The notes: a model not told the origin generated them from the letters alone. 40,725 nt of DNA from Candidatus Magasanikiibacteriota bacterium (GCA_943349075.1 CALQYY010000003.1:1-40725); one strand, 5' to 3'; positions 1 to 40,725 are shown, numbered from the stretch's first letter. Program-made: numbers and translations.

Positions 1-39
1 GCTGACGCGCAGGCGTCGCGCAAGTTCGGAAACGTTCAT
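1..39 (-). CDS. infB: Translation initiation factor IF-2, N-terminal fragment running off the window
   Basis: Reverse strand from ATG at 39 reads MNVSELARRLRVS, like the IF-2 N-terminal module; only 13 codons visible. Confidence 0.5.
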   Translation of the reverse strand, partial: MNVSELARRLRVS

Positions 40-209
40 GGGAGTAGAAATTAAAAGTAAGCCAATAATAGCTTATTTGAGCCTTAGCGTCAAACATGGG
101 GTCTAAGATTGCTATGGCCGCTTATAATCACCAAATTACCAATAAAAAAGAAGCCGACATCGCGCGTTAGCACAATGCCGACAAAGTAACTCGATCTGCT
201 CAGAGGCTT

Positions 210-818
210 TTAAGCCTGTTCGGTCTCGCGGACGGCCAGGAACTCGCAATCTTCATTAAACACGCGACCAAATAAAAGACTCGTCAAGCCAAGGTTGCAG
301 TACACTGGGTTCAAATTCATGCACATGACCTTACCATCCCACACAGTGCCAAGTGCAACAAGGGTAAAATGATAAGTAACCACTAAATATAGACGCTGCC
401 TCAGATAGTATTCGAGCATCTCGAGTGGTGTGGTAGGTCGATAGCCATCCTTGCTCATCAGCGCTAACACCTTCCTTGGTGAAACATTCCGCTTTGGGCG
501 GTACACCTTGTATATGCACGTCGCAGAACCGTGCTCGAACGACTTGATCACGTCCGGTGCTTTGAAGTTCGCGTCAGTAATTTCCCGGTCTTTAGTGAGT
601 AGCCCAAGTTCTTTCTCGCTCTTATCAAACGAGGACTCGTAATTCACAAGTTGTGTGACCGGTTCACTCGTTTCACACGACAATTCACGCACCTCTTGCG
701 CCAATTGCTCTTCAAGCAAGTCTATCAAAACTTGCAACTGAGCACCTGCGCCGTCCTCCAAATTCTCATCGAGACTTCTGAGACTAGCTAACTGAACTTC
801 TGTGATTCTTTGCTTCAT
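210..818 (-). CDS. Hypothetical protein (MKQRITEVQLASLRSL...), trimmed start
   Basis: ORF 210..893; internal ATG at 818 is preceded by AGGAGGG (complement of 827-833), so the start was moved from 893. Confidence 0.65.
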   Translation of the reverse strand: MKQRITEVQLASLRSLDENLEDGAGAQLQVLIDLLEEQLAQEVRELSCETSEPVTQLVNYESSFDKSEKELGLLTKDREITDANFKAPDVIKSFEHGSATCIYKVYRPKRNVSPRKVLALMSKDGYRPTTPLEMLEYYLRQRLYLVVTYHFTLVALGTVWDGKVMCMNLNPVYCNLGLTSLLFGRVFNEDCEFLAVRETEQA

Positions 819-882
819 GTTCAACTCCCTCCTAAAGTTACGTATACAACTTCCGACCGCTAAGCCGCTTAGTTGACGGCTT

Positions 883-911
883 ACAATAGCCAATTTTCAC
901 AATCTTGTCAA
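883..911 (-). promoter_or_regulatory. sigma70-like promoter for the 210..818 gene
   Basis: Minus strand TTGACA (906-911), 17-bp spacer, TATTGT (883-888). Confidence 0.55.
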
Positions 912-916
912 GACGG

Positions 917-945
917 TTGACACAATTTTAGATTTTGAGTACAGT
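917..945 (+). promoter_or_regulatory. sigma70-like promoter for nrnA
   Basis: TTGACA (917-922), 17-bp spacer, TACAGT (940-945). Confidence 0.5.
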
Positions 946-959
946 GCTCTATCAACTCT

Positions 960-1925
960 ATGCAAGAAATGGCTCAGCAAATCCATCTGCATCTGACCTC
1001 GCGCGCCCAGCGAGTTGTTGTGGTTCCCCACAAAAACCCTGATGGCGACACGCTTGGAGCGGCAACCGCCTTCTTGCATTACCTACGCGGCATCGGCGTC
1101 GACGCAACACTTTGGTGTAAAACCGGCACAAGCTCAGCGCTTTCATTTTTGCCGCATGCCGACGAGCTCCGCAGCGACCCTGCAATCTGGACTGACCGCC
1201 AATTCGACACGGTTTGCATCTTTGATTCCGGCGATCCTGTGTTTGCGGGCGCACAAGATTGCATCAATTCCCTCGCGAAAAAACCCCGCATCATCAACTT
1301 CGACCACCACTTCACCAACACTCAATTCGGTGACTACAATTTTGTCCAAACCTCTGCCGCATCAACCACTGAAGTTTTACACAACTATTTCAACTACCTC
1401 GGCCTCTCTCCCGATTCGACAATGGCAACCGCGCTCCTCACTGGCCTCATGACAGACACCGGAAATTTTTCAAATCCAGCAACGTCAGAATCTTCGCTGC
1501 GCACCGGCTCCGAACTTATGCGCGCGGGCGGAAATTACACCGCGATTTTGAACTACACCTATCGCAACAAATCAACTGACGCGCTCAAACTCTGGGGAAT
1601 CGCGCTCTCGCGTCTCATCATCAAAAAAGATCTTGACCTTGCGTACACCGTTTTGCTTCGCAGCGACATGGCCGGCCTCAAAGTAACTGACGGCGACATC
1701 GAAGGTGTTGCGAATTTTCTGAACTCAATTGGCGAAACAAAAATCTCAATGGTTCTCAAAGAAACGCAAGACGGCATGGTCAAAGGTAGTTTACGCACAA
1801 CCACTAACGACATCGATGTTTCCGAAATCGCCGGCGGCTTTGGCGGCGGTGGTCACAAAAAAGCAGCAGGCTTTTCGGTTCGCGGCCGACTCGAAAACGT
1901 TGCTGATGAATGGCGAATTGTCTAA
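960..1925 (+). CDS. nrnA: DHH-family bifunctional oligoribonuclease/PAP phosphatase (NrnA-like)
   Basis: DHH/DHHA1 features: HKNPDGDTLGAA, FDSGD, NFDHHFTN, GGGGHKKAAGF. Confidence 0.9.
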   Translation: MQEMAQQIHLHLTSRAQRVVVVPHKNPDGDTLGAATAFLHYLRGIGVDATLWCKTGTSSALSFLPHADELRSDPAIWTDRQFDTVCIFDSGDPVFAGAQDCINSLAKKPRIINFDHHFTNTQFGDYNFVQTSAASTTEVLHNYFNYLGLSPDSTMATALLTGLMTDTGNFSNPATSESSLRTGSELMRAGGNYTAILNYTYRNKSTDALKLWGIALSRLIIKKDLDLAYTVLLRSDMAGLKVTDGDIEGVANFLNSIGETKISMVLKETQDGMVKGSLRTTTNDIDVSEIAGGFGGGGHKKAAGFSVRGRLENVADEWRIV

Positions 1926-1927
1926 TA

Positions 1928-1956
1928 TTGATTATTTTGGTCAAATTCGCTAAACT
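1928..1956 (+). promoter_or_regulatory. sigma70-like promoter for clpP
   Basis: TTGATT (1928-1933), 17-bp spacer, TAAACT (1951-1956), 8 nt before the ATG. Confidence 0.45.
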
Positions 1957-1964
1957 CTCCCTAT

Positions 1965-2546
1965 ATGTCAACTTTTCTCATTCCAACCGTCATTGAAAAA
2001 TCCCCACACGGCGAGCGCGCATACGACATCTATTCGCGCCTTTTAAAAGATCGCATCATTTTTCTTGGCACCGAGATTAACGACGACGTCGCAAATTCTG
2101 TGATTGCTCAGCTTTTATTTCTTGAAAGCCAGGACAAAACAAAGGACATCAAAATTTACATCAACTCACCAGGCGGATCAGTTACTGCAGGACTCGCGAT
2201 TCTCGACACCATGAATTTCGTGAAACCTGATGTTTCAACAATTTGTGTTGGCATGGCAGCATCGATGGGAGCGGTTTTGCTTTCAGCTGGTGCAAAAGGC
2301 AAACGCTTCGTACTTCCGAATTCTGAAATCATGATCCACCAAGTGCTCGGTGGCGCAGAAGGCCAAGCATCGGATATCAAAATTCGTGCAGAGCGAATTA
2401 TTCAGATGAAAGAAAATTTGAATAAGATTCTCGCGAAAAACACGGGGCAGAAATTCGATAAAATTGAGCGCGACGCGGATCGTGACTACTTCATGACCGC
2501 AGCCGAGGGTGTTGCCTACGGCATTGTCGATAAAATCATTAAGTAA
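1965..2546 (+). CDS. clpP: ATP-dependent Clp protease proteolytic subunit
   Basis: [19 protein letters not shown] (catalytic Ser), MIHQ (catalytic His). Confidence 0.97.
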
Positions 2547-2548
2547 CT

Positions 2549-2577
2549 AAAAACCGGCGATTTACGCCGGTTTTTTT
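2549..2577 (+). terminator. Intrinsic terminator of clpP
   Basis: AAAAACCGGCG-ATTTA-CGCCGG-TTTTTTT. Confidence 0.9.
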
Positions 2578-2582
2578 AAACA

Positions 2583-2714
2583 AAAATTCCTGCCGATTAA
2601 TTCGCGCTCAAGAAGACTTCTTATAGATGGATTCGAGCCGGAGCCCGAATTCCCCTTCTAAGGAGTCCCCATGCTTGTCGTGAGCGCGAGTTAATTGGCA
2701 GGAACCTGTCTGAA
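2583..2714 (-). ncRNA. Candidate orphan structured small RNA, family unknown
   Basis: 22-bp closing stem (2589-2610 with 2681-2702; two A.C mismatches in the minus RNA), inner hairpin ATTCGGGC-TCCG-GCTCGAAT with a cUNCGg-type tetraloop, U-tract after the 3' arm, consensus promoter immediately upstream. Confidence 0.55.
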
Positions 2715-2720
2715 CGTCGA

Positions 2721-2749
2721 AATATACAGGTAAACGAAACTTTTGTCAA
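2721..2749 (-). promoter_or_regulatory. Near-consensus sigma70-like promoter driving the small RNA candidate
   Basis: Minus strand TTGACA (2744-2749), exactly 17-bp spacer, TATATT (2721-2726). Confidence 0.7.
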
Positions 2750-2778
2750 GTCTCGCTCGTGGGGATAAATTAAATCCG

Positions 2779-4605
2779 TTAGTTTCCTGCTGTTCCTGCG
2801 GCATCGGGGCTCGTTGGAACCCCAACTGTTACCCCTAATTCTGGTGTTGATGTTGGCGCAACCCCAATAAGGCACACCTCCGCCCACGGCTTATAGTAGC
2901 TTTGAAAATCCTCTTTTTTAACGGTTCCATCTGCGTATTCAACGGTATAGGTAAACAACATTGTTGCTCCCGCATGCGCTTTTTCGGTACATTTGACCTT
3001 ACCTGGCGGCAAAGTTGTTGTTGGAATCTCCTTTTTAGGTGGCGCTGGCTGCGCAGCTAACTTTTTTGGGATTGTTCGACTTGCCTTTCGACCGTCTGAC
3101 GTGCCCCAAAAATTGAAGTCGAGTGTTGTGCCCTTAAGATGCGGGTCAAGGAGTACCCAGTGCGCTGTATCATTTTTAAATCGGAAATCAGGCTTCGGGT
3201 CGTAGATCGTTGCATCTGTTCCTGAAACGCCATTTTCGAAGTAGTAGCCAACTTGATATGAGTGGTTCCGGCGCTCTACGATTGGAAACCCAGCGCCCAT
3301 CGCCGCGCGAAATGTCGTTGTTCCAATCTGACACAAACCACCCCCAAATTCTGGCTGCGTTTTATTATCTTTGATCACGAGCTCCTCGAGATATCCAGCC
3401 GCACCATCAATTGGACCAAGCGCTTTCATCAAAGAAAATGTTTCGCCAGGCGCGATCAAAATATTCTTCAAAGAATTCATTCCGGTTGTGATATTGTGGA
3501 TACGATTTTTTGGAGACCCTGCAAATTCAGAGCGCCCCGTTCCGATCAGTTCATTCAAACCAAGCTCGTTTAGGTCGCCAATCTTTATCTTCGGCTCAGC
3601 ATCTTTTGTGGCGACCACAACTGTATTTTCCTTTGTGCTCAGTGAGGCAAACAAATTATTTGCAAGTGCTTCCCAATCAATTTGAACGCCAAGCACATGC
3701 GGCTGAAATTTCAAAACTTTTTTCCCATCAAATTCGAACTCAGCATTTTTTGGCTCTTGTTCAAAAGCAGCAAGTTGAGCGCCGAGCTTTAATTTCAAAA
3801 ACTCAGCATCAATCGCAACAACAACATCTCCATCAGCCATGCGCGGCTGCAAAAGCGCAACAAGATCGGTGTTTGTTAGTGTAAAATTTTTATCTTTAAT
3901 TTTGAGCACGCGTCCTTTGGTAATTTCGCTCGCGAGCGTTTCTGCATTTGATTTTAAGCTCTCAGCACGATCAGTTGTGATTTCCGGCTCCATTTCGATA
4001 ATAGCAGCTGTCACCCGATTCTGCCCCGACGTAACAGCAGATTCAAACGACTGTGTGAGTGATTCAAGATCTATCTGCTGTCCATTTGTTGATGGAACGA
4101 CTGTTACGCCCGATTCTGAAAAAGCGAATTTTGCATTTGCAGCACTTGTTAACGGAAGTGCCCATGAATCAACAAGCTCTTTTGTTACAATTTCAGACGG
4201 AAGACGCATCAAAGAAAGCTCAACATCGGTTCTCTGGCCAAACCCAAGCACGTCGCGCAATTTACGAGTCAAAGCGTCGCGGCTTGCAACATTTTTTGCA
4301 TGTTCGAGCGTGCTTTCAACATCAAATGCTGCGATCGAAACAGGGATTATACGAGAACCCATTCCTGGAATTTCAACGGTCACACCCTGTGAAAAGGTTG
4401 CGATTTTTTTATTCAGCTCGCGCTCCGAATCAAGGAGAGTTTTTCCACCAACATCAACGCCCGCAATATAAAATTGTGGAGAAAAATTTTTAAACGTTGC
4501 AGCAGACGCAAAAATAGCGCCAATTCCAAATGCGCCAATAACAAATGTGCCGGCGAGCAGCACGACATACGGTTTTTTTAAAGCTGACAAAATTTCAATC
4601 TTCAT
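2779..4605 (-). CDS. VanW family protein with N-terminal membrane anchor and YoaR-like putative peptidoglycan-binding region
   Basis: N-terminal TM; VanW-like GETFSLMKALGPIDGAAGY...GGGLCQIGTTTFRAAMGAGFPIVERRNHSYQVGYY. Confidence 0.9.
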   Translation of the reverse strand: MKIEILSALKKPYVVLLAGTFVIGAFGIGAIFASAATFKNFSPQFYIAGVDVGGKTLLDSERELNKKIATFSQGVTVEIPGMGSRIIPVSIAAFDVESTLEHAKNVASRDALTRKLRDVLGFGQRTDVELSLMRLPSEIVTKELVDSWALPLTSAANAKFAFSESGVTVVPSTNGQQIDLESLTQSFESAVTSGQNRVTAAIIEMEPEITTDRAESLKSNAETLASEITKGRVLKIKDKNFTLTNTDLVALLQPRMADGDVVVAIDAEFLKLKLGAQLAAFEQEPKNAEFEFDGKKVLKFQPHVLGVQIDWEALANNLFASLSTKENTVVVATKDAEPKIKIGDLNELGLNELIGTGRSEFAGSPKNRIHNITTGMNSLKNILIAPGETFSLMKALGPIDGAAGYLEELVIKDNKTQPEFGGGLCQIGTTTFRAAMGAGFPIVERRNHSYQVGYYFENGVSGTDATIYDPKPDFRFKNDTAHWVLLDPHLKGTTLDFNFWGTSDGRKASRTIPKKLAAQPAPPKKEIPTTTLPPGKVKCTEKAHAGATMLFTYTVEYADGTVKKEDFQSYYKPWAEVCLIGVAPTSTPELGVTVGVPTSPDAAGTAGN

Positions 4606-5032
4606 CTACTACAACGATTGGGATATGGTGCACTTTGATCTGTTTCGGGATCGTGAGCGTCAGCATTCCATTTTTAAATTGCGCACTCGCCTCTTCTGAC
4701 TTTACATCTACCGGCAAAATAATACTGCGTGAAAAATTTCCCCAAAAACATTCTTCAGAAAAAAAATGCTCCGCACTTCGCTCAATCTCGCGCACACGCG
4801 TTCCACGAATCGTCAAAACATCTCCATCGAGATGAATGGAAATTTGCTCCGGATCAACTCCGGCAATGGGCGCCATAATGATCAGCAGATCCGAAGTCTC
4901 CGCAATATCAACCGGCAACTCACCTTCACCAGCAATGTCTGAGGACAATGCCTCAACCTGCTCGGTATTGTCAAACAAATATGGGTTCGCCATACGCGTG
5001 GCCATTATACGATTAATTTTTCCACTTGGCAA
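4595..5032 (-). CDS. Hsp20/alpha-crystallin family small heat shock protein
   Basis: ACD pattern: IMAPIAGVDPEQISIHLDGDVLTIRGTR...GNFSRSIILPVDV...AQFKNGMLTLTIPK; start could be an internal Met. Confidence 0.85.
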   Translation of the reverse strand: MPSGKINRIMATRMANPYLFDNTEQVEALSSDIAGEGELPVDIAETSDLLIIMAPIAGVDPEQISIHLDGDVLTIRGTRVREIERSAEHFFSEECFWGNFSRSIILPVDVKSEEASAQFKNGMLTLTIPKQIKVHHIPIVVVDED

Positions 5033-5905
5033 TTATTTTTTTGCACCTCCAAGCGCCTCCTTCAGCGTTGCCAAATTCTGCGTCATTACGCTGATATATG
5101 TCTCAGGTTCCGGCTCCGCAACCTCAAGCGGATTCAATATAAAGATGGTTCGGCCTGTGTCGCGCGCAACCGATTCCAAAATTGCGGGACTGAGCTCCGA
5201 CTCTCCAAACAACGCTGCCTGTGGATATTTTTCAAGCGTTCGAATAACCGCAGCAATTTCCGCTGGCGATGGATTGTCTTCTGGAATATCCTTCACAACT
5301 GCAACCACATTCAAATTGTAGTCCTGCGCCAAATATCCAAACGCGTCATGGAGCGTCACAATATTTCGCTGAGGGAGCGCCCCGAGCGTTCGATATTCTG
5401 CATCAAGCGCGCGCAGTTTTTCAACATAAGCACTCGTTCGAAGCCCAATAATTTCAGCTGACTCTGGAAACTGCTTTTGCATCTCGGCTCCAATCCCCTG
5501 CACCATCACAATCATACGAGCTGGTGAGAGCCATACATGCGGATCGTCGGCGCCCGGCGGCAAATTCAAAAATTTCGACGCGGTAATTACCGGCGCTTTT
5601 GATTCAGCTGCTGAAATTCCATTTGCAATCCAATCATCAAGTGTGAGCCCAAGCGTCACAATTGCCTTCGTGCGCTGCAAAATCTCGAGCTCGCGCGTTG
5701 ATAAAATCACATCATGCGGCTCCGCGCCTTTTGGCAAAACGCTCTGCACATCAGCAACATCGCCCAAAATATTTTTGGTGACCGAAGTGAGTGGAACAAT
5801 TGTTGTTGCAACAACCGGTTCGTTTGAATTAATTTTTTGTGCGCACCCCGCGCCACCGAGGATCAGCGTGCCTAAAAATAAGCCTGTGAGTAGAATTTTT
5901 TTCAT
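5033..5905 (-). CDS. Metal (Zn/Mn) ABC transporter substrate-binding lipoprotein, ZnuA/TroA-like
   Basis: Lipobox LGGAGC; metal-ligand motifs GAEPHDVILST, DDPHVWLSP, VTLHDAFGYLAQ; start trimmed to MKKILLTG. Confidence 0.88.
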   Translation of the reverse strand: MKKILLTGLFLGTLILGGAGCAQKINSNEPVVATTIVPLTSVTKNILGDVADVQSVLPKGAEPHDVILSTRELEILQRTKAIVTLGLTLDDWIANGISAAESKAPVITASKFLNLPPGADDPHVWLSPARMIVMVQGIGAEMQKQFPESAEIIGLRTSAYVEKLRALDAEYRTLGALPQRNIVTLHDAFGYLAQDYNLNVVAVVKDIPEDNPSPAEIAAVIRTLEKYPQAALFGESELSPAILESVARDTGRTIFILNPLEVAEPEPETYISVMTQNLATLKEALGGAKK

Positions 5906-5910
5906 ATTTT

Positions 5911-6342
5911 TTAAATTTCTCGCCACGCAAATAAACCAAAAATCGCGAATGTGCAAATGTAGGATGCGATGCAAACCAGGCACCAGGTTGCGAGCAATAC
6001 GCTACTGATCCACGCAAGATGCAGGCTAAACCCGGCCGCAAACGCGATGCTTGCCGCAAGAATGAGCTTAGTTCGGCGCTGTGGACGGTTCAACATTTCT
6101 GTTGCGAGCGTAAAAAACCACACATACCCCAGCATCCCCAAAATCGCAACCGGAACTCCGAAGACCTCAGAATAAATCCCCTTGTTCACGATATCGCAGT
6201 TAAACTGGGCGTTCAGATTGCAAAGTACCGAATTTGTTGTGCTAAAATGTATGTAGGTCGCGTATATGGTAATCAAAAAGCCTATCACGGAAAACCCCTT
6301 GATTCCTTGGTAAACTCGCTGGTGTTTGACGTTTATTTCCAT
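5911..6342 (-). CDS. Vitamin K epoxide reductase (VKOR) family protein
   Basis: Multi-TM; CNLNAQFNCDIVNKG...EVFGVPVAILGMLGY and CLVC redox motif. Confidence 0.9.
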   Translation of the reverse strand: MEINVKHQRVYQGIKGFSVIGFLITIYATYIHFSTTNSVLCNLNAQFNCDIVNKGIYSEVFGVPVAILGMLGYVWFFTLATEMLNRPQRRTKLILAASIAFAAGFSLHLAWISSVLLATWCLVCIASYICTFAIFGLFAWREI

Positions 6343-6389
6343 TGATGGTATTCTACACCCGCAAAATAATTAGGACAACTAATTACAGA

Positions 6390-6437
6390 AGACTTGGCTC
6401 AGCCATTTTCCCTTCGGGAAAATAGAGGGACCTGCGT
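6390..6437. repeat. Tandem structured repeat, copy 1
   Basis: agacttgg...ggacctgcgt with hairpin ATTTTCC-CTTCG-GGAAAAT; second copy at a 73-bp offset. Confidence 0.75.
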
Positions 6438-6462
6438 CAGAAACAATGAGTTGCTAATTATA

Positions 6463-6510
6463 AGACTTGGCCCACCTATTTTTCTTTCAGAAAAATAGTG
6501 GGACCTGCGT
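6463..6510. repeat. Tandem structured repeat, copy 2
   Basis: agacttgg...ggacctgcgt with hairpin CTATTTTTCT-TTC-AGAAAAATAG plus outer CCCA/TGGG. Confidence 0.75.
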
Positions 6511-6550
6511 TCGGAGCAAATCCGGACGCGAGCGTCCGATTTGCTCCGAA
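6510..6550. repeat. Long hairpin immediately upstream of tRNA-Glu
   Basis: TTCGGAGCAAAT-C-CGGACG-CGAG-CGTCCG-ATTTGCTCCGAA: 18 bp with one bulged C. Confidence 0.85.
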
Positions 6551-6553
6551 CTT

Positions 6554-6628
6554 GGTCCCATCGTCTAACGGTTAGGACATTAGGTTTTCATCCTAAAAAC
6601 AGGGGTTCGATTCCCCTTGGGACTACCA
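6554..6628 (+). tRNA. tRNA-Glu (anticodon UUC) with encoded CCA
   Basis: Cloverleaf by eye: GGTCCCA/TGGGACT acceptor, anticodon loop TTTTCAT, GGTTCGATTCC T-arm, ACCA end. Confidence 0.93.
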
Positions 6629-6687
6629 AAAAATACCAGCTTCGGCTGGTATTTTTTATTTAGGTAGTCCCAAGGGGAATCGAACGG
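6623..6687. repeat. 65-bp repeat copy A: tRNA 3' tail, terminator and inverted tRNA-Glu 3' fragment
   Basis: 64/65 identical to 7427-7491; 6663-6685 is the exact reverse complement of tRNA positions 6605-6627. Confidence 0.95.
6629..6657 (+). terminator. Terminator after tRNA-Glu (potentially bidirectional)
   Basis: AAAATACCAGC-TTCG-GCTGGTATTTTTT. Confidence 0.88.
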
Positions 6688-6796
6688 GCATAAAGGAATT
6701 GCCTGGGGCAATTCCGACTGCCCCGGACCGCGAGCGCCCAAGCGCGAACGGCGATTCCCGATCTAAAAAATAAGTAACACTTGTCAAAACCATTCA

Positions 6797-7354
6797 TTAC
6801 TTTGGTTGTACCGCAGAATCGAACTTAAGCGAATTCATCACTTGCTGACCATATGAATTCATAAATTCTACATCGTAGGCAATCACTATGATGCGAGACT
6901 TATCAAGGGTTGGAATTGCAACAATATCTAATGAAAAAAGTCCTTCAGCATGTGTTTTAACAGCTTGTAAATTGCTTACAACCACCGGCTCGACCTTCAT
7001 TCCTGCCGAATAATGACCAGACTTTTGTTTTAACCACTGCTCCGCTGACATTCCTTTTGGAAGAACATCTGAGGTTATGTCTACAGTTGCAGGGCCATCA
7101 AATGATTCGAGATTCTGTTTCTTGATAGATTCATAAGTCTCAACGTCCCACAAACTGACGTATGAACCACCATTACTAGATGTGCTGCCTTCGCCGAATA
7201 TCATCGTTCCTTGAGGAACTACAAAAGAAACCCCAGGAAGTGAGTACACGACCTCTTTGTTTGATAATTCAGGTGCAGTAGCTGGCTGCTGCACCGCGCA
7301 TCCTGCTCCAACAAACAAAAGCACCACTGGTAGAATAAAATATTTCAATTTCAT
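6797..7354 (-). CDS. Hypothetical lipoprotein
   Basis: MKLKYFILPVVLLFVGAGC signal peptide/lipobox. Confidence 0.8.
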   Translation of the reverse strand: MKLKYFILPVVLLFVGAGCAVQQPATAPELSNKEVVYSLPGVSFVVPQGTMIFGEGSTSSNGGSYVSLWDVETYESIKKQNLESFDGPATVDITSDVLPKGMSAEQWLKQKSGHYSAGMKVEPVVVSNLQAVKTHAEGLFSLDIVAIPTLDKSRIIVIAYDVEFMNSYGQQVMNSLKFDSAVQPK

Positions 7355-7426
7355 ATATACAAATTATTTTAAACTAGTATAACACAGGGAGAGGTGTTAT
7401 AAAGATGTTTTGCCTACCGCTTTGAT

Positions 7427-7491
7427 CTACCAAAAAATACCAGCTTCGGCTGGTATTTTTTATTGAGGTAGTCCCAAGGGGAATCGAACGG
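7427..7491. repeat. 65-bp repeat copy B (terminator and tRNA-Glu 3' fragment)
   Basis: 64/65 identical to 6623-6687. Confidence 0.95.
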
Positions 7492-7500
7492 CTCGAAGCG

Positions 7501-7530
7501 TAGAAAAAAAGTTCTGTGAACTTTTTTTTT
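7501..7530. terminator. Bidirectional terminator-like hairpin
   Basis: AAAAAAAGTTC-TGT-GAACTTTTTTT. Confidence 0.5.
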
Positions 7531-7639
7531 CAGTGAGAGGGGCTGAGCCCTGCGAAGCCCGGGGTCGTAGACTGATTTTACATGTAACAATTCGATGAAC
7601 TGCCCCGGACCGCGAGCGACGAATCCGCCACGATCCTTT

Positions 7640-8254
7640 TTATATCTCTCTCACACACTTATCCTCAGCTATCTGCGCATCCTTACGCATTTTTTCTGGC
7701 ACAACAAAACTCCGTTTGTTTAAATTTGTACCACTGATCGCAAAGAATTTTTCTGATTTCCACATCTGCCAACATGGTCCTGGTGAATTATCTACACCCG
7801 ATTCAAAGAAAATAAAATCACCACCAATAACATCAGCACCTCTAAATTCAGAACCAAATGCGTAAGATGATTTAATTTTTTCAGAATAAATCATCTTTGC
7901 ACCAAGCACAGCGTCAACGGAGCCTGTCTGCTGGTATTGTACATCACGAGTTGCATCGTATAACCAAATATTTTGCGTATCACCCATATTTCCAGACTCT
8001 GTAATAAAATAATATCGCATCGGATTTGTATCATCTTTAAAAGTTTCGACACCGTGTGCGCGATGAATTGCGAGCTCTACCCGCGCTGCAAATAACTCCG
8101 ACTTTAATTGAGTATTTTCTGAAGAAAGTTGTGATGTCTCAGACTGAACAATGTTTGGCTCCAATGAAACTTCTACACTTTCAGGACTAACTTTCTGACA
8201 CCCTCCACCAATAAGTAGAAGCATCGCTGGCAAAACAAAATATTTCAATTTCAT
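7640..8254 (-). CDS. Hypothetical lipoprotein
   Basis: MKLKYFVLPAMLLLIGGGC signal peptide/lipobox; DNA of the 5' end near-identical to the 6797..7354 gene. Confidence 0.8.
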   Translation of the reverse strand: MKLKYFVLPAMLLLIGGGCQKVSPESVEVSLEPNIVQSETSQLSSENTQLKSELFAARVELAIHRAHGVETFKDDTNPMRYYFITESGNMGDTQNIWLYDATRDVQYQQTGSVDAVLGAKMIYSEKIKSSYAFGSEFRGADVIGGDFIFFESGVDNSPGPCWQMWKSEKFFAISGTNLNKRSFVVPEKMRKDAQIAEDKCVREI

Positions 8255-8275
8255 ATATACAAATTATTTTAAACT

Positions 8276-8304
8276 AGTATATCATCGGGGGGGGGTCATC
8301 GCAA
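8276..8304 (-). promoter_or_regulatory. Promoter with a C9 homopolymer in the -35/-10 spacer
   Basis: Minus strand TTGCGA (8299-8304), 17-bp spacer containing C9 (8287-8295), TG-A-TATACT extended -10 (8276-8281). Confidence 0.45.
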
Positions 8305-8355
8305 CACACACCCCTTGACAAAACATATACACATATCGCCAAACCCCAACAAAAC

Positions 8356-8370
8356 GTGATAAAATATCAC
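8356..8370. promoter_or_regulatory. Operator-like palindrome overlapping the putative HU -10
   Basis: GTGATA-AAA-TATCAC overlapping extended -10 TG-A-TAAAAT. Confidence 0.3.
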
Positions 8371-8396
8371 CAATAATTAATCAGGTAACAAAACGT

Positions 8397-8678
8397 ATGG
8401 CAAAAATGACAAAGTCAGCGATCCTTGATGCATTAGCTGGCAGCACAGAACTCACAAAGAAGGATGTCGGCGCAGTGCTCGACGCAATGGCAACTCTCGC
8501 TTACAAGGAAGTTAAGAAGAGTGGCGAATTCGTTGTTCCAGGTATCGGAAAGCTTGTTAAGATCGCTCGCAAGGCACGCATGGGCCGCAACCCAGCAACT
8601 GGCGAACAGATCAAAATTGCTGCAAAAACAGTAGTTAAGTTCCGCGTTGCAAAGGCAGCTAAGGACGCAGTACTCTAA
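8397..8678 (+). CDS. HU-family DNA-binding protein
   Basis: GEFVVPGIGKLVKIARKARMGRNPATGEQIKIAAKTVVKFR. Confidence 0.95.
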   Translation: MAKMTKSAILDALAGSTELTKKDVGAVLDAMATLAYKEVKKSGEFVVPGIGKLVKIARKARMGRNPATGEQIKIAAKTVVKFRVAKAAKDAVL

Positions 8679-8698
8679 AGCGACCAGACGTTAAAACT

Positions 8699-8729
8699 AA
8701 AAACACCGCCTTCTCGGCGGTGTTTTTTT
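8699..8729 (+). terminator. Intrinsic terminator of HU gene
   Basis: ACACCGCC-TTCTC-GGCGGTGTTTTTTT. Confidence 0.88.
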
Positions 8730-8733
8730 AATT

Positions 8734-9447
8734 CTATTTTCCGCAGTAATGTTTGAGCGTCACCATCAAATCCTCATTCTGCTCTGCAGGATTTTTTGCC
8801 GACTCGCTTCCGAACAACCAATCGAGATATCCATGATCGCTCGCAGCCACTTCCTCGAACGACTTCCCACGATATTTTCCGAATCCAAAACTCTTAAGCA
8901 AAACCGGTGTGTTCGTGAGCTCAATCATTTTTTCAACTGCAACCTCACCTTCCACCCCAAACTTCTCAGCCACAATTTTTTCCAAATGATTGTACAACGC
9001 CTCCAAAACCAAAATGTCACCAAGCGCATCATGCGCATTCACACCGGTTATATTGAGTCCCAAAAAGTATCGGAGAAACTGAAGGTTGTATTGCTCTGCC
9101 TCAATCACATGGCGCGCAAGTCGAAGCGTATCAATCGCACGCTCAACCGTGACACCCTCGTTTTTGAGCACCTCAATATCAAATGGCGCGTTGTGCGCAA
9201 CAACAACTGTCGACGGAATTTCTTGAACGAGCTGATTAAAAACCTCGCTACCCCCAAACACTGGTTTATCGGCAACCATTTCGTTTGTGACATGATGAAT
9301 CGCCATCGCGCCATACGAAATTGGCATCGGTGGTTTGAAATATTCATTCACCACAACCCCACTCGCTGGGTTTTTGTATGCAAGCTGCACTAAGCGGCGC
9401 GTCGGTTCCAAATCAGTTGTTTCGGTATCAAGAAAAATCAAATTCAT
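8734..9447 (-). CDS. DEDDh 3'-5' exonuclease with C-terminal DUF3820-like region
   Basis: FLDTETTDLEP, VVAHNAPFDIEVL, NAHDALGDILVLEAL; tail FGFGKYRGKSFEEVAASDHGYLDWLF. Confidence 0.85.
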   Translation of the reverse strand: MNLIFLDTETTDLEPTRRLVQLAYKNPASGVVVNEYFKPPMPISYGAMAIHHVTNEMVADKPVFGGSEVFNQLVQEIPSTVVVAHNAPFDIEVLKNEGVTVERAIDTLRLARHVIEAEQYNLQFLRYFLGLNITGVNAHDALGDILVLEALYNHLEKIVAEKFGVEGEVAVEKMIELTNTPVLLKSFGFGKYRGKSFEEVAASDHGYLDWLFGSESAKNPAEQNEDLMVTLKHYCGK

Positions 9448-9450
9448 AGA

Positions 9451-9789
9451 CTATTTGCGCGCTAGCTGATTAAAAAAAGAACTTACAAGTGAAACAACAA
9501 AGCTAAACAGAAGCGCCCACCAGAACCCATCAACGCCAAACCCTGGAATAATGTAAGCAGCAAGCATCACAAGCGCAGCATTGATCACAAAAACAAATAG
9601 GCCGAACGTAATAACTGTCACTGGCAACGTCAAAAACACCAAAATCGGACGAACAAACGCGTTGAAAACGCCAAGTGTGATCGCAACAAGCGCTGCGACC
9701 AAGAAATTTCGAACATGCACACCCGGAATCAGCGCCGATGCCACAAGAACAGCTGTTGAGTTAAGCAGGATCCTCAGTAAAATTTGCAT
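9451..9789 (-). CDS. Phage holin family 4 / YvlD-like 4-TM membrane protein
   Basis: NSTAVLVASALIPGVHVRNF...GVFNAFVRPILVFLTLPVTVITFGLFVFVINA. Confidence 0.85.
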   Translation of the reverse strand: MQILLRILLNSTAVLVASALIPGVHVRNFLVAALVAITLGVFNAFVRPILVFLTLPVTVITFGLFVFVINAALVMLAAYIIPGFGVDGFWWALLFSFVVSLVSSFFNQLARK

Positions 9790-9792
9790 ATA

Positions 9793-12177
9793 TTATCGAA
9801 TAGTCGCGCTGCATTTAGATTCGAGCGCGTTGATTACCGCCGCGTGTGCAATTGCAAGCTCTTCGCCTGACAACGTGTGATCGTCTGAACGATACAGCAC
9901 ATGAAGTGCTGGCGCCTTTTTGCCCTCGCCGAGCTGAGGTCCTCTGAAAATGTCGAACAATTCAACATTTCGAACAAGTGGGTGCGCACCCAAAACAGCT
10001 TGGGTAATCACATCAAGATGTACCGACTCATCGACAGTAAAAGCTACGTCCCGAACAGAACCCTGAAAAACCGGCGCTGAACTGTATTTTTTGCTGAGTG
10101 ATTTCTGAGAGTAAAGCAGTGTTAAATCAATTTCGGCAAGTACTGTTTCGTGTTCGAGTCCCATCTCATTTTGAATTGTCGGGTCTAATATTGCGATACA
10201 CCCAACAACACAATCACCGACCACAACAGAACCTGCAGATCCTTTTTTCCACCAACCCTCAAAGCTTTGTGGAAGCACAACACTGGCCTCATATCCAAAA
10301 TTTTGAAGCACGCGAATCACCATTTCACGAACCTGCGCAAAATTTTGCTTTGCGTGTTTTTCAGAAAATGCAATTCCTAATTTTGTTGGCTGCGCATCGT
10401 GTGAAAAAACTTTTGCGATTTCAAAAATCGCAACACGACTCTGGCTGCGCTGATTTTTCTCAACAACCTCCGCGAGATTCATGACGAGTGTCGGCGCCAA
10501 ATATGGTCGCTCGCTCGAAAGTGGATTTGCAAGTTCGATGAGCCCCTCGCTCGCATATCCAAAAAGCGCAGCCGTCTGTGGACGCACATACGCATACGTA
10601 TTCACCTCCGTGAGGCCGTGTCGAAACGCGCACAACTCTTTGATGCGATATTGCTCTCGCACAACCGGAAGCTCCTCAATATTTCGAAGCGCAATTGCAG
10701 GAAGCGCTGATGGAATTTTTTCGTAACCAACCAAGCGCACAATTTCCTCAACGATATCGTGTACACCTTTAATATCTTTCAAACGAAATGTTGGAACGGT
10801 CACGCGAATTTTCTTTGCGTCACCCTTGCAGACAAACCCAAGCTGTCCCAAAATCTTTTTTGCCGCACTGAGCGTAATTCCCTCACCAATCGCGCGCGTA
10901 ATATCGTCCTGCGAAACATCAAGTGTTCCTGGTTTTGGCAACGCTTTTTTCTGATCAACAACTTTCGAAACAACGCGCGCCGCTGGAAAAATCTGAAGAA
11001 GGAGTTCAACTGCACGTGCCAACCCAAGTTCGGTATTATTTGCATCCAAACCTTTTTCAAAACGACTCGAGCTTTCCGTGCGCACGCGCATACGCGTAGA
11101 TGTCTGACGAACTGAACTTCCTGAAAAATTCGCCGACTCAATCACAACTGATGTCGTCGCATCCGAAACCGCGTGTTCCACACCGCCAATCACACCCGCA
11201 ACTGCAATCACATCATTTTTTGTTGCAACAACAAGTCCTCCCGCTGGAATGTCATACGTTTTCCCATCAAGCGCGTTTATTTTTTCGCCCGCGTGCGCTT
11301 TTCGCACAACAATTTTTCCTCCCGCAGAATTAAAATCAAACGCATGAAGCGGCTGACCCGTTTCAAGCATCACATAATTTGTAACATCAACAAGCGCGTT
11401 GATTGGTCGCACACCTGAAACCAGCAAACGCTTCTGCATCCATACTGGCGACGGCGCAGCAGCAACACCGCTAACAACTACCGCCTGATAACGAGAACAC
11501 AAAGCACTATCGTCAACCGAAACATCGAGTGCAACATCCGATTTCCCTTTAATAGTTTTCGCAGCTGGCAACATAACTTTTGCATCAAGCACTGCGCCGA
11601 ATTCGCGCGCGAGCCCGCGAAGGCCCCACAAATCCGGACGATTCGACAACGCCTTGTTATCGAGCTCAAACAACACACCATTTTTTCCGAGCGCCTGCGC
11701 AAGTGGAGTTCCAGCCTTCGCTTTGAGATGCGACAAATCCAAAATTTCTTTCTCACCACCTTTTGGAAAATCTGCCGCCAAACCAATTTCGTCAGCACCA
11801 CAAATCATGCCATCACTTTTGATTCCACGAATTTCAGCAGGCTCGAGCGTAATTAAATCACCCTCGCCATGCCACTGCACGCGCGCACCAATACGCGCGA
11901 GCGCAACCTTCTGTCCAATTTCCAAATTCGAACCACCGCACACAATCTGAAGTGGAACATGCTCACCAACATCAACCAAACAAATGCGAAGCCGATCCGC
12001 TTTTGGATGTGGACCAATTTCACCAATCACGCCAACGCAAATGTTGTCGAGAACTTCGCCTTCGCGAACAATGCCCTCAACTTCTGCTGTTCGGAGCGTA
12101 AAAATTTGCGCGATTTTTTCATCGCTTTGCCCTGTAAGATCTACAAATTCTGATAACCATTCTTTTGAGATGAGCAT
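9793..12177 (-). CDS. pheT: Phenylalanine--tRNA ligase beta subunit
   Basis: Full-length with tRNA-binding, B3/B4, B5 and FDX-ACB regions; follows pheS. Confidence 0.97.
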   Translation of the reverse strand: MLISKEWLSEFVDLTGQSDEKIAQIFTLRTAEVEGIVREGEVLDNICVGVIGEIGPHPKADRLRICLVDVGEHVPLQIVCGGSNLEIGQKVALARIGARVQWHGEGDLITLEPAEIRGIKSDGMICGADEIGLAADFPKGGEKEILDLSHLKAKAGTPLAQALGKNGVLFELDNKALSNRPDLWGLRGLAREFGAVLDAKVMLPAAKTIKGKSDVALDVSVDDSALCSRYQAVVVSGVAAAPSPVWMQKRLLVSGVRPINALVDVTNYVMLETGQPLHAFDFNSAGGKIVVRKAHAGEKINALDGKTYDIPAGGLVVATKNDVIAVAGVIGGVEHAVSDATTSVVIESANFSGSSVRQTSTRMRVRTESSSRFEKGLDANNTELGLARAVELLLQIFPAARVVSKVVDQKKALPKPGTLDVSQDDITRAIGEGITLSAAKKILGQLGFVCKGDAKKIRVTVPTFRLKDIKGVHDIVEEIVRLVGYEKIPSALPAIALRNIEELPVVREQYRIKELCAFRHGLTEVNTYAYVRPQTAALFGYASEGLIELANPLSSERPYLAPTLVMNLAEVVEKNQRSQSRVAIFEIAKVFSHDAQPTKLGIAFSEKHAKQNFAQVREMVIRVLQNFGYEASVVLPQSFEGWWKKGSAGSVVVGDCVVGCIAILDPTIQNEMGLEHETVLAEIDLTLLYSQKSLSKKYSSAPVFQGSVRDVAFTVDESVHLDVITQAVLGAHPLVRNVELFDIFRGPQLGEGKKAPALHVLYRSDDHTLSGEELAIAHAAVINALESKCSATIR

Positions 12178-12178
12178 A

Positions 12179-13204
12179 CTATTGCTGTAAAAAATTCAAA
12201 TCACCTGCGTTAAATTCGCGCACATCGCCCACCCCATATTTAAGCATCGCGATTCGAGTGAGACCGAGTCCAAACGCAAAACCCGAAACTTTTTTCGGAT
12301 CGAGCTTCGCCGCCTTCAAAACTTCTGGATGAATCATTCCGCAACCAAAAATTTCAAGCCAACCCGTTCCTTTACACAATTTACAACCCTGACCCGCACA
12401 AATCACACACGTCACTTCCCCATTCATTCCCGGCTCCACGAACGGATAAAACTTTGGACGAAGTCGAACGTGCGTTTGCGGTCCGTACAAATGCTGCGCC
12501 GCCGCCTCAAGCGTTCCTTTGAGATGCGCGAGCGTCACGTTTTCACCAACAACAAAACCCTCGAACTGATAAAACGTGTGTTCGTGACGAACATCCGTTG
12601 CTTCATTTCGAAAACATCGCCCTGGCACAACCGCCGCAAGTGGCGCGCCGTACATCTGAAGCGCACGAACCTGCATGCCACTCGTATGCGTGCGCATGAG
12701 CAGTGTCGGATGGTCCTTAATGTAAAACGTATCCTGCATGTCACGTGCTGGATGATCCGCAGGAATATTGAGCGCTTCGAAATTATAAAATTCTGACTCA
12801 AGCTCGGGGCCGTCCAAAACCAAAAACCCTTTTCCGCGGAAAAATGTTTCCAAATTCTGACGAACTTCGGTGATTGGATGAAGCGCGCCATATTCCGGTC
12901 GTGGCAAAACAGGCTCTGAAATATCAATCGCGCCCGCGCCGGTCAGTGCAGCAAACTCACGGCGTCGAGCATTAATCATCACCTCAATTTCATTTTTTAC
13001 CTGATTTGCGCGCGCGCCAACCGTTTTTCTACTCTCCTCGTCCAGCGAGCTGAGCGTTTTTAAAATAGCTGTTAACTCGCCATTTTTTCTCCCTAAAAGT
13101 CCAATATCGCATTGTTCAACGCCTTCGGCATCTGGCGCCTTTGAAATCAAATCAGTTGCTCGAGCCAAAATTGCATCGAGCTGGGCTAATACCACTGCAG
13201 ACAT
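12179..13204 (-). CDS. pheS: Phenylalanine--tRNA ligase alpha subunit
   Basis: Class II motifs; GFVVLDGPELESEFYNF-type region, MIHPEVLK, GFAFGLGLTRIAMLKYG; start trimmed to MSAVVLAQ. Confidence 0.96.
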   Translation of the reverse strand: MSAVVLAQLDAILARATDLISKAPDAEGVEQCDIGLLGRKNGELTAILKTLSSLDEESRKTVGARANQVKNEIEVMINARRREFAALTGAGAIDISEPVLPRPEYGALHPITEVRQNLETFFRGKGFLVLDGPELESEFYNFEALNIPADHPARDMQDTFYIKDHPTLLMRTHTSGMQVRALQMYGAPLAAVVPGRCFRNEATDVRHEHTFYQFEGFVVGENVTLAHLKGTLEAAAQHLYGPQTHVRLRPKFYPFVEPGMNGEVTCVICAGQGCKLCKGTGWLEIFGCGMIHPEVLKAAKLDPKKVSGFAFGLGLTRIAMLKYGVGDVREFNAGDLNFLQQ

Positions 13205-13287
13205 ATGTCTAAAAACTATCGAATGATACCTGAAGTTATACACTATTTTGCCCATAAATTACAAGATCCGTGGCGCAACACCAATTG

Positions 13288-13316
13288 TTGACACTTCAGC
13301 AAAATTTTGCTATAAA
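13288..13316 (+). promoter_or_regulatory. sigma70-like promoter of the Cys-rich cassette
   Basis: TTGACA (13288-13293), 17-bp spacer, TATAAA (13311-13316). Confidence 0.7.
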
Positions 13317-13374
13317 CAGACCCAGCCATCCACGCATTTGTGGGTGTGTCCGAATTCTATCCGGAGGTCCGAGA

Positions 13375-15000
13375 ATGAAGCCCTTTCTTTTGTTCATCTT
13401 GTTGGCGTGCGCAATTGGTGCGTGCGAAGGTTCTGACACCACCGTTCCATCCGTGGAAGCCGTTGGAGATGCATCCGGCGCTGACACTGTCCACAAAGAT
13501 GGTGGAGGAGCCGACACAAGCTCTGTGGTCATGTGCTCAGAGGCGCAGATGCAGACCGGCTACTGCGACGACTTCAACAAGTGCACCGAGAGCGACTCGT
13601 GTCGCGCTGACGGAACCTGCGAGGGCAACCCCTTCACCTGCGACGACGGCAACAAGTGCACCGTTGACTCGTGCTCCCCAAAAATTGGCTGTTCGACGGT
13701 GCCAAACATCGGAGCGCAGTGCAATGATGGCGACGAGTGTACAGGAAACGACGTGTGCAAATCCGGTGGCTCATGCGTCGGCGAAGCTAAGTCGTGCGAC
13801 GACGGCAATCCATGCACGATCGACGCATGCAACAAAAATAAGGGCTGCTACTACGCCAATTCGCAAGGTAGTTCATGCGAAGACGGCAATCCGTGCACCA
13901 CGAGCGACGCATGCCAAAATGGTTTATGCTCGCCTGGGCTCGCGAAGGTGTGCAACGACGGGAACGCCTGCACAACCGACAGCTGCGACCAAGAAGACGG
14001 TGTTTGCACCTCGTCGCCATCCGGCGAAAACGAGAAGTGCGACGACAACAACCCATGCACGGAAGATGATCGCTGCAAAAGCGGCAAATGCGCTTCCGGC
14101 AAAAGCAAGGTCTGCCCAAGCAATCAGTGCTACATAGAGATGTGCAGCGAAAGCACGGGTCAATGTGTCATCACGTTCGAAGGCAACATACTGACGACGT
14201 GCTCAGACAATGATGCGTGCACATCCAATGACACCTGCAACGTGACCGAGAAGAAATGTCAGGGCGTGCCGAAAAAATGCAATGACAGCAACGAGTGTAC
14301 GGAGGATTTATGCATCAGCTCGGTTGGCTGCCAGCATCCAAAGCAAGAGAACATCACGTGCGACGACAACGACTCCTGCACGAACCAAGACCTGTGCAAG
14401 CAAGGTGTCTGCGTCGGGCAAAAGAAAAACTGCAATGACAGCAACCCGTGCACGAGCGACTTTTGCGCGCCCAGCGGCCAGTGCGACCACCCCGTCGTCA
14501 CCGGGCAATCGTGTGAGGACGGCAATACCTGCACCAAGGACGATGTCTGCCAATCGTCGGGTGTGTGCATTGGCAAGAGTCTCGACTGCAACGACGGAAA
14601 CGATTGCACGAGCGATTCCTGCAACCCGACCAGCGGCTGCAAAAGCACCAAACTTTCGGGCAACGTTTGTTCAGATGGCAAACTCTGCACCGAAGGCGAC
14701 AAATGCTCCGAAGGCAACTGCGTCGGCAAAGCAAAAGTGTGCGACGACGGCAATCCTTGCACCGACGACGCGTGTCTAGAAGGAAGCGGTACGTGCCAGA
14801 ACAAAATTGTCGCCGCAGATTTGTACACCTGCAAAGACCCGAACAATGTCTGCGCGCCGGGCGCGATCGGGGTTTGCAAAGCAGGTGGTGTCTGTGTGAC
14901 AGAAGCGCCCTGCGACGACAACAACAAGTGCACAACCGACGCCTGCGACAAAGCGGCAAAAAAGTGTGTGCACCTGCCCGTTGTCGGGTGCATGCAATAG
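13375..15000 (+). CDS. Cys-rich repeat lipoprotein (about 17 C-x-DGN-x-CT-x-D-x-C type repeats)
   Basis: SD CGGAGG upstream; MKPFLLFILLACAIGAC lipobox; repeated CDDGNPCTIDAC-type motifs; start trimmed from 13270. Confidence 0.85.
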   Translation: MKPFLLFILLACAIGACEGSDTTVPSVEAVGDASGADTVHKDGGGADTSSVVMCSEAQMQTGYCDDFNKCTESDSCRADGTCEGNPFTCDDGNKCTVDSCSPKIGCSTVPNIGAQCNDGDECTGNDVCKSGGSCVGEAKSCDDGNPCTIDACNKNKGCYYANSQGSSCEDGNPCTTSDACQNGLCSPGLAKVCNDGNACTTDSCDQEDGVCTSSPSGENEKCDDNNPCTEDDRCKSGKCASGKSKVCPSNQCYIEMCSESTGQCVITFEGNILTTCSDNDACTSNDTCNVTEKKCQGVPKKCNDSNECTEDLCISSVGCQHPKQENITCDDNDSCTNQDLCKQGVCVGQKKNCNDSNPCTSDFCAPSGQCDHPVVTGQSCEDGNTCTKDDVCQSSGVCIGKSLDCNDGNDCTSDSCNPTSGCKSTKLSGNVCSDGKLCTEGDKCSEGNCVGKAKVCDDGNPCTDDACLEGSGTCQNKIVAADLYTCKDPNNVCAPGAIGVCKAGGVCVTEAPCDDNNKCTTDACDKAAKKCVHLPVVGCMQ

Positions 15001-15009
15001 GAGGGTCCA

Positions 15010-15927
15010 GTGAAGATTCGTTCAATTCTTTTTATGATGGTGATGGCGGCGTGTGCTGCGTGCTCACCGGACGAAGCCGCAGCGCCACGCGATGTGGTGG
15101 CTGATACGGACACCGAATCCCCTGACCTCTCTGCGGAGGAAGTTCCTCTGCTCAGAATTGAAGGGGGTGCAGAGCTTTTGGTTGTAAGCGGCCAATTCCG
15201 TGCGCCCTGCGCGGAAAATTCCGAGTGCGACAACGGCTACTGTGTCCTGACACTCAGCGGCAAGGTGTGCTCAAAAAACTGCGCGAGCAGCTGCGAACAC
15301 CCCGAATTCGTCTGCGACCAAGCACCTGGCGGCGACCCTGTCTTCATCTGCGTCCCCAAGCACACAACTGAAGTGTGCGACGGGGTCGATAACGATGGAG
15401 ACTTCAAGGTCGACGAAGACCTGTGCGAGGATGGAAATCCGTGCACACTCGACGAGTGCAATCTCGGCGGGCCACAAGGGTCGTGCAAACACGTAGAGCT
15501 CAACGGCAATTCGTGTTTTGACGGCTCCGTGTGCACAGAAGATGACACATGCATCAATGGAGTCTGCAAAGGCGGCGCGAAAAAGAAATGCGTCGACGGA
15601 AACTCCTGCACCAAAGATGATGTGTGCGACCCGGCCAGCGGCTGCCAATTTCCTCCGCAAGCCGGTCCGTGCGATGACGGTAATCCATGCACAGGCATCG
15701 GATCCGACGAAAAGCAAGTCGCACCCGACACATGCGCAAGCGGCGAATGCAAGCCCGGCGCACCGTCACACTGCGACGACCACAACCCCTGCACAAATAA
15801 CCTGTGTAAGCCGGCCGGAGGCTGCTATTTCAAAGCAGTTCCCGATCAGCCAAACAATGGCTGCCCCAAAGATGGCGACCCGAGCACCGTCGAGTGGTGC
15901 GTCGCCGGTTTGTGCAGCTACAAGTAA
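15010..15927 (+). CDS. Cys-rich repeat lipoprotein with CDGVDNDGD...DEDLC putative metal-binding motif
   Basis: GTG start with SD (TAGGAGGG); lipobox MAACAAC; CxDGNxCT repeats. Confidence 0.85.
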   Translation: MKIRSILFMMVMAACAACSPDEAAAPRDVVADTDTESPDLSAEEVPLLRIEGGAELLVVSGQFRAPCAENSECDNGYCVLTLSGKVCSKNCASSCEHPEFVCDQAPGGDPVFICVPKHTTEVCDGVDNDGDFKVDEDLCEDGNPCTLDECNLGGPQGSCKHVELNGNSCFDGSVCTEDDTCINGVCKGGAKKKCVDGNSCTKDDVCDPASGCQFPPQAGPCDDGNPCTGIGSDEKQVAPDTCASGECKPGAPSHCDDHNPCTNNLCKPAGGCYFKAVPDQPNNGCPKDGDPSTVEWCVAGLCSYK

Positions 15928-15965
15928 CCCAAACCCTTCGCGCCCAGGAAACGCGAAACCAAAAA

Positions 15966-16004
15966 GCGGAGCCACACCTCACCAGTGTCGCTCCGCATTT
16001 TTTT
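15966..16004 (+). terminator. Terminator of the Cys-rich cassette
   Basis: GCGGAGC...GCTCCGC followed by ATTTTTTT. Confidence 0.8.
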
Positions 16005-16054
16005 ACTCACAAGTTTTCAATCGCACACCCCACGCGTGTCCTGAAAAATATAAC

Positions 16055-17962
16055 CTACTGGCAGACCGCGCATTCCTCGTTCGCCACATCCCTCTTCATC
16101 GTCTTCCCATCAATTCGCTCCGCCTCAATTGGCGCCGCGCTGCGCAAGTAATAGAGTGACTTCATACCAACCTGCCATGCAAGGAAATGAACATCGTTCA
16201 AATACTTACCGCTAATTGGTGTTGAGAAGAATACGTTGATCGATTGCGCCTGATCAATATATGGCTGACGATCCGCTGCCTGCTGCACAATTTCGCGCAT
16301 ATTCATTTCGTATGCAGTTCGGAACACCATCTTTTCTTCTTCGCTCAAGATATCGAGAAACTGCACACTTCCCTTTGCCGCGATAATTTCCTTCCACACT
16401 TCCGAATTGTTTGCGCCCTTTGTCTCGAGCAATTTCTCAAGTGATTTATTTTTCACCAAGAAACTTCCTGACAATGTTTTCTGCAAATATGCATTTCCTG
16501 AAATCGGCTCAACACATGGCGTTGCTTCGCCACAAATAAATGCGGTCGACGCAGTTGGCTGAATACTTGTCACGTAAGTGTTGCGACGTGTTCCCCCATC
16601 GAGCGGAAGTCCGCGCTCCTGGCCCAAACGCTCTGACGCTGCATGCGCTGCATCGCCAATCGTTTTAAACATCACCTTGTTTGTCGAGCGTGCGAGCACA
16701 CTTTCAAACGGAATCATTTTGCTCATCAAATATCCGTGATAACCCATCACACCGAGACCAATCGAGCGTTCATGCTTCACCGAATTAATTGCTTTTGTAT
16801 ATTCCTTTGTTGGCGCCATTTCGATGAACGCATCGAGATTGTTGTCCAAACATTTCACACACAAATAGGCAATCTCATTTACCTGCTCCTTCCACTCGTC
16901 CCAGCGTTCGAGATTCAAATTTCCGAGACAGCAAACTGCGGTGCGCTCTTCATTCGTCGGCAACACAATTTCCGTACACAAATTGCTCTGACGAACAAAA
17001 AGTCCCAAATCTTTGTGATGCTGTGGAACCGCGCGATTAACGGTGTCGATGTATACGATATATGGTTCACCTGTTTCTGCACGAAGTGTCAAAATCTTGC
17101 GCCAGATATCGAGCGCTGGAAGTGTTTTAGCAATCGTCTTGTAGTGCGGATCGATCAAATTAAAATCTGCCTGCGCCTCAACCGCTTTCATGAATTCATC
17201 CGTCACCACAACGCCGTGATTCAAATTCATGCACTTGCGATCTGGATCGCCGCCGGTTGGTTTGCGCATCTCCAAAAATTCTTCAATATCTGGATGATCA
17301 ACGCGCAAGTATGCCGCAGCAGCGCCACGACGAATTCCGTTGCGCGAAACTGCGATCGTTTCTGAGTCCATGATTTTCAAAAATGGAAGCACACCACTTG
17401 AGCGAAGTCCTGATGACTGAAGCGGCGCATTCTGTCCGCGAAGCTGTGACCAATCTGTTCCAATACCACCACCGTTTTTTGCAAGAAATGCATTCTCGCG
17501 ATAAATATCAAAAATACCTTCGAGTGTATCTGGAACGGTGTTGAGAAAACATGAGATCGGCAAACCCTTGCGCGTACCAATATTCATGAGCACCGGTGTT
17601 GCAGGAATAAACCACATCTTACTCATCACGTCGTAGATTTTCTGTGCGAGTTCGCGATCGCCGCGTGACATTCCTGTTGCAACTCGCGCGAGAAAAGTCT
17701 GAGGGTCTTCGCAGATTTCATTATTTGCGTCGCGCAAAAAATAACGATCACGCATATTTTCGAGGCCGAAATATGAGTGGAGCGCGTTATTTTCCGGGTG
17801 GAGCTGAATTGATTTCTGAACTTCAATATCAGCATTGTAGTGTGGACAATCCCAACTATTTTTGCCCGCGGTTTTGCTCAAAATTTCCTCGAGCAATAAA
17901 TCGCGGGCGCTTGCAAGATCGTTGTTTGAGAGCGCGTCAATGACGGATGAGTATAAGAGCAT
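16055..17962 (-). CDS. nrdA: Ribonucleoside-diphosphate reductase, large (alpha) subunit
   Basis: NGGGIGTDWSQLRG, NLNLERWDEW, C-terminal redox CAVC; immediately downstream of nrdB. Confidence 0.95.
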   Translation of the reverse strand: MLLYSSVIDALSNNDLASARDLLLEEILSKTAGKNSWDCPHYNADIEVQKSIQLHPENNALHSYFGLENMRDRYFLRDANNEICEDPQTFLARVATGMSRGDRELAQKIYDVMSKMWFIPATPVLMNIGTRKGLPISCFLNTVPDTLEGIFDIYRENAFLAKNGGGIGTDWSQLRGQNAPLQSSGLRSSGVLPFLKIMDSETIAVSRNGIRRGAAAAYLRVDHPDIEEFLEMRKPTGGDPDRKCMNLNHGVVVTDEFMKAVEAQADFNLIDPHYKTIAKTLPALDIWRKILTLRAETGEPYIVYIDTVNRAVPQHHKDLGLFVRQSNLCTEIVLPTNEERTAVCCLGNLNLERWDEWKEQVNEIAYLCVKCLDNNLDAFIEMAPTKEYTKAINSVKHERSIGLGVMGYHGYLMSKMIPFESVLARSTNKVMFKTIGDAAHAASERLGQERGLPLDGGTRRNTYVTSIQPTASTAFICGEATPCVEPISGNAYLQKTLSGSFLVKNKSLEKLLETKGANNSEVWKEIIAAKGSVQFLDILSEEEKMVFRTAYEMNMREIVQQAADRQPYIDQAQSINVFFSTPISGKYLNDVHFLAWQVGMKSLYYLRSAAPIEAERIDGKTMKRDVANEECAVCQ

Positions 17963-17995
17963 AGTATTTTTATAAATGAATGAGCCGCGATCGCT

Positions 17996-18958
17996 TTACC
18001 AATCTGACACAACTGTTCCCTTCGAATATTCTGTTGCACGATTTTCGAAGAAGTTTGCGTGTTCTTTTGCGTTCACCATAACATCGAGCCATGGGAGCGG
18101 ATTTTGCACGTGGTACATCATGTCCAAACCAAGTTCACCGAGTTTGCGATCCGCGGTATAGCGCACGTACTCCTTAACTTGCTGCGCGGTGAGCCCTGGA
18201 ACCGGACCCATCGAGAAACATGCATCAACGAACGCATCCTCGAGTGCGACCATGTCGCGACACGCGGTGTAAAGTTTTTCGCGGAACGCATCGGTCCAGA
18301 GCTGTTTGTTCTCCGAAATAAAATCTCGGAACAACTGACAGACGCCGCGACTATGCAGCGTTTCATCGCGAATACTCCATGTCACGATTTGACCAACGCC
18401 GCGAAGTTTTCCAAGGCGTGGAAAGTTCATCAAAATCGCAAACGACGCAAACAAACTCACGCCTTCCACAAATCCACCAAACACCGCGAGATTAATCGCG
18501 AGATTTTCTGGCGACTCTGTATCAAACGTCTGCAAATAATTATATTTGCCGCGCATTGATTCGTATTCGAGAAACGCTGAGTATTCCTGCTCTGGAAGTC
18601 CGAGCGAATCATTCAAATATGAGTATGCCCACACATGGACACTTTCCATTGCAGCAAACGACGAAAGCATCATCTTGATTTCTGGCTTTGGAAAACATGG
18701 AATGAGGCGCGTGTTGTAATTGTTGTTCACCTCAATATCGGCTTGCGTGAAAAAACGAAGAATCTGAATAATCAAATTCGCTTCTGGCGGCGTTAAGTTG
18801 AAACGATAATCAATAATATCGTTTTCCATTGGAACTTCCGTTGGAAGCCAATGCGCTTGGTTCTGTTTTTTGAAAAATTCAAAATACTCTGGGTACTCAA
18901 ATGGTCGATACACGTTGCGTGGGGTCAAAAGTGCGCACGAATTTTGGAGGGAGCTCAT
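17996..18958 (-). CDS. nrdB: Ribonucleoside-diphosphate reductase, small (beta) subunit
   Basis: Di-iron and radical region: FFTQAD, AAMESVHVWAYSYL (E, H, Y retained). Confidence 0.95.
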   Translation of the reverse strand: MSSLQNSCALLTPRNVYRPFEYPEYFEFFKKQNQAHWLPTEVPMENDIIDYRFNLTPPEANLIIQILRFFTQADIEVNNNYNTRLIPCFPKPEIKMMLSSFAAMESVHVWAYSYLNDSLGLPEQEYSAFLEYESMRGKYNYLQTFDTESPENLAINLAVFGGFVEGVSLFASFAILMNFPRLGKLRGVGQIVTWSIRDETLHSRGVCQLFRDFISENKQLWTDAFREKLYTACRDMVALEDAFVDACFSMGPVPGLTAQQVKEYVRYTADRKLGELGLDMMYHVQNPLPWLDVMVNAKEHANFFENRATEYSKGTVVSDW

Positions 18959-19033
18959 ATCGGAGGGAAAATTACCTCATGGAGAGGGAGGCCATCAGTA
19001 TACCTTGTTTAAAATTTTTGGAAAGATACATAA

Positions 19034-19049
19034 ACACAACATCTTGTGT
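19034..19049. promoter_or_regulatory. NrdR-box-like site 1
   Basis: ACACAACATCTTGTGT, 16-bp near-palindrome resembling the NrdR box. Confidence 0.65.
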
Positions 19050-19056
19050 TGATAAC

Positions 19057-19065
19057 TTATTCACA
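19057..19065 (+). promoter_or_regulatory. DnaA box
   Basis: TTATTCACA, matches TTATNCACA. Confidence 0.5.
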
Positions 19066-19080
19066 GCACAAGATGTTGCG
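19065..19080. promoter_or_regulatory. NrdR-box-like site 2
   Basis: AGCACAAGATGTTGCG, 31 bp from site 1. Confidence 0.6.
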
Positions 19081-19166
19081 TTTTGTAAAAAAAGTGGTAT
19101 AGCTTTTGATAGCCCCTACACCTTCTGAACCTTTTGTGATAAACTAGCCACAAAATCATTATTCCT

Positions 19167-20048
19167 ATGCATGTAGTTATTATCGGTGCCGGACGTATCG
19201 GACAGGCATTTAAACATTTGTGCGAGGCGCGCGCGGAATCTGTATCGCTTTTTGATGCAGACACAACCAAAGTTCCCGACCAGCGACCACTTGCGGAAAT
19301 AATTCCACCAGCGGATGTGATTTTTTTGTGCATCCAATCGTTCGCAATTCGCGAAGTTCTCGCAGAACTCAAACCGCTTTTAAAACGAGCGGCGCTTGTT
19401 GTCTCGCTCGCCAAAGGAATCGAGCGTAACACCTTTAAAACATTGGACATTGTTATTCCAGAATGCCTCGCACCCGAGCAGCCATGGGGTCTGATTATTG
19501 GCCCAATGCTTGCTGAGGAAATTTTACAAAACCAGGGTTCAGCAGGTGTATTCGCGGGATCAAACCCTGAAGAATGCACAATCCTCTCGTCACTTATTGA
19601 TCCACACAACCTCAGTCTCGAATGTTCGACTGATATACACGGCGTCGCGCTTGCAGGTGTTCTGAAAAACATCTACGCACTTTCGCTCGGCATTGCTGAT
19701 GGCATCGGCTGGGGCGCGAACCGCAAAGGCTGGCTCATCACCCGCGCGATTCGCGAGATGCGCGACATTATCGAAATTCTCGGCGGCGATCCAAATACCG
19801 CTGACGGCCCTGCAGGACTCGGCGATCTAATCGCAACCGGCTCAAGCCCACACTCACGCAATCGCGCAACAGGCGAGCAGATCGTAACAACCGGACAAAT
19901 GAATCCGCTCAGCGAGGGTTACATTTCCCTATCGTCTTTGAAACACCTTCTCGGTGAGCGCACATCTGAATTTAAAATTCTCTCAACCTTAATCGAAATC
20001 ATTGAACACAAACAGGATGCAAGAACAGTCTACAAACAACTCGTATGA
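19167..20048 (+). CDS. gpsA: NAD(P)H-dependent glycerol-3-phosphate dehydrogenase
   Basis: GAGRIGQAF, SLAKGIE, GVLKNIYALSLGIADGIGWGANRKGWLITRAIREM, GPAGLGDLIATGSSPHSRNR. Confidence 0.88.
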   Translation: MHVVIIGAGRIGQAFKHLCEARAESVSLFDADTTKVPDQRPLAEIIPPADVIFLCIQSFAIREVLAELKPLLKRAALVVSLAKGIERNTFKTLDIVIPECLAPEQPWGLIIGPMLAEEILQNQGSAGVFAGSNPEECTILSSLIDPHNLSLECSTDIHGVALAGVLKNIYALSLGIADGIGWGANRKGWLITRAIREMRDIIEILGGDPNTADGPAGLGDLIATGSSPHSRNRATGEQIVTTGQMNPLSEGYISLSSLKHLLGERTSEFKILSTLIEIIEHKQDARTVYKQLV

Positions 20049-21073
20049 AGATTCTTGCGATAGAAACATCGTGCGATGATACCGCCATAGCTGTAATGCA
20101 GGCTCGTGGCACCAGCATCAAAACGCTCGCCCAAGTTACTGCATCACAAATCCCAATCCACCGCCGCTACGGAGGTGTTGTTCCTGAAGTTGCAGCGCGC
20201 GCGCATGCAGAAACAATCATTCCAACCATCAAAGAGGTGTTTGCGCAACTCGGCCTCGACCCTGACCGCGCAATGAAAAAACCACCGATCGATGCAATCG
20301 CTGTTACGAGCGGGCCAGGCCTTGTTACCAGTTTATGGGTCGGTGTCACAACCGCAAAACTTCTCGCGCGCGAATGGGACGTGCCAGTTTTTGGCGTCAA
20401 TCATATGGTTGGCCACATCTACTCCTCGCTCGTCAACCAAAAACTTCCAGAGTTTCCAATGCTCGCACTCATTGTTTCTGGCGGCCACACCGAAATTGTA
20501 TGGATGAAAAATCCAACATCGTGGAAAAAAATTGGATCAACGCGCGACGATGCAGCCGGCGAAGCGTTCGATAAATTTGGAAAAGTTCTCGGGTTTTCAT
20601 ATCCAGGTGGCCCTGAAATTTCAAGGCGCGCAGAAAAAGGAAACGCAACCGCGATCCAGTTCCCTCGCCCCATGATTAACGACGGCACATACGACTTTAG
20701 TTTTTCGGGACTCAAAACATCAGGGCGCATGTGGGCCGAAGCGCAAAAAAAGTTAACACCAAAATTAATTGCCGACGGATGCGCTTCGTATCAAGCAGCG
20801 ATTGTTGATGTGATCATCACAAAAACCGTTCGCGCAATTGAGCAGTACAAACCAAAAACCGTTGTGCTTGGCGGCGGTGTTTCGGCAAACGACGCACTTC
20901 GAAACGGATTACTCGCTCGCACAAAACACATCAAAGGTGTTAAAATTCATATACCGGAAAAACAGTACACAACTGACAACGCCGCGATGATCGGCGCTGC
21001 CGCATACTTCACAAAAAATAAATTTAAATCATCGTGGCGCTCGCTTGCAGCGAACCCTGCGTTTGAAATATAA
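20045..21073 (+). CDS. tsaD: tRNA N6-adenosine threonylcarbamoyltransferase
   Basis: IETSCDDTAIAV, NHMVGHIYS, GGGVSANDALR; overlaps gpsA stop by 4 bp. Confidence 0.97.
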   Translation: MKILAIETSCDDTAIAVMQARGTSIKTLAQVTASQIPIHRRYGGVVPEVAARAHAETIIPTIKEVFAQLGLDPDRAMKKPPIDAIAVTSGPGLVTSLWVGVTTAKLLAREWDVPVFGVNHMVGHIYSSLVNQKLPEFPMLALIVSGGHTEIVWMKNPTSWKKIGSTRDDAAGEAFDKFGKVLGFSYPGGPEISRRAEKGNATAIQFPRPMINDGTYDFSFSGLKTSGRMWAEAQKKLTPKLIADGCASYQAAIVDVIITKTVRAIEQYKPKTVVLGGGVSANDALRNGLLARTKHIKGVKIHIPEKQYTTDNAAMIGAAAYFTKNKFKSSWRSLAANPAFEI

Positions 21074-21078
21074 ACTAT

Positions 21079-21909
21079 ATGGTAGAGCTTTCAAAAATCG
21101 ACGACAATTTCACAGATGCGTGGATGAAGTACGAGTCAAAGGCGGGTTATTATGCGTTATTTATACTTGTGACCGGCCTTATTTTGTTTGGTTTAGTTTT
21201 ATTGCTTATTGGGCTCTTTGGTGCAGCATCATACCCCGCACTCACTTACTTTTATGATTATTTTAGCCGCACAGGCGGTGAAATATCTGGTGATCTAAAT
21301 ATATTTTATATTGTTTGGATTGCATGTGCATTCGGACTGTTCATTGTAGCCAGCAATATTCTTGGGGCGTGGCAAACAGCTGCACTATGGATCGCATACT
21401 CAACACCAGAAAAATTAAAATTTTCTCAAATTTTTAAACAAGCAATTCCACTTACACCACGATACTTCGGACTTGGGCTATTAAAAGGTTTAATTATTTT
21501 TGCTGGCTATACGCTTTTCATTGTCCCTGGAATTTTGTTCAGTGGATGGTTTGCATTCAGCGAAATTGCTGCACAAAAAAAATCTATTATCGAATCTCTC
21601 AAATATAGCCGCTCACTTGTTACCAACCGTTGGTGGTCCATCGTACTCCGCTTAGTTCTCGGCTTAATTATTGCGATGGTAATTCCGCAAATAGTTCAGT
21701 CAGTGGTAATGAGCCTCTTCACAGCAGAAAACAGCGCATTCGACCTAATAACGCTAATTGGAATTCTTATGGCGGTTTCAATTTCTATTTTCCAAGCATT
21801 CTTTTTAGCGCAGTGGTACGGCATCTTCAAGTACGCAATCTATCTTGATGCACAAAAATCATTGGGAGCTACTCCGTCTGAATTGCCTGTTGCCCCACAA
21901 GCAATGTAA
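21079..21909 (+). CDS. Multi-pass membrane protein, unknown function
   Basis: Several hydrophobic TM segments; tail overlaps dnaE convergently. Confidence 0.8.
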   Translation: MVELSKIDDNFTDAWMKYESKAGYYALFILVTGLILFGLVLLLIGLFGAASYPALTYFYDYFSRTGGEISGDLNIFYIVWIACAFGLFIVASNILGAWQTAALWIAYSTPEKLKFSQIFKQAIPLTPRYFGLGLLKGLIIFAGYTLFIVPGILFSGWFAFSEIAAQKKSIIESLKYSRSLVTNRWWSIVLRLVLGLIIAMVIPQIVQSVVMSLFTAENSAFDLITLIGILMAVSISIFQAFFLAQWYGIFKYAIYLDAQKSLGATPSELPVAPQAM

Positions 21910-24900
21910 TTCGCTGCTGAAAATCAGCGCTCCAATCAACTGCGAAATCGGTCTCAATTATTCTTTTTTGACCATCGGCGGTTGTAATGGCGAGAAAAAT
22001 CTTCATGTCGCCACGACTTCCTGCGAGAAGGTTTTTTAACTTCTCTTTATTTTCTGTCGTCATCGATGGCTCAATTTCAATCGTCGTTGATCTGATAATT
22101 GTCATCGGCTCAGGTGATGACGAAGCATTCGATGATTGCTCTGCGGGAGCACCGTATCCCCCGCCCGGATTATTCGGATCGCGCTTCACAAATCTTTTTT
22201 TGTTTTTTGCCAAACCAAACATTTCAATAATTTTCGTCTTCATCTCACCCACATTTTCTGGCGTCAAAATTTCCGCATGCTCGACAAAAATCTTATTGTC
22301 TCCCTGCTCGCTCGAACGTCGTCCGATAATTGCAGCAACCGTTCCAACAACCCAAACCGCTTCTGTTTTTTCAAATGATTTTGGAAAAATCATAATTTCA
22401 GCAGTTCCCGACAAATCCTCAACTTTTGCATTCATCATCGCATCATGATTTTTTGTCCACTTCTTTTTCGCCTCTGCAACAATACAAACAAGAAGAATCA
22501 TTCCGCCCGCAGGCTCCGCTTCGATATTCACAATTTCCGTATAATTGTTCGAGAAAATAACTGCGTAATCTGCACACGGATGCGACGAAATATACAAACC
22601 AATCAGCTCTTTTTCCCATTTTAGTTTTTCAGGAAGATCAGCGTCTGGCGCTGGTTGCAATTTAAGCGTTGCAGCGGGAGCGCCCATGAGCCCGAGCAGC
22701 GACCCTTGATTACTGTCGCTCGCAGTTAAATGTTCACGCGCAAAAACAAGCATGCGCTCAACGTTCGCGAGGAGCATTCCACGATCACCCCAATCATCCA
22801 TCGCACCACATTTGATCAAACTCTCAATTGATTTTTTATTCAAATCTTTGTCGCGAACGCGTTCAAGAAAATTCGCGAGCGACTCAAATGGCCCGCGCGC
22901 TTTTCGCTCGGCGATGATAACTTCGGTAATGTGCGCGCCAACGTTTTTAATTGCCGACAAACCAAACCGAATATCCTCACGCCCTGTCGGTCCTTTAATC
23001 ACGGCAAACTTCTCAAAACTTTCATTCACATGTGGTGGTAAAACCTTAATCCCCATGCGCTCACACTCGTGCGTAACTTCGGCCATCTTTTCGATATCAT
23101 CACTTTCAGCCGAAAGCACCGACGTCATGTATGCCGCAGGATAATTCGCTTTCAAGTATGCAGTATTATAAGCAACCACCGCGTATGACGCCGCATGAGC
23201 TTTATTAAAACCGTACGCCGCAAACGGCTCAATCAAATGCCAAAGCACCTCAACTTTTTCCTGCGACATGCCGCGCTCAACCGCACCGGTAAAAAACTTT
23301 TCTTTTTGACGTGCCATTTCCTCTGGAATTTTCTTACCCATCGCCTTACGAAACTTATCCGCCTCTTCCCAGTTATAGCCCGCAATCTTAATCGCAGTCA
23401 GCAAAACGTCATCTTGATACGTCAAAATACCGAGCGATTGATCAAGAACATCTTTCAAGCGTTCATCAATATAGGTAACGAGCGACGGATTATGTTTTCG
23501 GCGAATGTACTCCGGAATCGAATCCATCGGACCCGGACGAAAAAGCGCCACCATCGCCATAATATCGAAGATGGTCGTTGGTCGAAGTTCCTTCACATAG
23601 CGCGTCATTCCCGCACCCGCAAGCTGAAACACACCAACTGTTTCACCGCGCGCCAGCATGGCATAAGTTTTCTTGTCGTCCCATGGAATTTTTTGCAGAT
23701 CAATATGCGCTCCATACAACTCGCCAATGAGCTTCACCGCATTTCCCAAAATTGATAAGTTACGAATTCCAAGAAAATCCATTTTCAAAACACCTGCTTT
23801 TTCAACTGCGTGCATTTCGTATTGCGTTGTCAAAAGTGTTCCACCAATTTCGTACTGAACCGGAGAAAATTCTGTAAGCGGTTCTGGCGAAATAACCACA
23901 CCCGCTGCGTGAATTGATGTGTGACGTGCATTTCCCTCAATCTTGCGCGCAATGTTTAAAAGTCGCTGAACATCTGGCTGCTCATCAAAAACTTTTTTCA
24001 AATCAGGAGATTCTTCAAGTGCCTTATTGATGGTCATCGGAGCTCCTTGCGCACCAAATGGAATTAATTTTGCAACGCGATCGCAAAAGCCATACGAAAA
24101 TCCGAGCGCACGACCCGCATCACGCACACTCGCGCGCGCAGCCATTGTTCCAAATGTAATGATTTGCGCCACACGCTCTTTTCCGTATTTTTTCGTCACG
24201 TACGCAATCACTTCTTCACGACGATCATCGGCAAAATCGCCGTCAACATCGGGAGGACTTGGACGAAACGGATTCAAAAAACGCTCAAACGGCAATTTAA
24301 AATACATCGGATTCACCGAAACGATTCCAATCGAATACGAAACAAGCGAGCCCGCAGCAGATCCACGAGTCGTTGTCACGATTCCATTTGCGCGCGCCCA
24401 CAAAATATAATCTGCCACAGCCAAAAAGTATGGCGCATACCCTTTTGTTTTGATAATCCCAAGTTCATATTCGATGCGCTCGCGGTTAACCTCGGAAACT
24501 TCGCCGAGCAACTTCTGAAGACCTTCAAACGCGTGCTCGCGAAGCACATCGTCATACGTTTTGTCATCCGGTTTTTCAATCGGAGGAAAGTGCCACACAT
24601 CAAGCTTGATTTCAATATTTACACGATCCGCAATTTTCACCGTATTCTCAAGCGCTTCCGGCAAGTGGCGCCAACGCGACTGAATCTGCTCAACTGTCGA
24701 CATCGAACGATCAATATCAACGAGTGACGCATTTCGGTGATCATGAACCGTTTTTCCAGCACCGATACATTCCGAAATTTCACACGCTTCCGCATCATCC
24801 GGAACAAGATAGTGAACATCGCGTGTCACCACGAGCGGTATTCCAGTTAATTTTCCAATTTCCTGCAACCCTTCATTAATCAAAAACTGACCGTCCAAAT

Positions 24901-25432
24901 CCGGATGATCTTGGAGTTCCAAATAAAAATTTTCGGCGCCGAGCATTTCTCGAAACTCCTCTGCAACTTTTTGCGCCTTTACTTTGTCGCCACTCAAAAT
25001 CAACTGTGAAATTTCACCCTGTTTGCAACCCGACAAAACAATAAGCCCCGCTCCAAGCTCGCGCAGCAATGTTTTATCAGCGCGCGGGAGTCCTTCATAA
25101 AAACCCTCGAGAGCTGCGCGCGAGACCAGTTTCATCAAATTTTTGTAGCCTTCGTAATGCTCTGCAATTACCGTTAGGTGGTATGGTTTTGGTTGATCGA
25201 ACGATTGATCCGCGCGATCTGGAACCATGTACAACTCACAACCAATAATCGGCTTAATCCCCGCCTTCAAACATTTTTCATAAAATTCAATCGCCCCATA
25301 GAGTGCGCCATTGTCGGTGAGCGCAACCGCGGTCATCCCTTGACGCTTCACCTCAGCGATAAGATCGCTAATTTGAGGCACTGCCTTAAGTAACGAATAG
25401 TGGGTATGGCAGTGGAGGTGAACAAAAGACAT
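21869..25432 (-). CDS. dnaE: DNA polymerase III alpha subunit
   Basis: PHP N-terminus VHLHCHTHYSLL; DVDGDFADDRREEVIAYV, GTMAARASVRDAGRALG, FRPGPMDSIPEYIRRK. Confidence 0.97.
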   Translation of the reverse strand: MSFVHLHCHTHYSLLKAVPQISDLIAEVKRQGMTAVALTDNGALYGAIEFYEKCLKAGIKPIIGCELYMVPDRADQSFDQPKPYHLTVIAEHYEGYKNLMKLVSRAALEGFYEGLPRADKTLLRELGAGLIVLSGCKQGEISQLILSGDKVKAQKVAEEFREMLGAENFYLELQDHPDLDGQFLINEGLQEIGKLTGIPLVVTRDVHYLVPDDAEACEISECIGAGKTVHDHRNASLVDIDRSMSTVEQIQSRWRHLPEALENTVKIADRVNIEIKLDVWHFPPIEKPDDKTYDDVLREHAFEGLQKLLGEVSEVNRERIEYELGIIKTKGYAPYFLAVADYILWARANGIVTTTRGSAAGSLVSYSIGIVSVNPMYFKLPFERFLNPFRPSPPDVDGDFADDRREEVIAYVTKKYGKERVAQIITFGTMAARASVRDAGRALGFSYGFCDRVAKLIPFGAQGAPMTINKALEESPDLKKVFDEQPDVQRLLNIARKIEGNARHTSIHAAGVVISPEPLTEFSPVQYEIGGTLLTTQYEMHAVEKAGVLKMDFLGIRNLSILGNAVKLIGELYGAHIDLQKIPWDDKKTYAMLARGETVGVFQLAGAGMTRYVKELRPTTIFDIMAMVALFRPGPMDSIPEYIRRKHNPSLVTYIDERLKDVLDQSLGILTYQDDVLLTAIKIAGYNWEEADKFRKAMGKKIPEEMARQKEKFFTGAVERGMSQEKVEVLWHLIEPFAAYGFNKAHAASYAVVAYNTAYLKANYPAAYMTSVLSAESDDIEKMAEVTHECERMGIKVLPPHVNESFEKFAVIKGPTGREDIRFGLSAIKNVGAHITEVIIAERKARGPFESLANFLERVRDKDLNKKSIESLIKCGAMDDWGDRGMLLANVERMLVFAREHLTASDSNQGSLLGLMGAPAATLKLQPAPDADLPEKLKWEKELIGLYISSHPCADYAVIFSNNYTEIVNIEAEPAGGMILLVCIVAEAKKKWTKNHDAMMNAKVEDLSGTAEIMIFPKSFEKTEAVWVVGTVAAIIGRRSSEQGDNKIFVEHAEILTPENVGEMKTKIIEMFGLAKNKKRFVKRDPNNPGGGYGAPAEQSSNASSSPEPMTIIRSTTIEIEPSMTTENKEKLKNLLAGSRGDMKIFLAITTADGQKRIIETDFAVDWSADFQQRITLLVGQQAIQTE

Positions 25433-25441
25433 ATTTCAAAA

Positions 25442-25467
25442 GTACTTGGGATTTTACTCCCAAGTAC
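25442..25467 (-). promoter_or_regulatory. Terminator/attenuator-like hairpin just upstream of dnaE ATG
   Basis: GTACTTGGGA-GTAAAA-TCCCAAGTAC then TTTTGAAAT-ATG on the minus strand. Confidence 0.6.
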
Positions 25468-25500
25468 CTAACTTTTCAAGTGAAAAGAATGGATGCTCAA

Positions 25501-25854
25501 TTAGCGTGACAAATGCTTGATTGCTTTAGTTGCTTTCTTTTTTGCAACGCGGAGACCTTCTTTGCCTGCTGATTCAATTTCATCGCCGAGTGGACCCATC
25601 ACTTTTCCTGTCATCATCTTGAGGCCATCCATGACGAAACCGACACCAGCTCCAACGAGCTCCAACTTATCGCGGATATATCCAACCGATTCGTTAAGCT
25701 CGTGTAGACGTTCCTGAACTTCAGAAACGATCTGGTTTGCGTGTCGTAAAATTTGTGTTGCGTAGTAGAGCAGCCATGAGATGAATAATGCCACCCACAA
25801 AACTGAGAACGCAATTACTATGTTTAAAATGTCTTTGCTGTCGTTAATGAACAT
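25501..25854 (-). CDS. Small single-TM protein, DUF948-like
   Basis: One N-terminal TM followed by a charged helical region; family assignment tentative. Confidence 0.65.
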   Translation of the reverse strand: MFINDSKDILNIVIAFSVLWVALFISWLLYYATQILRHANQIVSEVQERLHELNESVGYIRDKLELVGAGVGFVMDGLKMMTGKVMGPLGDEIESAGKEGLRVAKKKATKAIKHLSR

Positions 25855-25912
25855 ATTAATGAGCTAGAGAACTATGCAAGAATTATAGCACGAAAGTTAT
25901 CAACAACAAAAC

Positions 25913-26668
25913 TTATTTAAACTTTTCTTCAGGCCAAAAACCCATGCGTTCAATATTGTCGACATATTTTTTGGTGAATCGTTTGTTGTCGAGTACATTC
26001 ATCGTGTCCACCATATAAACAAAATCGATGAGCAAAAGAACAACTGCGACAACAGCTGCAGCAATATATCGATTCACTAAATCGTCGCCATACGAAATAA
26101 GCGTGACACCGATGAGCGCGGCAGCGATTGAACCAAGTACTCCCCATGCCCAAATTCCCATGCGTTCAACGCGCAGCGCATGAATTTTCTGGCGCGACTC
26201 CGTTGCTTGACCTGAGATTGTCATGAGCTCGGCAAACAAAAGTTCGCCTTTTTTGCTTGAAATCTTATCGAAACCGTAGAGCTGCTGCGTTATGCGACGA
26301 AACATTTCATTGGTGTCGTCGTAGCGCTGAAATGGTAAAACTTCAAATGCGTGGAGGTATGATTCGATTGCTTCGCGTACAAGATCAAACCATGGGATCT
26401 GATTTTCGCTACGAGAAAAAGCTCGAGCTAAGTGGTGTATGCGGCGTAATTTATTGAGCTCAACAGATACCGCATCAGACAAACTGTTATATCGAGCAAT
26501 TGCATTGCTGATAAAAAAAGTAACAAGAAGACCGAAAATAATGCCCAGCAAAATCGTTGTAGCAGACCCCCACTCAAGCTGATGACCAGTTGTGAGCATT
26601 GCAAGCACCCATGAGATCGCTCCGATTGCCAAAAGATGTAACAGAAAATGAACAATGCGTTTAAACAT
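25913..26668 (-). CDS. Membrane protein, DUF4239/bestrophin-like
   Basis: TM-rich ends with a long central soluble helical domain; family assignment tentative. Confidence 0.7.
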   Translation of the reverse strand: MFKRIVHFLLHLLAIGAISWVLAMLTTGHQLEWGSATTILLGIIFGLLVTFFISNAIARYNSLSDAVSVELNKLRRIHHLARAFSRSENQIPWFDLVREAIESYLHAFEVLPFQRYDDTNEMFRRITQQLYGFDKISSKKGELLFAELMTISGQATESRQKIHALRVERMGIWAWGVLGSIAAALIGVTLISYGDDLVNRYIAAAVVAVVLLLIDFVYMVDTMNVLDNKRFTKKYVDNIERMGFWPEEKFK

Positions 26669-26724
26669 ACGCGAAATATTTTTTATTTATTGTAGTATAC
26701 CGAATTTTGAGATGAATCGCAAAA

Positions 26725-27813
26725 TTATTTTAGAAGCAATGCGATGTCGCGATACGTGACAGCAACAACAAGAAGCATGAGGAGTGCAAAGCCAATAAGG
26801 TGTGCATATTGCTCAATTTCCCCGCGCATTTTTTTGCCAATAACTTTTTCGAAAATCACAAACAATGCACGACCACCATCAAGTGATGGAATTGGCAACA
26901 CATTGAGCACTCCCAAGTTAATCGAGAGCATTGCCATAAGTTGAAGCAACGGCCCAAAACCACTCGCAGCAACCTTTCCTGTTACAACCGCAATACCAAC
27001 CGGCCCCGACACGCCCTCTTGCAATTCACCACTCTGAACAAGTTTTGAGACAATCGTTCCGAGGGTTTTAAAAATCAAAAGCGATACGTCTTTTGTTTCT
27101 GTTCCCGCCTTAACAATCGCTGATGTAAATGGATAACGGACTGAAGCAACATCAACCATGTTCACACCAATTCCCGTCACACCTGGTTGAATTTCTCCAG
27201 GAATAACCGTCAAGCTCTTTTTTTCTTTCTGACGAACTACTTCAAGCGCAACCGTTTTTCCACCACTGTTCGAAACAATATTTTTTACACGGTCCGATGA
27301 TGGAAATTCATCTGACTCAACCTTCGAAATTTCATCACCCACTTTAATCCCCGCACGCTCCGCTGGACTCCCTTTCATAACACCGCCAACTACCAGCCGC
27401 TTGTTTGAAACAATCGCATCTGGATCTTGAAATCCAGCAGGCATATCAACGCCTGTCATGAAAAGTCCTAGAAAAATTACATAACCAAGCGCAAAATTCA
27501 TCACAACTCCAGCAAGCAAAATCACCAAACGTTGCCATGTTTTCTTGTGCGCAAAACTATCGTTGTCGCTAGAATCGCTTCCGTCTTCGCCTTTTAAACG
27601 AACAAAACCACCGAGTGGAATCCAGTTTGCCGTATAGTCTGTCCCGTTTTTATGAAAAATTTTTGCAATTTTTGGTGGAAACCCAAAACCAAATTCATAT
27701 ACACGCACACCAAATTTCCGAGCCATATAAAAATGACCCCACTCGTGCGCAATCACGAGTACAAACAAAACCAGAATAAAAACACCAATGGAAAACAATG
27801 CTGATAAAATCAT
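26725..27813 (-). CDS. rseP: RIP/site-2 metalloprotease with PDZ domain
   Basis: HEWGH zinc motif, PDZ region GVMKGSPAERAGIKVGDEI, NVLPIPSLDGG; start trimmed. Confidence 0.95.
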   Translation of the reverse strand: MILSALFSIGVFILVLFVLVIAHEWGHFYMARKFGVRVYEFGFGFPPKIAKIFHKNGTDYTANWIPLGGFVRLKGEDGSDSSDNDSFAHKKTWQRLVILLAGVVMNFALGYVIFLGLFMTGVDMPAGFQDPDAIVSNKRLVVGGVMKGSPAERAGIKVGDEISKVESDEFPSSDRVKNIVSNSGGKTVALEVVRQKEKKSLTVIPGEIQPGVTGIGVNMVDVASVRYPFTSAIVKAGTETKDVSLLIFKTLGTIVSKLVQSGELQEGVSGPVGIAVVTGKVAASGFGPLLQLMAMLSINLGVLNVLPIPSLDGGRALFVIFEKVIGKKMRGEIEQYAHLIGFALLMLLVVAVTYRDIALLLK

Positions 27814-27814
27814 A

Positions 27815-29161
27815 TTATGAAATGAGATTTTGAACTTCTGAAATTTTTTGATGCATGACATCAGCCGATTTCGCTTCTAGATTTAATCGCAAAAGCGGCT
27901 CTGTGTTTGATGGTCGTACATTAAACCACCAATCGCCCATATCAAAGAGCAATCCATCGAGTCGTGAAACAGATTTAGCAATAGGCGCGTAAACTGATTC
28001 GATTTTTTCTAATGCTGCGGCGCGATCATGCACCTCAAAATTAATTTCTCCCGAATGCGCATCACTCAAAAATTCCGCTGCCAAAACCGACAATGGTTTT
28101 CCTGATGTTTGAAGCAGTTTCAAGACAAATAACATTGCTGCTTCCGCACACTCAACGCTAAAATACTCTTGAAAATAAAAGTGACACGAGAGTTCTCCTG
28201 CAAAAATTGCACCGTTTTCGCGCATCTGTTTTTTGATAAACGCGTGCCCAACACGAGACATTTCAGGAACTCCACCAGCCGCTTCAACTGCACGCGCAAC
28301 TGCACGACGCGAACGAAGATCGAATAAAATTTTTGCACCCTGATGTGTGCGAAGTAATTCTTGTCCGATAAGACCTGTTAATACATCGCCACCGATCATA
28401 TTACCGAGCTCATCAACAAAACCAACACGATCACCATCTCCATCGAACGCGAGACCAACTGACGCTCCGCGTGACACAACTTCGTGCTTTAACGCCTCAA
28501 GCGTTTTTTCTTTTAGTGGATTTGCTTCGTGATTTGGAAATGTTCCATCCGGCGTTTCATACATCACATGCGCCGAAACCATCGGCACGCGCGCGAGCAA
28601 TTTTCGAATTACCGCACCTTCCATACCATTGCCACAATCAATCACTACTGACAGCGGCTTTGATTCGTCAAGCGAAACCATGGAAAAAATTTTATCCAAA
28701 CAATCATCAAACACCTCGCGATCCTGAGTTGTTCCCGCTTCCGGCGCCGAAACAAAATCACCCGCAAGCGCGCGCGCCTTAATTTCGAGCAAACCACTTG
28801 CCTCACCCACCGGCATACCATTTCCGAGGAGCATTTTCATGCCGTTCCACTCCCCCGTATTATGGGAGGCTGTGATCATAATTCCCCCATCATTTCCCTC
28901 ATAGCCCGCGGTTGCAAAATACAAAATCGGTGTTGTGACACACCCAACTTTGATGAGTTTGACGCCCGACGAAACTGCTGCAGCCTCTATTGCTGAGACC
29001 ATTTCAGGGCTTGAGACACGCATATCCCACCCCAAAACAAGTGTTTTTATGTCAAAATGTTCGATAAATGCACGCGCAATTTGAGCGGCGCCCGCAGCGT
29101 CCCACTCCTCTCCATAAACTCCACGAACGTCGTATGCTTTAAAAACTTTAGGTAATAACAT
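27815..29161 (-). CDS. Phosphomannomutase/phosphoglucomutase
   Basis: FKAYDVRGVYGEEW, TASHNTGEWNGMK, AFDGDGDRVGFVDE, RPSNTEPLLRLNLEA. Confidence 0.95.
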   Translation of the reverse strand: MLLPKVFKAYDVRGVYGEEWDAAGAAQIARAFIEHFDIKTLVLGWDMRVSSPEMVSAIEAAAVSSGVKLIKVGCVTTPILYFATAGYEGNDGGIMITASHNTGEWNGMKMLLGNGMPVGEASGLLEIKARALAGDFVSAPEAGTTQDREVFDDCLDKIFSMVSLDESKPLSVVIDCGNGMEGAVIRKLLARVPMVSAHVMYETPDGTFPNHEANPLKEKTLEALKHEVVSRGASVGLAFDGDGDRVGFVDELGNMIGGDVLTGLIGQELLRTHQGAKILFDLRSRRAVARAVEAAGGVPEMSRVGHAFIKKQMRENGAIFAGELSCHFYFQEYFSVECAEAAMLFVLKLLQTSGKPLSVLAAEFLSDAHSGEINFEVHDRAAALEKIESVYAPIAKSVSRLDGLLFDMGDWWFNVRPSNTEPLLRLNLEAKSADVMHQKISEVQNLIS

Positions 29162-29177
29162 ATTTTTCTCTAATTCA

Positions 29178-29206
29178 TTGACGTTTCAGGCAAAATTAGC
29201 TATGAT
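29178..29206 (+). promoter_or_regulatory. sigma70-like promoter for the LemA-like/clpC operon
   Basis: TTGACG (29178-29183), 17-bp spacer, TATGAT (29201-29206). Confidence 0.55.
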
Positions 29207-29224
29207 TTCTGCATACATTTTCCT

Positions 29225-29620
29225 ATGTCCTTTAAGAACACTCCAAACGTCTGGCGAGATTATAACACACAGCGAGAACGCAGGTATCACTACCTTCCAA
29301 AGCTCATTTCCGTCAGTCGCGGCTATCTTAAAGACAATCAGCGGGAAATTTTTGCCATCGTTGAAACTGTCGAACGGGCGCGTCAACTCAAGGCGCTTGG
29401 CCTTGCCCTTCTCGGCGAACAGCTCGACGCAGAAAAAAAACTTACCAAAGAAATTCGCTCCCTGATCGTTCTTTGCAAACACCATCCAGCGCTTCTAGCA
29501 AAAAACGCATACATGGATCTCGAGCACGAACTTCTCGATGCCGATGCGCACATGCACGCGCTCCACGCCTTACTCATCGGCTCCCAAAAACAGCCCTATG
29601 GAATCAGAACTCTTCACTAA
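29225..29620 (+). CDS. LemA-like soluble protein (tentative)
   Basis: YLPKLISVSRGYLKDNQREIFAIVETVERAR...ALLAKNAYMDLEHELLDADAHM resembles the LemA helical core; no obvious TM. Confidence 0.5.
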   Translation: MSFKNTPNVWRDYNTQRERRYHYLPKLISVSRGYLKDNQREIFAIVETVERARQLKALGLALLGEQLDAEKKLTKEIRSLIVLCKHHPALLAKNAYMDLEHELLDADAHMHALHALLIGSQKQPYGIRTLH

Positions 29621-32108
29621 CAAATCGACGTTTCATTTTCGAAACGTAATTGCACAAGCATTTCATCACGCAGCCCTCGCGGGAACAAAAGTGGTCACCC
29701 CACTTCATTTGTTATTAGCCCTCGTTCAAGAAACTGGCAGTATTGGCGAAGAGATTGTGCGTCGTGCAGGAGTTCGCCCTGATATGCTCGTCGCACTGCT
29801 AGCACTCGCCGATGTTGTTGAGCTAAATCGCAGCGCAGTTTTATCACCAACCTCAAAACGCGTCATTGAAAAAGCGGTGATGCGCGCAGCACAAGGCAAC
29901 CATTCGTACATTGGTACAGAACATTTGCTCCACGGCTTAATCGAAGCCGCGCTTCCGGAAATTGAAATTGTTTTTAAGAACCCTGCAGTCAAAGTGAAAG
30001 AGTTAACGCAACAGCTTGAAATCGCACTCAAAAGTGCTGGCAAACTTCCTGAGATGCTCTACCAAATCTGGGGAGAAAACCAAATCAAGCAAACATGGAA
30101 AGGCGCGCCCGACAAATCAAAAAAGTTGCCCGCACTTGAATATTTTGGAAACGAACTCACGAATGAAGCGCATGCCGCAAAACTCGATCCTGTGATTGGA
30201 CGTGATGAAGAAATTGAACGCATGATTCATATTCTTGCGCGTCGAACAAAAAACAATCCACTGCTTCTCGGAGAACCAGGCGTTGGAAAAACTGCGATTG
30301 TTGAAGGTCTTGCAAAACGTGTTTTGTCAGGACAGGTTCCACCACAACTACTCGGCAAACGAATTTTCGCGGTTGATCTTGGTCTCATGATTGCGGGCAC
30401 GATGTATCGCGGTGAATTTGAATCACGCATCAAACAATTAGTCGACGAAGTTCGCGCAAATCCTGATATCATTTTGTTCATCGATGAAATCCATTCGATT
30501 GTTGGTGCTGGCTCATCAAACGGCACACTCGATGCGGCAAATCTCTTAAAGCCAGCACTTGCCCGCGGTGAGCTTCGTGTCATTGGCGCAACAACATTCG
30601 ATGAATTCAAAAAACATATCGAGCACGATGCAGCGCTTGAGCGTCGATTTCAAACAGTGAGCGTTCGCGAACCATCAACTGAAGAAACAATTGAAATTTT
30701 GTCGCACATCAAAGGCCACTACGAACGATTCCATGGAATTTCGGTTGGGCCTGATGCAGTGCACGCAGCGGTGAATCTCGCACACAAATATTTTCCTGAG
30801 AAACGCTTTCCAGACAAAGCAATTGATTTGCTTGACGAAGCGATGAGCGCAGTTAAAGTACAAACAGCGAATGTTACAACAGCCGAACTTCAAAGCCAGC
30901 TCACACAATCGCTCAAAGAAGTTGTTGTGAAAAAACAAAAAGCAATTATCAAAGAGTCGTACGAAGAGGCGCAAAAACTCAAGGCCGAAGAGCAGCAAAT
31001 CGCACTGCAGTTGAATGCTATTTTAGATGACCAGAAAAACGCGGCTCCGCGCGGCGCTGTAACAGCTCAAGATATTCACGCTGTTATCGAGCGAATTCTT
31101 CGTCGCCCCATCAGCGAGCGCGAAACAATTGCGCCAAAAGAATCGCTTCATGCATTTTTGTCTGCACGCGTTTTTGGACAAGACGACGTTCTCACAACCG
31201 TCACACACGCAATCACCAAAGCGCGCCTTGGTCTGCACGAAGAAAACCGCCCGCTTGCATCATTTTTGTTTGTCGGCTCATCTGGTGTTGGAAAAACAGA
31301 ACTCGCAAAATTAATTGCAGCTGGCATTTATGGCGATCCAAAAGCGCTCATTCGCCTGGACATGACCGAATTTTCGGAAGGATTTTCTGTGTCAAAAATG
31401 ATGGGCTCCCCTGCGGGCTATGTTGGCTATCGCGAAGGAACAACAATTGTTGACCGCCTCCGCCGCCAACCGATGAGCGTTTTGCTTTTCGACGAAATCG
31501 ACAAAGCCCACCCCGATGTGCTCAATATTTTGTTGCAAATGCTTGAGGAGGGCCGCATCGCAGACGCAAGCGGCAAAGAAGCGTCGGTCAAACAATCGGT
31601 CATCATTCTCACCTACCAAATTGCGCCCGAAGAAATTACCGGCTCAAGTTTTGGATTTAGCTCGGATGCCGTTGTTCGTTCAAGCGATGCTGTTCGAGCG
31701 ACACTTTACAACAGCTTGAAACCAGAACTTCTCAACCGTATCGACAATGCGTGCGTATTCAAGCCACTTGATAATGACAGTTTAACCAAAATCGCCGTTA
31801 AACAATTGAACGATTTTACAACTCGCCTTCTCAAGCGATCAATCGTTTTGAATTGGGATGAAAAAGTCATTGAACTCATCACCGCAAAATCATCCGACAC
31901 CAAAGAAGGCGCGCGCAAAGTTCGCCACATCATCGAAAACGCAATTGAACAAAAATTGATTGCACATTTATCGATGAATCCAGACACATCTGAGTATCGG
32001 ATTGATACAAAAAATGATATACTGGGCGTCGAACCAATCTATGCCACAGTTCGTGGGAGCGCCTCTAAAACTAAATCCCGAACCAAACGACGAGTCTTAC
32101 AGGGCTAA
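29598..32108 (+). CDS. clpC: ATP-dependent Clp protease ATP-binding subunit, ClpC type
   Basis: N-domain, two Walker A (GEPGVGKT, GSSGVGKTE), short middle domain, FGF loop typical of ClpP-partner Clps. Confidence 0.92.
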   Translation: MESELFTNKSTFHFRNVIAQAFHHAALAGTKVVTPLHLLLALVQETGSIGEEIVRRAGVRPDMLVALLALADVVELNRSAVLSPTSKRVIEKAVMRAAQGNHSYIGTEHLLHGLIEAALPEIEIVFKNPAVKVKELTQQLEIALKSAGKLPEMLYQIWGENQIKQTWKGAPDKSKKLPALEYFGNELTNEAHAAKLDPVIGRDEEIERMIHILARRTKNNPLLLGEPGVGKTAIVEGLAKRVLSGQVPPQLLGKRIFAVDLGLMIAGTMYRGEFESRIKQLVDEVRANPDIILFIDEIHSIVGAGSSNGTLDAANLLKPALARGELRVIGATTFDEFKKHIEHDAALERRFQTVSVREPSTEETIEILSHIKGHYERFHGISVGPDAVHAAVNLAHKYFPEKRFPDKAIDLLDEAMSAVKVQTANVTTAELQSQLTQSLKEVVVKKQKAIIKESYEEAQKLKAEEQQIALQLNAILDDQKNAAPRGAVTAQDIHAVIERILRRPISERETIAPKESLHAFLSARVFGQDDVLTTVTHAITKARLGLHEENRPLASFLFVGSSGVGKTELAKLIAAGIYGDPKALIRLDMTEFSEGFSVSKMMGSPAGYVGYREGTTIVDRLRRQPMSVLLFDEIDKAHPDVLNILLQMLEEGRIADASGKEASVKQSVIILTYQIAPEEITGSSFGFSSDAVVRSSDAVRATLYNSLKPELLNRIDNACVFKPLDNDSLTKIAVKQLNDFTTRLLKRSIVLNWDEKVIELITAKSSDTKEGARKVRHIIENAIEQKLIAHLSMNPDTSEYRIDTKNDILGVEPIYATVRGSASKTKSRTKRRVLQG

Positions 32109-32469
32109 TCTTCATGCTGCAAATCTAAACAGCGCTCGCGAAGAACAAGAAAGACCTGAAGAAACAAATTTTTCAGGACAATATACGCCACCATCTGGCG
32201 ATGATTACGAAATCAATCGATCACCTACACAATTTTCTGACATGAGTGCAGACGTGGAGGACGGTGACGACCAATCCGATTTTGAGGCAGGTTATAATTC
32301 GGCGGTTGGCGACGGATCATTTCTTAAAGAAAAACTTGTTTCGTGGGCAGTAGGAATTTTTTCACCACCCGGAACAGGCCCTATGTTTGGCAGTGGCGCA
32401 TCACTCATACAGTGGATTTTCCGCGAAGACGACCCATCTGAAACATCAAACGAAAACGAAGAAACCTAA
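32041..32469 (+). CDS. Hypothetical protein overlapping the clpC 3' end
   Basis: MPQFVGAPLKLNPEPN...; 68-bp overlap with clpC, same strand. Confidence 0.6.
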   Translation: MPQFVGAPLKLNPEPNDESYRANLHAANLNSAREEQERPEETNFSGQYTPPSGDDYEINRSPTQFSDMSADVEDGDDQSDFEAGYNSAVGDGSFLKEKLVSWAVGIFSPPGTGPMFGSGASLIQWIFREDDPSETSNENEET

Positions 32470-32480
32470 CGCTCTTTTCT

Positions 32481-33740
32481 ATGGAAATCGAAAAAAAGAA
32501 ACTTTTAGCCGCAGCAGGAATCATACTCCTCACAACACTGCTTGGAATTCTTGTGTACAAAGTCTATTTTGCACCAGCGCCTGAGCAGCCAATTCCCGAA
32601 GACGTCTCTGGCGACATAACTCCAAATCAACTTACCGAATCCGATGCGCGCGACAAATCGATTGGTGTTGATGCGGGTGAACTTGCAAGCGGCTTTGAGC
32701 GACCACCGCTTGAGACTGCAGCGCAAGTAGTTCAAGGCGACGGCGGCCAAATCAACGTTGCAGTCACAACAGTCATTTCAAATCCGACAGCAGCGCTCAC
32801 CACCGGATCGAGCGATGGAACATTTCAATTTTACGACCGACTCGATGGACGTTTTTACAAAGCCGATGAAGACGGCAACAAAATTCCACTCTCGCAAGAA
32901 ATTTTTCCAGCAGTCCAAAGTGTAACGTGGGCACCAAACAAAACCATCGCCGCAATGACCTTTCCCGATGGAAAAAAGGCTGTCTATGATTTCAACGCAA
33001 AAAAACAATACTCGATTCCATCACACTGGAACGACGTAAATTTTTCGCCGGATTCAAAACAGATGGCGGGAAAAACAGATAGTCCTGATCCAAAACTTCG
33101 ATATTTGTTTACATCAAACATCGATGGAACAAACGCGCTTCCGATTGAACCGCTTGGCGAAAACGGCAACAAAGTAATTGTTAGCTGGTCACCCAACAAC
33201 CAAGTAATCGCGTTTTCTCGAACCGCTCCCGCGCTCGGCGGCGGTGGCGATCGTCAAGGCGTTTTGTTTATCGGAAAAAATGGCGAGAACTTCAGACAGC
33301 TCACCGTCGAAGGAATGGGCTTCCAACCAAGCTGGTCACCACAGGGCGATCGTGTGCTCTATAGCGCACACAACGGTTCGTCAGACCTAAAACCAACACT
33401 CTGGATTGATGGTGGTAGCGACGAAACAGTTGGTGCCGCAAAAAATTATTTAGGCATCGACACCTGGGCAAGTAAGTGCACTTTTTTGAACAACGATGAA
33501 GTTCTCTGTGCAGTTCCCGACCCTTCACGCTTGCTCCCTGGAATTGGATTTGCACCACAGCTTGCAACCAACACAAATGACACTGTCTACAAAGTTAACA
33601 TTCGCTCAGGCCTTCAAACAATTGTTGGAAAACCAGACGGCGATCACACCATCGACACACTTTCAGTTTCCGCAGACGGCACCAATCTTTTCATGAAAGA
33701 AAGCGGTTCTGGAGAAATTCTAAAAATGCAGCTCAAATAG
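32481..33740 (+). CDS. Membrane-anchored beta-propeller (TolB/WD40-like) protein
   Basis: N-terminal TM, repeated VTWAPN, NFSPDSKQ, VSWSPNNQ, PSWSPQGDRVLYSA blades. Confidence 0.8.
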   Translation: MEIEKKKLLAAAGIILLTTLLGILVYKVYFAPAPEQPIPEDVSGDITPNQLTESDARDKSIGVDAGELASGFERPPLETAAQVVQGDGGQINVAVTTVISNPTAALTTGSSDGTFQFYDRLDGRFYKADEDGNKIPLSQEIFPAVQSVTWAPNKTIAAMTFPDGKKAVYDFNAKKQYSIPSHWNDVNFSPDSKQMAGKTDSPDPKLRYLFTSNIDGTNALPIEPLGENGNKVIVSWSPNNQVIAFSRTAPALGGGGDRQGVLFIGKNGENFRQLTVEGMGFQPSWSPQGDRVLYSAHNGSSDLKPTLWIDGGSDETVGAAKNYLGIDTWASKCTFLNNDEVLCAVPDPSRLLPGIGFAPQLATNTNDTVYKVNIRSGLQTIVGKPDGDHTIDTLSVSADGTNLFMKESGSGEILKMQLK

Positions 33741-33741
33741 T

Positions 33742-34413
33742 ATGCAAAAGCACTGGCTACTTATTGCGATGGTTGCGATTATCACACTTTTTGTAGGTGG
33801 TGGAATAATCTACCAAATTACATCGTCCCGAACGCCAGTGTCCCAACCACAAGCAAAAGCTGCGCTCACCGAACCGACAATTAAAATCACCGACCCTCAA
33901 CGCGGAAATCAAAATGCCCCGCTTACCATTGTATATTTTAGCGATTTTGGGTGCGATAGTTGCGCGGGCGCGGACCCAATTCTTACAGCTCTTGAAAAAG
34001 AATTTCCAGACAAGATTCGTTTTGTTTGGAAAGATTTTCCAACGCACAAAAATATTTTTCCCGAATCATTTGAGATCCACAAAGCTGCACGCTGCGCCGC
34101 AACGCTCGGCAAATTTTGGGATTTTGAACGAACTGCTTTTTTGCATAACAGTGAGATTCGTTTGAATACCCCTATGCTGGACAAAATCATCACAGAATCC
34201 GGTCTGAGCACCAAAGCACTTGCTGAATGTATGAGTTCCCCAGCAGTCACTGGTGTCATCGAAGAAAATGTTGACGAAGGAAAGCGATTAGGAGTAACAG
34301 CGACACCGACTTTTTTTCTCAACAATATTCGATACGAAGGAGTTATGCCCTACTATCAATTCGCTGGAACTATTAGAAAAATGCTTGCGAAAATCGAATA
34401 TGACAAAAACTAG
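33742..34413 (+). CDS. DsbA-family thioredoxin-like oxidoreductase
   Basis: N-terminal TM, YFSDFGCDSCAGADP (CxxC), cis-Pro region VTATPTFFLN. Confidence 0.9.
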   Translation: MQKHWLLIAMVAIITLFVGGGIIYQITSSRTPVSQPQAKAALTEPTIKITDPQRGNQNAPLTIVYFSDFGCDSCAGADPILTALEKEFPDKIRFVWKDFPTHKNIFPESFEIHKAARCAATLGKFWDFERTAFLHNSEIRLNTPMLDKIITESGLSTKALAECMSSPAVTGVIEENVDEGKRLGVTATPTFFLNNIRYEGVMPYYQFAGTIRKMLAKIEYDKN

Positions 34414-34416
34414 CTT

Positions 34417-36606
34417 ATGAAAATCATTTTATTTTTTCTCGCAACACTTTTTTTCATTCCAACAAATGCGCATTCTGCAGGCCTCTTTGAGTCATGTAAT
34501 CCTTCGTTTTGCGACAGCGATCTGCAGTGTCCTGGATTTCAAATGTTTGGACAATCGCTCCAAAAAGAACAGAAATGTTGGCCGGAAAAAACATACAAAC
34601 CATGCGGATCAAGTGGTGATTGTAAAGCAATTGGCGATTGTGTTGTTGGAAATACCGTAGACACGGTCACCAGTCCTGTCGCATTTTGTATCGATAAAAA
34701 GTATTACCCACCCGGTGATAAAGGTGTTGCTATCCAGGATAAATGTATCTCGACAAAGAATTGTGGCGCTAACGAACAGTGTGTTCGAATAACTCGCTAC
34801 GACAAAGAGACCTTTGGAACAAGTGAGTTTGTACAAAATAACAACTGCGTTCCACTTTCCCAACTCCCAGCATCACTTGTTTTTAAAGACACAACGGGTA
34901 GCTGTGGGCAAAACCAACAATGTTCAACCGACGAAACATGCGTTGAAAATACCTACCTTGATATTGTTGCAAAAGCAGCCTACGTTCCACTTTCCGGCCT
35001 TCTTTCTTTTAAACAACCCGTTTGCTACAAAACAAAATATTTAGCTGGTTCGTGCAAAAACTATGGGGACACCTGCCAAGTTTCCGGAACTGGCACAGGA
35101 TACTGCATGAACACACTCGATGCAGGAAATGTTGTTCTCAAATGCATTGATGTCACCTACTTGCCAGGCGGCCCCTCAGCTCCATCAAATTATGCATGCA
35201 GCACTGATTCTCAGTGCAAAGGCTCCCCTGGTTACAACTATTGCCTCATCAATCCTGTCACAAACAAAGGAAATTGTTTTTCACAAAAAACAATTTTCTC
35301 AGACATGACAAAACTTCCGGACCCTACCTGCACATTAATTGGAAAACAGGGTTGTGAAGCAACTGGAAAAGAATCAATCTGCGCATCATATCCCGATAAA
35401 GCGACCGCTGTTTGCATTAATTACGCCGGAGGCGGTGCTGCACTATCAAGCGGAGCTGGAACAGCATCGCCGGATCCATCGCAACTTCCCGATCAAAATG
35501 TTGCGCAGCAAACCTACGAAGCTTACGCACCAAAACTTCAAATCGACATCCCAAACCTAACATTTGCTGAAAATATTACCGCTGTTGATGGGCCTGGAGG
35601 AATTAAATACTTCTCTGTTCCCTATCTTGCGTCTTACATCAACGCTGTTTATAAGTACGCACTCGGTCTTGGTGTTTTGATTGCTGTAATTATGCTCATG
35701 TATGCCGGATTTCGTTGGATGAGCTCATTCGGAAATACAAAAGCAATTGAAGAAGCAAAAACAATGGTTGGAAATTCCGTCTTCGGCCTCGTACTTTTGT
35801 TCGCAGCATTCACCATCCTCTACTACATAAACCCAGAGCTGCCGAAATTATCTGCACTTCAGATTTTTGCACCAAAACAGGAAGCCTTCAAAAATCCAGC
35901 AGAAGAAAACCAGGATGGTAGTGGTGTAACAGGGTCGGTATCTTCTATTGGCACCCCTCCCGGCGTTTCCACCGCTTTATGCGAAGAAAACAAAGCACTC
36001 CCTCTTAATCCACTCGCAACACCTTTTAAAAATAAGGATTATTTTGCGTGCAAATACACAAAAAAGAGAAACATTAAGAATATTTCTCTTGTAATTATTC
36101 ACGAAGGAGGTTCAAATGCCAACGCAACAGCAGATATTTGGATAAAACGAAGCATGGATCTGAATTATGCAATCGGAGCACATTACGCAATCAACAAAGA
36201 CGGTACTATTGTTCAGTATGTGCCGGAAGATCTAATTGCAAACCATACACCAGGCGGTGGTAATGGAAATGCAAATAATTATTCAATTGGAATCGATTTG
36301 GCTATTCCAAATTGTTCGCAATCAGCAGCTTCTTGTAAACCAGACAGTGCGGGTTATAAGTGCATGAAATATACAGACGCACAATACGAAGCCCTAAAAA
36401 AATTACTTAAGGATATTTCTTCTCGAACCAAGGTTACTTACGATGACGACCACATCATTCAACATTGTGAGGTGTGTGACGCATCACACTGCGATGCACG
36501 TGGCTTAGACTGGTCAAAACTAGGATTAACACAATTAAAACATCGTACAGCAGATGGTACCTGTATCAAGCGCTGGACAACTAAAGCTGGTGGCTGCACC
36601 CAATGA
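34417..36606 (+). CDS. Cys-rich/VirB2-like pilin TM module fused to N-acetylmuramoyl-L-alanine amidase (Amidase_2-like)
   Basis: Signal peptide; Cys-rich region; YKYALGLGVLIAVIMLMYAGFRWMSSFGNTKAIEEAKTMVGNSVFGLVLLFAAFTILYYINP; LVIIHEGG, HYAINKDGTIVQYVPEDLIANHTPG, YSIGIDL. Confidence 0.8.
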   Translation: MKIILFFLATLFFIPTNAHSAGLFESCNPSFCDSDLQCPGFQMFGQSLQKEQKCWPEKTYKPCGSSGDCKAIGDCVVGNTVDTVTSPVAFCIDKKYYPPGDKGVAIQDKCISTKNCGANEQCVRITRYDKETFGTSEFVQNNNCVPLSQLPASLVFKDTTGSCGQNQQCSTDETCVENTYLDIVAKAAYVPLSGLLSFKQPVCYKTKYLAGSCKNYGDTCQVSGTGTGYCMNTLDAGNVVLKCIDVTYLPGGPSAPSNYACSTDSQCKGSPGYNYCLINPVTNKGNCFSQKTIFSDMTKLPDPTCTLIGKQGCEATGKESICASYPDKATAVCINYAGGGAALSSGAGTASPDPSQLPDQNVAQQTYEAYAPKLQIDIPNLTFAENITAVDGPGGIKYFSVPYLASYINAVYKYALGLGVLIAVIMLMYAGFRWMSSFGNTKAIEEAKTMVGNSVFGLVLLFAAFTILYYINPELPKLSALQIFAPKQEAFKNPAEENQDGSGVTGSVSSIGTPPGVSTALCEENKALPLNPLATPFKNKDYFACKYTKKRNIKNISLVIIHEGGSNANATADIWIKRSMDLNYAIGAHYAINKDGTIVQYVPEDLIANHTPGGGNGNANNYSIGIDLAIPNCSQSAASCKPDSAGYKCMKYTDAQYEALKKLLKDISSRTKVTYDDDHIIQHCEVCDASHCDARGLDWSKLGLTQLKHRTADGTCIKRWTTKAGGCTQ

Positions 36607-38966
36607 AAATAAACACAACCGGTATGAACAAAATTAACACAAACAAAAGAACTCTTCGTTTAGATTTTGGTTATATCGTACTGAGCGTTTTTTCATTTAT
36701 CATTTTTTCGGCCATCCCTTCAATCGCAGCAGCTGAAATACTCCCTGGCCAACCGCTTGGTGCTTGTAAGACAGGACTTTTAACAATCTCTTGCCCAGGC
36801 GAACAAGATTGTTGGGATATAAAATCTTTCAAAACAAGCAACGTAATAGCCCCTCCAACGGAAACCATGTGCTTGCCTCGAGCTAACTACCCTTTTTGCA
36901 CAAAATTTGATGACACTTTGTGTGAGAATAGCAGCGGTGGAACGGATCAATGTGTTGCTGTAAGTTCAGTTGCAGATCCGACACTTTACGGAATGACCTG
37001 TCTTTCAAAAAACCTTGTTCCACAAGAAAAAACATCAGTCGATGCGAATTGTGGAACCTGCGGTCTTTACCAGCAGTGCGTATATGTTATCCCGAACAAC
37101 ACAGATGTTTGGCCAAAAAAACGATGCATAAACAAAGATTCGCTCCCTCCTGCTGTAATTGAAGCAGATGGAACATGCCAAACAAATGCATCATGTGCGG
37201 CAGATGAAATGTGTATTTTCAATACATTTGAGCCGCAAAAATACGGTTTCAGCTGTGTTAAAAAAGCGTTTATTACAGAATCACCGAGCTGCCCTGCTGC
37301 AAGTAAGAACGAGCTTTACAACATCAAGGCTGGGATATCGTGTGGCAATCCAGGCGAAACAAAAACATGCGTGTACGCGATTCCTGGATACAAAGGTCCG
37401 AAACCATTTACCGTTGGGTATCGCTGCGTCGACTTCTCAAAAATTGCAGGCGGTCAAAACGCTCCATCAGCTGAAACATGCACAAACGATGCTGACTGTA
37501 CGGTCAAAAATCCAGAAAACCCCTACTGCATTGCAAATCCTGTAACGAAAAAAAGCCAGTGCTTCAGTCAGTCAGCAATTTTTACAGACATGAAAACAAT
37601 TGCTTCTGCTACCCCACAATGTGGTACAGGAGTAAACGCAAAAGATTGCAAATGCCCTGCGTCTGAAATTCCAAAATGTGCGCCCGGCAATGATGCGGCA
37701 AATTCAATATGCGCAACATATGTAGGTGATGGAAAAATTTTTGGACAAATCGCCTGCATCAACAGTGGAAACTTGGGCTCAGGAGGTGCAACAATTACAT
37801 ACAGTGACACAAAGCAGAATATTCAAAAGCAGACATACACCACGTTTGCACCAAAAATCCAAGTCGATATTCCCGGCCTTACTTTTGATGGGACCGTTGA
37901 AGCGACAGACAATGCCTCAGGTCAAAAAAACTTTTCATTGCCTTACATTGCAACCTACATCAACGCTGTGTATAAATATGCAATCGGCCTCGGAACACTC
38001 TTTGCAATTATCACCATCATGTATGGTGGTTTGCGATGGATGACGTCGTTTGGAAACACAAAAGCTGTAAGCGAAGCAAAAGGCGCGATCGGAAATGCTG
38101 TTGGAGGCCTTGTCTTACTTGTTGGTGTTTACACAATTCTCACAATCATCAACCCAGGAATGACGAACCTGAAAAACATTGAGATAATGGCACCAAAACA
38201 AGAAGAGTTTCAGATGGCTGAACCGGACGAACCTGATGAAAACGTCGCAACTGTTGACGCGTCTGGAGCTCCAATTCCTGGAAGCACAAAAAAAATCCGT
38301 CTGTGCAACTCGTTTGATAGCTGTCAAAAACTATGCACAGCCGGTGGTGTAAATGTTTCTGCAATGAATGCTGCGATTCAAGCAAGTGGACTCACACCGC
38401 CGAACAATTTGATTGATCCGCGCACAGCGCTGTCTACCTATTTTAGCAATTGTGCAAGCGGCACAAACCCCGACACAAAATACACGAACTGCGGCGTTGT
38501 TTTCCGAGGTGACGACAAAGAGACCCGTGTTCTACCTTCAGTTGTTAAGGGAATTGCAGATGCTGCAAAAATCGCAAACGAAGCGGGATATGTTTTGAGC
38601 ATTGGCTCATCGTATCGCTCCCCTGAAAAACAGGTTGCAAAAGTCTGTACAAAAATGACAAAAATTCCAGCAGGGACATCTCCGTGCGGCCCAGAACTTG
38701 CATGTCCTGGAGGCAGTAATCACGGAAACGGGTTTGCAATCGATGTTTGTCTTGCAAAAAAAGATGCTCCAACAAAATGTCTAACCCCACCAACGGGTTC
38801 AGCAGATACGTGCGCAAATAATACACAAAAAGTTCTTGCGAGTACCGAACTTAAAATTCTTAACGACACACTTTTTAAGGCTGGTTGGTATAAATATTGC
38901 AAAGAACTCTGGCACTTTGAATACACCTCACAACCTGTTGATGGTTTCCGGACAAAATCGTATTGA
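36603..38966 (+). CDS. Paralogous Cys-rich/VirB2-like pilin TM module fused to M15 D-Ala-D-Ala carboxypeptidase
   Basis: TM module closely resembles previous gene; SNHGNGFAID (SxHxxGxAxD) and ELWHFEY M15 zinc motifs; ATGA overlap with upstream stop. Confidence 0.82.
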   Translation: MKINTTGMNKINTNKRTLRLDFGYIVLSVFSFIIFSAIPSIAAAEILPGQPLGACKTGLLTISCPGEQDCWDIKSFKTSNVIAPPTETMCLPRANYPFCTKFDDTLCENSSGGTDQCVAVSSVADPTLYGMTCLSKNLVPQEKTSVDANCGTCGLYQQCVYVIPNNTDVWPKKRCINKDSLPPAVIEADGTCQTNASCAADEMCIFNTFEPQKYGFSCVKKAFITESPSCPAASKNELYNIKAGISCGNPGETKTCVYAIPGYKGPKPFTVGYRCVDFSKIAGGQNAPSAETCTNDADCTVKNPENPYCIANPVTKKSQCFSQSAIFTDMKTIASATPQCGTGVNAKDCKCPASEIPKCAPGNDAANSICATYVGDGKIFGQIACINSGNLGSGGATITYSDTKQNIQKQTYTTFAPKIQVDIPGLTFDGTVEATDNASGQKNFSLPYIATYINAVYKYAIGLGTLFAIITIMYGGLRWMTSFGNTKAVSEAKGAIGNAVGGLVLLVGVYTILTIINPGMTNLKNIEIMAPKQEEFQMAEPDEPDENVATVDASGAPIPGSTKKIRLCNSFDSCQKLCTAGGVNVSAMNAAIQASGLTPPNNLIDPRTALSTYFSNCASGTNPDTKYTNCGVVFRGDDKETRVLPSVVKGIADAAKIANEAGYVLSIGSSYRSPEKQVAKVCTKMTKIPAGTSPCGPELACPGGSNHGNGFAIDVCLAKKDAPTKCLTPPTGSADTCANNTQKVLASTELKILNDTLFKAGWYKYCKELWHFEYTSQPVDGFRTKSY

Positions 38967-38991
38967 CAAAACATACGCTGACGCATAGAGT
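38963..38991 (+). promoter_or_regulatory. sigma70-like promoter for radA overlapping the upstream stop
   Basis: TTGACA (38963-38968), 17-bp spacer, TAGAGT (38986-38991), 8 nt before the ATG. Confidence 0.5.
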
Positions 38992-38999
38992 CTATTTAT

Positions 39000-40340
39000 A
39001 TGTTTCTTTGCTCAGCCTGTAATTCAAAATCTCAAAAATGGTCTGGAAAGTGTCTCTCCTGTAGCGCATGGAGCACGCTTTCTGAAATTCCTGACGAACC
39101 CAAAAAGAAATCGGGAGGATCTTCAGGACGCGCAGCTGTGCACGCTGAAACAATTGTTTTAAATAATCACGCAGCAACAGCCGTTGCACACAAACGCCTC
39201 TCAACGGGCGCTGCGGTTGTTGATGAAATTTTGGGCGGTGGAATCGTCCCCGGATCGCTCATCTTGCTCGCGGGCGAGCCTGGAATCGGAAAATCAACGA
39301 TCGTCATGCAGTTTGCTGTCGCAGCACGCGGCGTTTTATATATATCGGGAGAAGAATCGGCCGACCAGGTCGGTCTGCGTTTGAAACGCCTCGACAAAGA
39401 AAAAAAATCTAACGTCTCTTTTGTTGGAACGACCGATTTTGAAACCGTCGACGCTGCAATTCGAACACAAAAACCAACGCTCGCCATCATCGACTCCGTC
39501 CAAACCATGCGCCACCCCGATGTCGCAGGCGAACCGGGCGGCGTTGCGCAGGTGCGCGCAATTGCGAATGCTTTGATGGAGCTTGCAAATCAAACAGGCG
39601 TTCCCGTCATTTTGATCGGACACGTAACAAAAGACGGCTCCGTTGCAGGACCGAAAACACTCGAGCATTTAGTTGACGTTGTTCTCTCGCTTGAAGGAGA
39701 ACGAACAGACAGACTTCGCTTCCTTCGGTGCTTCAAAAACCGATTTGGCCCAACTGACGAAGTCGCCGTTCTTGAGATGCTCGAAAGCGGTTTGCAGCCC
39801 GTAGCAGACCCGTCAGGGCTCTTGCTTGAAGAACGTTCACTTCCTGTCCCGGGAACCGTTGTGACGTGTCTCATGGACGGAAATCGTCCGCTTCTCGTTG
39901 AAATTCAAGCGCTCACCACAAAAACAACATTCGGATTCCCCCAGCGCCGCGCGCAAGGCGTTGATTCAGCGCGTCTTCAGATACTTCTCGCAGTTTTAGG
40001 GCGCCGCATGGGGCTTCCTGTCGATCAATATGACGTGTTTGTAAACGTCGTCGGCGGCATCTCCGCAGACGAACCCGCTGCCGACCTCGCAATTTGCATG
40101 GCAATCGCATCCTCAATTTCCGAAAAAACAATTCCACAAACCGTAACTGCTTTTGGCGAAGTCGGTCTTTCGGGTGAAATTCGCCGCGTCAAAAATTCCG
40201 ACAAACGCCTCAAAGAAGCTGAGCGTCAGGGATTCAAATTCGCACTCGTTCCAACGGCAAAAAATATGCCTCAAATGAAAACATTAAAGTTGGCACCAAT
40301 CGCCGACATTCGTTCTGTTCTCGAAAAAATCGACAAATAA
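39000..40340 (+). CDS. radA: DNA repair protein RadA
   Basis: CSACNSKSQKWSGKCLSC zinc finger, GEPGIGKST Walker A, KNRFG motif, Lon-like C-terminus. Confidence 0.96.
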   Translation: MFLCSACNSKSQKWSGKCLSCSAWSTLSEIPDEPKKKSGGSSGRAAVHAETIVLNNHAATAVAHKRLSTGAAVVDEILGGGIVPGSLILLAGEPGIGKSTIVMQFAVAARGVLYISGEESADQVGLRLKRLDKEKKSNVSFVGTTDFETVDAAIRTQKPTLAIIDSVQTMRHPDVAGEPGGVAQVRAIANALMELANQTGVPVILIGHVTKDGSVAGPKTLEHLVDVVLSLEGERTDRLRFLRCFKNRFGPTDEVAVLEMLESGLQPVADPSGLLLEERSLPVPGTVVTCLMDGNRPLLVEIQALTTKTTFGFPQRRAQGVDSARLQILLAVLGRRMGLPVDQYDVFVNVVGGISADEPAADLAICMAIASSISEKTIPQTVTAFGEVGLSGEIRRVKNSDKRLKEAERQGFKFALVPTAKNMPQMKTLKLAPIADIRSVLEKIDK

Positions 40341-40341
40341 C

Positions 40342-40725
40342 TTATTCTCGATGGAGTTCCATTTCAAAACGCTCAAGTTGTTTTTTGAGTAGCGGATATT
40401 TTTCGAGCAATGCTGAATCACCAACGATTTTTTCAGCAGAATCTTTTGCGTATTCCCAAATATCGAGTGAAATTTCACGCAAAAATTCAATATCAGAAAA
40501 ACCAGATTGCACCGTTCCCCACATATCGCCTGCACCACGCATTTCAAGATCTTTTTCCGCAAGCACAAAACCGTCGGTTGTTTTTGTCATCAGCTCCAGC
40601 CGTTTTTTTGCCGTTTCACCTTGCGTTTTCGAAAACAAAAAACAATACGACTGCTGACTTCCGCGCCCAACGCGCCCACGAAACTGATGCAGCTGCGCGA
40701 GCCCGAATCGCTCCGCACCCTCGAT
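40342..40725 (-). CDS. recG: ATP-dependent DNA helicase RecG, C-terminal portion (5' part outside window)
   Basis: Reverse strand reads IEGAERFGLAQLHQFRGRVGRGSQQSYCFLFSKTQG...EKDLEMRGAGDMWGTVQSG. Confidence 0.9.
   Translation of the reverse strand: MEGAERFGLAQLHQFRGRVGRGSQQSYCFLFSKTQGETAKKRLELMTKTTDGFVLAEKDLEMRGAGDMWGTVQSGFSDIEFLREISLDIWEYAKDSAEKIVGDSALLEKYPLLKKQLERFEMELHRE

What the first reader, a model, noticed from the sequence alone, without database searches (positions are those of the whole stretch)
34417..38966. VirB2-like pilin modules fused to two different peptidoglycan hydrolases in tandem
Adjacent proteins (729 and 787 aa) share signal peptide, Cys-rich ectodomain (e.g. CSTDSQCKGSPGYNYCLINPVTNKGNCFSQ / CTNDADCTVKNPENPYCIANPVTKKSQCFSQ) and a two-TM segment typical of T4SS pilin-like proteins (YINAVYKYALGLG...GFRWMSSFGNTKAIEEAK.../YINAVYKYAIGLG...GLRWMTSFGNTKAVSEAK). 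They end in different enzymes: an Amidase_2-like amidase and an M15 carboxypeptidase. The topology would put both the Cys-rich and enzyme domains outside. A pilin-like scaffold carrying interchangeable wall-cutting heads is, to my knowledge, not a standard architecture and could serve secretion or host-cell-wall penetration.
Basis: partly seen in the sequence, partly recalled or inferred. Interest (0 to 1): 0.65.

Follow-up and report, generated by a model that had tools for sequence, protein, structure and literature searches.

The report
Pilin-like anchors with swappable wall-cutting enzymes
Ultrasmall bacteria of the Patescibacteria (a phylum whose cultured members live on other cells) carry, mostly close to their type IV secretion genes, membrane proteins in which one pilin-like anchor is joined to many different cell-wall-cutting enzymes; this may be how they open a cell wall, their own or a host's, at the point of contact.

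Summary
Two overlapping genes encode 729- and 787-aa proteins with signal peptide, Cys-rich ectodomain, VirB2-like two-helix segment (Pfam T4SS_pilin, both above cut-off) and C-terminal wall hydrolase (Amidase_2; VanY/M15) with catalytic residues kept. The genome is a Magasanikbacteria relative (class ABY1, Patescibacteria). Heads are interchangeable: in four genomes of the same genus or family the same slot carries C39, NlpC/P60, SLT or Amidase_2 heads. In 85 class loci I found 136 pilin-plus-tail proteins with at least eight unrelated hydrolase families (M15, M23, SLT, C39, Amidase_2, NlpC/P60, glucosaminidase, GH18). Nine of 14 cross-genome pairs with at least 70% identical anchors carry different heads; fusions also occur outside the class. 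The slot is conserved (ClpB–TolB-like–DsbA-like–[1–4 fusions]–RadA–RecG) and lies within 20 kb of virB4 in 13 of 19 genomes where both share a contig. Most likely these are membrane-anchored, VirB1-like wall openers of the Patescibacteria T4SS, built on a pilin-derived anchor. Whether they enter a pilus, and whether they cut host or own wall, is open. A 2025 T4SS survey reports pilins and scarce VirB1 but no such fusions. New variant of a known kind.

The parts
32481..33740 (+). TolB-like beta-propeller protein with N-terminal TM; conserved slot neighbour
   Evidence: PD40 and TIGR02800 sub-threshold; a homologue lies within 4 kb of the fusion gene in 64 of 85 class loci
33742..34413 (+). Membrane-anchored DsbA-like thioredoxin with a CDSC motif; probable disulphide catalyst for the Cys-rich domains
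   Evidence: Thioredoxin_4 E 8e-23, DSBA E 1.5e-11; DsbA-like neighbour in 64 of 85 class loci
34417..36606 (+). P1: pilin-anchored amidase, 729 aa
34417..34479 (+). P1 signal-peptide-like hydrophobic N-terminus (aa 1-21)
34495..35415 (+). P1 Cys-rich ectodomain (aa 27-333, 28 Cys)
35623..35829 (+). P1 VirB2-like two-helix hairpin (aa 403-471), T4SS_pilin
   Evidence: E 2.3e-8; helices 403-435 and 441-471, pLDDT mostly 84-96
36079..36477 (+). P1 Amidase_2 head (aa 555-687)
   Evidence: E 7.6e-19; AmpD match; His and HCE..H.D residues conserved; fold like LysC endolysin amidases
36603..38966 (+). P2: pilin-anchored D,D-/L,D-carboxypeptidase-like protein, 787 aa
36765..37757 (+). P2 Cys-rich ectodomain (aa 55-385, 30 Cys)
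37941..38150 (+). P2 VirB2-like hairpin (aa 447-516), T4SS_pilin
   Evidence: E 2.5e-6; helices 447-480 and 486-516
38547..38927 (+). P2 VanY/M15 head (aa 649-775) with the M15 H...A.D and ExWHF motifs
39000..40340 (+). RadA-like protein, conserved downstream neighbour
   Evidence: within 4 kb in 61 of 85 class loci
40342..40725 (-). RecG C-terminal fragment, cut by the contig end
29538..32108 (+). ClpB/ClpA-type AAA+ protein, conserved upstream neighbour
   Evidence: within 4 kb in 41 of 85 class loci

Best explanation
P1 and P2 are membrane-anchored peptidoglycan hydrolases that do the VirB1 job for the Patescibacteria type IV secretion system. A Sec signal peptide exports the Cys-rich N-terminal domain, which the neighbouring DsbA-like protein probably oxidises. 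A VirB2-like hairpin holds the protein in the cytoplasmic membrane with a short cytoplasmic loop, so both the Cys-rich domain and the C-terminal enzyme are outside. At the T4SS the enzyme cuts wall locally: the amidase removes stem peptides, the M15 peptidase trims them. The head is an exchangeable cassette, replaced by other wall-cutting folds between close relatives. Shown: domain content, conserved catalytic residues, head exchange, conserved slot, linkage to virB4 in relatives. Inferred: enzymatic activity, oxidation by the DsbA-like protein, action at the T4SS, and which wall is cut.
For: Anchor homologous to T4SS pilins. At least eight unrelated wall-hydrolase families on one anchor. Catalytic motifs kept in all 22 M15 and 7 Amidase_2 heads. 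Slot conserved across the class and within 20 kb of virB4 in 13 of 19 same-contig genomes, next to PrgI/VirB3-, TrsD-, VirB4- and ComF-like genes in a sister genome. The closest hit outside the phylum is a conjugation protein, Mbov_0395 family. Gram-positive VirB1 proteins are all membrane-anchored with extracellular enzyme domains (PMC12857230), and most Patescibacteria with VirB2 lack VirB1 (PMC12102498).
Against: In the window's own genome virB4 is on another contig (C15), so linkage there is untested. virB4 and the anchor are both nearly universal in the class, so co-occurrence has no power. Four same-contig genomes have the two more than 35 kb apart. The slot also carries ClpB, RadA and RecG, which have no known secretion role. 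About a third of the tails have no assigned wall enzyme. No biochemistry exists.
Confidence: 0.6

Rival explanations
1. They are true minor pilins: the hairpin is drawn out of the membrane into a T4SS pilus together with the short array pilins, presenting the enzyme at the tip or along the filament to cut the host wall on contact, as modular type IV pilins present grafted domains.
For: Hairpin homologous to the array pilins; sister genomes have arrays of short pilins; modular type IV pilins with grafted functional domains are known (PMC8179133); head turnover between close relatives fits changing targets.
Against: Large folded domains on both sides of the hairpin would hinder packing; the conserved P.L.I.IP.L.F motif before the hairpin and the segment after it are missing from array pilins, pointing to a specialised anchor; I found no report of an assembled T4SS pilus in the phylum.
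Confidence: 0.2
2. They are ordinary autolysins for the cell's own growth and division that use a pilin-derived hairpin only as an anchor, with no role in secretion.
For: Cells with a wall need wall turnover; many enzyme types can substitute for each other, so head exchange could be near neutral; the slot contains housekeeping genes.
Against: Linkage to virB4; anchor specifically from a T4SS pilin family; DsbA-like neighbour and long Cys-rich domains suggest a surface-exposed role.
Confidence: 0.2

Closest known systems
Gram-positive VirB1-type T4SS hydrolases (PrgK, TraG of pIP501, Orf14 of Tn916)
   Same: Membrane-anchored, extracellular wall hydrolase, linked to MPF_FATA/MPF_FA-type T4SS genes
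   Different: Anchor is a VirB2-like hairpin with a Cys-rich domain in front; usually one, highly exchangeable head of at least eight families, not the SLT/muramidase+CHAP sets (PMC12857230)
Patescibacterial VirB2-like pilins and pilin arrays (PF18895)
   Same: Homologous two-helix segment, signal-peptide-like N-terminus
   Different: Short (about 100-150 aa), no enzyme, no long ectodomain
Modular type IV pilins (PilB of Streptococcus sanguinis and others)
   Same: A pilin module grafted to diverse functional modules (PMC8179133)
   Different: Unrelated pilin family and machine: type IV pili, class III signal peptide, single N-terminal helix
AmpD/endolysin-type amidases and VanX/VanY/LdcB peptidases
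   Same: Fold and catalytic residues of the heads
   Different: Those are free or simply anchored enzymes without a pilin segment

Membership tests
T4SS pilin (PF18895 / VirB2-like) | Sequence match to the family above its cut-off | tested here: met
   34.4 and 27.9 bits vs 26.6; hhalign 98.9% to array pilins
T4SS pilin (PF18895 / VirB2-like) | Match to TrbC/VirB2 PF04956 | tested here: not met
   15.8 bits vs 27.9
T4SS pilin (PF18895 / VirB2-like) | Small protein of signal peptide plus two TM helices | tested here: not met
   729 and 787 aa with large domains on both sides
T4SS pilin (PF18895 / VirB2-like) | Assembles into a filament | not testable with these tools
   needs microscopy
VirB1-type T4SS hydrolase | Wall-hydrolase domain with catalytic residues | tested here: met
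VirB1-type T4SS hydrolase | Gram-positive form: membrane-anchored with extracellular enzyme | tested here: met
   predicted topology and Cys distribution only
VirB1-type T4SS hydrolase | Encoded with T4SS genes | tested here: inconclusive
   met in relatives; own genome split over contigs C3 and C15
VirB1-type T4SS hydrolase | SLT/muramidase domain homologous to VirB1 | tested here: not met
   P1 Amidase_2, P2 M15; SLT only in sibling proteins
VirB1-type T4SS hydrolase | Needed for T4SS assembly or transfer | not testable with these tools
   needs genetics
Amidase_2 (P1 head) | Score above cut-off and zinc-ligand residues | tested here: met
   68.8 bits vs 26; residues aligned
Peptidase M15/VanY (P2 head) | Score above Pfam cut-off | tested here: not met
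   23.0 vs 25 bits
Peptidase M15/VanY (P2 head) | Zinc/catalytic H, D, E, H motif and fold | tested here: met
   SNHGNGFAID and ELWHFE, H/D/E/H conserved in 22 of 22 aligned heads; VanX/VanY fold
Modular type IV pilins | N-terminal type IV pilin motif | tested here: not met
   no such Pfam/NCBIfam match

The most novel reading that the evidence does not exclude
Patescibacteria display a T4SS pilus or pseudopilus decorated with interchangeable wall-cutting enzymes, a modular 'drill' whose heads are swapped as the host wall to be breached changes.
Probability: 0.25. Interest if true: 0.88.

Novelty: new variant of a known kind. Interest (0 to 1): 0.66.

Why it matters
The Patescibacteria T4SS is essential in the one species tested genetically (reported in PMC12102498 and PMC12857230), yet its wall-opening component was reported missing from most genomes and its pilins have no known task. 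A conserved, virB4-linked family of pilin-anchored hydrolases would fill that gap with testable proteins, and head type becomes a possible readout of which wall is attacked.

Tried and rejected
Sequence search of solved structures with the anchor profile gave nothing, and with the P2 head alone nothing. Foldseek gave no VirB2 pilin match for the hairpin; its weak hits are generic helical hairpins, so structure neither supports nor refutes 'pilin'. Co-absence of virB4 and fusions was dropped because both are nearly universal. 'Tandem copies are selected to carry different heads' was considered: 27 of 28 multi-copy loci differ, but random draws from the head frequencies would give about 24 of 28 (my estimate), so this is not claimed. 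My first motif patterns for C39, SLT, M23 and NlpC heads were too strict; only the M15 and Amidase_2 alignments are relied on for catalytic residues, with partial looks at SLT and C39. Frameshift or assembly error is rejected. No phage match.

Full report
WHAT IS THERE. The window is a whole 40.7-kb contig (C3) of a 727-kb, 53-contig genome. Named relatives with the same locus are Candidatus Magasanikbacteria; I assign this to class ABY1 of Patescibacteria from general knowledge and from the reported comF/recG/radA surroundings of ABY1 T4SS loci (PMC12102498). Two overlapping genes, 34417-36606 and 36603-38966, encode 729 and 787 aa. Each has a hydrophobic N-terminus, a Cys-rich domain (28 and 30 Cys), a two-helix hairpin scoring above the Pfam T4SS_pilin cut-off, and a C-terminal enzyme: Amidase_2 (E 7.6e-19) in P1, VanY/M15 in P2 (E 7.5e-5, slightly below Pfam's cut-off). 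AlphaFold models show a confident hairpin in both (pLDDT about 80-96) and heads resembling LysC endolysin amidases (P1) and VanX/VanY/LdcB peptidases (P2); whole-protein confidence is modest (pTM 0.37-0.38).

TOPOLOGY. No cysteine lies between aa 333 and 522 of P1 or between 385 and 568 of P2; all 38 and 42 cysteines are in the two flanking domains. Across 136 class proteins cysteine makes up 4.9% of the N-terminal part, 0.13% of the hairpin and 4.0% of the tail. With a DsbA-like gene directly upstream (33742-34413, CDSC motif) this fits both flanking domains being outside and oxidised; the oxidation step is inferred.

THE ANCHOR IS PILIN-RELATED. The profile of eight anchors matches the profile of 21 short array pilins from sister genomes with probability 98.9% and E 1.7e-17, over the motif AGF.WMT..G..K.V..AK. 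The nearest hit in plasmids is a Mbov_0395-family pilin-like conjugal transfer protein of Pontibacillus. The anchor has its own conserved flanks (P.L.I.IP.L.F before, INP.L..L after) that the array pilins lack, so it is a distinct subfamily.

HEADS ARE EXCHANGED. In four other genomes of the genus or family the slot has the same anchor with other heads: Amidase_2 (G005), C39_2 and NlpC/P60-like (G002; the latter sub-threshold), SLT and C39_2 (G003), SLT and an unassigned one (G004). A class-wide search found the anchor in 378 of 381 genomes. From 85 class loci I extracted 136 proteins with the hairpin and a tail of at least 90 aa. Pfam counts per tail at E<=0.01: Peptidase_M15 17, M23 14, VanY 14, SLT 13, C39_2 11, Amidase_2 7, M15_4 7, NlpC/P60 6, glucosaminidase 5, GH18 1, plus GDSL lipase 3 and FGE-sulfatase 2 (one tail may match several). 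By clusters about 88 of 136 tails are wall hydrolases. Among 14 cross-locus pairs with anchors at least 70% identical, nine carry different heads, for example SLT versus M15 at 86% and C39 versus Amidase_2 at 71% (some of the nine involve unassigned head clusters). On a quick anchor tree of 111 proteins and 12 head states there are 65 head changes; shuffled labels give 68-80 and the minimum possible is 11. The tree rests on about 115 columns, so the count is rough. Catalytic residues are kept: H, D, E and H of the M15 motif in 22 of 22, and the Amidase_2 His and HCE..H.D residues in 7 of 7.

BEYOND THE CLASS. Of 153 genomes drawn across the phylum, 79 have a match. Among 20 further loci, selected for long reading frames, pilin-plus-hydrolase fusions recur with SLT, C39, M15, Amidase_2 and an SLT+Amidase_2 double head. 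The architecture therefore extends beyond the class; its full spread was not measured.

SURROUNDINGS. Of 85 class loci, 64 have a TolB-like propeller, 64 a DsbA-like gene, 61 radA, 44 recG and 41 a ClpB-like gene within 4 kb. In 66 loci judged to be this slot there are one (33), two (27), three (4) or four (2) fusion genes. Of 19 genomes with the slot (or best anchor hit) and virB4 on one contig, 13 have them within 20 kb (4-18 kb); two lie about 30-33 kb apart and four 36 kb or more. The genomes were picked for large contigs, so the binomial value printed is only indicative. In G004 the order after the slot is radA, recG, comF-like, a 196-aa gene, virB4, TrsD-like, PrgI/VirB3-like and two large unassigned genes. 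In the window's own genome the matching virB4 cluster is on contig C15, and C3 ends inside recG.

MECHANISM. I favour a VirB1-equivalent on a VirB2-derived anchor. A review states that all known Gram-positive VirB1 homologues are membrane-anchored with extracellular enzyme domains (PMC12857230), and the phylum survey found VirB1 scarce and concluded that the VirB2 pilus does not seem to need it (PMC12102498). The fusions would supply the missing activity, in several chemistries. Which wall is cut cannot be told from sequence. Head exchange between close relatives fits a changing target, i.e. the host wall, but could also reflect redundancy among enzymes cutting the cell's own wall.

NOVELTY. 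Papers found do not describe pilin-hydrolase fusions: the T4SS survey has no mention of amidases or of pilins fused to enzymes and targeted searches returned nothing relevant. The library lacks most subscription papers and preprints, and I had no supplements, so absence is not proof. The nearest idea is modular type IV pilins (PMC8179133), a different pilin family. Hence: new variant of a known kind.

Noticed in passing
L008 785-11873 (own genome contig C10): A 625-aa and a 3074-aa protein in tandem, each with signal peptide and T4SS_pilin hairpin at the N-terminus followed by very long extracellular regions (Cys-rich in part); pairs of roughly similar size in several sister genomes.
   Followed up: partly
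L009 302-3768 (own genome contig C16): A third kind of pilin-anchored protein (911 aa, no enzyme recognised by eye) preceded by its own DsbA-like gene whose active site reads CPFS, not CxxC; conserved in sister genomes (L059-L062).
   Followed up: partly
L054, L055, L056, L057, L058: Arrays of short T4SS pilins in sister genomes, next to what look by eye like an ECF sigma factor gene and a solute-binding protein gene; no such array was found in the window's genome, which is about 88% complete.
   Followed up: partly
L135 4688-6445 and L165 3924-5810: Pilin-anchored proteins whose tails match FGE-sulfatase rather than a wall hydrolase; three other tails match GDSL lipases.
   Followed up: no
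L219 2829-4646: A fusion outside the class with two heads in one tail, SLT followed by Amidase_2.
   Followed up: no
NZ_CP062975.1 352071-352223 (Pontibacillus plasmid): A Mbov_0395-family pilin-like conjugal transfer protein is the closest plasmid hit to the anchor, at odds with the view that Gram-positive T4SSs lack VirB2-like proteins.
   Followed up: no
L161 5044-6609: Pilin anchor joined to a GH18 chitinase-like domain (E 3e-22), the only one of its kind seen.
   Followed up: no
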